Part shown: positions 1 to 64,000 of the stretch, piece by piece
Numbering within the stretch: position 1 is the first letter of the stretch
How the letters are laid out: every line of letters begins with the position of its first letter
Assembly (NCBI RefSeq): GCF_900088125.1
Contig: NZ_FLQT01000003.1
Span: 1,611,071 to 1,675,070, forward strand
DNA length: 64,000 nucleotides
DNA from: Peptoniphilus pacaensis
Lineage (GTDB): Bacteria; Bacillota; Clostridia; Tissierellales; Peptoniphilaceae
Direction of reading: 5' to 3'
Made by a program: the position numbers and the translations under genes
Notes under the pieces: model-generated
The model's database searches: none
What the model was told of the DNA's origin: nothing
Seen by the model: the letters and a program-made list of their open reading frames with translations, nothing else

Positions 1-189
1 GTAGATGATTTGCTTCGAATGGCTCATCTCGCTCAACACATCGAGTCGGCGGTCTTTTACCTCCACCATGCCTACATTGGGCTCGATGGTGGCGAAGGGA
101 TAGTTGGCCGCTTCGGCACCTGCTTGGGTAATGGCGTTAAATAAAGTGGACTTGCCTACATTGGGCAGTCCGATAATTCCTAATTTCAT
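1..189 (-). CDS. ychF: YchF/OLA1-type ATPase (partial, N-terminal 63 residues)
   Basis: Only the first 63 codons are present; the gene runs off the left edge. The N-terminus has the G1 loop GLPNVGKST at residues 7-15, followed by [12 protein letters not shown], which is characteristic of the YchF/OLA1 branch of Obg-like P-loop proteins. These bind ATP in preference to GTP and associate with ribosomes. The ATG start at 187-189 (read on the minus strand) is preceded by a GGGGA-type ribosome binding site. It is transcribed divergently from the ABC transporter to its right. The missing C-terminal TGS domain cannot be checked. Confidence 0.93.
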
Positions 190-219
190 AATTTCTTCCC
201 CCTAATCCTAATCCTGCTC

Positions 220-228
220 ATTATATCA
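220..228 (-). promoter_or_regulatory. Extended -10 promoter of ychF
   Basis: Reading the minus strand, TGATATAAT (extended -10, TGnTATAAT) lies about 30 nt upstream of the ychF start. No good -35 is visible at 17 bp, as expected for extended -10 promoters. The same TATGATATAAT string recurs before yloU and ackA in this window. Confidence 0.6.
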
Positions 229-281
229 TAGTTTTTCCCGCTATTTTATGGGATTCGATTTCATTTTATGGGGCGTTCATG

Positions 282-287
282 TATAAT
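282..287 (+). promoter_or_regulatory. -10 element of the ABC transporter operon
   Basis: A perfect TATAAT lies 23 bp upstream of the ABC ATPase start, preceded directly by TG. The -35 region (TTTCAT, 17 bp upstream) is weak. It lies in the divergent spacer with ychF. Confidence 0.5.
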
Positions 288-310
288 ATTAAGGAAAAGC
301 GAGGTGACAC

Positions 311-1552
311 ATGAGTGCTATAGTTGTAAGCGGACTCACCAAAAAATTTCGTCGGGATTTAGTTTTCAACGATTTTAATTTGGAAGTGTTCGACGGAGAA
401 ATTTTTTCGATCATGGGAATGGAAGGTTCGGGCAAGACGACCTTGGCTCGTATCTTATTCCATTTTTTAAAACCGAATAAGGGCAGCGTTCGTATTTTCG
501 ATATGGACGGCCAAAAGGAATCCAAGTCGGTGAAGGAATTTACCGGTTACGTGCCCGAAGATGTGTGGATTTATGATAATATGAAGCCCATGGCTATTTT
601 TAAACATACATTGGCATTCCATGGTTTAAAAAATACGGACGACATTCAATCGTTAATGGAATTTTTCGAATTGGACAATCGGCATAAATTTTCCGATTTG
701 ACGGATTCGGAACGCAAGCGCGTGGCAATCATCAATGCATTGATTACGAAACCGAAATTGCTGGTTTTGGACAATCCGTCCAAGCATTTGTCTCACGCCA
801 TGTTGGATAAATTGTTTACCCATATTAAACGCCTTCAAAGTTCGGAAGGCTTAACTGTTTTGCTCCTTACCGACGACATGTCCATCGGCCAACGCTACGG
901 CGATCGCGGCGGTTACTTAGCCGGCGGCCGTCTGACGGGCATCGAATATTTAAAGGACAAGAAGAACAACGACAAGATTCTTCGCATCTTCGATGAATTG
1001 ATCAATGTCAATGCCTTCGAAGAAGTGGGGGCAAGTTTATTAAAAGATGAATCCGGCGATGTGGAATTTTTCTACGACGGCTACTTGCCGACCTTGACCA
1101 CGGTTTTACATCAACAAAAGGTGAAGAATTACGTCTTGGAAGACGCCGAATTGGAAGACAAGGTTGAAATCTTTAAATCCGGAAAGGATTTAAGCGCCAA
1201 CCGACCGGCTCCCCCTGCAGAGGATGAAGCCGACGACGCCGCTTTGGAAGATACGATTCTTGCCTACCATGCAGACGAATTAAATGCGAAGGCCGATGAG
1301 GAACCGGCGGCCGCTGATGAGGATGCGACCGTTGTTTTAAGCGAGCCTGTAAGGGAAGACGCTGCTGCTCCGGCGGAAGAAGATGCCGAAGCACCCGTCG
1401 CCGAAGAGGCGCAAGAAAAATCCTCTGAAGAAGGCTTTGTTTCCGACGAGCTGATTTTGGACAGCCGCAAGACACAGCCCATCGAACCGGTGGATACCGA
1501 CAAGTTTGTCGAGGAAAAATACAACTTTAATCCGGAAAAGGGGGAAGAGTGA
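311..1552 (+). CDS. ABC transporter ATP-binding protein with degenerate catalytic motifs and an acidic C-terminal tail
   Basis: This is the 413-residue ATPase subunit of a predicted ABC-2 exporter; the next gene encodes the permease. Walker A is intact (GMEGSGKT, residues 36-43). Other catalytic positions are not canonical: the signature LSGGQ reads LTDSE (about 130-134), the residue after the Walker B aspartate is Asn155 instead of Glu, and the H-loop histidine is replaced by aspartate (TDD, 187-189). Residues from about 298 to the end form an Ala/Glu/Asp-rich, probably disordered tail. The start has a GAGGTG ribosome binding site. The cargo is unknown. The coupling to a permease argues for a real transporter with slow or absent hydrolysis, or a regulatory role. 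Confidence 0.8.
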   Translation: MSAIVVSGLTKKFRRDLVFNDFNLEVFDGEIFSIMGMEGSGKTTLARILFHFLKPNKGSVRIFDMDGQKESKSVKEFTGYVPEDVWIYDNMKPMAIFKHTLAFHGLKNTDDIQSLMEFFELDNRHKFSDLTDSERKRVAIINALITKPKLLVLDNPSKHLSHAMLDKLFTHIKRLQSSEGLTVLLLTDDMSIGQRYGDRGGYLAGGRLTGIEYLKDKKNNDKILRIFDELINVNAFEEVGASLLKDESGDVEFFYDGYLPTLTTVLHQQKVKNYVLEDAELEDKVEIFKSGKDLSANRPAPPAEDEADDAALEDTILAYHADELNAKADEEPAAADEDATVVLSEPVREDAAAPAEEDAEAPVAEEAQEKSSEEGFVSDELILDSRKTQPIEPVDTDKFVEEKYNFNPEKGEE

Positions 1553-2361
1553 TGGTTTTTAATCTCGAAATGAAAAATAACCGGGGCAAGGCCTTTGGTT
1601 GGTTCTTGGTTGTGGGGATTTTAACCGGCTTGTTAATGGCTTTCTTCCCGCTGTTGCAAGACAACAATCTTCTGTCTCTGGCCAACGGTTTTCGCGACGG
1701 TTTTTCCGAAAACATGCAGCCTGTTTTAGGCTTCGGTCGCGAAGTTGCCTTTGACAAGTTCACGGACTACATTCCCTTTATTTTCCAATATCTGGGCATT
1801 CTCTTTGCGATTTTCGCCATTCAACTGGGCGCCAAAAGTTTGTCTCGTGAACAAAGCGCCGGTACCATCGAGTACCTTTACGCCAATCCCATTACGCGGA
1901 CGGAAATTTACAGCGGCAAGTTCAGTGCCAATATGTTGCACTACGGCCTCGTATTGCTCTTTGTCCTCGTCGTGGCCTTTGTTTCGGCCTACGCATTCGG
2001 CGTACACGAGATTCGCAATTTAGCCTTGGTCATGTTGCAAATTTTCATCTGCCTGCTCTTACTCGGTTTTGAATTTTTGTGTATCGGCTTTTTCTACTCG
2101 TCGATTTCTTCCCGTTCATCCCATGCAGAAGGTGGAAGCTTGCTTCTGTTTATCTTTATCGTCCTTATCTGGGCGGTGCTGACCTTGATGGGAAGCGCGA
2201 CGCAAGCCATTGCCGCATTCTTCCCCTTTACGGCTTTGAACCCGTTAAACATGGGTGGCGGCGATTTTCAGTGGATCGGCATGATCGCCAATATTGTCCT
2301 GGGCCTTCTGTTCTGGGGCATCGGCTGCATCATTTACAAAGGCAAAGAATTAAAATTTTAA
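1552..2361 (+). CDS. ABC-2 type permease
   Basis: A 269-residue integral membrane protein with about six hydrophobic helices (near residues 17-36, 78-98, 128-150, 160-183, 195-217 and 240-262). A cytoplasmic stretch after the second helix carries SREQSAGTIEYLYANPITR, typical of ABC-2 permeases (coupling-helix region). The ATG at 1552 overlaps the TGA of the ATPase gene; a GTG one codon earlier is possible, but the AAGGGGGA ribosome binding site fits the ATG. It presumably forms the membrane part of an exporter with the preceding unusual ATPase. The substrate cannot be inferred. A terminator follows directly. Confidence 0.85.
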   Translation: MVFNLEMKNNRGKAFGWFLVVGILTGLLMAFFPLLQDNNLLSLANGFRDGFSENMQPVLGFGREVAFDKFTDYIPFIFQYLGILFAIFAIQLGAKSLSREQSAGTIEYLYANPITRTEIYSGKFSANMLHYGLVLLFVLVVAFVSAYAFGVHEIRNLALVMLQIFICLLLLGFEFLCIGFFYSSISSRSSHAEGGSLLLFIFIVLIWAVLTLMGSATQAIAAFFPFTALNPLNMGGGDFQWIGMIANIVLGLLFWGIGCIIYKGKELKF

Positions 2362-2370
2362 TAACTACGG

Positions 2371-2396
2371 GAGCGGCTCAATGAGTCGCTCTTTTA
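2371..2396 (+). terminator. Rho-independent terminator after the ABC operon
   Basis: The inverted repeat GAGCGGCT...AGTCGCTC (one G-U pair) with a 4-nt loop is followed by TTTT. It closes the two-gene ABC unit before the HAD phosphatase gene. Confidence 0.75.
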
Positions 2397-2409
2397 TTCC
2401 TGGAGGATT

Positions 2410-3252
2410 ATGATTCGTTTAATTGCATTGGACTACGACTGGACCGTGGCCGCGAGAAAACAGCCCGTGGACGAAACCATGGTGAAGTATATTCACCGGT
2501 GGAAGGAGCTGGGCATCGAAACGGTGATTGCCAGCGGGCGGCCTTACCGCTCATTAAAAAGCGAGCTGGCCCCTTATAAAGATGAGCTCGCCCTGATTTC
2601 AAACAACGGAAATTTGATTCGCTACAAAAATTCCGAGGAGACCTTGGACAAACACGCCTTCGACCAGGCGGTGATACGTCCGCTGACCGAGGCCATTGAA
2701 GCTAGGGGCCTTCATCCGATTTTTCACGTGGACAGTTACCACAAGGGCTACGATTTGGTCACCCTTTTCGAGCAGACGGAGCGGGAAGCGTCTTACGTGG
2801 TCTTTTACGAAAACAAGTATAAAAAAATGAGCCTGGACGAGCTATTAAAAGAAGACGTCCTCGCCGTAGCGGGCTATGCCACGCCGGATGTCTACGAAGA
2901 TTTAATTCGCGAGCCCGTGATCATAGAGGGAGGTCTTACCGCCCATTTATTAAAGAGCCGGGATCCCAAATTGTCCCTTTTTGAAATCATCGGAAAGGGC
3001 AGCGACAAATGGCGCGGCCTTCGCACCTATGGCGAGTTGAAAAACATTGCTCCCGAGGAAATGATCGTCGTCGGCGACGATCGAAACGACGAGGCCATGA
3101 TCGCCCATGCCGGCATCGGCATCGCCATGGCGTCGGCGCCGGAGGATGTGAAGGCGTCGGCGGATATAATTTGCGACGAACCGCCGGAAGAATACGGCGC
3201 GTTTAAATTAGTCGATGCCATAATTAGAAAAGAGGTGGACGATGAACATTAA
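2410..3252 (+). CDS. HAD-superfamily Cof-type (IIB) phosphatase
   Basis: A 280-residue protein with HAD motif I DYDWTV (residues 8-13, nucleophile Asp8), motif II SGRPY near residue 40 and motif IV GDDRND (222-227). The large cap inserted between motifs II and III is typical of Cof/YidA-like sugar-phosphate or nucleotide-cofactor phosphatases. Trp replaces the usual Gly in the DxDGT motif, which is unusual but leaves both aspartates in place. The substrate is not predictable. The GGAGGA ribosome binding site fits the ATG, and the 3' end overlaps rbgA by 11 bp, so it is co-transcribed with it. Confidence 0.88.
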   Translation: MIRLIALDYDWTVAARKQPVDETMVKYIHRWKELGIETVIASGRPYRSLKSELAPYKDELALISNNGNLIRYKNSEETLDKHAFDQAVIRPLTEAIEARGLHPIFHVDSYHKGYDLVTLFEQTEREASYVVFYENKYKKMSLDELLKEDVLAVAGYATPDVYEDLIREPVIIEGGLTAHLLKSRDPKLSLFEIIGKGSDKWRGLRTYGELKNIAPEEMIVVGDDRNDEAMIAHAGIGIAMASAPEDVKASADIICDEPPEEYGAFKLVDAIIRKEVDDEH

Positions 3253-4105
3253 CTGGTATCCGGGGCATATGAAAAAAACCATCGAGTCCCTGAAGAGCAT
3301 GAAGGCGCAGTGTGACGTAGCGGTTGTTTTGCTCGACGCCCGCATTCCCATCAGCAGCTACAATCCCCTTTTAGACGAGGTGCTCACATCCATTCCCGTG
3401 CTTATGCTCTTAAATAAATCGGATCTGGCCGATCCGCAGGAGACGGAACGTTGGATCGATTACTTCAACGGTCGTGAAGGCACCTCCGCCATCGCTTGGT
3501 CCGCTACGTCGAAGATCAACGAGAAGCGCCTGACGGAAGCACTGGAAAATTCCGTCACAGGCCTCAGGGAAAAAGAGGCGCAAAAGGGCATGGAGAAGCG
3601 GAAGCTCCGCGTCATGGTGGCGGGGATCCCCAATGTGGGCAAGTCCACCTTTATCAATCAGGTGGCGGGGAGAAAATCCGCCGCCATCGGCAATCGGCCG
3701 GGTATTACAAAGACCAATCAGTGGATTCGCCATCACAAGGCCTTCGACCTTCTGGACACGCCCGGTGTCCTCTGGCCCAAGCTGGATCCGCCCATACGCG
3801 GTCGCCATTTGGCTTACACGGGCTCCATTAAGGACGAAATTATGGACGTGGAAACCCTGGCCTTCGAACTGGTAAAAGAAGCCATGGAAAAGTTCAGCGA
3901 TGCCATGGCGAAGCGCTACGATCTCACCGAAACCTACGACGATTCCGTGGCGGTCATGGATGCCATCGGCAAGCGGCGGGGCTGCTTGATTCGCGGCGGC
4001 GAAATCGACTACACGAAGGTCTCCCATTTGATTTTGGACGAGTTCCGCAGCGGCAAATGGGGACGAATCAGCTTGGAAGGTGTTCATGACCGATCTTCAT
4101 TTTGA
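3242..4105 (+). CDS. rbgA: Ribosome biogenesis GTPase YlqF/RbgA
   Basis: A 287-residue circularly permuted GTPase: the G4 motif NKSD (58-61) precedes G1 (GIPNVGKST, 129-137) and G3 (DTPG, 172-175). The N-terminal WYPGHM is a hallmark of YlqF/RbgA. In Bacillus this GTPase promotes late 50S assembly, including incorporation of L16. The adjacent rnhB gene downstream matches the ylqF-rnhB order of Bacillus. The C-terminal all-helical domain is complete and the length is normal for the family. Confidence 0.96.
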   Translation: MNINWYPGHMKKTIESLKSMKAQCDVAVVLLDARIPISSYNPLLDEVLTSIPVLMLLNKSDLADPQETERWIDYFNGREGTSAIAWSATSKINEKRLTEALENSVTGLREKEAQKGMEKRKLRVMVAGIPNVGKSTFINQVAGRKSAAIGNRPGITKTNQWIRHHKAFDLLDTPGVLWPKLDPPIRGRHLAYTGSIKDEIMDVETLAFELVKEAMEKFSDAMAKRYDLTETYDDSVAVMDAIGKRRGCLIRGGEIDYTKVSHLILDEFRSGKWGRISLEGVHDRSSF

Positions 4106-4697
4106 TTTGGAAAAACTGAATGAGGGCTACGATTACATCGCCGGCATCGACGAAGTGGGCCGCGGTTGTCTCTTCGGCGACGTGGTGGCCGGCTGCGTCA
4201 TCATGCCCCTGGACGAAGCCATCGCGGGAGTCACGGATTCAAAAAAGCTGTCTCCGAAGAAAAGAGCCCTCATCGAAGCGAGCATTAAGGAGCGAGCGAT
4301 TTTTTACACCTTTGCGAGAAAGAGCCCCGATGTCATCGATGCCGTGAATATTAAACAGGCCACGCGCCTGGCCATGAAAGAGGCGGCAGAAGAGGTTCTG
4401 GAGAAATTTCCCGACAAGCGCATTCTGTTTTTAATCGATGCGGAAACCATGGATCTGGACTGTAATCAAGAGGCGATTGTTCACGGAGACGACCTGTCCT
4501 ATACCATCGCCTGTGCATCTATATTGGCGAAGGAATTCAGGGACCGCCTGTGCATCGAGTGGGGCGAGGCTTATCCCGGCTACGGCATCGAAAAGCACAA
4601 GGGCTACGGCACGAAGCAACATCGGGAGGCCATTCTCGCCATGGGTCCCACGCCGGGGCACCGGAGGAGTTTTCTCGGGAAGATTTTAAAACCATAG
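4086..4697 (+). CDS. rnhB: Ribonuclease HII
   Basis: A 203-residue RNase HII that cleaves the RNA strand of RNA-DNA hybrids and single ribonucleotides in DNA. The IAGIDEVGRG motif carries Asp22 and Glu23 of the metal site; a further acidic residue is Asp118 in LIDAET. The YPGYGIEKHKGYGT block is a family signature. The ATG at 4086 is preferred to a GTG at 4080 because GGAAGG lies at a proper distance from it. The gene overlaps the end of rbgA by 20 bp. Confidence 0.95.
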   Translation: MTDLHFDLEKLNEGYDYIAGIDEVGRGCLFGDVVAGCVIMPLDEAIAGVTDSKKLSPKKRALIEASIKERAIFYTFARKSPDVIDAVNIKQATRLAMKEAAEEVLEKFPDKRILFLIDAETMDLDCNQEAIVHGDDLSYTIACASILAKEFRDRLCIEWGEAYPGYGIEKHKGYGTKQHREAILAMGPTPGHRRSFLGKILKP

Positions 4698-4734
4698 GCA
4701 AGGCCCGCGGCGGTTTTTTCGGGCCCTCGGTTTA

Positions 4735-4743
4735 TGGTATAAT
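4735..4743 (+). promoter_or_regulatory. Extended -10 promoter before the Asp23-nusB operon
   Basis: TGGTATAAT (TGnTATAAT) lies 20 bp upstream of the Asp23-family start. The -35 region is poor. It would drive the Asp23-nusB-xseAB-ispA-tlyA-recN series. Confidence 0.6.
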
Positions 4744-4763
4744 AGGGAAAATAGGAGGCAGAA

Positions 4764-5132
4764 ATGGTTGAAAAATATTTTGTTGACCCTTCGGGGAATT
4801 CCAATGTAAAAATTGCCGACGACGTCATTACCCGCATCGCACAGGAAGCGGCTTTGCGCGTCGACGGCGTATATAACAGCTATACGACGAAAAGAGAAAT
4901 CGGCGATTTTCTTCCCGGTCGCACCCCGTCCAAGACGAAAGTGACGGCCGACGAAGCGACGAGCGTCGTAGACATTTCCATCGTCGTGGAATACGGACGC
5001 AATATCGTGGAAGTGGCGGAAGAAGTGCAAGACGCCGTCAAGGAAAGTCTGGGCAATATGACCGATTTGGATATTTCCGCCGTGAACGTCCACATTAACG
5101 GCGTACGCGCCCACGAACAACAATCCATGTAA
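4764..5132 (+). CDS. Asp23/Gls24 family envelope stress protein (YqhY-like)
   Basis: A 122-residue Asp23/Gls24 (DUF322) protein, recognisable from IADDVITRIAQEAALRVDGV at the N-terminus and the VVEYGRNIVEVAEEVQ and VNVHINGV segments. Its place directly before nusB matches YqhY of Bacillus, a family member linked to lipid and envelope homeostasis. No signal peptide or membrane segment is seen. It has an AGGAGG ribosome binding site. A second paralogue lies at 52796-53149 next to fakA. Confidence 0.9.
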   Translation: MVEKYFVDPSGNSNVKIADDVITRIAQEAALRVDGVYNSYTTKREIGDFLPGRTPSKTKVTADEATSVVDISIVVEYGRNIVEVAEEVQDAVKESLGNMTDLDISAVNVHINGVRAHEQQSM

Positions 5133-5148
5133 CAGGGAAGGAATTTCG

Positions 5149-5649
5149 TTGAGCAGAAAACTGTCTAGAATTGCAACCATGCAAATTTTATTTGCCATGG
5201 ATCATAGAGACGAATTTACCATGGATGTGGCGGAGTCCTTTTTCGAAAGCGAATGGGAAAAGGGCGAGGTCGAAGAGATGTATCGCCACGTCTTTAGTGA
5301 AAAGATCTTGGCCGATCGCTTAAAAGACGAATCGAATATTCCCTTCACCGCCGGTGAGAAGGAATACATTACCAATAGCGTGGAAGTCATTGTCGACAAC
5401 AAAGAGGCCATCGACAAAATTATTGCCGATCACTTAAAAGACGGATCCATTCGTCGCATTGCCGCGGTGGATCTGTCGATTTTGCGCGTGGCCGTGGCGG
5501 AAATCGTCTATCACGACGATATTGCGCCTGCGGTTTCCATTAACGAAGCCGTGGATCTGGCAAAAATGTACAGCTCTTCCGACAGCGCGCGCTTCGTCAA
5601 CGGCATCTTAGGCTATATTCTTCGAGAAGGCGGCCATGAATCCCATTAG
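5149..5649 (+). CDS. nusB: Transcription antitermination factor NusB
   Basis: A 166-residue all-helical NusB, which binds boxA RNA with S10 and supports antitermination on rRNA operons. The N-terminal basic segment MSRKLSRIATMQILFAMD and the C-terminal AVDLSILRVAVAEI and NEAVDLAKMYSSSDSARFVNGILG are typical. The start is TTG, with AGGGAAGG 8 nt upstream; no better start is available. It overlaps xseA by 14 bp. The middle is slightly longer than in E. coli NusB, as is common in Clostridia. Confidence 0.95.
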   Translation: MSRKLSRIATMQILFAMDHRDEFTMDVAESFFESEWEKGEVEEMYRHVFSEKILADRLKDESNIPFTAGEKEYITNSVEVIVDNKEAIDKIIADHLKDGSIRRIAAVDLSILRVAVAEIVYHDDIAPAVSINEAVDLAKMYSSSDSARFVNGILGYILREGGHESH

Positions 5650-6967
5650 TGTATCCGAGTTACTTGCATATACGAAAAAAGTTTTAAAGACGGATTACTT
5701 ATTGAATCACGTGCTTTTAAAGGGCGAACTGGCGGAGATAAAAAAAGCTGCCAGCGGCCACGTCTACTTTACCGTGAAAGACGATAAGGCCCGCATGGAC
5801 TGCATCATGTATCACGACGATGCCGAAGCCATGGAACTCGATTTCCAATTAGGTATGGAAGTGGAGATGATGGGATCCGTCGCCATTTACGCGCCTTCCG
5901 GTCGGCTGCAATTTGTTGCCAAGACCATGGAGCTTACAGGTGAAGGCGCCCTTTACAAACTTTTTTTAAAATTAAAAGACCTTCTGAGCAAAGAAGGTCT
6001 ATTTGATATGGACAAAAAAATGCCCCTGCCGGAAAAGCCTCAAACCGTAGGCGTCGTCACCAGTACGGCGGGAGCGGCTCTACACGACTTTCTGCAGGTG
6101 GCGGCCAATCGAAATCCCGCCGTCTCCGTCATCGTATCGCCGACTCTCGTACAGGGGGAAGGAGCGGGCGAGTCCATTGCCCGCGCCTTTAAGCGATTGG
6201 ACGAACGGGACGACGTGGATGTCATCCTCATCACCCGCGGCGGCGGCAGCATGGAGGATTTATTTTGCTTTAACGACGAAACATTGATCCGCACCTTGGC
6301 CGAGCGGCGCCACCCGGTGGTTTCCGCCGTGGGCCACGAGGTGGACACCACCCTTTGTGATTACGTGGCCGATGTGCGAGCGGCGACTCCCACTCACGGC
6401 GCGGAGCTCATCGTCTGCCACAGAGACGATCTATTGGCCGCGGCCCGTTCTCAGCTGCGTTCCATGAATCACGCCCTCACCCTCGCTATACAGGAAGGCA
6501 AGCGGCGGACGGAAGGCCTTGCCCACCGACTTTATCAAACCGTGTCCTTGGATGCCATTATGAATAAGCGCCTGGCGCAAAAGGCCCTGAAAGAGCGCTT
6601 GGATTTTCATTTAAAGCAGGCGTTTAATTTAGAAGAGCAAGCTTTAAAGAGCTATGGCGTTCGCATCAAGGCCGTGAATTTACAGGCGCGAGCTGAAAGA
6701 GAAGGGTTGGATTTGGCCCTTCAGAAAAAGCGCATGGCTCGGGCGGCGACCTTGGCCGTAAAAACCGCGACCGGGGACTTAAAAGCCCTCGACAATCGCA
6801 TAAAAGCTTTAGGAAAAGAGCGGGCGAAGCCGCGGGTTCGCCTGGGAAATTTATACATACGCTCGGCAAAAGAGGTGAAGGTCGACGACGTGTTGTCCGT
6901 CGATCTTTTAGACGGGTCCATCGAAACCCGCGTCCTCTCCATAGAAAGGAACGGTCATGAATTATAA
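5636..6967 (+). CDS. xseA: Exodeoxyribonuclease VII large subunit
   Basis: The 443-residue catalytic subunit of exonuclease VII, which degrades single-stranded DNA. It has an N-terminal OB fold (about residues 4-105, ending in GEGALYKLF), a catalytic core with TRGGGSMEDLFCFND and SAVGHEVDTTLCDYVAD, and a long helical C-terminal region that wraps the small subunits. It overlaps nusB upstream and xseB by 11 bp downstream, so both subunits are translationally coupled. Confidence 0.96.
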   Translation: MNPISVSELLAYTKKVLKTDYLLNHVLLKGELAEIKKAASGHVYFTVKDDKARMDCIMYHDDAEAMELDFQLGMEVEMMGSVAIYAPSGRLQFVAKTMELTGEGALYKLFLKLKDLLSKEGLFDMDKKMPLPEKPQTVGVVTSTAGAALHDFLQVAANRNPAVSVIVSPTLVQGEGAGESIARAFKRLDERDDVDVILITRGGGSMEDLFCFNDETLIRTLAERRHPVVSAVGHEVDTTLCDYVADVRAATPTHGAELIVCHRDDLLAAARSQLRSMNHALTLAIQEGKRRTEGLAHRLYQTVSLDAIMNKRLAQKALKERLDFHLKQAFNLEEQALKSYGVRIKAVNLQARAEREGLDLALQKKRMARAATLAVKTATGDLKALDNRIKALGKERAKPRVRLGNLYIRSAKEVKVDDVLSVDLLDGSIETRVLSIERNGHEL

Positions 6968-7160
6968 GGAAAAATCGGATCAACTGGAAAAAATCGTCGA
7001 GAAAATGGAAAACGACGACCTGTCTTTGGAAGAGATGGTAAAGCTCTACGAAGAGGGCACGGCTCTTTATCGTGAGCTTGAGAAAGATTTAAAGGGGCTG
7101 GAGCAAAAGGTTCGCGTGCTGACGGAAAGGGAGGATGCCGATGGCGATGACGAAATTTGA
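6957..7160 (+). CDS. xseB: Exodeoxyribonuclease VII small subunit
   Basis: A 67-residue two-helix protein. The stretch LEKIVEKMENDDLSLEEMVKLYEEG is the conserved XseB core (VxxLExG-like pattern with acidic turn). It associates in several copies with XseA. The start overlaps the xseA stop, and the 3' end overlaps the ispA ribosome binding site and start. Confidence 0.94.
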   Translation: MNYKEKSDQLEKIVEKMENDDLSLEEMVKLYEEGTALYRELEKDLKGLEQKVRVLTEREDADGDDEI

Positions 7161-7926
7161 TGAGCGGCTGAAAGCTTATTACGAAGCGATCCCCTCGGCC
7201 GCCGAGGAACTAAAGGAAGCCATGCTCTACTCCCTGTTTACGGGAGGCAAGCGCATACGCCCCACGCTATTTTTTACGGTCCTCAAGGATTTGGGCTACG
7301 AAGGCGACGCGGCCTTTTATTTTGCCGTCGCCATGGAATCCATCCACACCTATAGTTTGATTCACGACGACTTGCCAGCCATGGACGACGACGATTTCAG
7401 ACGGGGCAAGCCCTCCTGCCACAAAGCTTACGGCGAAGCCCTGGCCATTCTCGCCGGCGACGGCTTACTGTCGCAGGCGGCGGAGCTTGCTGCAGAAGGG
7501 GCATCTCAGGAACCTTCCGGGGGCATCGACGCCATGAAATATTTATTTAAGGCGGCGGGCACCGTGGGCATGGTGGATGGACAGGTCCTGGATATTCGCG
7601 TCGGCGCATCGTCCGGGGACGAGGCCATTTACAAGAGAAAAACCGGCGCCCTCTTAGGTGCCTGCTTCGCCATGGCCGGCGCCTTGGCGGGAAAATCGAA
7701 AGAAGCCAACGACATCCTGTATCGCGTAGGGGAGACCCTGGGCCTGAGCTATCAATTTCAAGACGACTACTTCGACTTGGAAGAAGACGGCGCCGAGGTG
7801 GACCCCGAGGACTACTTGACGAAAGCCGCGAAATACACGGAAGAATGTTTAGAGCTGCTCGCTTCTGTCGGCCGATTCGAAGAGACGGAAGCCTTGATCG
7901 ATAAAATTTTGAAACGGGACAGGTGA
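7141..7926 (+). CDS. ispA: Polyprenyl (farnesyl) diphosphate synthase, IspA type
   Basis: About 261 residues, with the first aspartate-rich motif DDLPAMDDDD followed by RRGKP and the second motif QDDYFD. These bind Mg-diphosphate in short-chain trans-prenyltransferases that extend DMAPP with IPP, probably to farnesyl diphosphate. FTGGKRIRP near the N-terminus is the IPP-binding segment. The ATG at 7141 is chosen over 7135 because AAGGGAGG would abut the latter. The protein is some 30 residues shorter than Bacillus IspA. The neighbours xseB and tlyA match the usual order, but dxs, often found next, is absent. Confidence 0.92.
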   Translation: MAMTKFDERLKAYYEAIPSAAEELKEAMLYSLFTGGKRIRPTLFFTVLKDLGYEGDAAFYFAVAMESIHTYSLIHDDLPAMDDDDFRRGKPSCHKAYGEALAILAGDGLLSQAAELAAEGASQEPSGGIDAMKYLFKAAGTVGMVDGQVLDIRVGASSGDEAIYKRKTGALLGACFAMAGALAGKSKEANDILYRVGETLGLSYQFQDDYFDLEEDGAEVDPEDYLTKAAKYTEECLELLASVGRFEETEALIDKILKRDR

Positions 7927-7930
7927 TGGC

Positions 7931-8725
7931 GTGAAAGAGCGTGCAGATGTCCTTTTAGTAAGAAAGAATCTGGCTCCTTCCCGGGAAAAAGCCAAGACCA
8001 TGATTATGGCGGGGGAAGCCTTTATCGGCACGGAGCGCATCGCCAAGGCCGGGCAGATGATCGATACGGATGCGGACATAACGGTTAAAGGCCACAGCTT
8101 GAAATACGTCTCTCGCGGGGGCTTTAAGCTGGAGAAAATCATCGAAAACTGCGGCATCGATCTCACGGGAAAAGTCTGTATGGACATCGGCTCCTCCACC
8201 GGCGGCTTTACCGATTGCATGTTGTCCCACGGGGCGAAAAAAGTCTACGCCGTGGACGTGGGTTACAATCAACTGGCCTACTCCCTGCGGGTGGATCCGC
8301 GGGTAGTGGTCATGGAACGCACCAATGTGCGCTATCTCGACCGGGAGGATCTCGACGATGCCATGGGCTTTATTTCCATCGACGTGTCCTTTATTTCCCT
8401 GGAGTTGGTGTTGCCCAAGGCCGTGAGCTATCTGTCCGATAACGGAAAAATCGCCGCGTTGATCAAGCCCCAATTCGAAGCGGGCAAGAACAAGGTGGGC
8501 AAGGGCGGCATCGTGTCCGATCCCAAGGTCCATGTGGATGTTTTAAATAAAATGTATGAGCTGGTATCGGGGCTGGGTATGTATCCCGAAGTGTTGACCT
8601 ATTCGCCCATACAAGGCGCGACGGGGAATACGGAGTTTTTAATGCTTATGACGAAGGATGCCGACGCCGCCGCTGAAGTGGATATCGAAGCGGTGGTACG
8701 GGCGTCCGGGGAGGAGTTCCGCTAA
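7931..8725 (+). CDS. tlyA: TlyA-family rRNA 2'-O-methyltransferase
   Basis: A 264-residue protein with an N-terminal S4 RNA-binding domain (about residues 1-62, ERADVLLVRKNLAPSREKAK) and a C-terminal FtsJ/RrmJ-like Rossmann domain with the SAM loop DIGSSTGGFTD and AVDVGYNQLA. TlyA methylates 16S and/or 23S rRNA riboses in actinobacteria; the activity in Bacillota (YqxC) is less certain. The start is GTG. The stop abuts the recN ATG without a gap. Confidence 0.92.
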   Translation: MKERADVLLVRKNLAPSREKAKTMIMAGEAFIGTERIAKAGQMIDTDADITVKGHSLKYVSRGGFKLEKIIENCGIDLTGKVCMDIGSSTGGFTDCMLSHGAKKVYAVDVGYNQLAYSLRVDPRVVVMERTNVRYLDREDLDDAMGFISIDVSFISLELVLPKAVSYLSDNGKIAALIKPQFEAGKNKVGKGGIVSDPKVHVDVLNKMYELVSGLGMYPEVLTYSPIQGATGNTEFLMLMTKDADAAAEVDIEAVVRASGEEFR

Positions 8726-10381
8726 ATGTTTTTACGCCTTCAAATCGATCATTTCGCCATTATCGATCATTCGTCCATGGAATTTCACGACGGCTTTTCC
8801 GTTTTAACCGGGGAGACCGGCGCGGGGAAGTCCATTATTATGGACGCCATGGGATTGATTCTCGGCGCGCGGGCGCAAAAGAATATGATTCGTAAAGACG
8901 CGGAAAAGGCGTCGATTCAGGGCGTTTTTGTGACGAAAAACAAGAAGGCGCTGGATTTTCTCGCGGAAAATAATATTCCTTTTGAAGACGTGATCATCGT
9001 GGAGCGAAGCCTCTATCGGGATCGGCCCTCCCTTTCCGAAATCAACGGCAAGATCGTTACCAACGCCCTCTTAAAAGAATTCGGGAGCATCATGGCTCTC
9101 TCAGGCGTACAGGGCGAGAACGGCTTTCTTATGAAGCCCAGTTTTCAGCTGGAGCTATTGGACCGCTTTTGCGGGGAAGACCAAAACAAAAATCTCGCCA
9201 AATTAAGTGAGGTATACGCCGAATACAGGGCCATTGAGGAACGGCTCAATAAAGAAGTGAAGGATCCGCAGGCCATGGCGCGGGAAGGGGATCTGCTGCG
9301 CTATCAGATCGAGGAGATCGAAACACTGGCCCTGGAAGAAGGGGAAGACGAAGCCCTGGCCGAGGAATTTCGCGCGAGAAACAGCCACACGGAAACCTTG
9401 GCCCTACTGCAGGAAATGAATCAGCTGGCCTATGAAGAAGGCGGTATTCGCTCCCTTCTGGATCGCTACGGCGGAGCCTTGGAGAAGGTTACACAAAACG
9501 ACAACGGCTTCAAGGATTTATTCGAAAGCTTCGAAGACATTCGCTACGGCTTTCAGGATTTGGCCCAGAGCTTGCGGGACAAGGGCGAAAATTTCGACGA
9601 CGACCCAGAGCGCCTGCAGGAAATTACGGAGCGGCTGGACGCCATTAACCGCTTGAAGCGAAAATACGGCGACAGCTACGAAAAGATTCAGGCCTTTTTG
9701 GAAGAAAGTCGGGAGCGCCTCGCTTTCATCGACGATTACGAACAGGTCACGGCAGCCATGAAAAAAGAATTGGAGGCAAAGAAGGAACAGGCGACGGCTC
9801 TGTCCCACAGCTTGCGAAAGCGGCGCATGGATGCGGCTCGTCAGCTGGAGGGGCGCATGGCCCGGGAAATGGAAGAGCTGGACATTCACGGTGCGGCATT
9901 TAAAGTGGATTTTTCCGAAAAGTCCCTTTCCGCCGACGGCATGGACGGCATCTGCTATCTCATCGCCACAAACAAGGGCGAAGATTTGCAGCCCATGGCG
10001 GACATCGCATCGGGCGGTGAAATCAGCCGCATCTTCTTAGCTTTTATCAGTATATTTGCCGAATTAGACGAACGGGAAATTCTTATTCTCGACGAAGTGG
10101 ACACGGGCATGAGCGGTAAGACCGCTAAAGTCGTGGCGGAGAAGATTAAGCGCCTGTCGAAGGACCGGCAGCTCATCGTCGTCAGCCACTTGCCCCAAGT
10201 GGTGGCGCGGGCCGATCGCCAATACCGCATACAAAAGCGGGAAGAGGCGGGCCGCACCATTTCCTACGTTCAAAAGTTAAACGAGGAAGAGCGGATCGCC
10301 ATGCTCGCCACCATGATCAGCGGCGAAGACACGGAAAAGACCCGAGACACGGCACGTGAAATGCTACAAAACCGGATTTAG
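8726..10381 (+). CDS. recN: DNA repair protein RecN
   Basis: A 551-residue SMC-like ATPase of recombinational repair. Walker A is GETGAGKS near residue 31; Walker B is ILILDEVDTGMSGKTA near residue 450, preceded by the signature-type DIASGGEISR. The middle is a coiled coil interrupted by a hinge. It starts directly after the tlyA stop, which implies translational coupling. The argR gene that often sits between tlyA and recN is absent. Confidence 0.96.
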   Translation: MFLRLQIDHFAIIDHSSMEFHDGFSVLTGETGAGKSIIMDAMGLILGARAQKNMIRKDAEKASIQGVFVTKNKKALDFLAENNIPFEDVIIVERSLYRDRPSLSEINGKIVTNALLKEFGSIMALSGVQGENGFLMKPSFQLELLDRFCGEDQNKNLAKLSEVYAEYRAIEERLNKEVKDPQAMAREGDLLRYQIEEIETLALEEGEDEALAEEFRARNSHTETLALLQEMNQLAYEEGGIRSLLDRYGGALEKVTQNDNGFKDLFESFEDIRYGFQDLAQSLRDKGENFDDDPERLQEITERLDAINRLKRKYGDSYEKIQAFLEESRERLAFIDDYEQVTAAMKKELEAKKEQATALSHSLRKRRMDAARQLEGRMAREMEELDIHGAAFKVDFSEKSLSADGMDGICYLIATNKGEDLQPMADIASGGEISRIFLAFISIFAELDEREILILDEVDTGMSGKTAKVVAEKIKRLSKDRQLIVVSHLPQVVARADRQYRIQKREEAGRTISYVQKLNEEERIAMLATMISGEDTEKTRDTAREMLQNRI

Positions 10382-10389
10382 GAGGTTTT

Positions 10390-10941
10390 ATGATTTCTGA
10401 AGAGCGCATTATACGCAGCGAAAAAATTTATGAAGGCAAGGTGGTAACCTTGCGTTGCCATACCGTGGAGCTGGACGGCCAACGCTACGGCAAGAGAGAA
10501 GTGGTGGAACACGGCGGCGGCTGCACCATGGTGGCTCTTTGCGAAGGCGGATTGATTCCTTTCGTAAGGCAGTACCGCATCGCGACGAAAAAGTATTTGC
10601 TGGAGCTTCCCGCCGGTCTTATTGAACACAACGAAAATCCCATGAAAGCCGCCATTCGCGAGCTGGCCGAGGAGACGGGCCTCGTGGCGGAATCCGCCGA
10701 GTTCCTGCTGGAAGCTTACACATCGCCGGGCTTTACCAATGAAAAGATCCATATCTTTTATTGCGAAAACCCCACGCCCGGGGAAATGCACTTAGACGAT
10801 ACGGAAGATTTGGAGGTCGTCTATATGGACTTGGACGAGGCCCTGCGCATGGTTAAGCTGGGCGAAATTGTGGACGCGAAAACCATTATCGGGCTTTACG
10901 CCGTAAAAGAAATGAGAGAGAAAAATGAATCAAACCATTGA
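10390..10941 (+). CDS. nudF: ADP-ribose pyrophosphatase (NUDIX hydrolase)
   Basis: 183 residues with a complete Nudix box GLIEHNENPMKAAIRELAEETG (pattern GX5EX7REUXEEXGU). The N-terminal strand swap region and the position resemble NudF/YqkG, which splits ADP-ribose into AMP and ribose 5-phosphate. This suits the two nucleoside phosphorylases that follow, since all three feed ribose phosphate salvage. It has an AGGAGG ribosome binding site, and its end overlaps the next gene by 17 bp. Confidence 0.93.
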   Translation: MISEERIIRSEKIYEGKVVTLRCHTVELDGQRYGKREVVEHGGGCTMVALCEGGLIPFVRQYRIATKKYLLELPAGLIEHNENPMKAAIRELAEETGLVAESAEFLLEAYTSPGFTNEKIHIFYCENPTPGEMHLDDTEDLEVVYMDLDEALRMVKLGEIVDAKTIIGLYAVKEMREKNESNH

Positions 10942-11722
10942 TTACTTAAATAAACAAACGACGATCCGTCCGGAGATCGGCATTATTTTAGGAAGCGGCT
11001 TAGGCGATTTTGCAGAATCCATCGAAAACGCCGTGGCCATTCCCTACAAAGACATTCCCGGATTTAAACAATCCACAGTGCAAGGCCACAGCGGCGAGCT
11101 GATTTTCGGCACCCTGGCGGGGAAGAATATCGTGGCTATGAAGGGCCGCATCCACTTTTACGAAGGGGTGGACATGGACGATGTGGTCTTTCCGACAAAG
11201 ATCCTCTGCGAGCTGGGCGTAAAGACATTAATCGTGACCAATGCCGCCGGCGGCGTCAACGAAGCTTTTGAACCCGGCGACCTGATGATTATCAAAGATC
11301 ACATTAATTTCAACGGCAAGAACCCTTTGATCGGTCCCAACGACGGCAAGGGCGAGCGCTTCCCGGACATGTCCTATGCCTACGACGGAAAGTTGGAGGC
11401 TCTGGTGGAATCCGTGGCGGCGGAATTAAAGATCAAGCATCAATCCGGCGTTTATATGTACATGACCGGCCCCAGCTACGAAACCCCGGCGGAAGTGCGC
11501 ATGGCCCGCATCTTAGGCGCCGATGCCGTAGGCATGAGCACGGTGCCTGAAGTGATCATCGCCAATCACCGCGGCGTAAAGGTTATCGGCATTTCCTGCA
11601 TCACCAATATGGCGGCGGGTATTTTGGATCAACCCTTGGAACATGAGGAAGTCATCGAGATTTCCGCTCGCGTCGCCGACGACTTTAAGGCACTGGTGAC
11701 CAAGACCATCGAGGTGATTTAA
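10925..11722 (+). CDS. punA: Purine-nucleoside phosphorylase
   Basis: A 265-residue trimeric-type PNP (PNP/MTAP family) converting purine nucleosides and phosphate into base and ribose 1-phosphate. The evidence is GIILGSGLGDFAE (phosphate loop), QGHSGELIFG, MKGRIHFYEG, the TNAAGG block and GMSTVPEVI near residue 200. It lies between nudF and the pyrimidine phosphorylase and is 1 bp from the latter, forming a nucleoside salvage unit. Confidence 0.95.
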   Translation: MNQTIDYLNKQTTIRPEIGIILGSGLGDFAESIENAVAIPYKDIPGFKQSTVQGHSGELIFGTLAGKNIVAMKGRIHFYEGVDMDDVVFPTKILCELGVKTLIVTNAAGGVNEAFEPGDLMIIKDHINFNGKNPLIGPNDGKGERFPDMSYAYDGKLEALVESVAAELKIKHQSGVYMYMTGPSYETPAEVRMARILGADAVGMSTVPEVIIANHRGVKVIGISCITNMAAGILDQPLEHEEVIEISARVADDFKALVTKTIEVI

Positions 11723-11723
11723 T

Positions 11724-13037
11724 ATGAGCGTACTGGAAGTTATCGAAAAGAAAAAACACGGCGAATGCCTGTCAAAAGAAGAAATCGAGAACACTATCGC
11801 CGGCTATCTTTCCGGCGAGGTAAAAGATTACCAAATGAGCGCCCTCTTAATGGCGATTTACTTTTCCGGCATGGACAAGGATGAAATCGCCGATTTGACG
11901 CGCACCATCATCGACTCCGGCGACACTGTGGATCTATCCTCCATTCGAGGCACCGTCGTGGACAAGCACTCCACCGGCGGTGTCGGCGATACGACCACAC
12001 TCATCGTCGGCCCCATTCTTTCCGCCTACGGCCTGCCCTTCGGCAAGATGAGCGGCCGCGGCCTGGGCCACACCGGCGGCACCTTGGACAAGCTGGAATC
12101 CATTCCCGGTCTGCGTGTGGATTTAAGTATGGATGAAATCGTCTCATCCACCAATGCCATCGGCATGGCCGTCGCCGGGCAGACGGCGAATATTACGCCG
12201 GCGGACAAGAAGCTCTACGCCCTGCGCGACGCCACGGCTACGGTGGATTCCATTCCCTTAATCGCATCGAGCATTATGAGCAAGAAGCTGGCCATTCACG
12301 GCGACTGCCTTCTCCTGGATGTAAAGGTGGGCGACGGCGCCTTTATGAAAGATAAAGAATCGGCCCGTGCCTTGGCGGAAACCATGGTAACCATCGGCGA
12401 ATCTTTCGGACGCAAGACATTGGCCATTCTAACGGCCATGGAAGAGCCCTTGGGCCGCGCCGTAGGTAATGCCCTGGAAGTGGAAGAAGCCATCGCCACC
12501 CTAAAGGGACAGGGCCCCGAGGACCTGACAGAACTTTGCATCACCCTCTCTACGAAGCTGATTCATTTGGCGGAAGGTGGAGATATGGACGCCATTCGCG
12601 AAAAGGTGGAAGCCTTAATCGCAAACGGAAAAGCCCTTGAAAAATTCAGAGCCTTCGTGAAGAACCAAGGCGGCGACGACGCCGTCATCGACGATCCGAC
12701 TATTTTTCCGCAGACGGAAAAATCCTTCGACGTCATCAGCGAAAGAGATGGCTATCTTAACCATTTGCCCGCCCACGAAATCGGCATTATCTCCAGAGAC
12801 TTGGGCGCGGGACGGGTGACCATGGACGACGAATTGGACATGGCCGCCGGCGTGTACCTGCATAAGAAGCGCGGGGACCGGGTGAAGAAGGGCGAGGTGC
12901 TGGCTACCTTTTACGGCGGAAAGAACCGCCCCTTCGAAGAGCTGGCGGAGCGCTTTTTATCCATTGTCCGTTTTTCCGACGAGTCGGTTTCCGTGGAGCC
13001 TTTAATTATAGACGAGGTTTATTATGGACATAAGTAA
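11724..13037 (+). CDS. pdp: Pyrimidine-nucleoside phosphorylase
   Basis: A 437-residue thymidine/uridine phosphorylase family enzyme. The glycine-rich phosphate site DKHSTGGVGD and the KMSGRGLGHTGGTLDK motif are the family signature, and a C-terminal alpha/beta hammerhead domain (VTMDDELDMAAGVYLHKKRGDRV) is present. It releases thymine or uracil and (deoxy)ribose 1-phosphate. It follows punA by one base and overlaps the M50 protease gene by 14 bp. Confidence 0.95.
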   Translation: MSVLEVIEKKKHGECLSKEEIENTIAGYLSGEVKDYQMSALLMAIYFSGMDKDEIADLTRTIIDSGDTVDLSSIRGTVVDKHSTGGVGDTTTLIVGPILSAYGLPFGKMSGRGLGHTGGTLDKLESIPGLRVDLSMDEIVSSTNAIGMAVAGQTANITPADKKLYALRDATATVDSIPLIASSIMSKKLAIHGDCLLLDVKVGDGAFMKDKESARALAETMVTIGESFGRKTLAILTAMEEPLGRAVGNALEVEEAIATLKGQGPEDLTELCITLSTKLIHLAEGGDMDAIREKVEALIANGKALEKFRAFVKNQGGDDAVIDDPTIFPQTEKSFDVISERDGYLNHLPAHEIGIISRDLGAGRVTMDDELDMAAGVYLHKKRGDRVKKGEVLATFYGGKNRPFEELAERFLSIVRFSDESVSVEPLIIDEVYYGHK

Positions 13038-13632
13038 TTACATCTGGTCGATACCGGCATTAATCATTGCCATCGTCGGCCACGAAATCGGCCACGGCTA
13101 CGTTTCCTATCTCTTAGGCGACGAGACGGCGAAACGGGACGGCCGCTTAAGTTTAAATCCCCTGGATCACATCGATCCCATCGGGCTTTTGTTTATGATC
13201 GTCTTTCGTTTCGGTTGGGCGAAGGCCGTGCCCATTAATCCCTCCTACTACAAGAATCGAAAGAAGGGAACCATCCTCGTGTCCCTTGCAGGGGTGACGG
13301 TGAATTTTATTTTCGCCCTTATCGGCGCCATATTCTTCGTGTGGACGTCGAAGCATAATTTCGTCATCAGTAATTTCTTTTTGCACTTTCTTTGGTACAA
13401 CGCCATGCTCGGCGTCTTCAATCTCGTGCCCCTGCCGCCCTTGGACGGATCGAAGGTGCTGGCATCCCTCTTGCCGCCCAAGGCGGAATATAATTTCTAC
13501 CGCTACGAAAAATACTTCTACTGGATTTTATTTTTAGGCGTGGTTTCCGGAATTATTCCCCGTGTCATCGGGCCGGCGGTACAAGGGCTTATCGATCTCT
13601 TCGTTAATTTAGGGATTGTACTCGTCTCATGA
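13024..13632 (+). CDS. Site-2 protease family (M50) zinc metalloprotease, YwhC-like
   Basis: A 202-residue membrane protein with HEIGH (residues 20-24, zinc ligands and catalytic Glu) in the first helix and NLVPLPPLDGSKVL, the second zinc-ligand motif, near residue 138. Four to five hydrophobic segments are visible. It lacks a PDZ domain, so it belongs to the short YwhC-like group found next to scpA in many Bacillota, whose substrate is unknown. It overlaps both pdp and scpA. Confidence 0.92.
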   Translation: MDISNYIWSIPALIIAIVGHEIGHGYVSYLLGDETAKRDGRLSLNPLDHIDPIGLLFMIVFRFGWAKAVPINPSYYKNRKKGTILVSLAGVTVNFIFALIGAIFFVWTSKHNFVISNFFLHFLWYNAMLGVFNLVPLPPLDGSKVLASLLPPKAEYNFYRYEKYFYWILFLGVVSGIIPRVIGPAVQGLIDLFVNLGIVLVS

Positions 13633-14366
13633 GTTACGAATTAGTTTACGGCTCTTTTTCCGGGCCCATGGAGGTTTTGCTGGAGCTTATAAAAAAGCGG
13701 GAGATGGACATTTACGATATTCAAATCCACGTCCTCGTCGACGATTTTCTGTCCTATATGGACGGCATGACGGGACCGATTTTGGATTCCATGGTGGATT
13801 TTCTCGCCATGGCCAGCTACCTCCTCGCCATTAAAAGCCGCATGCTTCTGCCGAAGCCGGTGATGGAAGAAGAGGAGGAAGAAGAGGACCCGCGCAAAGA
13901 CCTCGTGGAGCGCATTGTGGAATACAAGCGCATCAAGGCGGCGAGCTTATTGCTTGACGAAATGGCCGCTTTTGAGGACGGCGCCATTTACAAGAAGCAG
14001 GAAGACTTCTCCGATTTTTCCGAGGAGGAGCTCATGGCCGAAGGCGATGCGTCCCGCTTGGCGAAGGCCTTTAAAGAGGTCATGCTCCGCTTCGAAATTC
14101 ACGAGGCCGCCCAACGCTCTTTGGAAAAAATCCCCGCGGCGGAGTTCAGCTTCAAGCAGGCGACGGAAAAAATCGAAGCCGCCTTTCGCAAGTGGGAACG
14201 GCCGCGGTTTTTCCGCATGATGGAAGATGCGGAAAGCCGCATCGAAATCGTCACGGTTTTTCTCACTCTATTAGAGCTGATGAAGCTCGAAAAAATCTCC
14301 TGCAAGCAAGAGGGGAAAGATATTGTGCTGATAAAAAAAGGAATGGTACATGGATCTGAAAGCTAA
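13629..14366 (+). CDS. scpA: Segregation and condensation protein A
   Basis: A 245-residue kleisin that bridges SMC heads. FSGPMEVLLELIKKREMDIYDIQI and MVDFLAMASYLLAIKSRMLLPKP are conserved ScpA blocks. An acidic linker (EEEEEEED, residues 78-86) separates the N-terminal domain from the C-terminal winged helix (VTVFLTLLELMKLEKISCKQE). Its ATGA start overlaps the M50 gene and its 3' end overlaps scpB by 17 bp. Confidence 0.96.
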   Translation: MSYELVYGSFSGPMEVLLELIKKREMDIYDIQIHVLVDDFLSYMDGMTGPILDSMVDFLAMASYLLAIKSRMLLPKPVMEEEEEEEDPRKDLVERIVEYKRIKAASLLLDEMAAFEDGAIYKKQEDFSDFSEEELMAEGDASRLAKAFKEVMLRFEIHEAAQRSLEKIPAAEFSFKQATEKIEAAFRKWERPRFFRMMEDAESRIEIVTVFLTLLELMKLEKISCKQEGKDIVLIKKGMVHGSES

Positions 14367-14871
14367 ATTGGAGGCCCTGCTATTCGCCTGGGGCGACCCG
14401 ATTTCCGAAAAAGAAATACAGGAAGCCTTAAATGTCACGGCGAAGGAGCTTCGGCCGGTTTTAACTGAATTACAAGAGGATCTTTCCGCCGAGGACAGAG
14501 GCTTGCGCCTGGTCCGTGTGGAAGACAGTTACCAGCTTTCCACCAAGCCGGAACTTTTTGATGCCATCAGCGAGTTTGCGAAAAAGACCCGGACGAAAAG
14601 CTTATCCAACGCGGCCTTGGAAACCCTGTCCATCGTTGCCTACAAGCAGCCGGTGCTAAAATCAGAGATCGAAGACATACGGGGTGTGCGCTGCGATCAG
14701 GTGTTGAAAAGCTTAGAGCGCATTAATTTAGTTACCGTCCTCGGTCGCATGGAAATTCCCGGCAGACCGAAGGTTTACGGCACCACGGAGACATTTTTGC
14801 GAAAATTCGGCCTGTCCCATTTAGAAGATTTGCCGAAAGCGGAAGAGGAAGAGGAGACGGAAGAATCATGA
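14350..14871 (+). CDS. scpB: Segregation and condensation protein B
   Basis: A 173-residue protein with two winged-helix domains that dimerises on ScpA. LEALLFAWGDPISEKEIQEAL and LETLSIVAYKQPVLKSEIEDIRGV are the family signatures, and the end has the usual acidic tail. The gene is embedded in the scpA-scpB-rluB overlap chain (17 bp before, 4 bp after). Confidence 0.96.
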   Translation: MDLKAKLEALLFAWGDPISEKEIQEALNVTAKELRPVLTELQEDLSAEDRGLRLVRVEDSYQLSTKPELFDAISEFAKKTRTKSLSNAALETLSIVAYKQPVLKSEIEDIRGVRCDQVLKSLERINLVTVLGRMEIPGRPKVYGTTETFLRKFGLSHLEDLPKAEEEEETEES

Positions 14872-15578
14872 GACTTCAAAAATTTATGGCCCATGCCGGC
14901 GTCGCCAGCCGCAGAAAATGCGAAGAGATCATCGAAGCCGGCCGCGTGAAGGTCAACGGAGAAACCGTCACCGAGCAGGGCGTGCAGGTGGAGGAGAATG
15001 ATAAAGTCACCGTGGACGGAAAGCTTTTGCGCATACCGAAGAGCAATCATTACATTTTATTAAACAAGCCGCGGGGCGTGGTCTCCACTGCCGACGACAA
15101 CAAGGGCCGCAAGACAGTCCTGGACATCGTGCCCGTGGCGAAAGGCCGTCGCCTTTATCCCGTGGGGCGACTGGATATGGATTCCTCGGGGCTTTTGCTC
15201 TTAACCGATGACGGGGAGCTGACCCAGCGTTTGCTCCATCCGAAATACGAGCTGGAGAAGACCTATCGGGTCACGGTGAAGGGCGTTATCGACGAGGATA
15301 CGGCGAAGAAGCTTTCCTCCGGCGTTCAATTAAAAGACGGCATGACATCGCCTGCGACCTTTAAAATTCTCGAGCACAGAAACGCAAAGACCCGTCTGGA
15401 ATGTACCATTCACGAAGGGCGAAACCGACAGATTCGCCGCATGTTTGAAGCTGTCGGTGCAGAGGTCGTGGAGCTGGAGCGGATTCAAATGGGTCCCTTA
15501 AAGCTGGGCCAGCTGGGCAAAGGGGAGTATCGCTCCTTGCGTGAAAAAGAAATTCGGATGCTGAAGTCATGGAAGTAA
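14868..15578 (+). CDS. rluB: Ribosomal large subunit pseudouridine synthase RluB
   Basis: 236 residues: an N-terminal S4 domain (LQKFMAHAGVASRRKCEEII) and a RsuA/RluB/E/F catalytic domain with VGRLDMDSSGLLLLTDDGEL, where the first Asp is the nucleophile. GRNRQIRRMFEAVG is the second signature. It isomerises a 23S rRNA uridine near helix 90. The usual position after scpB supports RluB over RsuA. It overlaps the following methyltransferase gene by 10 bp. Confidence 0.94.
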   Translation: MRLQKFMAHAGVASRRKCEEIIEAGRVKVNGETVTEQGVQVEENDKVTVDGKLLRIPKSNHYILLNKPRGVVSTADDNKGRKTVLDIVPVAKGRRLYPVGRLDMDSSGLLLLTDDGELTQRLLHPKYELEKTYRVTVKGVIDEDTAKKLSSGVQLKDGMTSPATFKILEHRNAKTRLECTIHEGRNRQIRRMFEAVGAEVVELERIQMGPLKLGQLGKGEYRSLREKEIRMLKSWK

Positions 15579-16126
15579 TGCCCACATCCGCCGTGGCTTG
15601 GTCCCATGTCATGCTGGAATGCTTTTTAAAACATGACCACTTGGTCGTGGATCTCACGGCGGGGAAGGGGAAAGACACCTTGTTTGCGGCGAAGCGGGCG
15701 AGGGACGTGGTGGCCATGGACATTCAACCCGCCGCCATCGAACAGACCCGGGCCCTTTTAAGGGAGCAGGACATAAAAAATGTGCGCCTGATCTGCGACA
15801 GCCACGAAGCTTTGGCGAATTACGTCGATATCGATTCCGTGGATGCCTTCGTCATGAATCTGGGCTATTTGCCCGGCGGCGACAAGGACATTACCACCCT
15901 GTGGTCTTCTACGAAGCGGACCTTGGAAATCATCCTTTCCGCCATGAAGTCCGGCGCCATGATCAGCCTTTCGATTTACCCCGGTCACGAGGCGGGGAAG
16001 ATCGAAAGCGAAGGCATCGAAGAGATGCTCGCAAAGCTCGATCAAAAGAAATTTAAGGTGAACAAGATCACCTTTCCCAATCAGAAACATTGCCCGCCCT
16101 ATTGGGTAGGCATCGCGAGGTGTTAA
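15569..16126 (+). CDS. mnmM: Class I SAM methyltransferase, MnmM (YtqB)-like
   Basis: A 185-residue small Rossmann methyltransferase with VDLTAGKGKDTLFAA as the SAM loop, AMDIQPAAIEQTR as the acidic motif II, and NLGYLPGGDK as the catalytic region. This pattern matches YtqB, described as the tRNA (mnm5s2U) methyltransferase MnmM in Bacillus. Family assignment is good; the exact substrate here is inferred. It is coupled to rluB and ends directly before the flavoprotein gene. Confidence 0.8.
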   Translation: MEVMPTSAVAWSHVMLECFLKHDHLVVDLTAGKGKDTLFAAKRARDVVAMDIQPAAIEQTRALLREQDIKNVRLICDSHEALANYVDIDSVDAFVMNLGYLPGGDKDITTLWSSTKRTLEIILSAMKSGAMISLSIYPGHEAGKIESEGIEEMLAKLDQKKFKVNKITFPNQKHCPPYWVGIARC

Positions 16127-17359
16127 ATGATACTCGTCATAGGAGGCGGACCCGCCGGCATGATGGCCGCTGCAAAGGCGTCGGAGACGGCGGAGGTCAC
16201 CTTAATCGAAAAAAATGAAAAGCTGGGCAAAAAGCTGTTTATTACGGGAAAGGGACGTTGCAATCTCTGTAACGACTGCGACGATCCCTTTTTCTTTGAG
16301 TGCTTAAATCGAAACGCAAGCTTTATGTACTCATCTTATTACAGCCTTACCGGCGCCATGCTGAAGGATTTTTTCGAAAGCCGCGGCACGCCTTTGAAAG
16401 TGGAGCGTGGGGACAGGGTATTTCCCAAAAGCGACAAGTCCTCGGACATCATCAAGACCTTGGAAAAAGAGCTGAGAAAAAACAAAGTGGACATTCGTTT
16501 GAACACCACGGTGAAAGCCATTCGTTACGCAGATGAGGGCTACGACCTAGTGACCGATAAGGGCACGATCCACGGCGACAGAGTCATCGTGGCGACGGGG
16601 GGCATGACCTATCGACTCACCGGCTCCACCGGCGACGGCTACCAATGGGCGAAAGATTTCGGCATGGGTGTGGTCAAGCCCGTGGCGGGTCTCGTGGGGC
16701 TGCGACTGAAAGAAAATTACTTAGAGATGTTGTCGGGTTTGTCCTTAAAAAATGTAGAGCTCACGGCGAAAACGGAAGCGGGGACCTTTACGGATTTCGG
16801 CGAAATGCTCTTCACCCATTTCGGCGTTAGCGGGCCCATCGTCTTGAGCATTTCCTCAAAGATCAATCGCGTAAAAGACGTGGATTTATGTTTGGATCTA
16901 AAGCCGGCCCTGGACGACGAGGTGCTGGACAAACGGCTTTTGCGGGAAATAAATGAAAATCCGAATCGAGCCATCCACACCATGATGAAACATCTTTTGC
17001 CGAAATCATTAATCGAGCCGGTGCTGGATGAGGCGCAGGTGCCGAAAGATCTGCCGTGCCATCAGTTGACGGCCGAGATGCGCCGGGCTTTGGTTCACAC
17101 CTTAAAAAACTTTCCCCTGCATTACCTGGGCCTATTTAACGAAAACACGGGGATCATTACCACCGGCGGCGTCGACGTTAAGGACGTGGACCCGTCGACA
17201 ATGGAGAGCCGCAGGGCCAAAGACGTTTATTTTTGCGGTGAAGTTTTGGATGTTGACGGCCCCACCGGGGGCTTTAATTTACAGATCGCATTTTCCACCG
17301 GCTACTTAGCCGGCATGTGTGCGGGGGAGGAGGAAGCAAATGAAGACCATAGCCATTGA
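16127..17359 (+). CDS. HI0933/BaiN-family NAD(P)/FAD-dependent oxidoreductase
   Basis: 410 residues. The N-terminal dinucleotide motif GGGPAGMMAA, the KLGKKLFITGKGRCNLCN segment and the C-terminal CGEVLDVDGPTGGFNLQIAFSTG are the HI0933 (YhiN) signature. The protein is a soluble FAD enzyme of unknown physiological substrate; the BaiN label in databases rests on bile-acid work in one species. The gene is locked into the operon (1-bp spacing before, 20-bp overlap with cmk). Confidence 0.88.
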   Translation: MILVIGGGPAGMMAAAKASETAEVTLIEKNEKLGKKLFITGKGRCNLCNDCDDPFFFECLNRNASFMYSSYYSLTGAMLKDFFESRGTPLKVERGDRVFPKSDKSSDIIKTLEKELRKNKVDIRLNTTVKAIRYADEGYDLVTDKGTIHGDRVIVATGGMTYRLTGSTGDGYQWAKDFGMGVVKPVAGLVGLRLKENYLEMLSGLSLKNVELTAKTEAGTFTDFGEMLFTHFGVSGPIVLSISSKINRVKDVDLCLDLKPALDDEVLDKRLLREINENPNRAIHTMMKHLLPKSLIEPVLDEAQVPKDLPCHQLTAEMRRALVHTLKNFPLHYLGLFNENTGIITTGGVDVKDVDPSTMESRRAKDVYFCGEVLDVDGPTGGFNLQIAFSTGYLAGMCAGEEEANEDHSH

Positions 17360-17993
17360 CGGCCCTTCGGGAGCGGGTAAAAGCGCCATAGCAAAAGCTC
17401 TTGCCGAGCGCTTGGGCTACGAATACATCGATACCGGGGCCCTTTATCGTACCCTGGCATATATTGCCGTCGGGGAAGAGGAAGATTTGTCCGTAGACGC
17501 CCTCTTGCGCCTGGCGGATCAGCAGACCATCGACTTTAAAAAGGGTTCCGTCATTTTAAACGGCAAGGCTTTAGGCGATGAAATTCGCACGGAAGCCATT
17601 TCTCAAAAGACGTCCCAACTGTCCAAAGATCCGGCGGTACGTGATTATCTCCTGTCTCTGCAGCGGCGCTTGGCGGAAAAAGGCGGCGTGGTCATGGAAG
17701 GCAGAGATATCGGTACGGTGGTACTCCCTTCGGCGGATGTGAAATTCTTTCTAACGGCTTCTGAAGAAGAGCGGGCGAGAAGGCGCTACGAACAGCGCCT
17801 GTCCTTTGGCGAGTCCGTGGATTTTGAAAAGATCAAAGCCGACATACACGCTCGAGACGAGCGAGACAAAAATCGCGCCGTGGCTCCCTTGAAACAGGCG
17901 GAAGATGCCGTTCTCGTGGATTCCACGGATATGAGCGAAGGGGAAGTGCTGGACACCATGGCGGGCTATGTGGAGAAGGACCATGTTTTATAA
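17340..17993 (+). CDS. cmk: Cytidylate kinase
   Basis: A 217-residue CMP kinase producing CDP from CMP and ATP. P-loop GPSGAGKS (residues 7-14), then DTGALYRTLA (CMP-binding), GRDIGTVVLP and RDERDKNRAVAPL. The ATG at 17340 is selected because GGAGGAGGAA lies just upstream; an in-frame upstream ATG would add unrelated residues. The cmk-plsC-ispH-S1 order is a common Clostridia arrangement. Confidence 0.95.
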   Translation: MKTIAIDGPSGAGKSAIAKALAERLGYEYIDTGALYRTLAYIAVGEEEDLSVDALLRLADQQTIDFKKGSVILNGKALGDEIRTEAISQKTSQLSKDPAVRDYLLSLQRRLAEKGGVVMEGRDIGTVVLPSADVKFFLTASEEERARRRYEQRLSFGESVDFEKIKADIHARDERDKNRAVAPLKQAEDAVLVDSTDMSEGEVLDTMAGYVEKDHVL

Positions 17994-18570
17994 TTTCATC
18001 AAGATTATTACGGGATGGCTTTTAAAAATCCTCTATCCCTATGAGGTCATTAATATGCCGTCTCTGGAAGATAAGGCCTACTTGCTGGTGGCCAATCACA
18101 AAAGCAACTGGGACCCCATGTTCGTCTCGATTTTATTTCCGAGACAGATTCGTTGGATGGCCAAGCGCGAGCTTTTCGAGACGCCGGTGGTGAAGCATAT
18201 CCTCCGCGGCGTCGACGCCATCTCTGTGGATCGGGACCACAGCGATGCCAAGAGCACCATTATCGCCATGCGGGCTTTAAAAAATAATGAGATCATCGGC
18301 ATTTTCCCCGAAGGGACGCGGGTTAAATCCGTGGATTACGACAAGGCGAAGCCCGGCACCATCCTCTTGGCCACCCGCACGGGAACGGAGATCCTGCCTC
18401 TATACATCGAAGGAGACTACAAGCTCTTTCACAAGCGGCGCTATATTTTCAGAGAGCCCATTCCCTTTGAAAAGGAAAAGCTGACGGAAGAGGCCTACGA
18501 AAAGCGCATGCGCGCGTTAATGGAAACTATTTACGAAGGGAGAAGCTACCTTGGAAGTCATATTGAGTGA
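17983..18570 (+). CDS. plsC: 1-acyl-sn-glycerol-3-phosphate acyltransferase
   Basis: A 195-residue acyltransferase of phosphatidic acid synthesis. It has the NHKSNWD block (HX4D catalytic motif, near residue 38) and FPEGTR near residue 110, which binds the glycerol phosphate. There is one hydrophobic N-terminal segment (IIKIITGWLLKILYP). The ATG at 17983 follows GGAGAAGG; an in-frame ATG five codons earlier is less likely. It overlaps ispH-rpsA by 20 bp. Confidence 0.92.
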   Translation: MFYNFIKIITGWLLKILYPYEVINMPSLEDKAYLLVANHKSNWDPMFVSILFPRQIRWMAKRELFETPVVKHILRGVDAISVDRDHSDAKSTIIAMRALKNNEIIGIFPEGTRVKSVDYDKAKPGTILLATRTGTEILPLYIEGDYKLFHKRRYIFREPIPFEKEKLTEEAYEKRMRALMETIYEGRSYLGSHIE

Positions 18571-20683
18571 TTGTTACGGTTTTTGCGGCGGCGTGAAGCG
18601 GGCCGTGGAAAGTGCCTTTGAAGCGGCGAAAGCCTACGACGACGTGAAGATTTTAGGCGAGCTGGTACACAATGCTCAAGTCAACGAAGATTTACGCAAT
18701 AAAGGCGTGGAGCTTATCGACGAAGATCATCTGCCCACGGGTGCCACGGTGATTACGAGAAGCCACGGCACGACGAAGGCGATGAAGGCGGCGCTGGCTG
18801 AAAAGGGAAACCGCATCGTCGATACCACCTGCCCCTTTGTGTCGCGGATTTATACCATTGTCGAAGAAAATAACGCCAAGGGCATACCCGTGGTTATCGT
18901 CGGCGATAAAGATCACCCTGAGGTTAAAGGCATCGCCTCTTACGGCGACGAGGTATATATTATTTCCTCGGCGGAAGAGGTGGATGAGCTGCCGATTTTA
19001 GAAAAAGAGCAAATAGCTCTCGTATCTCAGACGACAAATCCCAAGAAAATCGTAGATAATGCGGAAGAAAGGCTAAAAGGTGTTTCCTCCGGCGAGATTT
19101 TAAGGTATAATACCATATGTAAAGCCACAAACGACCGTCAGGATGCCTGTCGCATGTTGGCTACTCATGTGGATTGTATGCTCGTTATAGGTGGTAAGAA
19201 TAGTGCAAATACGAAAAAGCTCGTAAAGATTGCGTCAGAACATTGCGATTATGTTTATCATATTCAAACCATAAATCAACTCGATCTACGTCCATTTAAA
19301 AAATTCAATAAAATTGGTATTACCGCCGGAGCATCCACTCCGGATTCGGTAATCAAGGAGGCTGTTAGTAGAATGGATAATATGAACAGGGACGAAATGA
19401 ACAATGAAATGATGGAGGCCATCGAAAACTCTTTTACTCGCGTACGTCGCGGTGAAATTGTCGATGGTGAAGTTTTGTACGTAACCGATGACGAAGTTAT
19501 GGTCAATATCGGCTACCGTGCAGACGGCATTATCTCCAGAGATGAATTGTCCAACGATCCCAATGTAAAACCGAGTGAAATCTTCAACCAAGGAGATGAA
19601 ATTCAGGTTTACGTAATGAAAATGGACGATGGAGACGGTAATGTCGTTTTATCCTACAAACGTGTGGAAAACATGAAGGTGTGGGATGAAATGGAAGAAA
19701 AATTTGAAAACGGCGAAACGGTTGTCGCTCACGTCACCAATGTCGTTAAAGGCGGCTTAACCTGTGATGTCGACGGATTAAACGGATTTATTCCCGCATC
19801 CCACGTTTCCGTACGTTTCCAAAGAGATTTAAGCAAATACGTCGACCAAGATTTGGAATGCGAAATCATCGACTTCGATAAGGGCAGAAGAAAATTCGTC
19901 CTTTCCCGTAAAAACTTGGAAGCAAGCGAAATCGAAGAAAAGCGTAAAGAAGTTTACAGCACCCTTCAAGAAGGCGAATTCGTCGAAGGTACTGTACAAC
20001 GTCTCACGAACTTCGGTGCGTTTGTCGATGTTGGCGGTGTAGACGGATTGATTCACATTTCCGAACTTTCCTGGAACCGCGTAAAACATCCCAGCGATGT
20101 CGTAAGCCCCGGCGAACACGTCAAGGTATTGGTTCTTAAGATCGACGAAGAAAAGAACCGCATCGCCCTCGGTTTAAAACAAACTACTGAAAAACCCTGG
20201 GATACCTTCGTCAGCACCGTAGAAGTCGGCGACGACGTAAAAGGTACCGTCGTAAACATTCTGGACTTCGGCGCATTCGTTCGCTTGGAATCCGGCGTAG
20301 ACGGCTTGTTGCACGTATCTCAAATTTCCAGACAACACGTCGAAAAACCGTCTGATGTTTTAGAAATCGGTCAAGAAATCGATGTTCGCGTCACCGATAT
20401 TAACTTCGACGACAAGAAGATTTCTCTTTCCATGAAAGCCCTTCAACCGGGCGGCGAAGAAGAGCAAGCTCCTCGCGAAAGAAAGAAAGAGCAAAAACCC
20501 CGTCGCAGAGAACAACCGCAAGTGGAAGTTAAGCCCGAAGAAGAAAACTTCTCCATGGCAATCGGCGATTTGATCAACTTCGGTCAACTCGAAACCGCCG
20601 AACCGGCTGAAGCTGAAGAACCTGTTGAACCGGCTGAAGCTGAAGAAGCAGTTGAAGCGGAAGAATCTGAAGACGAAGAATAA
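18551..20683 (+). CDS. ispH-rpsA: IspH (HMBPP reductase) fused to ribosomal protein S1
   Basis: 710 residues with two functions. Residues 1-275 are IspH, the last enzyme of the MEP isoprenoid pathway; its three [4Fe-4S] cysteines are Cys12 (GFCGGVKRA), Cys94 (DTTCPF) and Cys190 (NTICKAT). Residues 300-630 are four S1 domains (about 300-370, 386-455, 473-544, 558-630), followed by a basic then acidic tail. This fusion is known in Clostridia and relatives. The start is TTG. An in-frame ATG at 19373 (Met275), just before the S1 part, has an AAGGAGG upstream and may also be used. A strong terminator follows. Confidence 0.95.
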   Translation: MEVILSDCYGFCGGVKRAVESAFEAAKAYDDVKILGELVHNAQVNEDLRNKGVELIDEDHLPTGATVITRSHGTTKAMKAALAEKGNRIVDTTCPFVSRIYTIVEENNAKGIPVVIVGDKDHPEVKGIASYGDEVYIISSAEEVDELPILEKEQIALVSQTTNPKKIVDNAEERLKGVSSGEILRYNTICKATNDRQDACRMLATHVDCMLVIGGKNSANTKKLVKIASEHCDYVYHIQTINQLDLRPFKKFNKIGITAGASTPDSVIKEAVSRMDNMNRDEMNNEMMEAIENSFTRVRRGEIVDGEVLYVTDDEVMVNIGYRADGIISRDELSNDPNVKPSEIFNQGDEIQVYVMKMDDGDGNVVLSYKRVENMKVWDEMEEKFENGETVVAHVTNVVKGGLTCDVDGLNGFIPASHVSVRFQRDLSKYVDQDLECEIIDFDKGRRKFVLSRKNLEASEIEEKRKEVYSTLQEGEFVEGTVQRLTNFGAFVDVGGVDGLIHISELSWNRVKHPSDVVSPGEHVKVLVLKIDEEKNRIALGLKQTTEKPWDTFVSTVEVGDDVKGTVVNILDFGAFVRLESGVDGLLHVSQISRQHVEKPSDVLEIGQEIDVRVTDINFDDKKISLSMKALQPGGEEEQAPRERKKEQKPRRREQPQVEVKPEEENFSMAIGDLINFGQLETAEPAEAEEPVEPAEAEEAVEAEESEDEE
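19355..19375 (+). promoter_or_regulatory. Possible internal ribosome binding site and start for a free S1 protein
   Basis: AAGGAGG at 19355-19361 is followed after 11 nt by an in-frame ATG (Met275 of the fusion), with further in-frame ATGs at 19382 and beyond. The position is exactly the junction between the IspH and S1 parts. The spacing is longer than ideal. A TATAAT string also occurs upstream at 19105-19110 but without a -35. Confidence 0.4.
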
Positions 20684-20691
20684 TCAAGTCA

Positions 20692-20721
20692 AATGCGCTT
20701 TCTAAGGAGAGCGCATTTTTT
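20692..20721 (+). terminator. Rho-independent terminator after ispH-rpsA
   Basis: AATGCGCT...AGCGCATT, a perfect 8-bp stem, is followed by six T. It ends the long housekeeping series. Confidence 0.9.
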
Positions 20722-20732
20722 GTAGGTGAAGA

Positions 20733-21305
20733 ATGACGAAAGAAGCGATACTTTTAGGCGTTTTGGCGGGGCTGCTTCTGTCCTGGAAAAACAAAACCTT
20801 TCTAAAGGAGCCGCGATTTAAAAATTTAATTTTGACAGGCTTTGGCGCCGTTTTGTTTCTGTTTTCATTGAAGACGGCGCCATCCTCATCCTTTGTGGCG
20901 GCGCACTTTTCGGTCCTTCATGGCCTCGCTCTTTTTCTCATGGCCGCGGGATGCCTCTTGGGTCGCCACCCGGGTTATACTTGCACCGGCATGGGCCTTT
21001 TGTTAAATGCCGTGGTCGTCGCCTTAAACGGCGCCATGCCCGTGGAGGCATCGGCCCTGTTAAAGATCGGCGACGAGAGGGCCCTCGCCCTGATCAGCGA
21101 AGGTCGCGTCTTAACCCACGGCCTGGCCAACGAGGGAACGCGCCTGCGCTTTTTATGTGATCGCTTTGCCTTTTCTTCGCCAATGACATCGCCAAGAGTC
21201 ATGAGTCTCGGCGACGGCGTCATGGCCGTCGGTTTATTTCTTTTTGTAGCCTCGGCTACAAGCTACATTTTCAGGAAGGGGGATCACCATGCAATGGATC
21301 AGTGA
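20733..21305 (+). CDS. DUF5317-like membrane protein
   Basis: A 190-residue protein with about five hydrophobic helices. The LLLNAVVVALNGAMPV segment and the C-terminal MSLGDGVMAVGLFLF pattern resemble DUF5317 proteins; the family assignment is by pattern memory and moderate. Function is unknown. It has an AGGTGA ribosome binding site and overlaps cdaA by 17 bp, so it is coupled to the c-di-AMP cyclase, and a link to membrane c-di-AMP signalling is possible but unproven. Confidence 0.7.
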   Translation: MTKEAILLGVLAGLLLSWKNKTFLKEPRFKNLILTGFGAVLFLFSLKTAPSSSFVAAHFSVLHGLALFLMAAGCLLGRHPGYTCTGMGLLLNAVVVALNGAMPVEASALLKIGDERALALISEGRVLTHGLANEGTRLRFLCDRFAFSSPMTSPRVMSLGDGVMAVGLFLFVASATSYIFRKGDHHAMDQ

Positions 21306-22080
21306 AACTTTATCGATGCTGCGGATTCAGGACGTCATCGACATCGCCATCGTCGCGGTGATCATCTATTGGCTCTTTAAGCTGATTAAGGGTACCCGCG
21401 CCGAGCAATTAAGCAAGGGCATCGTCGTGGTCCTGCTCCTTACAAAAATCAGCGAAATTTTACAAATTTACATGCTCAATTACCTTTTAAAGAGCATGTT
21501 GACATGGGGCTTTCTCGGCCTGTTTATCGTCTTTCAACCGGAAATTCGCCGGGGTTTGGAGTTTATCGGTCGCAATAGTTCCCTGCGAAAAGGATTTGTC
21601 TTTAGCCAATCGCGGGATGAGTCCACCATTAAGGAAATCATCAGCGCCGTGGCTTCGTTGTCTCGCCAAAAAATCGGCGCTCTGATGGTCATCGAAAGAA
21701 AGACCGGTCTAAACGAAATTATCGAAACGGGAACCGGTATTTACGGCGAATTGTCCTCTGGCCTTTTGATCAATATTTTTATTCCCAATACGCCTCTTCA
21801 CGACGGAGCGGTGGTCATTAACGGCGATAAAATTATTTCCGCCGCCTGCTTTTTGCCCTTGACGGAAGAGAAGGGGCTGTCCAAGGAATTGGGCACGCGC
21901 CATCGCGCCGCCATCGGCATCAGCGAAAAAAGCGACGCCTTTTCCATTGTGGTCAGCGAGGAAACGGGATCTATTTCCGTGGCCGAATACGGGCAGATCA
22001 ATCGCCATTTGGACTTATCCACCTTGGAGCAAATGTTGCGGGCCATTTATTTTCCCGAAAACGATGAGGGGGTCGTGTAA
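21289..22080 (+). CDS. cdaA: Diadenylate cyclase CdaA
   Basis: A 263-residue membrane-bound cyclase that makes c-di-AMP from two ATP. There are three N-terminal transmembrane helices (to about residue 85), then the DisA_N catalytic domain with the DGA motif (171-173, LHDGAVVI) and RHR (204-206, GTRHRAAIG). Both catalytic motifs are intact. It is followed directly by its regulator cdaR. The glmM gene that usually completes this operon is absent; guaB follows instead under its own promoter. Confidence 0.96.
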   Translation: MQWISETLSMLRIQDVIDIAIVAVIIYWLFKLIKGTRAEQLSKGIVVVLLLTKISEILQIYMLNYLLKSMLTWGFLGLFIVFQPEIRRGLEFIGRNSSLRKGFVFSQSRDESTIKEIISAVASLSRQKIGALMVIERKTGLNEIIETGTGIYGELSSGLLINIFIPNTPLHDGAVVINGDKIISAACFLPLTEEKGLSKELGTRHRAAIGISEKSDAFSIVVSEETGSISVAEYGQINRHLDLSTLEQMLRAIYFPENDEGVV

Positions 22081-23273
22081 TGCGTGAAAAATATTTAAAT
22101 TTCATAGCGACATATCGGGACACGATTACGAAAATCTTCTCCCTTATTCTCGCCATCCTGCTCTGGTTCTTTATTATTACGGAAATCGATCCGGTGATTA
22201 CGAAAGATTTCACCAATGTGGAGGTGGAGCTGAGGAATCAATCCACCATGCGCGAAGCGGGGATGGAGCTGTTGAAAAACGACGTCTACACCACGAATAT
22301 CGTGATTTCGGGCAATCGCAGCGCCATCATCGGCTTAAAAGAAGAAGATATTTCCGCCTATGTGGATCTGGGGGAAGTGCAGCCCGGCTCGCAACGGCTG
22401 CCCATTCACTTCCGCTTGTCCGACGAAAGCTTGAAAATTAAAAAATCCAATCCCACAGCCATTACCATTGCCGTCGATGAGATGGTTACGGTGAAAAAGC
22501 CCGTCACCGTCACGGCAAAGGGCCAGCCGGCAGAAGGGATGGTTCTTGATCGAATTACGGTGAATCAAGAAGAGGTATCCGTAAAGGGACCGAAAAAATC
22601 CGTGGACAAAGTGCATTCCGTTGCCGGTTACATTCCCGTCACCGGCGCCAAGGACACGGTGGTTTCTTCCGTAGAACTTGCGGCTTTGGATCAAAACAAA
22701 AATGTCATTGCGGGCCTCGAGATTACGCCCAATACGGTAGGCGTACAAGCCGCCATATCCAAGGCGAAGAGCGTGCCCATCGAAATCAATTATAAAGACG
22801 ACGGCGGAGCGGAATTTAATCGAGACCGCGCCATTCTCACGCCGCCGAGCGTGACCATTACAGGAGACACCGAGGCCATCGATCAAATCGAACGCATTCT
22901 CACCCGCCCGGTGGATCCCGTGGAACTGATGAATACAAACGCCATGCCCATCGAGCTGGTCGTACCCGAAGGTATTCACTTGGTCAATCCCGACGAATCG
23001 ATTTTGTTGCGCTATATGAAAAAGGAATCCTCGCGCCGTACCCTGGAGGTGTCGACGAACAATATGTCTTCGGCTCCCGGGGTCAACCTAAGCGAGTTTA
23101 ATGTGCCGAAAAAGATCGACGTAGAAATCTATGGCGATGCGAGTCTGGTCGATGCCATTCGAGAGACGGATATTCAGCTGACTGTGGACAGAGAAGGAAA
23201 AGTCAAGGCCAACGGGCCGAAGGGGTTGGAGATTATTCGCATTACACCGAAACGTCTCTCATCCTCGTCTTGA
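22080..23273 (+). CDS. cdaR: CdaA regulator CdaR (YbbR-domain protein)
   Basis: 397 residues: one N-terminal transmembrane helix (IFSLILAILLWFFII, about residues 17-35) and a large extracytoplasmic region with several YbbR repeats, recognisable from VSVKGPKKSVDKV and PPSVTITGDTEAIDQI. CdaR tunes CdaA activity at the membrane. The start overlaps the cdaA stop (TAATG). The stop codon lies inside the guaB promoter. Confidence 0.93.
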   Translation: MREKYLNFIATYRDTITKIFSLILAILLWFFIITEIDPVITKDFTNVEVELRNQSTMREAGMELLKNDVYTTNIVISGNRSAIIGLKEEDISAYVDLGEVQPGSQRLPIHFRLSDESLKIKKSNPTAITIAVDEMVTVKKPVTVTAKGQPAEGMVLDRITVNQEEVSVKGPKKSVDKVHSVAGYIPVTGAKDTVVSSVELAALDQNKNVIAGLEITPNTVGVQAAISKAKSVPIEINYKDDGGAEFNRDRAILTPPSVTITGDTEAIDQIERILTRPVDPVELMNTNAMPIELVVPEGIHLVNPDESILLRYMKKESSRRTLEVSTNNMSSAPGVNLSEFNVPKKIDVEIYGDASLVDAIRETDIQLTVDREGKVKANGPKGLEIIRITPKRLSSSS

Positions 23274-23298
23274 TTGACGGTCCGTCTTTTGCTAAAAT
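23270..23298 (+). promoter_or_regulatory. Sigma-A promoter of guaB
   Basis: TTGATT (23270-23275), a 17-bp spacer and TAAAAT (23293-23298). The -35 overlaps the cdaR stop codon. A short palindrome GACGG-T-CCGTC lies in the spacer. I see no purine riboswitch in the short leader. Confidence 0.75.
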
Positions 23299-23337
23299 AA
23301 ATGTCTATCAAAAGAAATGGAAAGCGAGGAGGTTTTG

Positions 23338-24795
23338 ATGAAATTTTTAGGAGACGGCTTAACTTTCGATGATATTTTACTCATGCCCGGGTATTCGGAA
23401 GTGTTGCCGAACGAAGTGGAGTTAAAGACGAAAATAACCGATGCCATTGAATTAAACATTCCCTTAATGAGTGCCGGCATGGACACGGTCACGGAGTCGC
23501 AAATGGCCATCGCTATGGCCCGCGAAGGGGGCATCGGCATTATTCACAAGAGCATGCCTTTAGAAGCACAGGTGAAAGAAGTTGATCGCGTCAAGCGTTC
23601 GGAACACGGCGTCATTACCGATCCTTTTTCCTTATCGAAAGATCACGTCATTAAGGATGCCTTGGAGCTGATGAGCCATTACCGCATCAGCGGCGTGCCC
23701 GTTGTCGACGAAAATAATATTCTCGAAGGCATTATTACTAATCGCGACATCCGCTTCGAAGACGATTTAAGCAAAAAAATCGAAAGCGTCATGACCAGTG
23801 CCAATTTGGTCACGGGAAAACAAGGTATTTCCATGGACGATGCCTTGAAGGTCATGAAGCAATACAAAATTGAAAAGCTGCCCTTAATCGACGACGACCA
23901 TCACTTAATGGGCCTGATCACGATTAAAGACATTGAAAAGGCCATTCAATACCCGAACTCCGCCAGAGATGCAGGCGGCCGTCTCCTCGCCGGAGCCGCC
24001 ATCGGTGTCACCCACGACGTGTACGAACGGGTGGAAGCCCTTCGCGCGGCAGGAACCGACCTGTTCGTCATTGACACGGCCCACGGCCAATCGGAAGGGG
24101 TCTTGAAGGTTATTCATGAAATCAAAAAGGCTTTCCCGGACATTCAATTAGTAGCCGGGAATGTGGCCACCTACCGCGGTACCATGGATTTGATCGAGGC
24201 CGGCGCCGACTGCGTCAAGGTCGGTATCGGTCCTGGTTCCATTTGTACCACCCGCGTGGTCACCGGTATCGGCGTGCCTCAAGTCACCGCCATATTAAAC
24301 TGCGCGAAGGCCGGTCAGGAAAAAGGCATCCCCATTATCGGCGACGGCGGGATCAAATATTCCGGTGACGTCACCAAGGCCATTGCAGCCGGTGCCGACG
24401 TGGTCATGATGGGCTCCATGTTTGCAGGGACCGACGAAAGTCCCGGGGAAGAAATTTACGTCGAAGGCCGTCGCTTTAAAACCTACCGCGGCATGGGCTC
24501 CTTAGGCGCCATGAGCAGCGGATCCAGCGACCGCTACTTCCAATCGGAAACGAAGAAATACGTTCCCGAAGGCGTGGAAGGTCGCGTGCCCTTTAAGGGA
24601 AAAGTCGGCGACGTCATTTACCAACTTATCGGCGGTTTAAAATCCGGCATGGGTTACGTTGGGGCGAAAAATATTCACGAACTCAAGACCAATACGGAGT
24701 ACATGAAGATCACCCCCGCCACTTTGCAGGAAAACCATCCTCACAACATTACCATTACGAGAGAAAGTCCGAACTACATCGGAACAAAGAAATAG
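23338..24795 (+). CDS. guaB: Inosine-5'-monophosphate dehydrogenase
   Basis: A 485-residue IMPDH, catalysing the NAD-dependent IMP to XMP step of GMP synthesis. Catalytic loop GPGSICTTR contains the active-site Cys; the tandem CBS domains lie between residues about 95 and 205; the flap [10 protein letters not shown] and C-terminal KSGMGYVGA are present. The ATG at 23338 follows GAGGAGG, which rules out longer in-frame starts. Its terminator is interrupted by the IS element that follows. Confidence 0.97.
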
Positions 24796-24827
24796 ACAGA
24801 AAAATGGCCGCTCCCGTGGAATGCACT

Positions 24828-24873
24828 GACCCCCAAAAGTTGGACCAAGAAATCCAACCTTTGGGGGTCTTTT
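24828..24873 (+). terminator. IS-borne left-end terminator hairpin (copy 1)
   Basis: GACCCCCAAA-A-GTTGGA pairs with TCCAAC-C-TTTGGGGGTC (one mismatch, 8-nt loop) and is followed by TTTT. It overlaps the left inverted repeat and ends two bases before the orfA ATG. The descending arm holds GGGGGT, the only ribosome binding site candidate, so transcripts reading in from guaB would be terminated or have the site masked. Confidence 0.8.
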
Positions 24874-24874
24874 A

Positions 24875-25459
24875 ATGGCAAAATACAGTTATGAATTAAA
24901 AAGGAAAATCGTCGAAGAATACCTGTTCGGAGAGTCAAGCTATCCCATCTTAGAAGATAAATATCAAATTGATGAATCACTGATCAGACGTTGGGTCAAT
25001 AATTACAAACAATTTGGCGATGAAGGGTTAATGCGCTCTAGAAATAAACGTGAGTACAGTGTAGAGTTTAAGTTAGAAGCCATTACACGTTACGAAACGA
25101 GCGAATGCAGTTACCAACAATTGGCCCTTGAACTTGGTTTGACGAATCCGTCCATGATCGCCAAATGGCACAGTCAGTATCGAAAGGAGGGCATGGAGGG
25201 GCTGCGAACACATAAGCGAGGGAGACCTGTGACGAAGAAAGACGCCTGCAATCAACCACCGAAGTCTGCAACTAAGAAGGAGCCTCTTGATGCATCCTCG
25301 CGTGAGGCATTGGAAAACCGCATCAAAGAATCAGAGGCGGAGAACCGGAAACTCACCATTCAAAAGCTATACCTGGAGGAGCTAAGGAGTTTGGTGAGGG
25401 AAGAAAAAATGAGAAAAAGGCGAGGATCGTCGCCAAACTCCGAGAACAATTCCAACTAA
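24875..25459 (+). CDS. IS3-family transposase OrfA (copy 1)
   Basis: A 194-residue DNA-binding subunit. Two helix-turn-helix units are visible (YPILEDKYQIDESLIRRWV, residues 24-42, and YQQLALELGLTNPSMIAKWH, about 77-96), followed by a basic RGRP segment and a C-terminal leucine-rich coiled coil for oligomerisation. The gene ends out of frame with orfB; A-rich slip sites near the end (A6 at 25404-25409, A5G at 25414-25419) suit programmed -1 frameshifting to make OrfAB. The protein is identical to that at 33568. Confidence 0.9.
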   Translation: MAKYSYELKRKIVEEYLFGESSYPILEDKYQIDESLIRRWVNNYKQFGDEGLMRSRNKREYSVEFKLEAITRYETSECSYQQLALELGLTNPSMIAKWHSQYRKEGMEGLRTHKRGRPVTKKDACNQPPKSATKKEPLDASSREALENRIKESEAENRKLTIQKLYLEELRSLVREEKMRKRRGSSPNSENNSN

Positions 25460-25500
25460 CAGAGATACTCGCTGCCATCAACTTTCCCAAATCCACCTTT

Positions 25501-26301
25501 ATGTATTGGCAGAAAAAGTGGAGCGAAGAAGACAAAGACCAAGCGTTAAAAGACGAGATCCTCGCCATTCGGCGCGAACACAAAGACTACGGCTACCGCC
25601 GGATCCATCTGGAGCTGAAGAACCGGGGTTGGGCGGTAAACAAAAAGAAAGTTCAACGACTGGTTCAAGACATGGGCCTTCAAGTCCGTGCCTATGGCAG
25701 GAAATACAAGAAGTACAACTCTTACAAAGGCGTCGTCGGTAAGATCAAGAAGAATCGAATCAATCGACGCTTCAACACCTGTATCCCCTACCAAAAAATT
25801 ACCACCGACACTACAGAATTCAAATACTACGTCGAAGATAAAGCGGGGAAACTTCAAACAAAGAAACTCTACCTCGATCCATACATGGACATGTACAATC
25901 TGGAAATCATTAGCTACGTCCTATCCGATCAGCCCAACGGCGTCACCATGCTACGAGGCTTAGAAAAAGCCATCGAACGAACCAACACCTGTCCCTATCG
26001 CCGCACCTTCCACTCCGATCGCGGTTGGGGCTACCAAATGACCGCCTATCAAGCCATGTTAGAAGAACACCACATCTTTCAAAGCATGTCGAGAAAAGGT
26101 AACTGCTACGACAACGCACCCATGGAAAACTTCTTCAGTGTACTGAAAAGAGAAATCTACGACGGTTACGTCTACCGAAGCCGGCAGAAACTTGTGCGGG
26201 CGATCGAAGACTTTATCCACTACTATAACAACGACCGAATCAAAGAAAAATTAGGAGGGCTAAGTCCAAAGCAATACCGTGAACGAATGAAAACCGCTTA
26301 G
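25501..26301 (+). CDS. IS3-family transposase OrfB, integrase catalytic domain (copy 1)
   Basis: 266 residues from the first ATG, with an rve-type catalytic core: Asp103 (TTDTTEF), Asp173 (HSDRGWGY) and Glu209 (NAPMENFFS), giving the classical D-D-35-E spacing. The upstream HTH_21 segment (DYGYRRIHLEL) is intact. The -1 frame is open back to about 25306, so the real product is probably an OrfAB fusion made by frameshifting within 25306-25459, with the ATG at 25501 giving a shorter form at most. No disabling mutation is seen. Confidence 0.9.
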   Translation: MYWQKKWSEEDKDQALKDEILAIRREHKDYGYRRIHLELKNRGWAVNKKKVQRLVQDMGLQVRAYGRKYKKYNSYKGVVGKIKKNRINRRFNTCIPYQKITTDTTEFKYYVEDKAGKLQTKKLYLDPYMDMYNLEIISYVLSDQPNGVTMLRGLEKAIERTNTCPYRRTFHSDRGWGYQMTAYQAMLEEHHIFQSMSRKGNCYDNAPMENFFSVLKREIYDGYVYRSRQKLVRAIEDFIHYYNNDRIKEKLGGLSPKQYRERMKTA

Positions 26302-26322
26302 AAAATAAGTTATGTAAAACAA

Positions 26323-26351
26323 AATCGAGCAAGCGAAATGCTTACTCGATT
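26323..26351 (-). terminator. IS-borne right-end hairpin, terminator on the minus strand (copy 1)
   Basis: AATCGAG-C-AAGC / GCTT-A-CTCGATT forms a stem with a GAAAT loop. On the plus strand no T run follows, but on the minus strand it is followed by TTGTTTT, as expected for a terminator stopping transcripts that enter the IS from the convergent ABC permease gene. Confidence 0.65.
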
Positions 26352-26400
26352 AAGTCCAACTTTATGGGGTCACTCTAGAACACAGGGGCGGCTTTTTTAT

Positions 26401-27123
26401 TTATTCATATTTTAAAGATCGTCGGGCGAAAACATAGGCGATTAGACTTTCTGCCAATGCAAATCCGAGGACGATGAGGGAATCCCGTATTGTAAATCGG
26501 GCGAAGTGATTCATTTCATAGGCCAAGGTGTTCAAAGCAAAAGCATTTTCGATCATCGGAATGAATTGCTGGGCACAGGCTAAAAATCCGAACATGGATA
26601 AGGCCACGGAGAGAAGGGTTACGCCGCCTAAGGATTTCATACGAATGCTTAAAGCGGAAAAAACAAAGACGGCGGGTATGGCCAGAAGAATGCTCGCGAA
26701 GAAGTAGTAAAAATAAAGGGAAAAGTCGAGGTTACCGAAGCCGCAGACGAAGCGGCCGGCCAGATAAAAGCAAGAAAAAAAGAAAATTTGGGCGATGACG
26801 ATAAGGAAACAGGCCAAAAGGCTTTTCGCAAAAATAAACCGGCTATATTTGGCGGTACTAAGCCGAATAAAATTTAATCCCGCTTTATGCTCGACCTGCC
26901 ACAATAGTGCGACGATGATGGCGATAAGGGGCACATAGAAAAAGGAAAAGTAGAAGAGAGAAATTTGGGTAAACAAACTCTCCCATTCATGGGTGAGGGC
27001 GGCGCGATTGCCCATGTAGTTGAAGGTGCCGAAGCTTGTCGCCAACAATGGCACGACGAGGATGGCCAAGAGAAGGGGGAGCCATTTTATTTTCTTGACC
27101 TCAATTGAAAAAACAGAAAACAT
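26401..27123 (-). CDS. ABC-2 type permease, lantibiotic-immunity-like (second of two)
   Basis: A 240-residue protein with six hydrophobic helices and no large extracytoplasmic loop, a layout typical of LanE/LanG (MutE/EpiE-like) and Bcr-type permeases. It follows the first permease by 8 bp and the shared ATPase gene before that. With them it would form an exporter that removes antimicrobial peptides from the membrane, which is inferred from subunit architecture and the adjacent two-component system. The gene converges on guaB; the intervening terminator holds the IS. Confidence 0.78.
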   Translation of the reverse strand: MFSVFSIEVKKIKWLPLLLAILVVPLLATSFGTFNYMGNRAALTHEWESLFTQISLFYFSFFYVPLIAIIVALLWQVEHKAGLNFIRLSTAKYSRFIFAKSLLACFLIVIAQIFFFSCFYLAGRFVCGFGNLDFSLYFYYFFASILLAIPAVFVFSALSIRMKSLGGVTLLSVALSMFGFLACAQQFIPMIENAFALNTLAYEMNHFARFTIRDSLIVLGFALAESLIAYVFARRSLKYE

Positions 27124-27131
27124 AGTGCCTC

Positions 27132-27887
27132 CTAAATGGTTTTGTCGCTACGAATGCGCGTGTGTTTTTTTATCATGAACAGGCAGATCAATAAACCGGC
27201 GAGAGATGCGACCAAGGATGGCCAAGGGACGGGATTGATCACGCGGTCAAATCCTTCGCTACCCTTGACGAAGGAAATGCTCAAAAGGGAGCTGTACCAC
27301 GCAAAGGGATTGATGAAAGTGAGCACCCTTGAGGTCAGCATGGAGAGAATACCAAAAAGAGCTCCGCCCATGGAAAAGAAGAGGGTAAAGTAAGGGCTTT
27401 TGGACCGCGTATCCAAAATAAGAAAGAGGGCGACAAAAGCCGAGGCGATGAGCCACTGGCTGCAAAATACTACGGCCACACGGGCACTTGCCACTTGCGA
27501 AAAATGAAAATGATCGGATCGGGCGGCCATATGAAGAATCAATGCCCACTCGATCAACTGCAGAATGAAGAGGCGCAGACTGAGCCACGACCATTTTCTC
27601 ATGAGAAGGGTCGACGGCTCCACGCCCAGCATTTCCTGAAGCTGAAACATATTGTTTTTCTCTTCGATTTCCACCACTTTTTTCACTAATGAAGAAAGAA
27701 GCACCGGGTTGAAGATCAACTGAAATAGAAAGTAGGCGTCTAGAAGAGAGAAGAGGGGATAGATTTCTTCAGCAAAAGAGTTTGTAAAGCCAATGACCCC
27801 CAATACGGGAACGTGAACACATAGCATAAGAATTAGTAGTGCGTAGAGGCCCAAGCCTTTGTATTTTTTCGACTCCGTATTAATCAA
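27132..27887 (-). CDS. ABC-2 type permease (first of two)
   Basis: A 251-residue membrane protein with six predicted helices (first near residues 11-32). The TTG at 27887 is chosen because GGAGGGAG lies 5 nt upstream and the start then overlaps the ATPase stop by 8 bp (27880-27887); longer in-frame readings run back into the ATPase gene. It is probably the LanE/BcrB-like partner of the second permease. No substrate-binding motifs are visible. Confidence 0.75.
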   Translation of the reverse strand: MINTESKKYKGLGLYALLILMLCVHVPVLGVIGFTNSFAEEIYPLFSLLDAYFLFQLIFNPVLLSSLVKKVVEIEEKNNMFQLQEMLGVEPSTLLMRKWSWLSLRLFILQLIEWALILHMAARSDHFHFSQVASARVAVVFCSQWLIASAFVALFLILDTRSKSPYFTLFFSMGGALFGILSMLTSRVLTFINPFAWYSSLLSISFVKGSEGFDRVINPVPWPSLVASLAGLLICLFMIKKHTRIRSDKTI

Positions 27888-28791
27888 TGGGGCTCCCTCC
27901 CTTCTGCGTGTCCTGAATAAATAATGCTTCCAAGCTTTCCCGCTCCTCTTCAATGCGGTAAATGTTCACATGATCGCTCAAGACACGTACAGCCTTCGCT
28001 ACATCGTTATCGGAAGGGTGGTTTAAGATCAGACGGTCGCCGCGAATCTTGCATCGTTGTGAAGAAAGTACATCCGCCGCCTTTTGATTGTTCGATGTGC
28101 GAATGGAGAGGATCGGCGGATGAAGGCGACGATAGTTTTCTAAGGTGCCGTCGTAGATCAAGTGCCCCTTCTGAAGCATGGCGATGTGGGTAGCGATTTT
28201 TTCCACCTCGTCGAGAATGTGGGATGAGATCAGAATTGTTGTATTCTTCTCCACCGCCAATCGCTGAAAGAGCCGGCGCATATCCAGGGTGCCGATGGGA
28301 TCCAGACCGTTGATGGGCTCGTCGAGAATTAAAAGCTTGGGCTCACCGATAATGGCCATGGCGATGCCCAACCGCTGCTTCATGCCCAGGGAATAGGTAC
28401 GCACCTTCTCGTTCGCCTTTGCCTTAAGTCCCACGGCCTCCAATGCCGGGAGGATATGTTTTTTATCAATGCCCTTTAAAGTGCAGAGAATGGAAAGATT
28501 CTCCCGGCCCGTGAGGTGATCGTAATAGGCGGGTCGCTCGATCAATGCGCCCAGCTTGCGATTGAGCACCTTTTGATTTTTCGGCGTCACTTTTTCCCCG
28601 AAGAGGACCATATCGCCTCCGTCCTTTTGTATAAGACCCAGAATAGCCTTCATCAATGTGGACTTTCCGGCGCCGTTTGGGCCGATCAAGCCGTAAATGG
28701 CGCCGGCGGGCAAATCGAAGTGATCGATGTCCAATACCTTTTTTCCGTCGTAGGTTTTCTTAAGATTGTCGATGGTAAGTAGTTTACTCAT
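27880..28791 (-). CDS. ABC transporter ATP-binding protein, BcrA/LanF type
   Basis: 303 residues. Walker A GPNGAGKS (about 37-44), signature YSLGMKQRL, Walker B LLILDEP with catalytic Glu, D-loop GLDPIG and H-loop SSHIL are all intact. The YSLGMKQRL form and the following NGLDPIGTLDMR are typical of bacitracin/lantibiotic-type exporters (BcrA, LanF, CprA). It heads a three-gene unit with two permeases and is divergent from a response regulator and sensor kinase, the usual arrangement for peptide-antibiotic resistance. The start has AGGAGG upstream. Confidence 0.88.
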   Translation of the reverse strand: MSKLLTIDNLKKTYDGKKVLDIDHFDLPAGAIYGLIGPNGAGKSTLMKAILGLIQKDGGDMVLFGEKVTPKNQKVLNRKLGALIERPAYYDHLTGRENLSILCTLKGIDKKHILPALEAVGLKAKANEKVRTYSLGMKQRLGIAMAIIGEPKLLILDEPINGLDPIGTLDMRRLFQRLAVEKNTTILISSHILDEVEKIATHIAMLQKGHLIYDGTLENYRRLHPPILSIRTSNNQKAADVLSSQRCKIRGDRLILNHPSDNDVAKAVRVLSDHVNIYRIEEERESLEALFIQDTQKGGSPID

Positions 28792-28833
28792 GTAAGCCTC
28801 CTTTTGATTTCATGATACAAGGCACAGCTCACA

Positions 28834-28848
28834 GAAGCATGGAAGCAT
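28834..28848. repeat. Direct repeat in the ABC/response-regulator intergenic region
   Basis: GAAGCAT occurs twice with a period of 8 bp (28834-28840 and 28842-28848) in the 130-bp spacer between the divergent ABC operon and the response regulator gene. It is a candidate regulator-binding site by position only. Confidence 0.3.
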
Positions 28849-28889
28849 CATCACTTTTAGATCACAAAGGCGGAAGGCGCTTCCCTCTA

Positions 28890-28898
28890 TGGTAAAAT
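28890..28898 (+). promoter_or_regulatory. Extended -10 promoter of the two-component system
   Basis: TGGTAAAAT (TGnTAnAAT) lies 23 bp upstream of the response regulator start. No -35 is apparent. Confidence 0.5.
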
Positions 28899-28921
28899 AA
28901 GGGCGAAAGGGGCGGACGAAG

Positions 28922-29614
28922 ATGAATAAAAAAGAACCGGTTATTTTAATCGTAGACGATGAAAAATCCTTGCTGGATCATTTGGAAGCCTACCTGCGCG
29001 ATGCTGGCTATACTTCCGTAAAGACGGCGTCGAATCTCGCTCAGGCGCGCTTTCAGCTGGCCAATCATCACGTGGATCTTATGATTCTGGATCTCATGCT
29101 GCCCGACGGAAGCGGCATGGATCTTTTAAAGGGCCTACGTAAGCAATCCCATATGCCGGTAATTATTCTATCGGCCCTAGACGGCATCGACGATCGGCGG
29201 GAGGGCTTTGAGTCGGAAGCGGACGACTACATCGTGAAGCCCTTTCTCGCAGAAGACCTCTTGTGGCGGGTGGAGGCCGTGTTGCGGAGAAGCTTTCGCG
29301 AAGAGAGGGAAGGACCCGTGGATTTAAACGGCGCCCTCTTCGATCCGGCGAAGGGCATGATTATAAAAGAAAACGGGGAGGAGAAACTCACGGCGAAGCA
29401 GTACAAAATTTTGGCCCTTCTCGCCGATCACTTGAACCGCATCGTCTCCATCGATCAAATCATCGATGCCGTGTGGGAAGATTCTTTCGGCTACGAAAAC
29501 ACCCTCATCACCCACATCTATCGCCTTCGTGAAAAATTGGAAGACGACCCCTCCAATCCCACGCGCTTGGTGACGGTAAAGGGCTTGGGCTATAAGCTCG
29601 TCGGAAAGAATTAA
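28922..29614 (+). CDS. OmpR-family response regulator
   Basis: A 230-residue two-domain regulator. In the receiver, Asp12-Asp13, phospho-acceptor Asp57 (MILDLMLPDGSG), Ser84 and Lys106 are all present. A C-terminal winged helix ends with RLREKLEDDPSNPTRLVTVKGLGYKL, typical of OmpR/PhoB. It is followed by its kinase 10 bp downstream and is divergent from the peptide-type ABC transporter, which it probably activates. Confidence 0.93.
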   Translation: MNKKEPVILIVDDEKSLLDHLEAYLRDAGYTSVKTASNLAQARFQLANHHVDLMILDLMLPDGSGMDLLKGLRKQSHMPVIILSALDGIDDRREGFESEADDYIVKPFLAEDLLWRVEAVLRRSFREEREGPVDLNGALFDPAKGMIIKENGEEKLTAKQYKILALLADHLNRIVSIDQIIDAVWEDSFGYENTLITHIYRLREKLEDDPSNPTRLVTVKGLGYKLVGKN

Positions 29615-29624
29615 GGGTTAAATC

Positions 29625-30938
29625 ATGTTTCAGTTTATTTTAAGAAAATTACGGCGCTTCGTTTTCTTTACTCTTGCCTTTTCGTTGTCCTTTATTTTTC
29701 TGATCTTCGTTATTCTTTACATAAATTACAATGTAAGTAAACAGTATGTTCAGCCCGATACTGTCCACGATTACATCATGGAAAATAAAGAAGACGAGCA
29801 ATTTTTTACCACGGCAAACCGAAGTTTTCTAAAAGAAAATAATCTCTGGGCCATTCGTATTGGAGGAAACGGCAAGGTCATTGAATCCTGCAGAAAGCCT
29901 TCTGAAATTCCGGAAGTTTATAAAATTACCGATGTAGCTCGCTTTACCCGTTATTATCTAAAAGATTATCCCGTGATGACGTACATCGTCGGCGACGATC
30001 TTTTGGTTATCGGATATCCTAAGGGAACATTGGATAAGCTGCCTTTCAACTATTACAGTGCAGAGCAATGGCTTTTAAACGTGGATTTGGCACTGATTTT
30101 TTTATTAGGCTATCTATTCTTCCTCTTTTTTATGTATAGAAGGGAGCGGAACAATCTCTTCAAAAAATTATTCCCGCTTCAAGAGGCATTGGAAGACATT
30201 TACAGTGCGGATTATACGCCTTTAGATGAAACGGGCCCCTTAAAGGAAGTGTCCCATGCGGTCAACGACGCCAATGCCCGCTACGTGCAGCTGAATAAGA
30301 GCCAAAGCCAATGGATTCGAGGCATTAGCCACGACGTGCGCACGCCGCTGTCGAAACTCAGTTGGGGACTGAATGATTTAAAAGACGAGTCCAATAAAGA
30401 TGCGGTGGCGGCCATGGAAGAAGAGATCATGCGCATCAGCAAAACCATTCAAGACTTAAACGACACGTCGCGGCTTCAAAACCTCGGCAACGAACGATTC
30501 ATTTTGCAAAATCCGGCGCCTATTTTACGAAAAATCATCGTCGCCCACTTAAATGAAGAGCCGGAGAGAAACATTCTATTCGACAATCAATTACGGGAAG
30601 ACACCGAAATCAATATGGACGCTCATCTCTTCAGTCGCATGATCGACAATGTGATTAAAAACAGTTTGGCATATCAGTCGGGGGATATCCACGTCGACTG
30701 TCGTGAAGAAGATGATCGGGTTCATATTCGTATTTGGGACGAAGGAGGCGGCGTGGAAAAAGAAGTGCTCGATCGCTTGGCACGCACGGATATTTCCTCC
30801 GTCTATGTCCACGGCATGGGCCTTATGATTTCAAAACAGATCAGTCAATTACACGGCGGAACGATGATTGCAGAAAATAAAAACGGCGGATTCAGTATTG
30901 AATTTGAATTGCCGAAAACGATCCATCCTTCCGTGTAA
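29625..30938 (+). CDS. Sensor histidine kinase
   Basis: 437 residues. TM1 is near residues 12-34, an extracytoplasmic sensor of about 110 residues follows, TM2 is near 148-170, then a HAMP-like linker. The H-box is ISHDVRTPLSKL with His236, followed by N-box NVIKNSL, G1 DEGGG and G2 GMGLMISK. The sizeable outer domain separates it from BceS-type intramembrane sensors and is closer to kinases that pair with LanFEG/CprABC transporters. The ligand is unknown. Confidence 0.92.
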   Translation: MFQFILRKLRRFVFFTLAFSLSFIFLIFVILYINYNVSKQYVQPDTVHDYIMENKEDEQFFTTANRSFLKENNLWAIRIGGNGKVIESCRKPSEIPEVYKITDVARFTRYYLKDYPVMTYIVGDDLLVIGYPKGTLDKLPFNYYSAEQWLLNVDLALIFLLGYLFFLFFMYRRERNNLFKKLFPLQEALEDIYSADYTPLDETGPLKEVSHAVNDANARYVQLNKSQSQWIRGISHDVRTPLSKLSWGLNDLKDESNKDAVAAMEEEIMRISKTIQDLNDTSRLQNLGNERFILQNPAPILRKIIVAHLNEEPERNILFDNQLREDTEINMDAHLFSRMIDNVIKNSLAYQSGDIHVDCREEDDRVHIRIWDEGGGVEKEVLDRLARTDISSVYVHGMGLMISKQISQLHGGTMIAENKNGGFSIEFELPKTIHPSV

Positions 30939-30954
30939 GGGCCACGTGCCCATA

Positions 30955-30983
30955 TTGACATGGATACTGACTCTTGATAACAT
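30955..30983 (+). promoter_or_regulatory. Sigma-A promoter of purE-fhs-yerC
   Basis: A perfect -35 TTGACA (30955-30960), a 17-bp spacer and TAACAT (30978-30983), followed by a leader too short for a riboswitch, then AAGGAGG before purE. Confidence 0.7.
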
Positions 30984-31011
30984 GGTAAAGGATTTAAGGA
31001 GGTACGGATAA

Positions 31012-31503
31012 ATGAAAGTTTCAATAATCATGGGCAGCTACAGCGACAAAGACATCGCCTTTGACGTGATCGGCGCCTTAAAAATGTTCGATGTTCCCTA
31101 CGACGTCGTGGTTTACAGCGCACACAGAACGCCCGATGAAGTGGTGGAATACGTGAAAAAACAAGAAGCCGAAGGCACGGAAGTATTCGTGTCCATTGCC
31201 GGGAAGGCCGCGCACTTAGGTGGTGTTATCGCGGCCCACACCACCCGCCCCGTTATCGGCGTGCCGGGTAAAACGTCTGTCGGTGGAGGCATGGATTCCC
31301 TCTTGTCTACGGTACAAATGCCTTCAGGCGTTCCCGTGGCTACGGTGGCCATAAACGGCGGAAAGAATGCGGGCATTTTAGCGGCGCAAATTCTTTCCGT
31401 CGGCGACGAGGCCATTAAAGAAAAACTCCTCGCTTATAAAAAGCAATTGCAAGAGGACGTGGCGGTCATGAATCAAAAATTGGAGGAGGATCTACGTGGC
31501 TAA
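31012..31503 (+). CDS. purE: N5-carboxyaminoimidazole ribonucleotide mutase (PurE)
   Basis: A 163-residue PurE. GSYSDKD near residue 9 and SAHRTP (about 43-48) bind the ribonucleotide and carry the catalytic His; [14 protein letters not shown] and [20 protein letters not shown] follow. It rearranges N5-CAIR (or carboxylates AIR) to CAIR in purine synthesis. The AAHLGG segment lacks the proline of the usual AAHLPG, so the class I/II assignment is open. No other pur gene is nearby; it overlaps fhs, which supplies 10-formyl-tetrahydrofolate. Confidence 0.9.
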
Positions 31504-33169
31504 AATGAAGAGCGATGTGGAAATTGCACGGGAGGCCCATCTGGATGAAATCCGCTTGATTGCCGACCGTCTGAAGATTCCCAATGAAAAATTAAGACCT
31601 TACGGACACTATATGGCGAAAATCGAAGGCCGCGCCTTTGAAGATCATGCCAAGCCGCGGGGCAAGTTGGTCCTGGTCACCGCCATCAACCCGACGCCTG
31701 CGGGGGAAGGCAAGACCACCACGAACATCGGCCTCGCCATGGCCATGGAAAAGGTGGGCAAGTCCACTATCAGCACCTTGCGGGAGCCGAGCCTGGGCCC
31801 GGTCTTCGGCATTAAGGGCGGTGCGGCCGGCGGCGGCTACGCTCAAGTGCTTCCCATGGACGACATCAATCTCCACTTTACCGGAGACTTTCACGCCATT
31901 ACCAGCGCCAACAACTTAATTGCCGCAGCCATCGACAATCACATTCACCAAGGAAATGAATTGGGCATCGACCCGAAGAAGATTACCTTTAAGCGGGTCT
32001 TGGACATGAACGACCGCGCTCTGCGCCAAGTCATCGTGGCTATGGGCCCGAAGAAAAACGGCGTCATGCGCGAAGACGGTTTCGACATTACGGTGGCTTC
32101 GGAAATCATGGCCATTTTGTGTCTGGCCCGCGACTTGGAAGACTTTAAAGCTCGCGTGGGACGGATCATTATCGGCTACAGCTATGACGACAAACCCATT
32201 TACGTCGAGGATTTGGAAGTGGCCGGTGCGGTCACCATGCTGATGAAAGATGCGATTTTGCCGAATCTGGTGCAAACCATTGAAAATACGCCGGCGATCA
32301 TTCACGGCGGACCCTTCGCCAATATCGCTCACGGCTGCAACTCCATTATCGCAACGGAAACCGCCCTCCATCTGGCCGACTACACCATTACGGAGGCGGG
32401 CTTCGGTGCCGACCTCGGTGCGGAAAAGTTTTTAGACATCGCGGCGCCCGAAGCGGGATTTAAGCCGGATTGCATCGTAGTGGTCGCCACGGTACGCGCC
32501 CTGAAGTACAATGGCGGCGTCGCCGTTAAGGACTTGGGGAACGAAGACATCGACGCTTTAAAAGCGGGCTTTGTGAACTTGAAACGTCACGTGGAAAATA
32601 TGAAGGGCTACGGCGTCCCCGTGGTCATCGCCATTAATAAATTCCCCACGGACACGGAAGGGGAGCTGAAGACCATCGACGAGCTGGCCGAAGGCCTGGG
32701 CGTGGACGTGGCATTATCCGACGTCTTCGCCAAGGGATCTGAAGGCGGCATGGAGTTGGCGGAAAAAGTCGTGGCACTTTGCGAAGAGCCCAATAACTAC
32801 GCGCCTCTCTACGACAGAAATCTTCCTGTGGAAGAAAAAATCGAAATCATTTCGAAGGAGATTTACGGCGCCAAAGACGTGGTCTATTCAGACGACGCCC
32901 TGGCTATGATCGAGCGCATTAAAAAGCTGGGTCGGGATAAGTTGCCCATCTGCATGGCAAAGACGCAAATGTCCTTTACTGACGATCCCAAGAAGCTCGG
33001 CGCTCCCGAAGGTTTTACCATTCACATCCGAGACATTCGCCTGTCCAACGGTGCGGGCTTTATCGTGGCATTAACCGGCGCGGTCATGACCATGCCGGGT
33101 CTGCCGAAAGTTCCCGCCGCCAACGGCATGGATATCGACGCTCACGGCATTATTACCGGCCTTTCATAA
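31496..33169 (+). CDS. fhs: Formate-tetrahydrofolate ligase
   Basis: A 557-residue enzyme making 10-formyl-THF from formate, THF and [16 protein letters not shown] (67-79) is the nucleotide loop; [23 protein letters not shown] and [13 protein letters not shown] are family signatures. The GTG at 31496 has GGAGGAGG 5 nt upstream; an ATG three codons on is possible. The gene overlaps purE by 8 bp. High conservation suggests a normal enzyme serving purine synthesis or one-carbon metabolism. Confidence 0.97.
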
Positions 33170-33180
33170 TGAGGTGACAT

Positions 33181-33495
33181 ATGGGTTATTCATCTAAGAT
33201 TCAAGACGAAAACATGGACGCATTGTTCGATGCGATTCTTTCCTTGGAAAACAAAGAGGAATGCTACCGTTTTTTCGAAGATATTTGCACGATTAAAGAA
33301 TTAAAAGCCATTTCTCAACGTCTGGAAGTGGTGAAGCTTTTAGTTGCCGAGCAAACCTATCACGCCATTGAAGAGCAGACCGGCGCTTCCACGGCGACGA
33401 TCAGCCGCATCAATCGGGCGCTGAATTACGGTGCCGACGGATACCATTTGGTGCTCAAACGCTTAGGCTATTTAGACAAGAAAAAAGACAAATAA
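33181..33495 (+). CDS. yerC: YerC/YecD-family TrpR-like transcriptional regulator
   Basis: A 104-residue helical protein of the TrpR/YerC family. The DNA-binding segment reads ELKAISQRLEVVKLLVAEQTYHAIEEQTGASTATISRINRAL, with a clear helix-turn-helix at the end. YerC proteins lack the tryptophan-binding role of TrpR, and the effector is unknown. It follows fhs by 11 bp and closes the purE operon; its terminator is interrupted by IS copy 2. Confidence 0.9.
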   Translation: MGYSSKIQDENMDALFDAILSLENKEECYRFFEDICTIKELKAISQRLEVVKLLVAEQTYHAIEEQTGASTATISRINRALNYGADGYHLVLKRLGYLDKKKDK

Positions 33496-33520
33496 AAAAT
33501 CGGATCCTGCGGGGTGCACT

Positions 33521-33566
33521 GACCCCCAAAAGTTGGACCAAGAAATCCAACCTTTGGGGGTCTTTT
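33521..33566 (+). terminator. IS-borne left-end terminator hairpin (copy 2)
   Basis: The same hairpin as in copy 1, followed by TTTT just before the orfA start. It would stop transcripts entering from yerC and so replace the interrupted host terminator. Confidence 0.8.
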
Positions 33567-33567
33567 A

Positions 33568-34152
33568 ATGGCAAAATACAGTTATGAATTAAAAAGGAAA
33601 ATCGTCGAAGAATACCTGTTCGGAGAGTCAAGCTATCCCATCTTAGAAGATAAATATCAAATTGATGAATCACTGATCAGACGTTGGGTCAATAATTACA
33701 AACAATTTGGCGATGAAGGGTTAATGCGCTCTAGAAATAAACGTGAGTACAGTGTAGAGTTTAAGTTAGAAGCCATTACACGTTACGAAACGAGCGAATG
33801 CAGTTACCAACAATTGGCCCTTGAACTTGGTTTGACGAATCCGTCCATGATCGCCAAATGGCACAGTCAGTATCGAAAGGAGGGCATGGAGGGGCTGCGA
33901 ACACATAAGCGAGGGAGACCTGTGACGAAGAAAGACGCCTGCAATCAACCACCGAAGTCTGCAACTAAGAAGGAGCCTCTTGATGCATCCTCGCGTGAGG
34001 CATTGGAAAACCGCATCAAAGAATCAGAGGCGGAGAACCGGAAACTCACCATTCAAAAGCTATACCTGGAGGAGCTAAGGAGTTTGGTGAGGGAAGAAAA
34101 AATGAGAAAAAGGCGAGGATCGTCGCCAAACTCCGAGAACAATTCCAACTAA
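33568..34152 (+). CDS. IS3-family transposase OrfA (copy 2)
   Basis: A 194-residue protein identical to OrfA of copy 1, with two helix-turn-helix units and a C-terminal coiled coil. The only ribosome binding site candidate, GGGGGT, lies in the descending arm of the left-end hairpin. Confidence 0.9.
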   Translation: MAKYSYELKRKIVEEYLFGESSYPILEDKYQIDESLIRRWVNNYKQFGDEGLMRSRNKREYSVEFKLEAITRYETSECSYQQLALELGLTNPSMIAKWHSQYRKEGMEGLRTHKRGRPVTKKDACNQPPKSATKKEPLDASSREALENRIKESEAENRKLTIQKLYLEELRSLVREEKMRKRRGSSPNSENNSN

Positions 34153-34193
34153 CAGAGATACTCGCTGCCATCAACTTTCCCAAATCCACCTTT

Positions 34194-34994
34194 ATGTATT
34201 GGCAGAAAAAGTGGAGCGAAGAAGACAAAGACCAAGCGTTAAAAGACGAGATCCTCGCCATTCGGCGCGAACACAAAGACTACGGCTACCGCCGGATCCA
34301 TCTGGAGCTGAAGAACCGGGGTTGGGCGGTAAACAAAAAGAAAGTTCAACGACTGGTTCAAGACATGGGCCTTCAAGTCCGTGCCTATGGCAGGAAATAC
34401 AAGAAGTACAACTCTTACAAAGGCGTCGTCGGTAAGATCAAGAAGAATCGAATCAATCGACGCTTCAACACCTGTATCCCCTACCAAAAAATTACCACCG
34501 ACACTACAGAATTCAAATACTACGTCGAAGATAAAGCGGGGAAACTTCAAACAAAGAAACTCTACCTCGATCCATACATGGACATGTACAATCTGGAAAT
34601 CATTAGCTACGTCCTATCCGATCAGCCCAACGGCGTCACCATGCTACGAGGCTTAGAAAAAGCCATCGAACGAACCAACACCTGTCCCTATCGCCGCACC
34701 TTCCACTCCGATCGCGGTTGGGGCTACCAAATGACCGCCTATCAAGCCATGTTAGAAGAACACCACATCTTTCAAAGCATGTCGAGAAAAGGTAACTGCT
34801 ACGACAACGCACCCATGGAAAACTTCTTCAGTGTACTGAAAAGAGAAATCTACGACGGTTACGTCTACCGAAGCCGGCAGAAACTTGTGCGGGCGATCGA
34901 AGACTTTATCCACTACTATAACAACGACCGAATCAAAGAAAAATTAGGAGGGCTAAGTCCAAAGCAATACCGTGAACGAATGAAAACCGCTTAG
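34194..34994 (+). CDS. IS3-family transposase OrfB (copy 2)
   Basis: A 266-residue protein identical to OrfB of copy 1, with Asp103, Asp173 and Glu209 intact. It probably functions as an OrfAB fusion made by -1 frameshifting at the A-rich sites near the end of orfA (34097-34112). Confidence 0.9.
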   Translation: MYWQKKWSEEDKDQALKDEILAIRREHKDYGYRRIHLELKNRGWAVNKKKVQRLVQDMGLQVRAYGRKYKKYNSYKGVVGKIKKNRINRRFNTCIPYQKITTDTTEFKYYVEDKAGKLQTKKLYLDPYMDMYNLEIISYVLSDQPNGVTMLRGLEKAIERTNTCPYRRTFHSDRGWGYQMTAYQAMLEEHHIFQSMSRKGNCYDNAPMENFFSVLKREIYDGYVYRSRQKLVRAIEDFIHYYNNDRIKEKLGGLSPKQYRERMKTA

Positions 34995-35015
34995 AAAATA
35001 AGTTATGTAAAACAA

Positions 35016-35044
35016 AATCGAGCAAGCGAAATGCTTACTCGATT
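35016..35044 (-). terminator. IS-borne right-end hairpin, terminator on the minus strand (copy 2)
   Basis: The same stem-loop as in copy 1; on the minus strand it is followed by TTGTTTT. It would stop rqcH transcripts entering the IS from the right. Confidence 0.65.
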
Positions 35045-35092
35045 AAGTCCAACTTTATGGGGTCACTCTAGGGTCCGATTTTTGCGTATAAA

Positions 35093-36844
35093 CTATTTGT
35101 TTTTCAGCTTTTCCACCAAGGCCTTTTCCGGCGTCACCGCCACCGTGGAAAAGTCGGTGTAGATAACAAGTCCCGGTTGGTTGGATGGATGGCGGCGAAT
35201 AAATTGTCGCTTCGTATAATCCACCTCCACGTGGGCGGATTGGCGGGCGCGACTGTAGTAGGCGGCGAGGGCAGCGCCTTCGAAGATCGTTTCGTCGCTT
35301 AATTCTTCGCCGTCGGTTTTTATGATGACGTGGCTGCCCGGGCCGTTTTTCACGTGGAACCACATATCGTCTTTTCTGGCAAACTTCAGCGTCAGCTCCT
35401 GATTCTGGCGATTGTTCCTACCCACGTAAATGGGAAAGCCTTCGGAAGAAGTAAAAGTTAAGTAGCCCGGATCTTTCTTTTTCTTCTTCTTATTTTCTCC
35501 GCGTCCCTTGAATTTTTTTTTCAGAAAATCTTCGCGGAACTCTTCCTGAATGGCGTCCACCTCGTCGATGGATTCCGCATCGTCCAGATTATAGAGCATG
35601 GCGTCCAAGTAGCGAATGGTGTTTCGGTTTTTATCGATGCGCTCTGTGAGGAGTTTTTCCGCGTGCTTCAGCTTCGCAAATTTTTTGTAGTAGCGGGCCG
35701 CATTTTGAATGCCGTCCTTCGTCTCGTCCAGGGGAATGGTCAGTGGGTTCATCTCGTCATAAAAATTATCGACGGTCACTGATCTTGCGCCTTTTTCGAT
35801 TTTCCACGCATTGGAAGAGATTAAGTCGCCGTAGACTTTGTACTTTTGTCGATCCTTGGCATCTCTTAATTCAAACTCCATTTTTTCCTGCTTATTCAGA
35901 GCCCGTTCCAAATGGGTTTTGATCTGCTTATTTAAGTTCTGACTCTTTTGCCGCACGCGATCTTCCATGACCCGGGCGGAAAAAGTATGATCCAAAAGCT
36001 CCGAGGGACCGGAATAAAAGGTCTTGCTCTCTTCGGGATAGTGGGTTAAATTCACGGCAGCGAAAGCGATGATGTGACCGCCATCGGAAATACTTTGCGG
36101 CTTGAAACTCGATTTGCGGATGTCGTCGAAAAGGGAATCGAAGGCGCCGTACAAATCTTCCCGGTCGAAGAGCTTCACAGGGTCCTTGTCGGAGCCGCCG
36201 GCACGGTAGGCGATCTCCCGCGCCAATAGGGGCGAGACGCCGAGATAATTTCGAATGAAGAAATTTTTTACGGATGCGACTTCGTTTTCTTCCAGGCGGT
36301 TCATAAACTCCGCCTTCGTTTCCTTCAGGGGATTGGCCCGATCCACAATGCCTTCCAGAGTGTAGTCCGTGCCGGGAAGCACTTCCCGCACGCGGCTCAT
36401 GGAGCCGTTGATCCGCTTGAGCGCGTCCATCACCACACTGTTCTCGTCTAAAAGAATGATGTTGGAGTAGCGGCCCATCATTTCGATGACCAAGGTCTTT
36501 TCCACGGTATCGAAGAGTTCGTTAAAGCCTTCTACCTTGATGCGAATGATGCGGTCCATCTCTACCTGATCGATGCCTGTAATCGTCGCCGACTCCAAAT
36601 GCTTTCTCAAGAGCATGCAAAAGGCCGGAGGCGTTTGAGGATTTGTAAATTTTTTCTCGGTGACATAGGCGCAGGGATTGTTCGCCGAAGCGGAAAGCAG
36701 GAGGCTGCCCCGATCGGTTCTGCTCCTAAGATTCAAGACCAGGGTATCCTCTTGGGGCTGATAGATTTTGTCGATCTTGCCTCCCGAAAATCGTCTGTTT
36801 AATTCTTCGGCTACCGCCTTTGTCATCGTTCCGTCGTAACTCAA
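35093..36844 (-). CDS. rqcH: Rqc2 homologue RqcH (NFACT protein)
   Basis: A 583-residue ribosome-quality-control factor that binds stalled 50S-peptidyl-tRNA complexes and directs poly-alanine tailing. The N-terminal DGTMTKAVAEELN and a NFACT-N fold are followed by two helix-hairpin-helix regions, a long coiled coil and the C-terminal NFACT-R domain (GFPIYVGRNNRQNQEL, DMWFHVKNGPGSHVII). A Lys/Arg-rich linker (about residues 457-473) precedes NFACT-R. The TTG at 36844 has AAAGGGAGG at 7 nt; an upstream ATG would add 16 unrelated residues. It is divergent from yicC. Confidence 0.94.
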   Translation of the reverse strand: MSYDGTMTKAVAEELNRRFSGGKIDKIYQPQEDTLVLNLRSRTDRGSLLLSASANNPCAYVTEKKFTNPQTPPAFCMLLRKHLESATITGIDQVEMDRIIRIKVEGFNELFDTVEKTLVIEMMGRYSNIILLDENSVVMDALKRINGSMSRVREVLPGTDYTLEGIVDRANPLKETKAEFMNRLEENEVASVKNFFIRNYLGVSPLLAREIAYRAGGSDKDPVKLFDREDLYGAFDSLFDDIRKSSFKPQSISDGGHIIAFAAVNLTHYPEESKTFYSGPSELLDHTFSARVMEDRVRQKSQNLNKQIKTHLERALNKQEKMEFELRDAKDRQKYKVYGDLISSNAWKIEKGARSVTVDNFYDEMNPLTIPLDETKDGIQNAARYYKKFAKLKHAEKLLTERIDKNRNTIRYLDAMLYNLDDAESIDEVDAIQEEFREDFLKKKFKGRGENKKKKKKDPGYLTFTSSEGFPIYVGRNNRQNQELTLKFARKDDMWFHVKNGPGSHVIIKTDGEELSDETIFEGAALAAYYSRARQSAHVEVDYTKRQFIRRHPSNQPGLVIYTDFSTVAVTPEKALVEKLKNK

Positions 36845-36881
36845 TCTAAGACCTCCCTTTCTGTCCCAGGGTCGTATCATG

Positions 36882-36887
36882 TATAAT
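36882..36887 (+). promoter_or_regulatory. -10 element of the yicC-gmk operon
   Basis: TATAAT lies 18 bp before the yicC start in the short divergent spacer with rqcH; the minus strand has a TATGAT in the same place, so the two promoters may overlap. The -35 is weak. Confidence 0.45.
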
Positions 36888-36905
36888 ATCATAGAGGAGG
36901 CGTCT

Positions 36906-37760
36906 ATGAACAGTATGACGGGCTTTGGCTCATGTGAAATCGTCCGGGAAGGCGTGAAGCTTCGCTTGGACGTAAAATCGGTGAATCATAAAAATTTGGA
37001 CATTCGCATCAAAGGGCTTTCGGAAGAGGCGGCCCTGGAACTCATAGTAAAAAACGCCATAGCAAAAGGTGCCCTGCGAGGTCATTTCGAAGTCTATGTT
37101 TCGTTGGAAGGGGAGGAGACGACGGACTTAACCTTCGTCCCGGAAGCCTATGCCTTTTACGAAAATCTTTTGCGGGAAAAGGGCGCGTCCCATCCCGCCG
37201 AGGTGGCGTGGCTCTTGGAGCGTCCCGGTGTGGTGAAACAGGGCGGCGACGAGGCCAAGGCCTTGGACGAAGCATTGCTTATGGAAGCATTTGACAAGGC
37301 GTTTTACGATCTATGCCTGATGCGGAAAAAAGAAGGGGCTAATTTAAAGAAAGTGCTGGAAGACCATGTGGCCACACTGGAAAATTACGTCCAAAAAATA
37401 AAGGATGCCGCCGTAGCGGAAAAGGCCGATGAAAAAGAAAGCTTTCAGCGCCGGGTGGAAGAAATTATGGGGGAATACGAAGTGGACCTTCCCCGTTTTT
37501 CCACGGAGCTCGCTTTGCTCTATGAAAAAATTTCCATCGAAGAAGAAATTGCGCGCTTGATTTCTCATATAGATCAATTCCGTGTTATAATGAACGGTAA
37601 AGGTTCTATCGGTCGACGCTTGGATTTTCTCTTGCAGGAAATGTTCAGAGAAGCCAATACGATCGCGAGCAAATCCAGACATATGGGGATCTTACACAAC
37701 ATCGTGGAAGTGAAGACCCTCATCGATCATTTACGTGAACAAGTTGCAAATATAGAGTAG
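36906..37760 (+). CDS. yicC: YicC/YloC-family endoribonuclease
   Basis: A 284-residue protein starting MNSMTGFGS, the YicC N-terminal signature, and containing VKSVNHKNLDIRIK; the C-terminus has GRRLDFLLQEMFREANTIASKS, the most conserved family block. YicC-like proteins are metal-dependent endoribonucleases involved in small-RNA and stress regulation. The ATG at 36906 follows GAGGAGG. It precedes gmk as yloC does in Bacillus, though remA is missing from between them. Confidence 0.93.
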   Translation: MNSMTGFGSCEIVREGVKLRLDVKSVNHKNLDIRIKGLSEEAALELIVKNAIAKGALRGHFEVYVSLEGEETTDLTFVPEAYAFYENLLREKGASHPAEVAWLLERPGVVKQGGDEAKALDEALLMEAFDKAFYDLCLMRKKEGANLKKVLEDHVATLENYVQKIKDAAVAEKADEKESFQRRVEEIMGEYEVDLPRFSTELALLYEKISIEEEIARLISHIDQFRVIMNGKGSIGRRLDFLLQEMFREANTIASKSRHMGILHNIVEVKTLIDHLREQVANIE

Positions 37761-37780
37761 AAAGACAAGGCGGGTGTCAG

Positions 37781-38398
37781 GTGTCAAAAGGATTTTTATT
37801 GGTGCTTTCCGGTCCATCGGGAAGTGGAAAGGGTACCGTTAGCGAAGCGCTAATGGCGAAAAATCACGAAGTGAAATTTTCGACCTCGGTTACCACGAGA
37901 AAGCCCAGGTCAATGGAAGTGGACGGCGAAAATTACTTTTTCAAAACGGAAGACGAATTTAAGGAAATGGTGAAAAACGACGAGCTATTGGAATACGCTC
38001 ACGTGCACACGAATTACTACGGCACGCCGAAGGAATTTGTCTTTCAGGAAATTGAAAAGGGCGAGATCGTGCTTTTGGAAATCGACGTCCAAGGCGCCTT
38101 GCAAATTAAGGACAAGTATAAGGAAGCCGTCTTTATTTTCCTCCTTCCGCCTACCATGGAAGAGTTGAAGCACCGCATCGTCAGTCGCGGCACCGAAAGC
38201 GAAAAAGACATTGAGACGCGCTTTGCCAACGCCTTTAAGGAATTGGACTTTGTCGGCAAATACGACTATTTCGTCGTCAACGACAAGGTGGAGCAGGCGG
38301 TGGAAGACATCGAAAACATTATTGCCGCGGAAAAATTGCGGGTGAAACGATATAAAAATATTAAGAAAGACATTGTTGACAGAAAGGCGATACGATGA
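37781..38398 (+). CDS. gmk: Guanylate kinase
   Basis: A 205-residue GMP kinase. P-loop GPSGSGKG (11-18), STSVTTRKPR and DGENYFF for GMP binding, and the lid region LLPPTMEELKHRIVSRGTES. The start is GTG with a weak ribosome binding site. It overlaps rpoZ by 4 bp. Its role in GMP to GDP conversion is unambiguous. Confidence 0.95.
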   Translation: MSKGFLLVLSGPSGSGKGTVSEALMAKNHEVKFSTSVTTRKPRSMEVDGENYFFKTEDEFKEMVKNDELLEYAHVHTNYYGTPKEFVFQEIEKGEIVLLEIDVQGALQIKDKYKEAVFIFLLPPTMEELKHRIVSRGTESEKDIETRFANAFKELDFVGKYDYFVVNDKVEQAVEDIENIIAAEKLRVKRYKNIKKDIVDRKAIR

Positions 38399-38685
38399 AC
38401 ATTTTATCTTTTGGCGAAATTGCAAAAATTACCGACAGCCGTTACGCATTGGCGACCTTGGTTTCCAATCGCGCCAGGGAGTTGGTGGACGGCGAAGATC
38501 GTTTAATCGATACGGATTTAGAAAACCCCGTGTCCGTTTCTTTGGAAGAAATTCATCAAGGCGCCGTAAAATTTACCAGCAAGGAACGCTTTGAAGAGCT
38601 CATGGAAGAAAAGGCGCGTCGGGAAGAAGCCCTGCGCATGGAAATGGCCATGACCGAAGAAGAGGAAGCGGTCGATGAGGAGTAA
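38395..38685 (+). CDS. rpoZ: RNA polymerase omega subunit
   Basis: A 96-residue omega subunit; ITDSRYALATLVSNRARELVDG is the conserved N-terminal core that wraps the beta' C-terminus. The end is acidic. It overlaps gmk and coaBC, the canonical gmk-rpoZ-coaBC order. Confidence 0.94.
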   Translation: MNILSFGEIAKITDSRYALATLVSNRARELVDGEDRLIDTDLENPVSVSLEEIHQGAVKFTSKERFEELMEEKARREEALRMEMAMTEEEEAVDEE

Positions 38686-39871
38686 AAACATCCTTCTCGG
38701 CGTCACCGGCGGCATTGCCGCTTACAAGGCGCCGGCCATCGTCAGCCAATTAAAAAAGATGGGCCATCAGGTCAAAGTGATTATGACGGAACACGCCACG
38801 GAATTTGTCGCCCCGCTCACCTTTCAAACCATGAGTCAAGAGGCGGTCCACGTGGACATGTTTGCCCGTGTCGTGCAGACGGATGTGGAACACATCGCCT
38901 TGGCCAAATGGGCCGATGTCATGATCATCGCACCGGCTACGGCCAATACCATAGCGAAACTGGCTTACGGCTTGGCGGACAATATGCTCACTACCGTGGC
39001 TATGGCGACGACGGCGCCGATTCTCGTGGCGCCTGCCATGAATACGCAAATGCTACGGGCTCAATCGACTCAAGAGGCGTTAAAGATTTTAAAGTCTCGC
39101 GAGCAGTACGAGGTCCTTCCCACGGCGGAAGGGCTCCTGGCCTGTCAAGACGTGGGCGAAGGAAAAATGCTGGAGCCCGAGGACATCGTCGATTACATCC
39201 TCATGGCCTTGACGGAAAAGACCATGGCGGGAATGGACGTGGTGATTACGGCGGGCCCGACACTGGAACGCATGGATCCCGTGCGTTTTTTGAGCAATCA
39301 CAGCACCGGAAAAATGGGCTATGCCTTTGCTGCGGAAGCGGCGGCCCGAGGCGCGAAGGTGCATTTGATCAGCGGGCCCTGTCACTTAAAGGTGCCCAAG
39401 GGCGTGGACTTTATTCCCGTGGAATCCACGGAAGACATGTTTCATGCCGTCGAAGAGCATTTCGACGACGCCGATGTGTTGATTAAAGCAGCGGCCCCCA
39501 GCGACTACAAGCCCAAAACTTATTCCGAAGAGAAGATTAAAAAGCGCGAAGGCGGATTGATGGGCGTGGAATTTGCGCCGAATCCGGACATAGCAAAACA
39601 CTTCGGCTCCATAAAAGGGGACCGGATTATCGTCGGCTTTGCGGCAGAAAGCCACAATATGGAAGCCTATGCCAAGAAAAAATTGGAAGAAAAGCATTTT
39701 AATTACATCGTGGCAAACAATATTACCGAAGCCCGGGCAGGTTTCGGCAGCGATACGAATCACGTGCGAATTTTTTCCGCCGACGGTAGAGACGAACAAC
39801 TGCCAATGATGGAAAAATCTGCGTTAGCCGCCGTCATTTTAGACCGAGTCGAAAAAGATCTGAAAAGCTAG
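38675..39871 (+). CDS. coaBC: Bifunctional phosphopantothenoylcysteine decarboxylase/synthase
   Basis: 398 residues with two domains. Residues 1-180 form the flavin-dependent decarboxylase CoaC (GVTGGIAAYK, catalytic His in the AKWADVMIIAPATANTIAK region, and PAMN near residue 118). Residues 185-398 form the CTP-dependent synthetase CoaB (ITAGPTLERMDPVRFLSNHSTGKMG and AAAPSDYKP). It converts 4'-phosphopantothenate and cysteine to phosphopantetheine for CoA. The stop codon is inside a terminator stem. Confidence 0.96.
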   Translation: MRSKNILLGVTGGIAAYKAPAIVSQLKKMGHQVKVIMTEHATEFVAPLTFQTMSQEAVHVDMFARVVQTDVEHIALAKWADVMIIAPATANTIAKLAYGLADNMLTTVAMATTAPILVAPAMNTQMLRAQSTQEALKILKSREQYEVLPTAEGLLACQDVGEGKMLEPEDIVDYILMALTEKTMAGMDVVITAGPTLERMDPVRFLSNHSTGKMGYAFAAEAAARGAKVHLISGPCHLKVPKGVDFIPVESTEDMFHAVEEHFDDADVLIKAAAPSDYKPKTYSEEKIKKREGGLMGVEFAPNPDIAKHFGSIKGDRIIVGFAAESHNMEAYAKKKLEEKHFNYIVANNITEARAGFGSDTNHVRIFSADGRDEQLPMMEKSALAAVILDRVEKDLKS

Positions 39872-39889
39872 AAGATTCTAGCTTTTTTT
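39863..39889 (+). terminator. Rho-independent terminator after coaBC
   Basis: AAAAGCTAGA...TCTAGCTTTT, a perfect 10-bp stem with 4-nt loop, followed by more T. It contains the coaBC stop codon. Confidence 0.85.
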
Positions 39890-39907
39890 GTATTAAAGGG
39901 AGGGACT

Positions 39908-42202
39908 ATGATTGTAGATGTTTACTTAGAAAAGGCGCTGCCTCAAATCGATCAATTGTATTCCTATGCCTACGACGGCGACGACGACATCGTCGGCAAG
40001 CGCGTCATCGTTCCCTTTGGCCGAGGCAATAAGACAGAAGTGGCGGTGGTCATTCGAATAGGCTCTGAAATCGATTTTGAGCTGAAATCAATCTTGCAAG
40101 TTTTGGATAAACGCCCGATTTTAAGTACGGTTGCCATCGCCCTGGGCCTGAAAATGCGTGAATACTTCATCACATCTTACGTACAAGCCTTTCAGCCTCT
40201 CTTGCCTAAGTACGTCTTAGGCGGCGTGGAGGAAGTGGCGGTGAAATTAATCGACGACGAAGAGATGCGGGCCCTGTTTCAAGGACAGGAGTCTTTGCCT
40301 ACGGAAAAAATCGACGGAGAACGACTTAACGTCGCCGTTGAAAATAAAAAAGCGGCTATTCATTTCCGCAGCACAAAGCCCGTAAAGAAGCGTGGGGTAG
40401 AAAAATTTTGTGCCTCAGAGGGTGTCGAGGCATCCATAACGGACAAACAGGCTGCGGTCTATGAACTCGTAAAAAAAAGCGGGCCCATGACCAGGGCGGA
40501 CATCATGAAGCGCACCGGATTTTCCCAAAGCCCGGTGGATTCTTTAATAAAAATAGGCGTCCTCGTACCCTTCGACGAAAAAGACAGATTGCCTGAGGCA
40601 GCGCCTGTTTTGCGGGAAGATCAAAAAAAAGCCATCGGCGACATCGCCGGCTCCGAGAGGCCCTTTCATCTACTCTACGGCAAGACGGGAAGCGGCAAGA
40701 CGGAAGTCTATATGCAGCTGGCGGAAAGAGCCATAAGGGAAGGGAAGTCTTCCCTGATTATTGTGCCGGAGATCGGCCTCGCCACCCAAATGGTGCACCG
40801 ATTGTCGGCGCGCTTTCCCGGGAAAGTGGACATCCTCCACTCCCAACGCTCGGAAGGGGAGAAGGCCGAGGCGTGGATACGCTTAAAAGAGGAGCCGGGA
40901 CGAATCGTCGTCGGCGCCCGCTCGGCCATCTTTTCGCCGGTGCCCGCACTGGGCTATATTTTTATCGACGAAGAACAGGAAGAGAGCTACGACTATCAGG
41001 AAGGCCTGCGCTACAATGTGCGTGACGTGGCGGAGATGCGCGTTCGCCTCGAAGGGGGCAAGGTGGTCTACGGCTCGGCAACGCCGTCGGTGATTACCTA
41101 TGCCCGCTGCGGCGAAGACGTGGTACTTCACAGAATTGAAGGGGATCCCGAAAAGACCGAGGCATCTCCCGTGGAAGTCGTGGATATGCGGGAAGAGCTC
41201 TTTAAAGGCAATGTGGAGATTCTTTCCGAGGCCATGGTGGAAGGACTTGAAGGGGCGCTCAAGGCAAAAAAGCAGGCCATTTTGTTTATCAACCGACGGG
41301 GCTACAGCCAATTTGTCAGTTGCAGAAGTTGCGGTCACGTGATTCAATGCGACGCCTGCGATATTTCCATGGTCTACCACCGAAGAACCCACCGGCTTCA
41401 CTGTCATTACTGCGGCAGGACCAAGCCCATGCCGAGGACATGCCCCGAATGCGGCAGCGAATATTTGAAACAATTCGGCATCGGCACGGAGCAGGTGGAG
41501 GCATGGATAAAAAATAAATTCCCCGAAGCCCGGGTCTATCGCATGGACAAGGACACCATGGCGCAAAAGGGAAATTACGAAAAAGTGTATGAGGCCATGA
41601 ACGAAAATAAGGTGGACATTCTCGTGGGAACACAAATGCTCGCCAAGGGCTTCGACTTTGAAAATGTGGTCTTTGTCGGCGTGGTGGCGGCGGATTTATC
41701 CCTCTTCGTCTCCGACTACAAGGCTCAGGAAAAAACCTACCAGCTGCTGACCCAAGTGGCGGGCAGAGCCGGAAGGGGCAAGCACAAAGGTCGCGCCTTG
41801 ATTCAGACCTATAATCCCGACAATTACAGCATACAGTTTGCCAAGAACCGCAACTACGAGCCCTTTTTTCACAAGGAAATGGAGGAGCGGAAGCGATTTT
41901 TGTATCCGCCCTATGTGCATCTGGTGAAGATTCACATTCGCGGCACGGGCGATGTGGAAGGCGTGGCCATGAATTGGAAAAAGACGCTGGAGGCCATGAA
42001 CAAACACGAGCAGTTCGATTTGTTGGTAGCCAATCCGGTGGAGCAACCGAAAATAAAAAATAAAAGACATATGTCCATTTTGGCAAAGGTGTGGCCAAAG
42101 GAGTATCGACCTTTGTTAAAAGCCTTAAAACGGGTATTGATGTATTACTACCGCACACAGTCAGAAAAAGATATACAAATCAGTTTGGAAATAGACGGAT
42201 AG
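39908..42202 (+). CDS. priA: Primosomal helicase PriA
   Basis: A 764-residue replication-restart helicase. It has an N-terminal DNA-binding region, Walker A GKTGSGKT near residue 258, and motif II DEEQ near 353 (many PriA proteins have DEEH). A zinc region of paired cysteines begins near residue 471 (CRSCG, CDAC, CHYCG, CPECG). The helicase C-terminal lobe has GTQMLAKGFDFENV and QVAGRAGRG. The GGGAGGG ribosome binding site fits the ATG. The priA-def-fmt order is typical. Confidence 0.96.
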   Translation: MIVDVYLEKALPQIDQLYSYAYDGDDDIVGKRVIVPFGRGNKTEVAVVIRIGSEIDFELKSILQVLDKRPILSTVAIALGLKMREYFITSYVQAFQPLLPKYVLGGVEEVAVKLIDDEEMRALFQGQESLPTEKIDGERLNVAVENKKAAIHFRSTKPVKKRGVEKFCASEGVEASITDKQAAVYELVKKSGPMTRADIMKRTGFSQSPVDSLIKIGVLVPFDEKDRLPEAAPVLREDQKKAIGDIAGSERPFHLLYGKTGSGKTEVYMQLAERAIREGKSSLIIVPEIGLATQMVHRLSARFPGKVDILHSQRSEGEKAEAWIRLKEEPGRIVVGARSAIFSPVPALGYIFIDEEQEESYDYQEGLRYNVRDVAEMRVRLEGGKVVYGSATPSVITYARCGEDVVLHRIEGDPEKTEASPVEVVDMREELFKGNVEILSEAMVEGLEGALKAKKQAILFINRRGYSQFVSCRSCGHVIQCDACDISMVYHRRTHRLHCHYCGRTKPMPRTCPECGSEYLKQFGIGTEQVEAWIKNKFPEARVYRMDKDTMAQKGNYEKVYEAMNENKVDILVGTQMLAKGFDFENVVFVGVVAADLSLFVSDYKAQEKTYQLLTQVAGRAGRGKHKGRALIQTYNPDNYSIQFAKNRNYEPFFHKEMEERKRFLYPPYVHLVKIHIRGTGDVEGVAMNWKKTLEAMNKHEQFDLLVANPVEQPKIKNKRHMSILAKVWPKEYRPLLKALKRVLMYYYRTQSEKDIQISLEIDG

Positions 42203-42217
42203 AGAAGGAAGTGAGAC

Positions 42218-42703
42218 ATGGCACAATTACAAATTCGCATCGACGGCGATCCCATATTACGTAAAAAATCGCGAAAGGTGGAAACCTTCGACGATTCCTT
42301 GCAGCAACTCATCGACGATATGTACGACACCATGTACGGAGCGGAAGGCGTCGGCCTCGCCGCCGTGCAGATCGGAAAATTAAAGCGCCTTATCGTCCTG
42401 GACGATTACGAAGGAACGAAAATGGTGCTTATCAATCCGGAGCGCGTGGCCGAAGAAGGGTCTTGTGAAGCCATGGAAGGCTGTTTGAGCGTTCCCGAGC
42501 GCATGGGCAAGGTAGAACGCTTTGAAAAGGTGAAAATCAATTACATGAACGAAAAGGGCGAAGAGAAGACCTTCCAAGCCGAAGATTTTCTCGCCCGCAT
42601 CATTCAACACGAAATGGATCACCTGGAAGGCATTCTCTACATCGATCGCGCCGAGGAAATGTACAATGTCAACAACTCCCGAGAAGAGGATGAAGAGCAA
42701 TGA
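42218..42703 (+). CDS. def: Peptide deformylase
   Basis: A 161-residue Fe/Zn enzyme removing the formyl group from nascent Met. Motif 1 GVGLAAVQIG (44-53), motif 2 EGCLSVP with Cys89, and motif 3 QHEMDH with His131, Glu132 and His135 are all intact. It overlaps fmt, the enzyme that adds the formyl group. Confidence 0.97.
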   Translation: MAQLQIRIDGDPILRKKSRKVETFDDSLQQLIDDMYDTMYGAEGVGLAAVQIGKLKRLIVLDDYEGTKMVLINPERVAEEGSCEAMEGCLSVPERMGKVERFEKVKINYMNEKGEEKTFQAEDFLARIIQHEMDHLEGILYIDRAEEMYNVNNSREEDEEQ

Positions 42704-43617
42704 TGAAGGCGGTATTTTTCGGCACGCCGGATTTTGCCGTGCCCACCTTAAAGGCACTGAATGACATTTGCGACGTGAGCTTGGTTGTGACGCGGGAAGA
42801 CAAGAAAAAAGGTCGTGGCAAAAAACTTCTCCCCACGCTGGTGAAAGTGGAAGCGGAATCCATGGGCATCGAGGTCTTTCAGCCCCACAGCTGCAACACG
42901 GAAGAGGCCTTGGAAAAGCTAAAGGCACAGGAGGCGGATCTATTCGTCGTCGTGGCTTACGGTCAGATTTTATCGGAGGCCGTCTTGGCGATCCCGAAAA
43001 AACACATCGTCAATGTGCACAGCTCCCTTCTTCCTAAGTATCGCGGCGCGGCGCCTATGCAATGGGCCATTCTTAATGGCGACGAGGAAACCGGCGTCAG
43101 TTTGATGCAGGTAGAAGCGGGCCTGGACAGCGGTCCCGTTTATGCCATGAAAAAAACACCCATCGGCGACAAAAACTTCGGCGATATTCACGACGAATTG
43201 GCTAATTTCGGAGCGGATCTCATTAGGGAATTCGTTCGGGACATGGAAAATGACGCCGTGAAATTTACGGAACAGGATCACGAGAAAGCCACCTATGCGT
43301 CGAAAATCGACGAGGAGCTTTTGACCTTGAAGGCCGAAGAGCTGACGGCGCACGAATTTCTTCAAAAGATCCGCGCCTTTTCACCGGCGCCCGGCTCCCG
43401 TTTTCTCTTTCGCGGCGAACATTTAAAGATTTACGACGGCGAATTAAGCGATGAAAAAGTGCCCGCCGGCCGATTCAAAGCCACGAAAAAACAATTGTGG
43501 ATCGGCACGAAAGACGGATCCGTTTTATTAAAAGAAATTCAACGGCCCGGCAAGAAACGAATGGACGTCGTGTCTTATTTGGCAGGCGCCCACTTAGACG
43601 AGGAGGGTGAAGTTTAA
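42700..43617 (+). CDS. fmt: Methionyl-tRNA formyltransferase
   Basis: A 305-residue enzyme formylating initiator Met-tRNA using 10-formyl-THF. FFGTPDFAVPTL at the N-terminus, NVHSSLLPKYRGAAPMQWAI with the catalytic Asn/His, and a C-terminal OB-like domain are present. Two adjacent ATGs (42700, 42703) are possible starts. It couples to def upstream and to the peptidase gene downstream (overlap at 43617). Confidence 0.96.
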   Translation: MMKAVFFGTPDFAVPTLKALNDICDVSLVVTREDKKKGRGKKLLPTLVKVEAESMGIEVFQPHSCNTEEALEKLKAQEADLFVVVAYGQILSEAVLAIPKKHIVNVHSSLLPKYRGAAPMQWAILNGDEETGVSLMQVEAGLDSGPVYAMKKTPIGDKNFGDIHDELANFGADLIREFVRDMENDAVKFTEQDHEKATYASKIDEELLTLKAEELTAHEFLQKIRAFSPAPGSRFLFRGEHLKIYDGELSDEKVPAGRFKATKKQLWIGTKDGSVLLKEIQRPGKKRMDVVSYLAGAHLDEEGEV

Positions 43618-44300
43618 TGTACGGCATGTACTATAATTTGGATTACCTGATTTATATTCTTCCGGGTTTTCTTTTGGCGCTCTATGCCCAATCGAAAATC
43701 AGGGCGAATTTCGACAAATACAGTCGCGTCACCAATCGCGAAGGCCTCACCGGGCGCTCGGTGGCAGAAGCCATTCTGAAAAACCACGGCATATACGATG
43801 TGACCATCGATCGTGTGCGAGGAAGTCTGACAGACCACTACGATCCGTCACACAAAGTCTTGCGGCTTTCCGACCCCGTGTATGATTCCACATCCATTGC
43901 GGCGCTGGGCATTGCCGCCCACGAATGCGGCCACGCCATTCAACATCACGAATCTTACGCGCCGCTGAGCATGCGAAATGCCATCGTCCCCGCGGCAAAC
44001 CTGGGGTCGAATCTTTCCTTTATTTTTATTCTTATTGGCCTCTTCGCTTTTGAGCCCCTGTTGAAACTGGGCATCGCTCTTTTTGCGATTACCGTGCTGT
44101 TTCAACTGCTGACCCTTCCTGTGGAATACAATGCCAGCCACCGAGCCAAGGTGATTTTGGCCGACGGCATTTTATCGGGAGAAGAAATGGTGGGCGTGGA
44201 ACGGATTCTTTCCGCCGCGGCCCTGACCTACGTGGCAAGTCTCTTGACGGCCATTGGCACCTTGATGCGCTTTATCTCTATGGGAAGGAGACGGGACTAG
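43617..44300 (+). CDS. YugP-family zinc metallopeptidase
   Basis: A 227-residue membrane protein with one N-terminal helix, a cytoplasmic or luminal HECGH motif (AAHECGHAIQHH, about residues 101-112) and further C-terminal helices. This is the PF04298-like YugP family, whose substrate is unknown. It is inserted between fmt and rsmB, as in many Clostridia, and overlaps both by one base. Confidence 0.9.
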   Translation: MYGMYYNLDYLIYILPGFLLALYAQSKIRANFDKYSRVTNREGLTGRSVAEAILKNHGIYDVTIDRVRGSLTDHYDPSHKVLRLSDPVYDSTSIAALGIAAHECGHAIQHHESYAPLSMRNAIVPAANLGSNLSFIFILIGLFAFEPLLKLGIALFAITVLFQLLTLPVEYNASHRAKVILADGILSGEEMVGVERILSAAALTYVASLLTAIGTLMRFISMGRRRD

Positions 44301-45556
44301 TGAAAAATCCCCGTTTTCTCGCTCTGAGCACCTTGGAAAAAGTGGAGGCGGGCGCCTTTACACAGGACGTCTTCGACCCCGCGGGCTTAAAAGACGTAGA
44401 CAAAAATCTGGCTGAGACCATCGTCTACGGCACGGTGCAGCATAAAATCTATCTGGATTACGTCATCGACCGCTTCGTAAAAAAGCCCTATGATTTGGAT
44501 CACAATATTCGGCTTTTGCTCCGCATGGCCCTTTATCAAATGCGTTTTTTGGACCGCGTGCCCGATCACGCCGTGGTCAACGAAACGGTGGAAATGGCGA
44601 AGATCATTGCCAACAAGGGAGCCGCCGGACTGGTCAACGGCGTATTGAGGCAAGTGATCCGACAAGGCGACGAAGCCTTTGTCGTCGACGAGGAAGATGA
44701 AGTGAACCGCCTGGCCGTCACCTACAGCTTCAGCGATGAGTGGATTCGTTACTTGCAGCAGCTTTTAAAGGGCGAAACGGAAGCATTCTTAAAATCCACC
44801 TTCGACAGAGCGCCTTTAACTTTGCGCAACCTTTCCGTCGATAGAAGTACATTGATCTCGGAGCTGGAAGACAGCGGATTTGTCTGCGCAGCAATAGACA
44901 GCATCCCTTCGGCACTGAATGTGAAGAATCCCCGGGGGCTTTTTGATACGGAAGCTTACAAGGAGGGGCGCTTTTACGTCCAGGACGGCGCCTCACAGGC
45001 GGTAGTGGGCTTGTTTACGCCGGATAAAGAGGCGGAGGCCTTGGATCTTTGCGCCGCACCCGGCGGCAAGAGCTTTCAAATGGCGGAAATTTTTGCCCGC
45101 GTCGATGCCTTCGATTCATCGAAGGAACGCTTAACGTTGATGGACGAAAATATTCGACGATTGGGCTATGAAAATATTACGACGGCAGTAAGGGACGCAA
45201 AAACGCCTCTGCCCAAGAAGAAATACGATCGTATTTTAGTAGACGCCCCTTGCTCCGGCATGGGCCTGATTCGGAGAAAGCCCGAAATCAAATACCGCGT
45301 GAGCTTGAAGGACTGCCAGCAATTGGCCCGTATCCAACGATTGATCCTAGAAAACGCCTACGACGCACTCAATGTCGGCGGCGAATTGGTCTACAGCACC
45401 TGCACCGTCACGGTGGAAGAAAATGAGGGCGTGCTCCATTCGTTTCTTTCGGATCATCCGGAGTGCCGGTTGAAAGAAAAGGGGATTCGCTACTGGCCCC
45501 ACCGCCACGGCACCGACGGCTTTACCATGGCCTGTATCGTAAGAAAGGACTCCTAA
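44300..45556 (+). CDS. rsmB: 16S rRNA (cytosine-C5)-methyltransferase RsmB
   Basis: 418 residues: an N-terminal NusB-like RNA-binding domain (about 1-130) followed by a Rossmann methyltransferase with DLCAAPGGKSFQMAE, the PCS motif VDAPCSGMGLIRRKPE and the second catalytic Cys in YSTCTV. It makes m5C967. The GTG start overlaps the preceding stop. Its TAATG junction couples it to rlmN. Confidence 0.94.
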   Translation: MKNPRFLALSTLEKVEAGAFTQDVFDPAGLKDVDKNLAETIVYGTVQHKIYLDYVIDRFVKKPYDLDHNIRLLLRMALYQMRFLDRVPDHAVVNETVEMAKIIANKGAAGLVNGVLRQVIRQGDEAFVVDEEDEVNRLAVTYSFSDEWIRYLQQLLKGETEAFLKSTFDRAPLTLRNLSVDRSTLISELEDSGFVCAAIDSIPSALNVKNPRGLFDTEAYKEGRFYVQDGASQAVVGLFTPDKEAEALDLCAAPGGKSFQMAEIFARVDAFDSSKERLTLMDENIRRLGYENITTAVRDAKTPLPKKKYDRILVDAPCSGMGLIRRKPEIKYRVSLKDCQQLARIQRLILENAYDALNVGGELVYSTCTVTVEENEGVLHSFLSDHPECRLKEKGIRYWPHRHGTDGFTMACIVRKDS

Positions 45557-46581
45557 TGCATTGGATGGAAATGACGCCTGAAGAACTGAAAGAATACGTT
45601 CTGACCTTTGGCGAAAAAGGCTTTCGGGGGACACAGCTTTTCGAAGGCATTCACGGGCAAAGAAAATCTTTGGACGCACTGTCCAACGTTCCCGATTCTT
45701 TGAAAAACGCTTTGCCCGAGCCTTTGCGCGGCGTAAGAATCGTGAAGCGCCTGGCGTCGAAATTAGACGAAACAAAGAAATACCTTTACGAATTGGAAGA
45801 CGGCGAAATCGTCGAAGGGGTATTAATGAAATACCATCACGGCTACAGCCTCTGCGTCTCTACTCAAGTCGGGTGTCGCATGGGATGTAGCTTTTGTGTG
45901 TCCACTTTAAAGGGCCGCATACGGGATCTGACGCCCTTTGAGATGCTTTCGCAGATCTATGCCGTGGAGGAAGCAGAGTCCGTCTCCATCGGAAATATTA
46001 TTTTGATGGGAAGCGGCGAACCTTTCGACAATTACGACAATGTGTTGCGGTTTCTGCGCCTCTTACACGAGCCTAAAGGGAAAAACATGAGCTACCGCTC
46101 CATGACCATCTCCACCTGCGGCTTGATGGAGGGGATACGCGCTTTGGCCGACGAGGGATTGCCCATCAACTTGGCCATCAGCCTTCACGAAACGGAGCAA
46201 GGGGCGAGAGCGGTTCTCATGCCTATCGCCCGTAAATATCCTCTGGACGAATTGTTCCGGGCGCTTCGGTATTATTGCGACGAGACGAAGCAGCGCATTA
46301 CATTGGAGTACACGCTGATTCAAGGGAAGAACGATCAACCCCGCAATATTAAAGAGATGAAGACACTGACCAAGGGACTTCCCTGTCACGTGAACCTCAT
46401 CCCCCTGAACGATACGGACCATTTCGACGAGAGCAAACCGTCCAGGGAGCACATTATTCGATTTCAGCGAGAGTTGTCTCAAGCCGGCGTATCGTGTACA
46501 ATACGAAGAGAATTAGGCAGTGATATACAGGCCAGCTGTGGACAATTAAAAGCGGGTTCTGAAGCCATAAAGGCAAGGTGA
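45556..46581 (+). CDS. rlmN: Dual-specificity RNA methyltransferase RlmN
   Basis: A 341-residue radical SAM enzyme producing m2A2503 in 23S rRNA and m2A37 in tRNA. The cluster motif C-x3-C-x2-C is Cys107, Cys111 and Cys114; the C-terminal Cys328 (ASCGQL) is the methyl-carrying residue. GEPFDNYDNV and a SAM-binding segment are present. The ATG at 45556 follows AAAGGA and overlaps the rsmB stop; a longer reading into rsmB is rejected. Confidence 0.95.
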   Translation: MHWMEMTPEELKEYVLTFGEKGFRGTQLFEGIHGQRKSLDALSNVPDSLKNALPEPLRGVRIVKRLASKLDETKKYLYELEDGEIVEGVLMKYHHGYSLCVSTQVGCRMGCSFCVSTLKGRIRDLTPFEMLSQIYAVEEAESVSIGNIILMGSGEPFDNYDNVLRFLRLLHEPKGKNMSYRSMTISTCGLMEGIRALADEGLPINLAISLHETEQGARAVLMPIARKYPLDELFRALRYYCDETKQRITLEYTLIQGKNDQPRNIKEMKTLTKGLPCHVNLIPLNDTDHFDESKPSREHIIRFQRELSQAGVSCTIRRELGSDIQASCGQLKAGSEAIKAR

Positions 46582-46585
46582 TACA

Positions 46586-47290
46586 ATGATAATATCTGCA
46601 TACACCCATATCGGTGGCAGGGAAAATAACGAAGACAGTTACTACGTGGATCCGAAGAAGCGATTCGCCATCCTGGCCGACGGAATGGGTGGACACGCAG
46701 CGGGTGAAAAGGCCAGCGCCTTGGCGGTGAACCGCTTAAAAGAAGTGCTCTCCGTACCCGTGGAAAGTGAAAAGGAACTCATGGACCTCTTGAACAAAGG
46801 CGTTCAGGACGTCAATGCGGAAATCTTTAAACAATCGGCGGCCCATTTGAAATTTCGCGGCATGGGGACGACTTTAAGCTTGGTCTATCTTTTAGATGAC
46901 AAGCTCTATTACATTAACATCGGCGATTCCAGAATTTACGGTTACGACGGCGAGCTCTTTCAAATTTCGAAAGACGACAGCTTCGTCAACTACCTCTTGG
47001 ATATCGGCGATATCTCCGAGGAAGAAGCGCGGGTCCATCCCAAGAAAAATGTTCTGACGAAAGCCTTGGGCACGACCCAGGGCGTGGATTTTCAAATTCG
47101 ATCTGTGGACGGAGATTTAAGTTTCATCGTCCTCTGTTCCGACGGCCTTTCCGATGTGGTCGATCCGCAGACGATTCAAGGGATACTGGAAACGGAAAAA
47201 GGCGATATTTCGAAAAAGCTGGTACAAATGGCTTTGGATAATAATGGGAAAGACAATATAACCGTCGTTGTCTTTGATAAGAGTAGGTGA
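46586..47290 (+). CDS. prpC: PP2C-family serine/threonine phosphatase PrpC/Stp
   Basis: A 234-residue soluble PPM phosphatase. GGRENNEDS (10-18), LADGMGGH (30-37), LYYINIGDSRIY and LCSDGLSDVV carry the metal-binding aspartates, and GKDNITVVVF is at the end. It dephosphorylates targets of the PrkC kinase encoded next. Four bases separate it from rlmN. Confidence 0.94.
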   Translation: MIISAYTHIGGRENNEDSYYVDPKKRFAILADGMGGHAAGEKASALAVNRLKEVLSVPVESEKELMDLLNKGVQDVNAEIFKQSAAHLKFRGMGTTLSLVYLLDDKLYYINIGDSRIYGYDGELFQISKDDSFVNYLLDIGDISEEEARVHPKKNVLTKALGTTQGVDFQIRSVDGDLSFIVLCSDGLSDVVDPQTIQGILETEKGDISKKLVQMALDNNGKDNITVVVFDKSR

Positions 47291-47294
47291 AGGT

Positions 47295-49256
47295 ATGCAA
47301 GGAATGATTTTAGCTGACAGGTATGAATGCCTGAAACGAATCGGAAGCGGCGGCATGGGCGACGTCTACAAGGCCCACGACCGCAGGCTGGACCGAATCG
47401 TTGCCATTAAAGTTCTGAAGAGCGAATACAACGAAGACGACAATTTCATTCGCAAATTCCGTCGCGAATCCTTGGCTGCCGCCAGCATTTCCCATCCTAA
47501 TATCGTCAGCATTTACGACGTCGGCATGGAAACCGTGGCGGACGAAGATGTCTATTACATCGTCATGGAATACATCGACGGAAAGACCTTAAAGGAATTG
47601 ATTAAAGAAGAGGGCATGTTAAGCCAGAATCAGGCGCTGAATTACTTAATTCAAATCGCCGAGGCTTTAAAGATCGCCCACAATAAAAATATTATTCACC
47701 GGGACATTAAATCCCAAAACATTATGGTGACCCGGGACAATCGCGTGAAGGTGACGGACTTCGGCATCGCCCGCATGGCGGGAAATGCCACCGTAACCGT
47801 AACCAATGCGGTGATGGGAAGCGTCCATTACTTTTCGCCGGAACAGGCGAGGGGACAAAAGGTCGATGCCCGGAGCGATATTTACTCCATGGGGATCGTC
47901 TTATTCGAAATGCTGACGGGGGAAGTGCCCTTTGATTCGGAAAATCCCATAACCGTGGCATTGATGCACGTACAAAACGAAATCCCCATGCCTTCGGAGA
48001 GAAATCCGAGGGTCAGCCCGGAAGTGGACCGCGTCTTCAGACATATGACGGAAAAGAAACCGTCGGACCGCTACGAAAACGTCAGCTTGATTATCGAAGA
48101 TGTGAAGGCGATTTTATTAGGCAAGGTCTACGGAGACCACTCGCAAACGGAAACGCGAACCACGGTGGTGATTCCGCCGAGCGTCAACCGTCCGAGTCAG
48201 GCGCGCGGGGCATCGAGAGATACGGCGCCGCAGTTGAAACGAAATACGCAGCCCATCCCTCCAAAGAAGTCGAAGAAGAAATCCAATCCTCTGGCGACCA
48301 TAGGAGGGGTCTTACTCGCCCTCTTATTGCTCTTCGGTCTGGCCTTCGGCGGCTCGAAAATTAAAGATATGTTGCTTTCCAACGAAAAGGGCTCGGCAGT
48401 GGAAATGATCGACTTAATCGGCAAAGATGTTTCCGAAGCCAAAGATTTCGCGGCATCCAACGATTTGAGTTTGGAAATCGACGAAAAAGAATCCGATGAA
48501 GGCATTGAGCCGGGCACGATCTTGTCACAATCCGTCGATGCCGGCGAAGTCATCAATCGGGGCGATCAGTTCTCGATCGTCATCGCCAAAGAGACGGAGC
48601 AAGTGAAGGTTCCGGATCTGGAAAATATGACGATTTCCGAAGCACAGTCGACACTGAGAAGTGCGGGACTGAATCTTATCGTCGATAAGACGGAATTTTC
48701 AGACGACGTGCCGGCGGATCGCATCATCAGTCAATCTCCCAAAGCCGATCAAAAGACCAGCAAAGGGGACAGTGTTCACGTGGTAATGAGCAAGGGTGCA
48801 GACGATAAGACGACCGTCGTACCCAATTTGAAGGGCGTCACACTGGAAAAAGCCAGGGCTCTTTTAAGCCAACAAGGTTTGAAGTTGGGTAATATTGAAG
48901 AACGCGAAGATATTTCCGTCGGACCCGGCGAAATCGTATGGCAACAATACAACAGCGGCAACCAAGTCAAAGAAGGGACGGCTGTCGATGTCATTATCAG
49001 CAAACGCTCGAGAGGCGATCAGGGCAGCGGAGATAACGGAGGAACGACCAGTCACAAGAACCTCTCTTATCGCGTCCCCGAAGACGGCAATACCCACGAA
49101 ATCGAAGTGGTGATTCAATCCGGCGGAAGCGAACGTACAGTTGTACATGAAGAAATAGGTAGTGGTTCTTCCGTGTCCTATCCCGTACAAGGGCGTTCCG
49201 GAGATAGTGCCGTGATGCGCGTAGACGGCAGAGTTGTGAAATCGGTGGACTTTTAA
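47295..49256 (+). CDS. prkC: PASTA-domain serine/threonine kinase PrkC/Stk
   Basis: A 653-residue eukaryote-like kinase. Residues about 9-275 are the kinase domain: GSGGMG loop, Lys39 (VAIK), HRDIKSQN and DFG. A juxtamembrane basic segment precedes one transmembrane helix (about 334-356), then three extracytoplasmic PASTA repeats (about 367-432, 433-500, 501-566), a Gly/Ser linker and a short beta-rich end that is unlike a PASTA repeat. It senses cell-wall fragments and controls growth. The ATG at 47295 follows AGGTGAAGG and lies 4 bp after prpC. Confidence 0.95.
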   Translation: MQGMILADRYECLKRIGSGGMGDVYKAHDRRLDRIVAIKVLKSEYNEDDNFIRKFRRESLAAASISHPNIVSIYDVGMETVADEDVYYIVMEYIDGKTLKELIKEEGMLSQNQALNYLIQIAEALKIAHNKNIIHRDIKSQNIMVTRDNRVKVTDFGIARMAGNATVTVTNAVMGSVHYFSPEQARGQKVDARSDIYSMGIVLFEMLTGEVPFDSENPITVALMHVQNEIPMPSERNPRVSPEVDRVFRHMTEKKPSDRYENVSLIIEDVKAILLGKVYGDHSQTETRTTVVIPPSVNRPSQARGASRDTAPQLKRNTQPIPPKKSKKKSNPLATIGGVLLALLLLFGLAFGGSKIKDMLLSNEKGSAVEMIDLIGKDVSEAKDFAASNDLSLEIDEKESDEGIEPGTILSQSVDAGEVINRGDQFSIVIAKETEQVKVPDLENMTISEAQSTLRSAGLNLIVDKTEFSDDVPADRIISQSPKADQKTSKGDSVHVVMSKGADDKTTVVPNLKGVTLEKARALLSQQGLKLGNIEEREDISVGPGEIVWQQYNSGNQVKEGTAVDVIISKRSRGDQGSGDNGGTTSHKNLSYRVPEDGNTHEIEVVIQSGGSERTVVHEEIGSGSSVSYPVQGRSGDSAVMRVDGRVVKSVDF

Positions 49257-50140
49257 TGAACAAAAAAGGTAGAATCACCAAATTGCTCGGAGGATTTTAC
49301 TATGTCACGGCCGAAGACGGCGAAGTATACGAAACCCGGGCGCGGGGAATTTTTCGCCATCAAAAAAGAAAACCCGTCGTCGGCGATTACGTGGAGCTTT
49401 TAATCGACGAAGGGGATCGACTCAATTCGGTGGAAGAAATTTTTCCGAGAAAAAACAGCCTGCTTCGCCCGCCGGTGGCCAATGTGGATCAAATTTTGGT
49501 TTTCATTCCCACGGCAAATCCGAAGTACAATCTGTTTTTAGTGGATAAAATGCTCGCCTACTACGAGCAAAAAAATGTCCGCGTCATTCCCGTCGTATCG
49601 AAATGCGATTTGGATCCCGATGAGGCGAATCGCCTTCGCACTCTTTACGAAGCATGCGGCTATGATGTCATGGCTTTGTCCGAAGCGGATAAAGCTTCCG
49701 TGGATGCTTTAAGAGAATTGCTTTACGACAAGACCACGGTGTTAAGCGGCGTGTCGGGATCGGGAAAGACGACCTTTCTAAATCATATTTTAAATTTGGA
49801 ACTGGAAACGGGAACGGTCAGTGAAAAAACCAATCGCGGCAAACACACGACGCGGCATACGGAAATCTTTACGGGAGAGAACGGCATTTATCTTTTCGAT
49901 ACGCCGGGCTTTTCCAGTATCGAAATTGATTCCATTCCTTCTGAGGATTTAGACGAACACTTTCGGGAATTCATTCCCTATATGAAAGATTGTAAATTTC
50001 AGGACTGCCGGCATATGAAAGAGCCGGGTTGCGCCGTGCGGGACGCCTATGAGAGCGGAGACATCCCCTCGAGCCGCTTTGAAAATTACACGCGTTTTTA
50101 CGAGGAATTGAAAGAAAAGGAGAATGAGAAATGGCGTTAG
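49256..50140 (+). CDS. rsgA: Ribosome small subunit GTPase RsgA
   Basis: A 294-residue circularly permuted GTPase acting in 30S maturation. It has an N-terminal OB fold, a G4-like SKCD motif, G1 GVSGSGKT (165-172), G3 DTPG and a C-terminal zinc knuckle (CRHMKEPGC and neighbouring Cys). G1 reads GSGKT where GVGKS is usual. The start overlaps the prkC stop (TAATG), and it overlaps rpe by 10 bp. Confidence 0.95.
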   Translation: MNKKGRITKLLGGFYYVTAEDGEVYETRARGIFRHQKRKPVVGDYVELLIDEGDRLNSVEEIFPRKNSLLRPPVANVDQILVFIPTANPKYNLFLVDKMLAYYEQKNVRVIPVVSKCDLDPDEANRLRTLYEACGYDVMALSEADKASVDALRELLYDKTTVLSGVSGSGKTTFLNHILNLELETGTVSEKTNRGKHTTRHTEIFTGENGIYLFDTPGFSSIEIDSIPSEDLDEHFREFIPYMKDCKFQDCRHMKEPGCAVRDAYESGDIPSSRFENYTRFYEELKEKENEKWR

Positions 50141-50772
50141 TGGCACCGTCGATTTTGTCGGCAGATTTTTCTAAATTAGGCGAAGCCATTACATTTTTAG
50201 ATAAGGCTGAAGTAGATTTCATCCATATTGACGTGATGGACGGAAAGTATGTACCGAATTTAACTTTCGGTCCCCCCGTGATAAAAGCCATACGCCCATT
50301 CACATCCATTCCCTTCGACGTGCATTTGATGATCGAAAGGCCGGAAGACTCTGTCGACGATTACATCGCCGCAGGCGCCGATAGAATCACCTTTCATACC
50401 GACGCCACCATTCACGCCCACCGCCTCATTCACAAAATAAAAGAGGCGGGGGTGAAGGCGGGTGTCAGTTTAAATCCGTCGCAAAACCCCGAGTCCATTC
50501 GCTATTTGCTGGACGATGTGGACCTCGTACTCCTTATGAGTGTAAATCCCGGCTTCGGCGGTCAATCCTTTATTCCGTCGACCATCGAAAAAGCGAAGCA
50601 ATTAAGGGCCATGACTGATCGCGAAGATTTGGAAATCATGGTGGACGGCGGCATTAACGAAACCACCGGCGCGGACATGGTACAGGCGAGCTGCGACAGC
50701 CTAGTCGCCGGCTCTTATGTCTTTAAACAAGACGATCCCATGGTCGCCATCGAGGCGTTAAAACGTCTATGA
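50131..50772 (+). CDS. rpe: Ribulose-phosphate 3-epimerase
   Basis: A 213-residue TIM barrel interconverting ribulose 5-phosphate and xylulose 5-phosphate. APSILSADF, HIDVMDGKYVPNLTFGP with metal-binding His and Asp, LMSVNPGFGGQSF and VDGGI are the conserved blocks. It is embedded between rsgA and thiN with overlaps on both sides. Confidence 0.96.
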   Translation: MALVAPSILSADFSKLGEAITFLDKAEVDFIHIDVMDGKYVPNLTFGPPVIKAIRPFTSIPFDVHLMIERPEDSVDDYIAAGADRITFHTDATIHAHRLIHKIKEAGVKAGVSLNPSQNPESIRYLLDDVDLVLLMSVNPGFGGQSFIPSTIEKAKQLRAMTDREDLEIMVDGGINETTGADMVQASCDSLVAGSYVFKQDDPMVAIEALKRL

Positions 50773-51404
50773 AACGAGGTTTGATTGTAACGGGAGGCAG
50801 ACGTCCTTCTCCCGATCTGTTGGCGAGAGAAATCCGGTGGGCCGACGGCATTATCTGTGCCGACGGGGGCTACGACGCCCTCGCTCATGTGCCGGAAAAG
50901 CTAAAGCTCGTCATCGGCGACTTCGACAGCAGCCATCGTTTGGAAGAGTTGAAAGCAAAAAAACTGCCCATTGAAGTCCTGCTGCCCGAGAAGGACGAAA
51001 CGGATACGGAGATGGCAGTTTTGCGCATGCTGGAATTTGCACCGGATGAAATTCACATTTTGGGCGCCACGGGCAGTCGTTGGGACCACAGTGTGGCGAC
51101 AATTTTTTCCATGGAAGCCTATTTGGATGAGAAGGCGAAGATCAGTTTGATCGACGACAACAATCGCCTTCGTATGATTCCTGCAGGCACCTACGACGTA
51201 AAGAAAGACGGCTTTCGATACATCAGTTTTATTCCCGTCACCGAAGCCATCGTTATATCCACCAAAGGTTTTAAATACGAGGTGGAGTATTTAAATCTCT
51301 ACAGAAAAAAGACCCGCGGCGTAAGCAATGAGTTGATAGGCGAAGATGGGACAGTGACCTTACACGAAGGCACGGCCCTGATGATTCAATCGAAAGACGA
51401 ATAA
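50769..51404 (+). CDS. thiN: Thiamine pyrophosphokinase
   Basis: 211 residues. ICADGGYDAL, VIGDFDSS, EKDETDTEMA and GATGSRWDHS are the four TPK catalytic blocks; it converts thiamine and ATP to thiamine diphosphate. The C-terminal beta domain has FKYEVEYLNL and RGVSNELIGEDGTVTL. It overlaps rpe by 4 bp and ends the prpC-prkC-rsgA-rpe-thiN block; a terminator follows. Confidence 0.94.
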   Translation: MKRGLIVTGGRRPSPDLLAREIRWADGIICADGGYDALAHVPEKLKLVIGDFDSSHRLEELKAKKLPIEVLLPEKDETDTEMAVLRMLEFAPDEIHILGATGSRWDHSVATIFSMEAYLDEKAKISLIDDNNRLRMIPAGTYDVKKDGFRYISFIPVTEAIVISTKGFKYEVEYLNLYRKKTRGVSNELIGEDGTVTLHEGTALMIQSKDE

Positions 51405-51425
51405 GGGAAAAATTTTTTTCCAAAT

Positions 51426-51451
51426 AAAAAAGGCCCCGAAGGGCTTTTTTT
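51426..51451. terminator. Bidirectional terminator between thiN and the dehydrogenase gene
   Basis: AAAAAAGGCCC...GGGCTTTTTTT with a CGAA loop (one G-U pair). The A/T flanks make it a terminator on both strands for convergent genes. Unlike the two similar sites at guaB and yerC, it carries no IS. Confidence 0.85.
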
Positions 51452-51458
51452 GTTGCGA

Positions 51459-52406
51459 TTAATTTACTTGATTTCTCGGTTTCTTGCCGGCCATAAAGTC
51501 CTCTAAGTTGTCGACGCAGGCATTGCCCATTTCCAGTCGCGCCTCTACGGTGGCATTGCCCAGGTGGGGAGCCAGGGTCACATTGTCCAACTTCAAAAGA
51601 TCTTCGGTGACCTTTGGCTCAAATTCGTAGACGTCCAAAGCGGCGCCGGCGATGGTGCCGTCCTTTAACGCATCGGCCAAGGCCTGCTCGTCGATTAAGG
51701 GGCCGCGGGCGGCGTTAATGAATGTGGCGGATTTCTTCATGGCCTTGAAGGCGTCGGCGTCGAATTTGTGCTTCAGCTCGGGAACGAAAGCGGAGTGAAG
51801 GCTGATGAAATCCGACTTCTTAAGAAGCTCGTCGAAAGAGACGTAGGTGGCGCCAGATTCTTCGATGGCTTCCTTGCGATTTCTGGAAAAGTAAATGACC
51901 TTCATATCGAAAGCCAAGGCGCGTTTTGCCAGATTTTGTCCGATATTCCCCATGCCGAAAATGCCCAAGGTCTTGCCCTTTAATTGTTGGCCTAGGAAGT
52001 ATGTGGGGCGCCATCCATGAAAGCCTCCGGCACGCAAATCCTTGTCGCCGAGAATTAATTTCCGCGCTTGGGCGAGGATTAAGGCGAAGGTCAGCTCCGC
52101 TGTGGAGACAGCGGAAGAGGGAGCAGGCGCATTGCACACGACGATGCCTTTTTCGCGGGCGTAGGCGATGTCGATATTATCGAAGCCGGCGCCGTAATTT
52201 AAAATGAGCTTCAAATCCTTGGCGGCGTCCATGATCTCTTTGTCGATTTTATCGGAAAGGGGACAGATCAGAGCATCTTTTCCTTGAAGACCTGAGATGA
52301 TTTCCTCTTTCGTCATGGGAACATTGCTGGCGTTGTAGCTGGCATCGACGCCTTCCAGACGACCGATGATTTCGTCGGGCACGCGACTGGAAATAAAAAG
52401 TTTCAT
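51459..52406 (-). CDS. D-isomer specific 2-hydroxyacid dehydrogenase
   Basis: A 315-residue NAD(P)-dependent dehydrogenase. The Rossmann motif is GxGxxG at 151-156 (IFGMGNIGQ), and the catalytic Arg234 (NAARGPLID), Glu263 (DVYEFEP) and His281 (LAPHLGNAT) are in place. The pattern fits glyoxylate/hydroxypyruvate or 2-ketoacid reductases; the substrate is open. It has an AGGAGG ribosome binding site, is transcribed alone towards thiN, and interrupts the thiN-rpmB adjacency seen in relatives. Confidence 0.88.
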   Translation of the reverse strand: MKLFISSRVPDEIIGRLEGVDASYNASNVPMTKEEIISGLQGKDALICPLSDKIDKEIMDAAKDLKLILNYGAGFDNIDIAYAREKGIVVCNAPAPSSAVSTAELTFALILAQARKLILGDKDLRAGGFHGWRPTYFLGQQLKGKTLGIFGMGNIGQNLAKRALAFDMKVIYFSRNRKEAIEESGATYVSFDELLKKSDFISLHSAFVPELKHKFDADAFKAMKKSATFINAARGPLIDEQALADALKDGTIAGAALDVYEFEPKVTEDLLKLDNVTLAPHLGNATVEARLEMGNACVDNLEDFMAGKKPRNQVN

Positions 52407-52429
52407 GCTTTCCTCCTGATATTTTCAAT

Positions 52430-52459
52430 AAAAAAAGTCGACTCCCGGGGAATCGACTA
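52430..52459 (-). terminator. Terminator of rpmB
   Basis: On the minus strand AGTCGA...AGTCGACT-type pairing (AGTCGA/TCGACT with a GC-rich centre) is followed by seven T. It lies just after the rpmB stop. Confidence 0.8.
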
Positions 52460-52463
52460 ATGT

Positions 52464-52655
52464 TTAAAGTGCGCGTTCAACTTTGCCGGATCTCAGGCAA
52501 CGCGTACATACGTAAATTCTCTTTTTGGAACCGTTCACGACGGCGCGAACGCGTTGAAGGTTCGGGGACCAGGCTCTGTTTCCTCTCTTGTGGGAGAAGG
52601 ATACCGAGTTACCGAATTTTTTTTCTTTTCCGCAGATTTCACATCTTTTTGCCAT
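52464..52655 (-). CDS. rpmB: 50S ribosomal protein L28
   Basis: A 63-residue L28 of the zinc-binding type: Cys5-Cys8 (CEIC) and Cys50-Cys53 (CTRC). SHKRGNRAWSPNLQRVRAVV is the conserved core. It is monocistronic, with a GGAGGTG ribosome binding site, and divergent from yloU-fakA, as in Bacillus and Clostridium. Confidence 0.96.
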   Translation of the reverse strand: MAKRCEICGKEKKFGNSVSFSHKRGNRAWSPNLQRVRAVVNGSKKRIYVCTRCLRSGKVERAL

Positions 52656-52691
52656 TCTTACACCTCCTCCGACATTTTTTCAACTCGAATT

Positions 52692-52720
52692 ATTTTACCA
52701 CAGAGAAAAGCAAATTGCAA
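52692..52720 (-). promoter_or_regulatory. Sigma-A promoter of rpmB
   Basis: On the minus strand TTGCAA (52715-52720), a 17-bp spacer and TAAAAT (52692-52697), about 37 bp before the rpmB start. Confidence 0.7.
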
Positions 52721-52751
52721 TTGGCCTTTGGTTTTTTCTCTTCGGTTTATA

Positions 52752-52760
52752 TGATATAAT
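52752..52760 (+). promoter_or_regulatory. Extended -10 promoter of yloU-fakA
   Basis: TGATATAAT, within a TATGATATAAT string shared with the ychF and ackA promoters. It lies 36 bp before yloU. Confidence 0.6.
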
Positions 52761-52795
52761 ATCCGTAAATCCCAGAAGCGTAAAGGAGATATATT

Positions 52796-53149
52796 ATGCA
52801 AGTAACAATCCCAAACGAAAAGGGCAATATTACCATAGATAATCAAGTGATCGCCACCATCGCAGGCATATCCGCCATGGAAAGCTATGGCGTCGTCGGC
52901 ATGGCTTCTAAAAATGCGGCGGACGGTATTTTTCAATTACTGAAATTTGAAAATTTAACGCGAGGCATCGATGTGCACACGGAAAACGAACGGGTACACA
53001 TTCAATTGCATGTCATCATCGAATTCGGCATTCGCATTTCTACCGTGGGACAAAATATTATTGATGCCGTTCAATTCAATGTAGAATCCTTAACCGGCTT
53101 AGATGTCGATGAAATCGAAGTTTTGGTCGAAGGAATACGAATGAACTAG
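52796..53149 (+). CDS. yloU: Asp23/Gls24 family protein YloU
   Basis: A 117-residue DUF322 protein (IDNQVIATIAGISAMESYGVVGM, IQLHVIIEFGIRISTVGQNIIDAV). Position between rpmB and the DAK-domain kinase gene identifies it as YloU. Function is not established; it may assist the fatty acid kinase system or envelope homeostasis. It is the second Asp23 paralogue in the window. Confidence 0.92.
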   Translation: MQVTIPNEKGNITIDNQVIATIAGISAMESYGVVGMASKNAADGIFQLLKFENLTRGIDVHTENERVHIQLHVIIEFGIRISTVGQNIIDAVQFNVESLTGLDVDEIEVLVEGIRMN

Positions 53150-53159
53150 AGGTAGGATT

Positions 53160-54800
53160 ATGGATCAGATTACAATTGTAGAATTTAAGGAAGCACTGAT
53201 CAGTGCTTCGAATTTTTTGGAAATAAATAAAGATCACGTCAACGACTTAAACGTCTTTCCCGTGCCCGATGGGGACACGGGGACCAATATGTCCAAGACG
53301 ATTCACAGTGCGGTGAAACAAGTGGCGTCATCTAACGCCAAAGACCTGGCTACTTTAGCAACGGAGATGAGCCGCGGCGCCCTCATGGGCGCTCGGGGAA
53401 ACAGCGGGGTTATTCTATCCCAACTTTTCAGAGGTTTCGCCGATGGCCTTCAAGGTCACGATACGATTACCGTGCCGGTATTGGCTCAGGCAATGAAGAG
53501 CGCATCGGAAATGACCTATCTCGCCGTCATGAAGCCCACGGAAGGAACCATTCTTACCGTAGGACGTGAAAGTGCCGATTTCGCCGTCAAACACGCGAAG
53601 AAATACAGCGATTTGATTTTATTCGGCGAAGCGGTATTGGAACGCGCCAAGGAATCTTTGGCCAATACGCCGAATCTTCTTCCCGTATTAAAAGAAGCGG
53701 GCGTCGTCGATGCCGGCGGCCAAGGCCTCGTCACCATTATGGAAGGGGCGCTGAAGGCTTTAAAAGGCGAAGGCATCTTAGGTGATGTGGAAGCGGAAGG
53801 CACTCAGGCAAAAGCTAAAACAGAGCGCCACGAAATTTCTACCGATGATATTAAATTCGGCTACTGCACGGAATTTATCGTTAACACCGAATCCAATCAC
53901 GTCAACGATTTGAAGGAAGAGTTGATTCCCAGGGGCGACAGCTTAATCGTCGTCGGCGACGACAGCATGATTAAGGTCCATGTTCATACCAACGACCCGG
54001 GACTCGCCATTCAAAGTGCGTTGAAATTTGGCTTCTTAAAAGATATTAAAATCGACAATATGCGCCTGCAACACTCCGAGCGCCTGTTTACTGACTACGA
54101 AGTCAAAGAGGCTAAAGAGGCACCGGCTGAGCCTGCGGAAAAGAAGACCTATGGCTTCGTCTCCATCTGTGCCGGCAAGGGCATCGAAGAGATTTTCACC
54201 GAAGTCGGCGTGGATTACCTCGTGACCGGCGGACAAACGATGAATCCCAGCACGGAAGATATTCTCGCCGGCATCGATCGGGTTCATGCGGAACATGTTT
54301 TTGTCCTGCCCAACAACAGCAATATCTTCCTCGCGGCGGAAGCGGCAGCGGAAATTTCCGATAAAGACGTCATCGTGTTGAAGACACGCTCCATTCCCGA
54401 AGGCATCAACGCCTGCATCCACTTCATGCCCGATAAAAGCGTGGAAGAGAATGTGGAATCTATGATGGAAGCCGTCAACGACCTCACTACCGGTCAGGTG
54501 ACCTATGCGGTTCGCGACACGGAAATGGACGGCATCGCTATTAAAAAAGGCGACTACATCGGCCTTTCCGGAAAGAAAATTCTGGCTAAGGGCCAATCCA
54601 TTAACGAAACCACCGTCGAAATGATCGAAAAAATGGTGGACGAAGACGCCAGCTTTATCTCTCTCTACGCCGGAGAAGATGTCGGCGACGATGAGGCCGA
54701 AGAGCTGGAAGAAAAATTGGAAGAGGCCTTCCCCGACATGGATGTGGAAATCATGCGCGGCGAACAGCCCATTTACTATTATTTAATTTCAGTCGAGTGA
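53160..54800 (+). CDS. fakA: Fatty acid kinase catalytic subunit FakA (YloV)
   Basis: A 546-residue DAK2-type kinase. The N-terminal nucleotide domain has VFPVPDGDTGTNMSKT (metal-binding aspartates) and SRGALMGARGNSGVILSQ. The middle domain and a C-terminal domain follow, with PNNSNIFLAAEAA. FakA phosphorylates fatty acids held by a FakB protein (DegV family, not in this window) for membrane lipid synthesis. It lies 10 bp from yloU, and a terminator follows. Confidence 0.93.
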   Translation: MDQITIVEFKEALISASNFLEINKDHVNDLNVFPVPDGDTGTNMSKTIHSAVKQVASSNAKDLATLATEMSRGALMGARGNSGVILSQLFRGFADGLQGHDTITVPVLAQAMKSASEMTYLAVMKPTEGTILTVGRESADFAVKHAKKYSDLILFGEAVLERAKESLANTPNLLPVLKEAGVVDAGGQGLVTIMEGALKALKGEGILGDVEAEGTQAKAKTERHEISTDDIKFGYCTEFIVNTESNHVNDLKEELIPRGDSLIVVGDDSMIKVHVHTNDPGLAIQSALKFGFLKDIKIDNMRLQHSERLFTDYEVKEAKEAPAEPAEKKTYGFVSICAGKGIEEIFTEVGVDYLVTGGQTMNPSTEDILAGIDRVHAEHVFVLPNNSNIFLAAEAAAEISDKDVIVLKTRSIPEGINACIHFMPDKSVEENVESMMEAVNDLTTGQVTYAVRDTEMDGIAIKKGDYIGLSGKKILAKGQSINETTVEMIEKMVDEDASFISLYAGEDVGDDEAEELEEKLEEAFPDMDVEIMRGEQPIYYYLISVE

Positions 54801-54802
54801 TA

Positions 54803-54824
54803 AGCAGGCGTAGGCCTGCTTTTT
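54803..54824 (+). terminator. Rho-independent terminator after fakA
   Basis: AGCAGGC...GCCTGCT, a perfect 7-bp stem with a 4-nt loop, followed by TTTT. Confidence 0.85.
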
Positions 54825-54837
54825 CATTGGAGGTTAT

Positions 54838-56868
54838 ATGGACCGGCATTCGAGCATCTTACAAATCAAGGGCATCGGCAAAAAAATCGCGGAAAAATTA
54901 AATAAAGCGTCCATTGAAACGGTGGAAGATCTGATCTATACTTTGCCCTATCGTTACGACGACGGCAGCGAGCTTCGAGATTTTTCTCATGCCGATTTTG
55001 AAAAGCCGGCCACTTATGCCGTGCGCCTTGTGGAGAAAAGGCCCCGTCGCTATTTAAAAAAAGGGCTGAGTATGCAGAGCTACGGCATTACCGACGGAAC
55101 GCGGGAAGCGACCATGACCTTTTTTAATATGCCCTTTTTGGACAAGAGCCTGATCGTGGGGAAGGATTACTATATTTTCGGCAAGCCGAAGCTTTTCAGA
55201 AATCGCCTGGATTTTTCCACGCCGAAAATTTTTGACGAGTCGAAGCGAAAAGAGGCTTTAGCCATTACGCCGATCTACCCTCTCGTCAGCGGCATCGGAC
55301 AAAAAACCATGGCGAAATACATTGGCGAAGCGCTGAACCAAGTGGACCTGCCTTCGGTGGTGCCTTCTTATTTACGCACGCGCTACGGCCTTTTGCCCGA
55401 GAAAGAAGCGCTTTGTAAGCTCCACGCACCGAAGACCTTAGGGGAAGGGAATACCGCCTTACAGTCTTTGATTTTTTCGGAGTTTCTTTGCTTTCAGCTG
55501 GCCCTGGGCCGCTTTCATCAAAACAGAAGCGAAGACGGTTTCTCTATGAAGAAGACCCATTTGGCGGAAGAAATTTTGGCGGAATTGCCCTTTCAATTGA
55601 CGGAAGGGCAGGAGCAGGCGTGGAAGGATATTCAGCGTGACATGGCGTCTGAGACGCGCATGGAGCGTCTGGTTCAGGGGGATGTAGGCAGCGGCAAGAC
55701 CGTCATCGCCTTTCTCGCCATGGCTACCTGCGTGGCATCGGGGCATCAGGCCCTTTTTATGGCGCCGACGGAAATTCTCGCCAAGCAACATTACGAAGAG
55801 ACCTTCGATCTTTTTATGCCCCACGGCGTGCGCGTGGAGCTTTTGACGGGCAGCACGAAGGAAAGCAAGAAAAAAACCATTCGCGAAAATTTCGAAAGCG
55901 GCATCTGCGATATTATTATAGGCACCCATGCTTTGTTTAACGAAGACTTAAAAAGCGACCGCATCGGGCTTACTATCACCGACGAGCAGCACCGCTTCGG
56001 CGTCATGCAAAGGGAAGCCTTGCAGGAGAAGCAATCGAAGAGCGATCGGCTGATTATGACGGCGACGCCTATTCCCAGGAGCCTGGGCATCGTTATGTAC
56101 GGCAATACAAAGATTTCGTCGATTCGAACCATGCCCAAGGGGCGAAAGGCCGTGGAGACGACGGTGGTCGACGAGGCGGGGCTGAAGAATAGTTATGATT
56201 TTATGGAGTCTTTCTTAAAAAGCGGGCAGCAGATTTACGTCGTGTGCCCCCTGATCGAAGAGAATCCGGACTTTCCTTTACACGCGGCTGAAACGGTTTA
56301 CGACTATTTTTCGAAGGATCGCTTTAAGGATTATTCCGTGGCCCTGATTCACGGCCAACTGTCTGCGGAAGAGAAAAATCAAATCATGGAGGCCTTCCAA
56401 AAAAATGACGTGCAGATATTAATTTCCACCACCGTCATTGAAGTGGGGGTTAATGTCGTCAATGCCAATCTCCTCTTCGTCTACGATGCCGATCGATTCG
56501 GTCTCGCGACCTTGCATCAGCTTCGGGGCCGCGTCGGACGCGGGGATCAGAAGGCCTACTGCATTTTGCATAGCGATAATAAAAATCTAAAGTCCCGGCA
56601 GCGGTTGGGTATTATGGAAAGATCAAACGACGGTTTTTATATAGCGGAAGAAGATATGAAGCTGCGGGGCGGCGGGGATTTTTTCGGCACCCGCCAGTCG
56701 GGCACGGTCAGCTTCCGCGTCGGGGATCTGTTTGAAAACATGGACATTATGCGTTACGCAAAAGTAGAAGCCGACGCTATTTTGCAGGGCGGGCATTTAA
56801 ACGAACGAGAAGAGCCGGAGCTTTTGCGTGCCGTGGAAGATTATGAAAGGCGAACGTTAGGGATTTAA
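54838..56868 (+). CDS. recG: ATP-dependent DNA helicase RecG
   Basis: A 676-residue branch-migration helicase. It has an N-terminal wedge/OB domain, Walker A GDVGSGKT near residue 281, motif II DEQH (382-385, TDEQHRFG), TATPIPRS and the C-terminal QLRGRVGRG. The GGAGGT ribosome binding site fits the ATG. The fakA-recG order agrees with Bacillus and Clostridium. Confidence 0.96.
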   Translation: MDRHSSILQIKGIGKKIAEKLNKASIETVEDLIYTLPYRYDDGSELRDFSHADFEKPATYAVRLVEKRPRRYLKKGLSMQSYGITDGTREATMTFFNMPFLDKSLIVGKDYYIFGKPKLFRNRLDFSTPKIFDESKRKEALAITPIYPLVSGIGQKTMAKYIGEALNQVDLPSVVPSYLRTRYGLLPEKEALCKLHAPKTLGEGNTALQSLIFSEFLCFQLALGRFHQNRSEDGFSMKKTHLAEEILAELPFQLTEGQEQAWKDIQRDMASETRMERLVQGDVGSGKTVIAFLAMATCVASGHQALFMAPTEILAKQHYEETFDLFMPHGVRVELLTGSTKESKKKTIRENFESGICDIIIGTHALFNEDLKSDRIGLTITDEQHRFGVMQREALQEKQSKSDRLIMTATPIPRSLGIVMYGNTKISSIRTMPKGRKAVETTVVDEAGLKNSYDFMESFLKSGQQIYVVCPLIEENPDFPLHAAETVYDYFSKDRFKDYSVALIHGQLSAEEKNQIMEAFQKNDVQILISTTVIEVGVNVVNANLLFVYDADRFGLATLHQLRGRVGRGDQKAYCILHSDNKNLKSRQRLGIMERSNDGFYIAEEDMKLRGGGDFFGTRQSGTVSFRVGDLFENMDIMRYAKVEADAILQGGHLNEREEPELLRAVEDYERRTLGI

Positions 56869-56897
56869 TTGGCAAGGGTGAGGGAATATGCTAAAAT
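56869..56897 (+). promoter_or_regulatory. Sigma-A promoter of rsmD-coaD
   Basis: TTGGCA (56869-56874), a 17-bp spacer and TAAAAT (56892-56897), directly after the recG stop. Confidence 0.65.
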
Positions 56898-56913
56898 TTG
56901 AAGGGAAGTTATT

Positions 56914-57468
56914 ATGCGCGTCATAGCAGGGGAGAAGAAGGGGCAGCGACTGAAAACGCCGAAAGGCGATCGCATTCGCCCGACAGAAGATCGCATTAAA
57001 GAAAATGTTTTTAATCTTCTCTACGGCCCCTTTAGCGGGGCGAAGGTATTGGATCTGTTCTCAGGCACCGGCCATATGGGGATCGAGTTTTTAAGTCGAG
57101 GCGCAAACTTCGCTTGGTTTTGCGATAATCATCGGGAAAGTATAGGAATTACTCGTGAAAATATCAGCATAACAGGGTATAATGAGAACAGTAAGGTCGT
57201 GGCCGGATCTTTCGAGGCGTGCTTGGACCTTGCCCGAATAGAAAATGTGACGTTCGACTACATATATGTCGATCCGCCGTATGCCAATAGAGATTTTTAC
57301 GATCGCACGGCGTCTATCGTCGGGGTAGATCACTTATTGGCCCCCGGCGGCCGCATGGTGTTTGAGTCGCCGATAGACTATGATTTTTCCGACTACGAGC
57401 ATTTTAAATTGGTGCGGCAAAAGGCCTACGGCAAGAAGATCATTTGGATTTATGAAAGTTGTGATTAG
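56914..57468 (+). CDS. rsmD: 16S rRNA (guanine(966)-N2)-methyltransferase RsmD
   Basis: 184 residues. MRVIAGEKKGQRLKTPKGDRIRPTEDRIKEN is the classic RsmD N-terminus in extended form; the SAM motif is VLDLFSGTGHMGIE and the catalytic motif is DPPY (120-123). It modifies G966 of 16S rRNA. It is 3 bp from coaD, the standard rsmD-coaD pair. Confidence 0.95.
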   Translation: MRVIAGEKKGQRLKTPKGDRIRPTEDRIKENVFNLLYGPFSGAKVLDLFSGTGHMGIEFLSRGANFAWFCDNHRESIGITRENISITGYNENSKVVAGSFEACLDLARIENVTFDYIYVDPPYANRDFYDRTASIVGVDHLLAPGGRMVFESPIDYDFSDYEHFKLVRQKAYGKKIIWIYESCD

Positions 57469-57471
57469 GAT

Positions 57472-57951
57472 TTGAAAGTCATTTATGCCGGAAGTTTCGA
57501 TCCCGTAACCTACGGGCACTTGGATATTATTCATCGGGCGAAGGCGATTTTCGGTGAAGTTATCGTCGCCGTGTTGAATAATAAAGATAAGTCCGGTTTT
57601 TTTACGGTGGAAGAGCGGCTCCGGCTGTTAAGAGAAACCCTTCAAGATGAAGAGGGCATTGAGGTGGACCACTTTGAAGGTCTCCTCGTCGATTATGCCA
57701 AGGAAAAAAATGTCGACGTCGTCGTTCGCGGTCTTCGGTCCAATCACGATTTCGAAAACGAATACACGGTGGCCATGGCCAATAAAAATTACGGAACCAA
57801 TCTGGAGACGGTGTTTTTATTGACGACACAGGAGCATTTGTTTATCAGCTCTTCTCTCGCCAGAGAAGTTGCTTTGTTTAATGGAGATACGTCGCTGTTT
57901 GTACCCGATGTGGTCGGGGATGCAATGAAAGAAAAAATGAGAGGAAGGTAA
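57472..57951 (+). CDS. coaD: Phosphopantetheine adenylyltransferase
   Basis: A 159-residue nucleotidyltransferase making dephospho-CoA. GSFDPVTYGH (7-16) is the T/HxGH ATP-binding motif, VVRGLRSNHDFENE binds substrate, and ISSSLARE is the C-terminal catalytic segment. The start is TTG. Together with coaBC earlier in the window it covers three of the steps from phosphopantothenate to CoA. Confidence 0.95.
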   Translation: MKVIYAGSFDPVTYGHLDIIHRAKAIFGEVIVAVLNNKDKSGFFTVEERLRLLRETLQDEEGIEVDHFEGLLVDYAKEKNVDVVVRGLRSNHDFENEYTVAMANKNYGTNLETVFLLTTQEHLFISSSLAREVALFNGDTSLFVPDVVGDAMKEKMRGR

Positions 57952-57954
57952 CTT

Positions 57955-58389
57955 ATGGAAGTTATGCGTTACATCGAAGATTTAAAAGATTTATTGGAAG
58001 TGAGCTCCACCATTCCTTTGACGGGAAAAGTGATGGTCGATAAGGATGAAGTCAACGAACTTTTGAACCAAATCGAATCGCAATTTCCTCAAGATTTAGC
58101 CGAAGCTCAAAGCATTCGTGATCGCAAAGACGAAATTTTTGAAGAAGCCAATATGCAGGCAAAACAAATCGTTCAAGCGGCCCATGTGGAGGCACAAAAG
58201 CTGGTTAACGAAGACGAAATTACCCTCGCCGCCCAAGAACAGGCCAGAGAAATCATGAACCGTGCCGAAATTGAATCGGATCAAATTCGTCTCTCGGCCC
58301 GCGACTACGTGGACAATATGTTGGAAAACACGCAAGTGCATCTGTCCGATATGATTAAAACCATTAACGAAAACAGAAAAGAGCTTTAA
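57955..58389 (+). CDS. Coiled-coil protein of unknown function (ATP synthase b/DivIVA-like helix)
   Basis: A 144-residue, almost entirely helical, charged protein. Residues 65-144 look like a continuous coiled coil with repeated Ala/Gln/Glu patterns (EEANMQAKQIVQAAHVEAQK). There is no membrane helix and no signal peptide. It follows coaD by 3 bp and is closed by a terminator, so it is a real gene. Proteins of this kind after coaD in Clostridia are annotated loosely as ATPase or V-type subunit; I do not recognise a defined family. A scaffold or DivIVA-like role is only a guess. Confidence 0.8.
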   Translation: MEVMRYIEDLKDLLEVSSTIPLTGKVMVDKDEVNELLNQIESQFPQDLAEAQSIRDRKDEIFEEANMQAKQIVQAAHVEAQKLVNEDEITLAAQEQAREIMNRAEIESDQIRLSARDYVDNMLENTQVHLSDMIKTINENRKEL

Positions 58390-58414
58390 AAAAACGGCCT
58401 AGCGCCGTTTTTTT
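58388..58414. terminator. Bidirectional terminator between the coiled-coil gene and tmcAL
   Basis: AAAAAAACGGC...GCCGTTTTTTT with loop CTAGC, an 11-bp stem lying between convergent genes. It carries no IS. Confidence 0.88.
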
Positions 58415-58420
58415 CTTTGC

Positions 58421-59542
58421 TCAAAATCCCAGGTAATCCCGACCCATTTCCGTTCCCGTCAGAACGCTCCACAAATCCGTGGCCCGTTCTTCGAAAGAGA
58501 GAATCCGCTGTTGGTCGGCAGATGAATTTTTTATTTGTTTGTAATTGGTTAGAAGATTCGTGGAAGATGCTTTTGCCAGGCGCAGGTAGTCGGTGCCTTT
58601 TTTCGAAAATGCCAACACCTGATAGGTGTTTTGGTTTTCAATGGCAGCCCGGACGTTGACCCGGTCCATAGCTAGTAGGTGATGAAGCAAGAGTCTGGCG
58701 ATGCGCCAACGGGAGTATCGCTTCGTCTTTGCCAGATCCAAAAAAGCATGAAAGTCCGTGGTGCTCCTGATCAGTTTATTAATCCGTTGATCGATGCCGA
58801 TCTCGTAGCCGTCGCAAGGGGACAGATCGAGTTCCGAGGTTAAGATTGCGCTGCGATAAATTCGAAAAAGCCTGTCGCAAAGATCCGATTCCCGGTAAGC
58901 GGGTGCGGTTCCGGCACAATGGGCTTTGACCTCATGGGCATTTTTCTCGCTCATTTGGCGAAGGGCGGAGGCGGACAGGATGCCGGTTGATTCTTTTCTG
59001 TTTACCATCTTCAAGGGAATAGGCGAAGAGAGCTTCTTCAAACTTTTGTAATAGCCGTAAGCCAAGAGGGCGTTGGATTGAAAGAGCTGCGTCCACTCGG
59101 GGTCTTTTTCTGCAAAAGCTTTTTTATAAGCGGCGGCATAAGAGGAACCGTCGTTCATGGCATCTTTTAAACGGCTTTTAAAGGCCTCCGTCTGTTCATA
59201 ATCGTACATGGCGGCAAAAACATCTTCGTCGCCGAACTCCGTGCCGCAGAAAACGGCATCGATGGCGGGAAGGCGCGTCGCCGCACACATGGCGCCGTAG
59301 GAAAAGAGTTCCCCGGCCGATGTGGCCGACTGCACCGGATGGGTAATCACCAGATCGACGCCCTGTGCGATTAAATCCTCAGCACGGCTAAATTTGTCGG
59401 TGACGACGGGAATACCCCTTTGGGTAAAGGAGCCGCTCATCAAGACGATCACCGAATAGCCTCGGTCTTTGGCACATTGAATTAAGTAGGTATGGCCGTA
59501 ATGGAGAGGATTGGTCTCGGCCACAATCAGGGCGTAGGGCAT
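58421..59542 (-). CDS. tmcAL: tRNA(Met) cytidine acetate ligase TmcAL (YlbM-like)
   Basis: A 373-residue nucleotidyltransferase-fold protein. NPLHYGH (11-17) and SGSFTQRG (about 36-43) are the adenylylation motifs of the TmcAL/YlbM family, which uses acetate and ATP to acetylate C34 of elongator tRNA-Met. The first motif begins AETNP where AEFNP is usual. The start at 59542 is chosen for the AAAGGA at 7 nt; earlier in-frame starts run into the ackA promoter. It is divergent from the acetate kinase gene, which handles the same metabolite. Confidence 0.85.
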   Translation of the reverse strand: MPYALIVAETNPLHYGHTYLIQCAKDRGYSVIVLMSGSFTQRGIPVVTDKFSRAEDLIAQGVDLVITHPVQSATSAGELFSYGAMCAATRLPAIDAVFCGTEFGDEDVFAAMYDYEQTEAFKSRLKDAMNDGSSYAAAYKKAFAEKDPEWTQLFQSNALLAYGYYKSLKKLSSPIPLKMVNRKESTGILSASALRQMSEKNAHEVKAHCAGTAPAYRESDLCDRLFRIYRSAILTSELDLSPCDGYEIGIDQRINKLIRSTTDFHAFLDLAKTKRYSRWRIARLLLHHLLAMDRVNVRAAIENQNTYQVLAFSKKGTDYLRLAKASSTNLLTNYKQIKNSSADQQRILSFEERATDLWSVLTGTEMGRDYLGF

Positions 59543-59587
59543 GATTAAATCCTTTTCTGCTCTTTTCTTCGATAGGGAACAGTTATA

Positions 59588-59596
59588 TGATATAAT
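59588..59596 (+). promoter_or_regulatory. Extended -10 promoter of ackA
   Basis: TGATATAAT within TATGATATAAT, 38 bp upstream of ackA. There is no clear -35. Confidence 0.6.
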
Positions 59597-59634
59597 AACT
59601 ACGGTCAAAATGAAAACGCATAAGGAGGAAATAC

Positions 59635-60825
59635 ATGAACATCTTAGTCATTAACTGCGGAAGTTCTTCTTTAAAGTACCAGTTAATCGATATGGAAGAA
59701 AAGAAGGTCCTGGCCAAGGGTTTGGCAGAACGTATCGGCATTGAAGGCGGTCGCGTAAAATACGAAGCAGCCGGCAAAGATGAAATCGTCATCGAAGAAA
59801 AACTTGCCGATCACAAAGCTGCCCTGAAAATCGTCTTGGATTCTTTACAACATGCTGAATACGGCGCAGTAAAGAGCTTGGACGAAATCGATGCCGTTGG
59901 CCACCGCGTCGTACACGGCGGTGAAGCATTTGCCCAATCGGTCATCATCGACGAAAAGGTCATGAAGGCCATTAACGACAATGTGGAAATCGCACCTTTG
60001 CACAACCCGCCGAACATTATCGGTATCGAAGCCTGCAAAGAAATTATGGGCGACGTTCCCATGGTCGCTGTCTTCGACACGGCTTTCCACCAAAGTATCC
60101 CGGCATTGAACTACATTTATGCCCTGCCTTATGAATACTACGAAAAATACAAAGTTCGTCGCTACGGCTTCCACGGCACCAGCCACCAATACATTACGGA
60201 ACGTGCTGCCGACATGCTGGGCAAGAAGCTCGACGAAGTAAATTTAATTACCTGCCACTTAGGCAACGGCTCCAGCATCAGCGCCGTCGTCGGAGGCAAA
60301 TGCTTCGACACTACCATGGGCTTTACGCCGCTTGAAGGTTTGGCCATGGGCACCCGTACCGGCGACATGGATCCCGCCATCGTTCCCTTCATTATGGACA
60401 AAGAAAACCTCAGCACCGAGGAAATGTCCAATGTCATGAACAAAAAGAGCGGCGTCTTAGGTATCAGCGGCGTTTCCAGCGACTTCAGAGACTTGGAAGA
60501 AGCAGCTGAAAAAGGCAACGACCGCGCCCAACTGGCTTTAGATATTTTTGAAAACCGCGTACGCAAATACATCGGCGCCTATTTAACCGAAATGGATCAC
60601 TGCGACGGCATTATCTTTACCGCCGGTGTCGGTGAAAACTCCATTACCACGAGAGAACGCGTCATTAAGGGTTTAACCTCCTTAGGCGTTAAGATCGACG
60701 ACGACAAAAACAATATGCGCGGCAAAGAAGCAGTTATCAGCACCGACGATTCTTCCATTCCCGTATTGGTCATCCCCACCAACGAAGAATTGAAGATCGC
60801 CATGGAAACGGCTAAACTCGTCTAA
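59635..60825 (+). CDS. ackA: Acetate kinase
   Basis: A 396-residue ASKHA kinase converting acetyl phosphate and ADP to acetate and ATP. NCGSSSLKYQL, the GFHGTSH motif, HLGNGSS and FTAGVGENS are the conserved phosphate and adenosine motifs. It has an AAGGAGGAA ribosome binding site and even, A/C-rich codon use suggesting high expression. It supports a fermentative lifestyle with substrate-level ATP formation; pta is not in the window. Confidence 0.97.
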   Translation: MNILVINCGSSSLKYQLIDMEEKKVLAKGLAERIGIEGGRVKYEAAGKDEIVIEEKLADHKAALKIVLDSLQHAEYGAVKSLDEIDAVGHRVVHGGEAFAQSVIIDEKVMKAINDNVEIAPLHNPPNIIGIEACKEIMGDVPMVAVFDTAFHQSIPALNYIYALPYEYYEKYKVRRYGFHGTSHQYITERAADMLGKKLDEVNLITCHLGNGSSISAVVGGKCFDTTMGFTPLEGLAMGTRTGDMDPAIVPFIMDKENLSTEEMSNVMNKKSGVLGISGVSSDFRDLEEAAEKGNDRAQLALDIFENRVRKYIGAYLTEMDHCDGIIFTAGVGENSITTRERVIKGLTSLGVKIDDDKNNMRGKEAVISTDDSSIPVLVIPTNEELKIAMETAKLV

Positions 60826-60830
60826 ATTCC

Positions 60831-60860
60831 TTGACAGGAGATCATTACTTGTCATATAAT
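60831..60860 (+). promoter_or_regulatory. Consensus sigma-A promoter of yceD-rpmF
   Basis: A perfect TTGACA (60831-60836), an 18-bp spacer and a perfect TATAAT (60855-60860). It is the strongest-looking promoter in the window, 29 bp before yceD. Confidence 0.88.
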
Positions 60861-60889
60861 AGCTTGCAGCAGTTTTAGAGGTGATACCT

Positions 60890-61399
60890 TTGCGTAGAGA
60901 TTTTTCTGATTTTTTACAGGGAAGTGACATCCATAAACATGTCGAAGGGCAAATGATGAAAGAAGAGAGTCCCCTGGATGTTTCCGGATTGGGCTTAATC
61001 GATCCCATCGACTACGACATGGATATTTATAAGGTCGACAACGATTTGGAAGTCGACGTTCGCGTGGGTTATTCGTTCGAAAGCTGTTGTGATCGCTGTT
61101 TACAGCCGGTTGAAGAAACCGTAAAAAGCGAATCCCATATCGTCGTAACCACCGACGATAGCGAAGACGACGACGGCAATGTCCTTCTCGTGGAAGCACT
61201 GGATGAATTTCCTTTAGCGGAATTGATATTCTCGCAAGTGATAACATCTGTACCGAACAAGGTTTTGTGCGACGAAGATTGCAAGGGACTTTGTCCGGTT
61301 TGTGGTCAGGATTTAAATGAACACCCCGACCATCATTGTGAGTCGGAAGGCGTAAGCCCCTTTGAATCCTTAAAAAATTTATTTGATGAAAAAGCATGA
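60890..61399 (+). CDS. yceD: YceD (DUF177) family protein
   Basis: A 169-residue protein with CDRC and, later, CKGLCPVCGQDLN cysteine motifs typical of the Bacillota YceD family; the plant and bacterial members affect 23S rRNA processing. The TTG at 60890 lies 6 nt after GAGGTG, so a GTG at 60881, which is itself part of that ribosome binding site, is not the start. It is paired with rpmF in the usual way. Confidence 0.9.
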   Translation: MRRDFSDFLQGSDIHKHVEGQMMKEESPLDVSGLGLIDPIDYDMDIYKVDNDLEVDVRVGYSFESCCDRCLQPVEETVKSESHIVVTTDDSEDDDGNVLLVEALDEFPLAELIFSQVITSVPNKVLCDEDCKGLCPVCGQDLNEHPDHHCESEGVSPFESLKNLFDEKA

Positions 61400-61417
61400 A
61401 GATAGGGAGGTGTAGAC

Positions 61418-61606
61418 ATGGCAGTACCTAAGAGTAAAACTTCGAAACAACGTAAAAACAAAAGACGTGCATCTTCTTATCGTCTAAATAAAACGACTGT
61501 CGCTGAGTGCCCCAATTGCCACGAAGCGAAGTTACCCCACCGTATTTGCCCGAGCTGCGGCTACTACGATGGCAAAGAAGTTATCGCAACTTCTGAAGAA
61601 GTATAA
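61418..61606 (+). CDS. rpmF: 50S ribosomal protein L32
   Basis: A 62-residue L32 of the zinc type: MAVPKSKTSKQRKNKRR at the N-terminus, Cys31-Cys34 and Cys44-Cys47. It has a GGGAGGTG ribosome binding site, is co-transcribed with yceD and is followed by a strong terminator. The plsX/fab genes that often follow are absent. Confidence 0.97.
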   Translation: MAVPKSKTSKQRKNKRRASSYRLNKTTVAECPNCHEAKLPHRICPSCGYYDGKEVIATSEEV

Positions 61607-61607
61607 G

Positions 61608-61640
61608 AAAAAAGCTTCCGATATTTCGGAAGCTTTTTTT
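61608..61640. terminator. Bidirectional terminator after rpmF
   Basis: AAAAAAGCTTCCGA-TATT-TCGGAAGCTTTTTTT, a perfect long stem with A/T flanks on both sides between convergent rpmF and the aminopeptidase gene. It carries no IS. Confidence 0.92.
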
Positions 61641-61642
61641 GC

Positions 61643-61669
61643 GGGCACCTTCGGGTGTCCTTTTATTTT
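61643..61669 (+). terminator. Second tandem terminator with TTCG tetraloop
   Basis: GGGCACC-TTCG-GGTGTCC (one G-U) followed by TTTTATTTT, directly after the first terminator and overlapping the end of the convergent aminopeptidase gene (61663). Confidence 0.75.
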
Positions 61670-62892
61670 GCCCAATTCCCGTCGACGAAGATCGGGATCT
61701 CTTTTCCGTCCACCGTCCTTGCCGTAATGGAAAGATCCGGCGTACCTACCATGAAATCCACATGGGTCAGGCTGTCGTTGGCCCCTCGTTCCAACAGTTC
61801 CTCTTTACTTAAATCGCCGCTGTCTTTTAAACAGGTGGGGTAGGCCTTGCCCAGCGCCAAGTGGCAAGAGGCGTTTTCGTCGTACAAGGTGTTGTAAAAC
61901 AGTTGATTGCGATTGGAAATGGGCGAGTCGTCGGGGACGAGTGCCACTTCGCCTAAGTGCTTGGCGCCGTCGTCCGTCTCAAGCAAATGGGCGAGAACAT
62001 CCTTGCCTTTCTCGGCATCGAAGTCCACGACCCTACCATCTTCAAAGCGCAGCCAAAAGCCGTCGATGATGTTTCCGTTATATGCCAAAGGCATGGAGGC
62101 AAAGACGATGCCGTCGACGCCCTTGCGGTGGGGAAGGGTGAAGACTTCTTCCGTGGGAATGTTCGCCACGAAATAACGACCGTCGGGCAGATGGGAGCCG
62201 CCGCCGGCCCAAATGTGGCCTTCGGGCAAGGTGATGGTCAGATCCGTTCCCAATCCGTTTTTGTAGTGAAGGGAAGCGTAGGACGCTTCGGTGAGCTTCT
62301 TTGCGCGTCCGTCGATGGTTTCCATATGCTCTTCCCAATCAGCCAGCGGGTTTTCCGACACGCGGGACATGTCGAGTATGGCATCCCATAATTTTTTCAC
62401 GGCCGCATCGGCTTCTAAGTCCGGATAGACTTTCATGGCCCAAGCCTTGGTTGCGATGCCGGCGACGGTCCAGGGATTTTCGTCTTTCATCATGGCTTCG
62501 GAATAAAAGCGCAGGGCCTTGCTCCGACTTCCGGAAGCCTTGTGCAGCTTCTTCGGATCGATTTGCTTGAGAAGGTCGGGATCCGAACCTGTGAATGACA
62601 AGAAGGCGGCGCCACGCTCTAAATAATGGCGATACTTGTCTTGTTCGAAATCCGGAACCGTATTTAAAACGTCGTCGGGAGCGCATTGGTATTTTAAAAG
62701 AACCAGATCGTCGTCGGACCAAATGACGTGGACATCTGCCGCACCGACCTCATAGGCGACGCGGGCGCAGGCGACGACGAGATCCCTTCCTTCCAGTGGA
62801 CTACGGATCACTAAATCCTGTCCTTCCCTTAAAGAAACACCGGTCTTTATTAATAATTCAGCATAAGCTTGTAAGCGTTGTTCGAAATTCAT
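61663..62892 (-). CDS. M29-family aminopeptidase (AmpS/AmpT-like)
   Basis: A 409-residue protein of the thermophilic aminopeptidase family M29. The [20 protein letters not shown] block, [19 protein letters not shown] and the C-terminal [18 protein letters not shown] contain the expected Glu, His, Tyr and Asp metal ligands of the co-catalytic site. These enzymes remove N-terminal residues from peptides in the cytosol. It has an AAAGGAGG ribosome binding site and is transcribed alone, divergent from rpsB. Confidence 0.92.
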
Positions 62893-62913
62893 AATTCCTC
62901 CTTTTACAGAAAA

Positions 62914-62922
62914 AGTATATCA
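62914..62922 (-). promoter_or_regulatory. Extended -10 promoter of the aminopeptidase gene
   Basis: On the minus strand TGATATACT (TGnTATACT), 22 bp before the start. Confidence 0.5.
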
Positions 62923-62953
62923 CAAGTTCGGGACAAAAAAGGAGAAAGGATTC

Positions 62954-62982
62954 TTGCATGCCCCCAGAGCCCATGTTATAAT
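62954..62982 (+). promoter_or_regulatory. Sigma-A promoter of rpsB
   Basis: TTGCAT (62954-62959), a 17-bp spacer and TATAAT (62977-62982), also with TG at the extended position. It gives a leader of about 90 nt. Confidence 0.8.
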
Positions 62983-63001
62983 ATATCGGTACAAATACGC
63001 A

Positions 63002-63056
63002 CACAGTTTCAGAACAGGGCCGTTGCCTACGGGTCGTCCTGTCCATACGAACTGTG
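63002..63056 (+). promoter_or_regulatory. Structured leader RNA before rpsB, possible S2 autoregulatory element
   Basis: Three nested helices can be drawn: CACAGTT/AACTGTG (63002-63008 with 63050-63056), ACAGG/CCTGT (63014-63018 with 63038-63042) and CCGT/ACGG (63020-63023 with 63029-63032). The segment lies between the promoter and the ribosome binding site of a ribosomal protein gene, where autoregulatory sites occur. No match to a named family is claimed. Confidence 0.45.
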
Positions 63057-63081
63057 GAGGAAAAAAACAATTGGAGGAAAT

Positions 63082-63873
63082 ATGTCTGTAGTATCTATGA
63101 AGAGCCTGCTTGAAGCCGGCGTACACTTTGGTCACCAAACCAGAAGATGGAACCCGAAGATGAAGAAATACATCTTCACCGAACGTAACGGCATTTACAT
63201 TATCGACCTGCAAAAAACCGTAGGTAAAATTGAAGAAGCCTACGACTTCGTTCGCGAAACCGTTGAAAACGGCGGACAAGTATTGTTTGTCGGCACGAAG
63301 AAACAAGCACAAGATGCCATTGAAAAAGAAGCAAAGCGTTGTGGAGAATTCTACATTAACCAACGTTGGTTAGGTGGTCTTCTTACCAACTACCAAACCA
63401 TAAAGAAAAGAATCGCTCGTCTGAAAGATTTGGAAGAAATGGAAACAGACGGTCGTTTCGACGTTCTTCCCAAGAAGGAAGTTATCGGCCTTCGTCACGA
63501 AAGAGAACGTCTTGAAAAGTTCTTAGGCGGCATTAAAGACATGAACGGCCTGCCCGATGTTATGTATGTCGTCGATCCGAAGAAGGAAAACATCGCCGTT
63601 AAAGAAGCACAAAAGCTCGGCATTCCCATCGTCGGTATCTTGGATACTAACTGCGATCCCGATGAATTGGACTTCCCCATTCCCGGCAACGACGATGCCA
63701 TTCGTGCCGTTAAGTTAATTACAGAAACCATGGCCAATGCCGTCCTCGAAGGAAAACAAGGGGCACAAGACCACGCGGAAGAAGAAGCTGAAGTGGCTGA
63801 AGAAGTAGAAGCAACCGAAGAAACTGAAAATCAAAACATGGACAGTGCGGCTGATACAAAAGAACAAGAATAA
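63082..63873 (+). CDS. rpsB: 30S ribosomal protein S2
   Basis: A 263-residue S2. [27 protein letters not shown] at the N-terminus (in the family, [11 protein letters not shown] is diagnostic), [16 protein letters not shown] and [13 protein letters not shown] follow. An acidic Glu-rich tail of about 30 residues extends the C-terminus. The ATG at 63082 follows TTGGAGG; longer in-frame readings would run through the promoter and leader. It precedes tsf with a terminator in between. Confidence 0.97.
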
Positions 63874-63882
63874 GGTAGATTA

Positions 63883-63917
63883 TAAGAGTTCTAAGCCAAT
63901 GGAACTCTTATTTTTTT
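63883..63917 (+). terminator. Terminator/attenuator between rpsB and tsf
   Basis: TAAGAGTTC...GAACTCTTA, a perfect 9-bp stem with a 10-nt loop, followed by seven T. It lies 10 bp after rpsB and 36 bp before tsf, so tsf depends on read-through or on its own promoter. Confidence 0.85.
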
Positions 63918-63952
63918 GAAGATGTGATTCATAATTGAAAGGGGATAGTAAA

Positions 63953-64000
63953 ATGGAAATTACTGCAAAAATGGTTAAAGAACTGAGAGACAAATCCGGC
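63953..64000 (+). CDS. tsf: Elongation factor Ts (partial, first 16 residues)
   Basis: The last 48 bases encode MEITAKMVKELRDKSG, matching the EF-Ts N-terminal helix (family pattern ITAxxVKELRExTGAG). It has an AAAGGGGA ribosome binding site and sits after rpsB, as expected. The gene continues beyond the right edge. Confidence 0.92.
   Translation, partial: MEITAKMVKELRDKSG

Follow-up and report, generated by a model that had tools for sequence, protein, structure and literature searches.

An IS3-family element that inserts near the apex of terminator-like hairpins and carries inward-facing terminator-like hairpins at its own ends

Introduction

Insertion sequences of the IS3 family integrate via a transposase with a DDE core, and some of them, such as IS1397, enter palindromes. 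The accessible part of PMC1525189 describes specific insertion of IS1397 and ISKpn1 in REP sequences, for which their transposases appear to be responsible; an earlier note on the DNA studied here had named IS1397 as an IS150-group member that inserts into loops of REP/PU palindromes, and of this its IS3-family membership and its REP targeting agree with this source, as far as its available text goes. In staphylococci, IS1272/TnSha1 always inserts into hairpins, several of which are terminators confirmed by RNA-seq, has no primary sequence preference and hits the same places repeatedly and in both orientations, according to excerpts of PMC4923244, and its insertion is termed stem-loop replacement in an excerpt of PMC5678879. 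The IS1447 group of the IS3 family, which is common in Firmicutes, makes 3-4 bp duplications, uses +1 transcriptional slippage and has an insertion in the tdk gene (PMC6211511, available part). Palindrome-targeting IS3 elements (IS1397) and a terminator-targeting element of the IS1182 family (IS1272) are already published; searches of open-licence PMC full text gave no report of an IS3-family element that targets intrinsic terminators.

The window analysed here, a stretch of 64,000 nucleotides from Peptoniphilus pacaensis, contains two copies of an IS3-family element. It resembles IS1397 and ISKpn1 in its IS3-family transposase and palindromic target, as far as these are described in the accessible part of PMC1525189, but those elements target one repeated REP family per host, whereas the sites of this element differ in sequence and have a terminator-like hairpin in common. 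It is also similar to IS1272 in its insertion into hairpins without a sequence consensus; however, IS1272 belongs to the IS1182 family, inserts bluntly and leaves no duplication but loses part of the stem. At the sites of the present element, both arms are retained and 3 bp, sometimes 4 bp, are duplicated at the apex. The IS1447 group is set apart from it by description only, no terminator target being described in the available portion of PMC6211511. What is new here is the conserved inward-facing hairpins at the element's ends, the left one of which is built on the left inverted repeat.

Results

Anatomy and family of the element—The features of both copies and of their targets are given in Table 1. 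The element has the IS3 layout, with overlapping orfA and orfB, a helix-turn-helix in orfA and a DDE integrase core in OrfB (PF00665, 7.1e-18; PF13333, 1.6e-18), and OrfB matches the NCBIfam IS3 transposase model NF033516 with 243.7 bits (cut-off 160). Its ends are also those of the family, being short imperfect inverted repeats, TGCACTGACCCC and TAGAGTGACCCC, flanked by a 3-bp duplication. Judging from the reading frames, orfA and orfB are probably joined by a -1 frameshift around the A6 run. In pairwise comparison, OrfB is about 41% identical to proteins annotated as IS150. The right end of the element reads TA (window 26376-26377), as it does in the host copies and in many relatives; IS3-family ends usually read CA, according to the accessible part of PMC6211511.

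Table 1. Coordinates of the two element copies, their parts and their target sites in the window
Feature	Position	Strand	Description
IS copy 1	24822-26377	+	1,556 bp, IS3 family; ends TGCACTGACCCC... / ...GGGGTCACTCTA
5' arm of interrupted guaB terminator hairpin	24807-24818	+	GCCGCTCCCGTG; from restored fold and homologous intact hairpins in G007, G001 and G004
Target duplication, left copy	24819-24821	+	GAA, the hairpin loop; from sequence
Left-end hairpin	24828-24869	+	left inverted repeat paired with internal complement; TTTT, then orfA start codon
orfA	24875-25459	+	194 aa, helix-turn-helix (PF13518, PF01527)
A6 run in orfA/orfB overlap	25404-25409	+	probable -1 frameshift site, judged from frames
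orfB, from first ATG	25501-26301	+	266 aa, integrase core (PF00665, PF13333); frame open from 25306
Right-end inward-facing terminator-like hairpin	26323-26351	-	AATCGAGTAAGC-ATTTC-GCTTGCTCGATT, tail TTGTTTTACA; consensus scan
Target duplication, right copy	26378-26380	+	GAA; from sequence
3' arm of guaB terminator hairpin	26381-26392	+	CACAGGGGCGGC, then TTTTTT
IS copy 2	33515-35070	+	identical to copy 1 over all 1,556 bases
Copy 2 target, left part	33500-33514	+	arm TCGGATCC, loop TGCG, duplication GGG (33512-33514)
Copy 2 target, right part	35071-35083	+	duplication GGG (35071-35073), rest of 3' arm TCCGA, then TTTTT

Insertion sites in the window and in the host genome—The earlier note had placed copy 1 exactly in the loop of the hairpin that terminates guaB, with these 3 nt as the target duplication, and the coordinates and the restored fold agree with this. 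Removal of the element and one GAA leaves a 12-position stem with one C-A mismatch, one G-U pair and the loop GAA, followed by six T, as that note had read from the sequence. The rejoined site folds at -22.9 kcal/mol as RNA (64 nt) and at -12.1 kcal/mol as single-stranded DNA (52 nt), for which z is -3.98 and none of 200 shuffles does as well. The guaB gene ends at 24795 (+) and an ORF on the opposite strand occupies 26401-27123 (-), so the hairpin, which lies between them, may terminate both. Copy 2 is also within a hairpin; here the duplicated GGG opens the 3' arm and adjoins a 4-nt loop. The wording "exactly in the loop" is thus right for copy 1, and wrong for copy 2 and in general: over all sites described below, "near the apex" is accurate, and the duplication equals the loop in some copies only.

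The host genome (G000, 1.85 Mb) has 23 matches to the element, ten of which are near-complete, and nine of these ten have the 3-bp duplication. The tenth, L007, lacks it and, at 2,285 bp from end to end, includes an additional insertion. A hairpin is restored at all nine duplication-flanked sites, and at -14 kcal/mol eight of the nine satisfy the strict rule for terminators, which is defined in the following section. The other one, L010, has a hairpin followed by TTTTTTT; the rule overlooked it since its best fold was taken from the opposite strand, where T=3. The nine targets are nine different sequences, so that a repeated target of the REP kind was not found among them.

Target sites of relatives—Matches to the element were found in 7 of the 8 genomes of the genus searched, in 35/130 of the family, 42/249 of the order, 32/391 of the class and 17/398 of the phylum; the searches of the order, class and phylum used various E limits and partly overlapping genomes, and further loci were collected by name. 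Of the 165 loci read, 112 elements with both ends and a duplication were kept, whose OrfB proteins are 40-100% identical. The other 53 were dropped because they had no end pair, no duplication, a CC motif not present in both ends or a flank that was too short, or because they belonged to classes E or F; from set A, which is the closest, these include L007, L036 and L041 (no 3-bp duplication) and L031 (no end pair). The strict rule calls a restored site terminator-like if its hairpin has at least 8 pairs, at least four T in six, a centre no more than 7 nt from the duplication and an energy at least as low as a limit of -10 or -14 kcal/mol. A loose rule, with 6 pairs and -6 kcal/mol, was set aside as uninformative, since 1787 of 4000 random positions pass its hairpin part, and the strict rules alone carry the conclusions.

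By the strict rule, the restored site is a terminator-like hairpin in 87 of the 112 elements at -10 kcal/mol and in 72 at -14 kcal/mol. At these two limits, respectively, 20 and 19 of 23 sites pass in set A, 23 and 16 of 32 in set B, 4 and 2 of 6 in set C, and 11 and 9 of 12 in the phylum set; in the class set, 16 and 16 of 22 pass where OrfB is at least 50% identical, and 13 and 10 of 17 where it is less than 50% identical. From copies 1 and 2, the earlier note had suggested an IS with terminator-hairpin target specificity and had proposed to fold the restored sites of all copies in this genome and its relatives, and both the host sites and this wider set support its suggestion: most copies do not lie in non-palindromic DNA.

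At 63 of the 87 strict sites, hairpin and duplication have centres no more than 2 nt apart. The duplication has 3 bp, sometimes 4 bp, and both hairpin arms are kept. No stem consensus is evident in position-wise base counts of 61 sites; their averaged target is A-rich around -13 to -19 and T-rich around +13 to +19. About a fifth of the sites (25/112) miss the -10 rule, and 17/112 miss even the loose hairpin rule; some of the failing sites have a hairpin offset by 7.5-9.5 nt and some are hairpin-free (L111, L250). Elements L100 and L095 of classes E and F, which have a duplication, fail the rule as well, while L121, which has none, lies in a palindrome without a T-run. L100 and L121 (genome G012, class E) are found in G-rich stretches, and the long palindrome around L121 is perhaps a REP-like target. 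By eye, L104 (G010) and L105 (G034), which both fail the strict rule, have apparently entered the hairpin that a related IS carries at its left end, an element-borne terminator.

Controls for chance and for other elements—Chance was rejected by controls that concern position, shift, re-pairing of flanks, ISL3 elements and, for the hairpins of the element's left ends, mixed arms. At -14 kcal/mol, a terminator-like hairpin is called at 94 of 6000 window positions, neighbouring positions not being independent, and at 85 of 2550 intergenic positions and 79 of 1230 positions no more than 100 bp 3' of an ORF, where neighbours are again not independent; 28 of the 2550 intergenic positions are within 2 nt of the axis of such a hairpin. 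When the 61 sites are displaced, hairpins centred within 3 nt fall from 42 at shift 0 to 1 at -8 and 6 at +8; a shift of at least 8 bases removes nearly all hits. Joining left flanks to the right flanks of other sites preserves the A-rich/T-rich layout, and these re-paired flanks reach -14 kcal/mol in 7.5% (set A), 2.7% (set B) and 3.3% (set C) of cases, compared to 19/23 and 16/32 of the native flanks in sets A and B.

ISL3 elements (PF01610) from G128, G052 and G087 were read at 20 loci from a larger copy number, and 6 of these were dropped because they had no usable duplication; the strict rule is passed by 3 of the remaining 14 at -10 kcal/mol and by 2 at -14 kcal/mol. The 112 elements, which span more genomes than the three of ISL3, differ from them with Fisher p values of 5.5e-5 and 7.7e-4, respectively. 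Four ISL3 copies of G128 (L303, L314, L320 and L323) lie, by eye, in an A/T tract beside terminator-like hairpins, off the apex. IS256 elements (PF00872) are absent from all 8 genus genomes and have matches in 3 of 15 chosen genomes; none of the three copies in G034 passes the terminator rule, and the G380 copies, whose ends are unsettled, the single match of G128 and two partial matches were left out. The PF01609 element of G121, which is IS1182-like (523-aa frame), was rejected as a negative control, for it targets complementary flanks itself: its 8 copies (L238-L245) have no duplication and their flanks are often complementary over 1-8 bp next to the element, a pattern like the replacement of inverted repeats reported for IS1272.

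Empty sites and repeated hits—Six of the 9 host sites have natural empty counterparts in orthologous DNA, and each of the 14 empty stretches that were folded forms a hairpin at the corresponding position; in L184 and L185 its sequence is unrelated. The earlier note would have taken empty-site orthologues without the restored hairpin as a refutation of its reading, and this outcome did not occur. In 6 of the 7 other genomes of the genus, a hairpin follows guaB and the stretch that was read contains no IS. The intact hairpins of G007, G001 and G004 are homologous to that of the host, with loops slightly unlike the restored loop, and those of G002, G003 and G006 are of unrelated sequence. In G005, an IS with 84% identity over its left 282 bases begins at the same base of the guaB site, as seen at the left junction only, for the contig ends in the IS. 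The guaB gene of G007 is the closest to that of the host (96%) and its site is empty; because of this, and because the host copy is identical to the other copies of its genome, the simplest reading of these sequences is that the guaB copies of the host and of G005 are two separate insertions, gene conversion being the alternative. The terminator of L006 has in G007 an IS in the opposite orientation, a few bases away, and that of L004 has in G001 the left end of an IS, also in the opposite orientation. Second hits in other species are thus seen at three terminators, and at two of these the orientation is reversed.

Terminator-like hairpins carried by the element—In the window, the left-end hairpin has -16 kcal/mol as DNA (z -3.88); a consensus terminator scan lists the right-end hairpin and does not list the left one, which has one internal mismatch and only four T. 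In 106 of the 112 elements, a hairpin uses the left inverted repeat as its 5' arm, and 104 of these hairpins have a T-run. An inward-facing terminator-like hairpin is called by the terminator rule at 101 left ends and 65 right ends, and in 11 of 448 interior pieces of the elements. In 35 left ends the native median is -24.2 kcal/mol, while left arms joined to the 3' arms of other elements have a mean of -14.4. A hairpin is called in 32 of these 35 distinct left ends, and the 3' arm of every one contains a purine-rich stretch that resembles a Shine-Dalgarno sequence. In a MAFFT alignment of 26 left ends, RNAalifold gives 4 pairs at -0.56 kcal/mol, two of which are changed on both sides; this result is weak because loop lengths vary. 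The left-end terminator is absent from the elements found outside terminators, namely classes E and F and IS150 of E. coli. L227 is an exception to this link, since the scripts call no left hairpin in it and it lies within a terminator-like hairpin.

Comparison with IS150 of E. coli—Annotation puts this element and IS150 in one group, and the two have in common the OrfB identity given above and 3-bp duplications. Of 11 distinct IS150 sites with flanking duplications, however, only 2 satisfy the terminator rule, and no terminator-like hairpin is present at the left end of IS150. Since IS150 passes at so few sites and insertions in coding genes are reported for it in the accessible part of PMC7881107, the terminator habit does not extend to the whole IS150 group. 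IS150-type copies lie beside dyad-rich hok/mok regions at 13 of 17 E. coli loci (L278-L294, chosen among 40 listed) and in the two plasmids that were read (L274, L277), and L279 and L283 occupy one site in opposite orientations.

Discussion

Proposed mechanism of target choice—We consider it probable, with good confidence, that this is an IS3 element of the IS150 kind which is guided in its integration to the axis of symmetry in DNA that can form hairpins; in these genomes, such DNA is mostly that of intrinsic terminators. The transposase would insert the element at the apex or close to it, in either orientation, by linking its ends to the two DNA strands with an offset of 3 bp, and the loop or the bases beside it would become the duplication; a 3-bp stagger across the axis of a palindrome would place the duplication at the apex, as is seen. 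The specificity would reside in dyad symmetry, that is, in a GC-rich inverted repeat between A-rich and T-rich flanks, and in no base sequence, so that structure would be recognized rather than another correlate. This symmetry could be read on duplex DNA by a transposase assembly that is itself symmetric, through extrusion of a cruciform, or by some component at a paused polymerase.

The last of these leads to a reading in which target choice is coupled to transcription: what attracts the transposase or transpososome at terminators would be paused RNA polymerase, or the RNA hairpin as it emerges, and not the DNA palindrome. Most hits are indeed terminator-like, with at least four T on one or both sides in 87 of the 112, and strong non-terminator hairpins are scarce outside genes, which makes the two readings hard to tell apart; we nevertheless judge the transcription-coupled one unlikely. 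The insertions centre on the DNA symmetry axis, some strong target hairpins, such as that of L099, have little or no T-run, and the orientation of the element has no significant bias relative to the stronger T-run (87 sites: 33 with, 24 against, 30 ties; p 0.29), gene context being likewise mixed (23 with, 18 against, 58 both, 13 neither). This lack of orientation bias fits a symmetric DNA target without proving one.

It is quite improbable that composition and spacing suffice, with A-rich and T-rich tracts about 28-34 bp apart, GC-rich DNA between them and no need for pairing of the arms. The averaged target has this layout, but so do the re-paired flanks, and these mostly fail at -14 kcal/mol, which indicates that each arm is matched specifically to its partner at the same site. 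Still less credible, to the point of being very improbable, is loose integration followed by survival of those copies that are harmless, i.e., in terminators. Insertion there should be nearly neutral, because terminators are intergenic and the element brings replacements, but selection would spare other intergenic positions too and would not set the duplication at the apex; the share of strict sites within 2 nt of the axis far exceeds that of intergenic positions, ISL3 elements of the same genomes do not have this pattern and the same terminators are hit again in other species.

Consequences for the host and the element—On the preferred reading, integration at the symmetry axis, the element breaks a terminator and probably supplies substitutes. 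A transcript that enters from a neighbouring gene would probably end at the inward-facing hairpins, and with the broken terminator replaced the neighbours would be little disturbed, which would benefit the host. Read-through would not express the transposase either: the purine-rich stretch before orfA is part of the left hairpin, in its 3' arm, and the orfA start would thereby be hidden in a transcript that reads in. Because IS150 and classes E and F, which are outside the habit, have no left-end terminator, the data suggest that terminator targeting and the left-end terminator evolved together. We lean slightly, little beyond even odds, to the broader view that an IS3/IS150-like clade widespread in Bacillota consists of "terminator-swapping" transposons, which would combine sequence-independent dyad recognition, integration at the apex, inward-facing terminators of their own and harmless spread.

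The 112 sites, which come from many genomes, make a data set on how a DDE transposase chooses its target by DNA symmetry or structure, and they tie target choice to element anatomy, as an element that breaks terminators carries terminators. For annotation, they give a safe-haven rule, by which these IS copies are intergenic and probably do not switch their neighbours on. Orthologous empty sites offer a way to date terminators, and the element is a possible route to integration tools aimed at gene ends.

Short and distant relatives—MITE-like short derivatives (L135-L141), which were not counted, have end pairs in 3 of 7 loci (164, 376 and 477 bp), none with a duplication. The OrfB of L246 (G710) is 92% identical in a genome related only at the phylum level, and this identity suggests a recent transfer. 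The flanks of L246 resemble halves of two different terminators.
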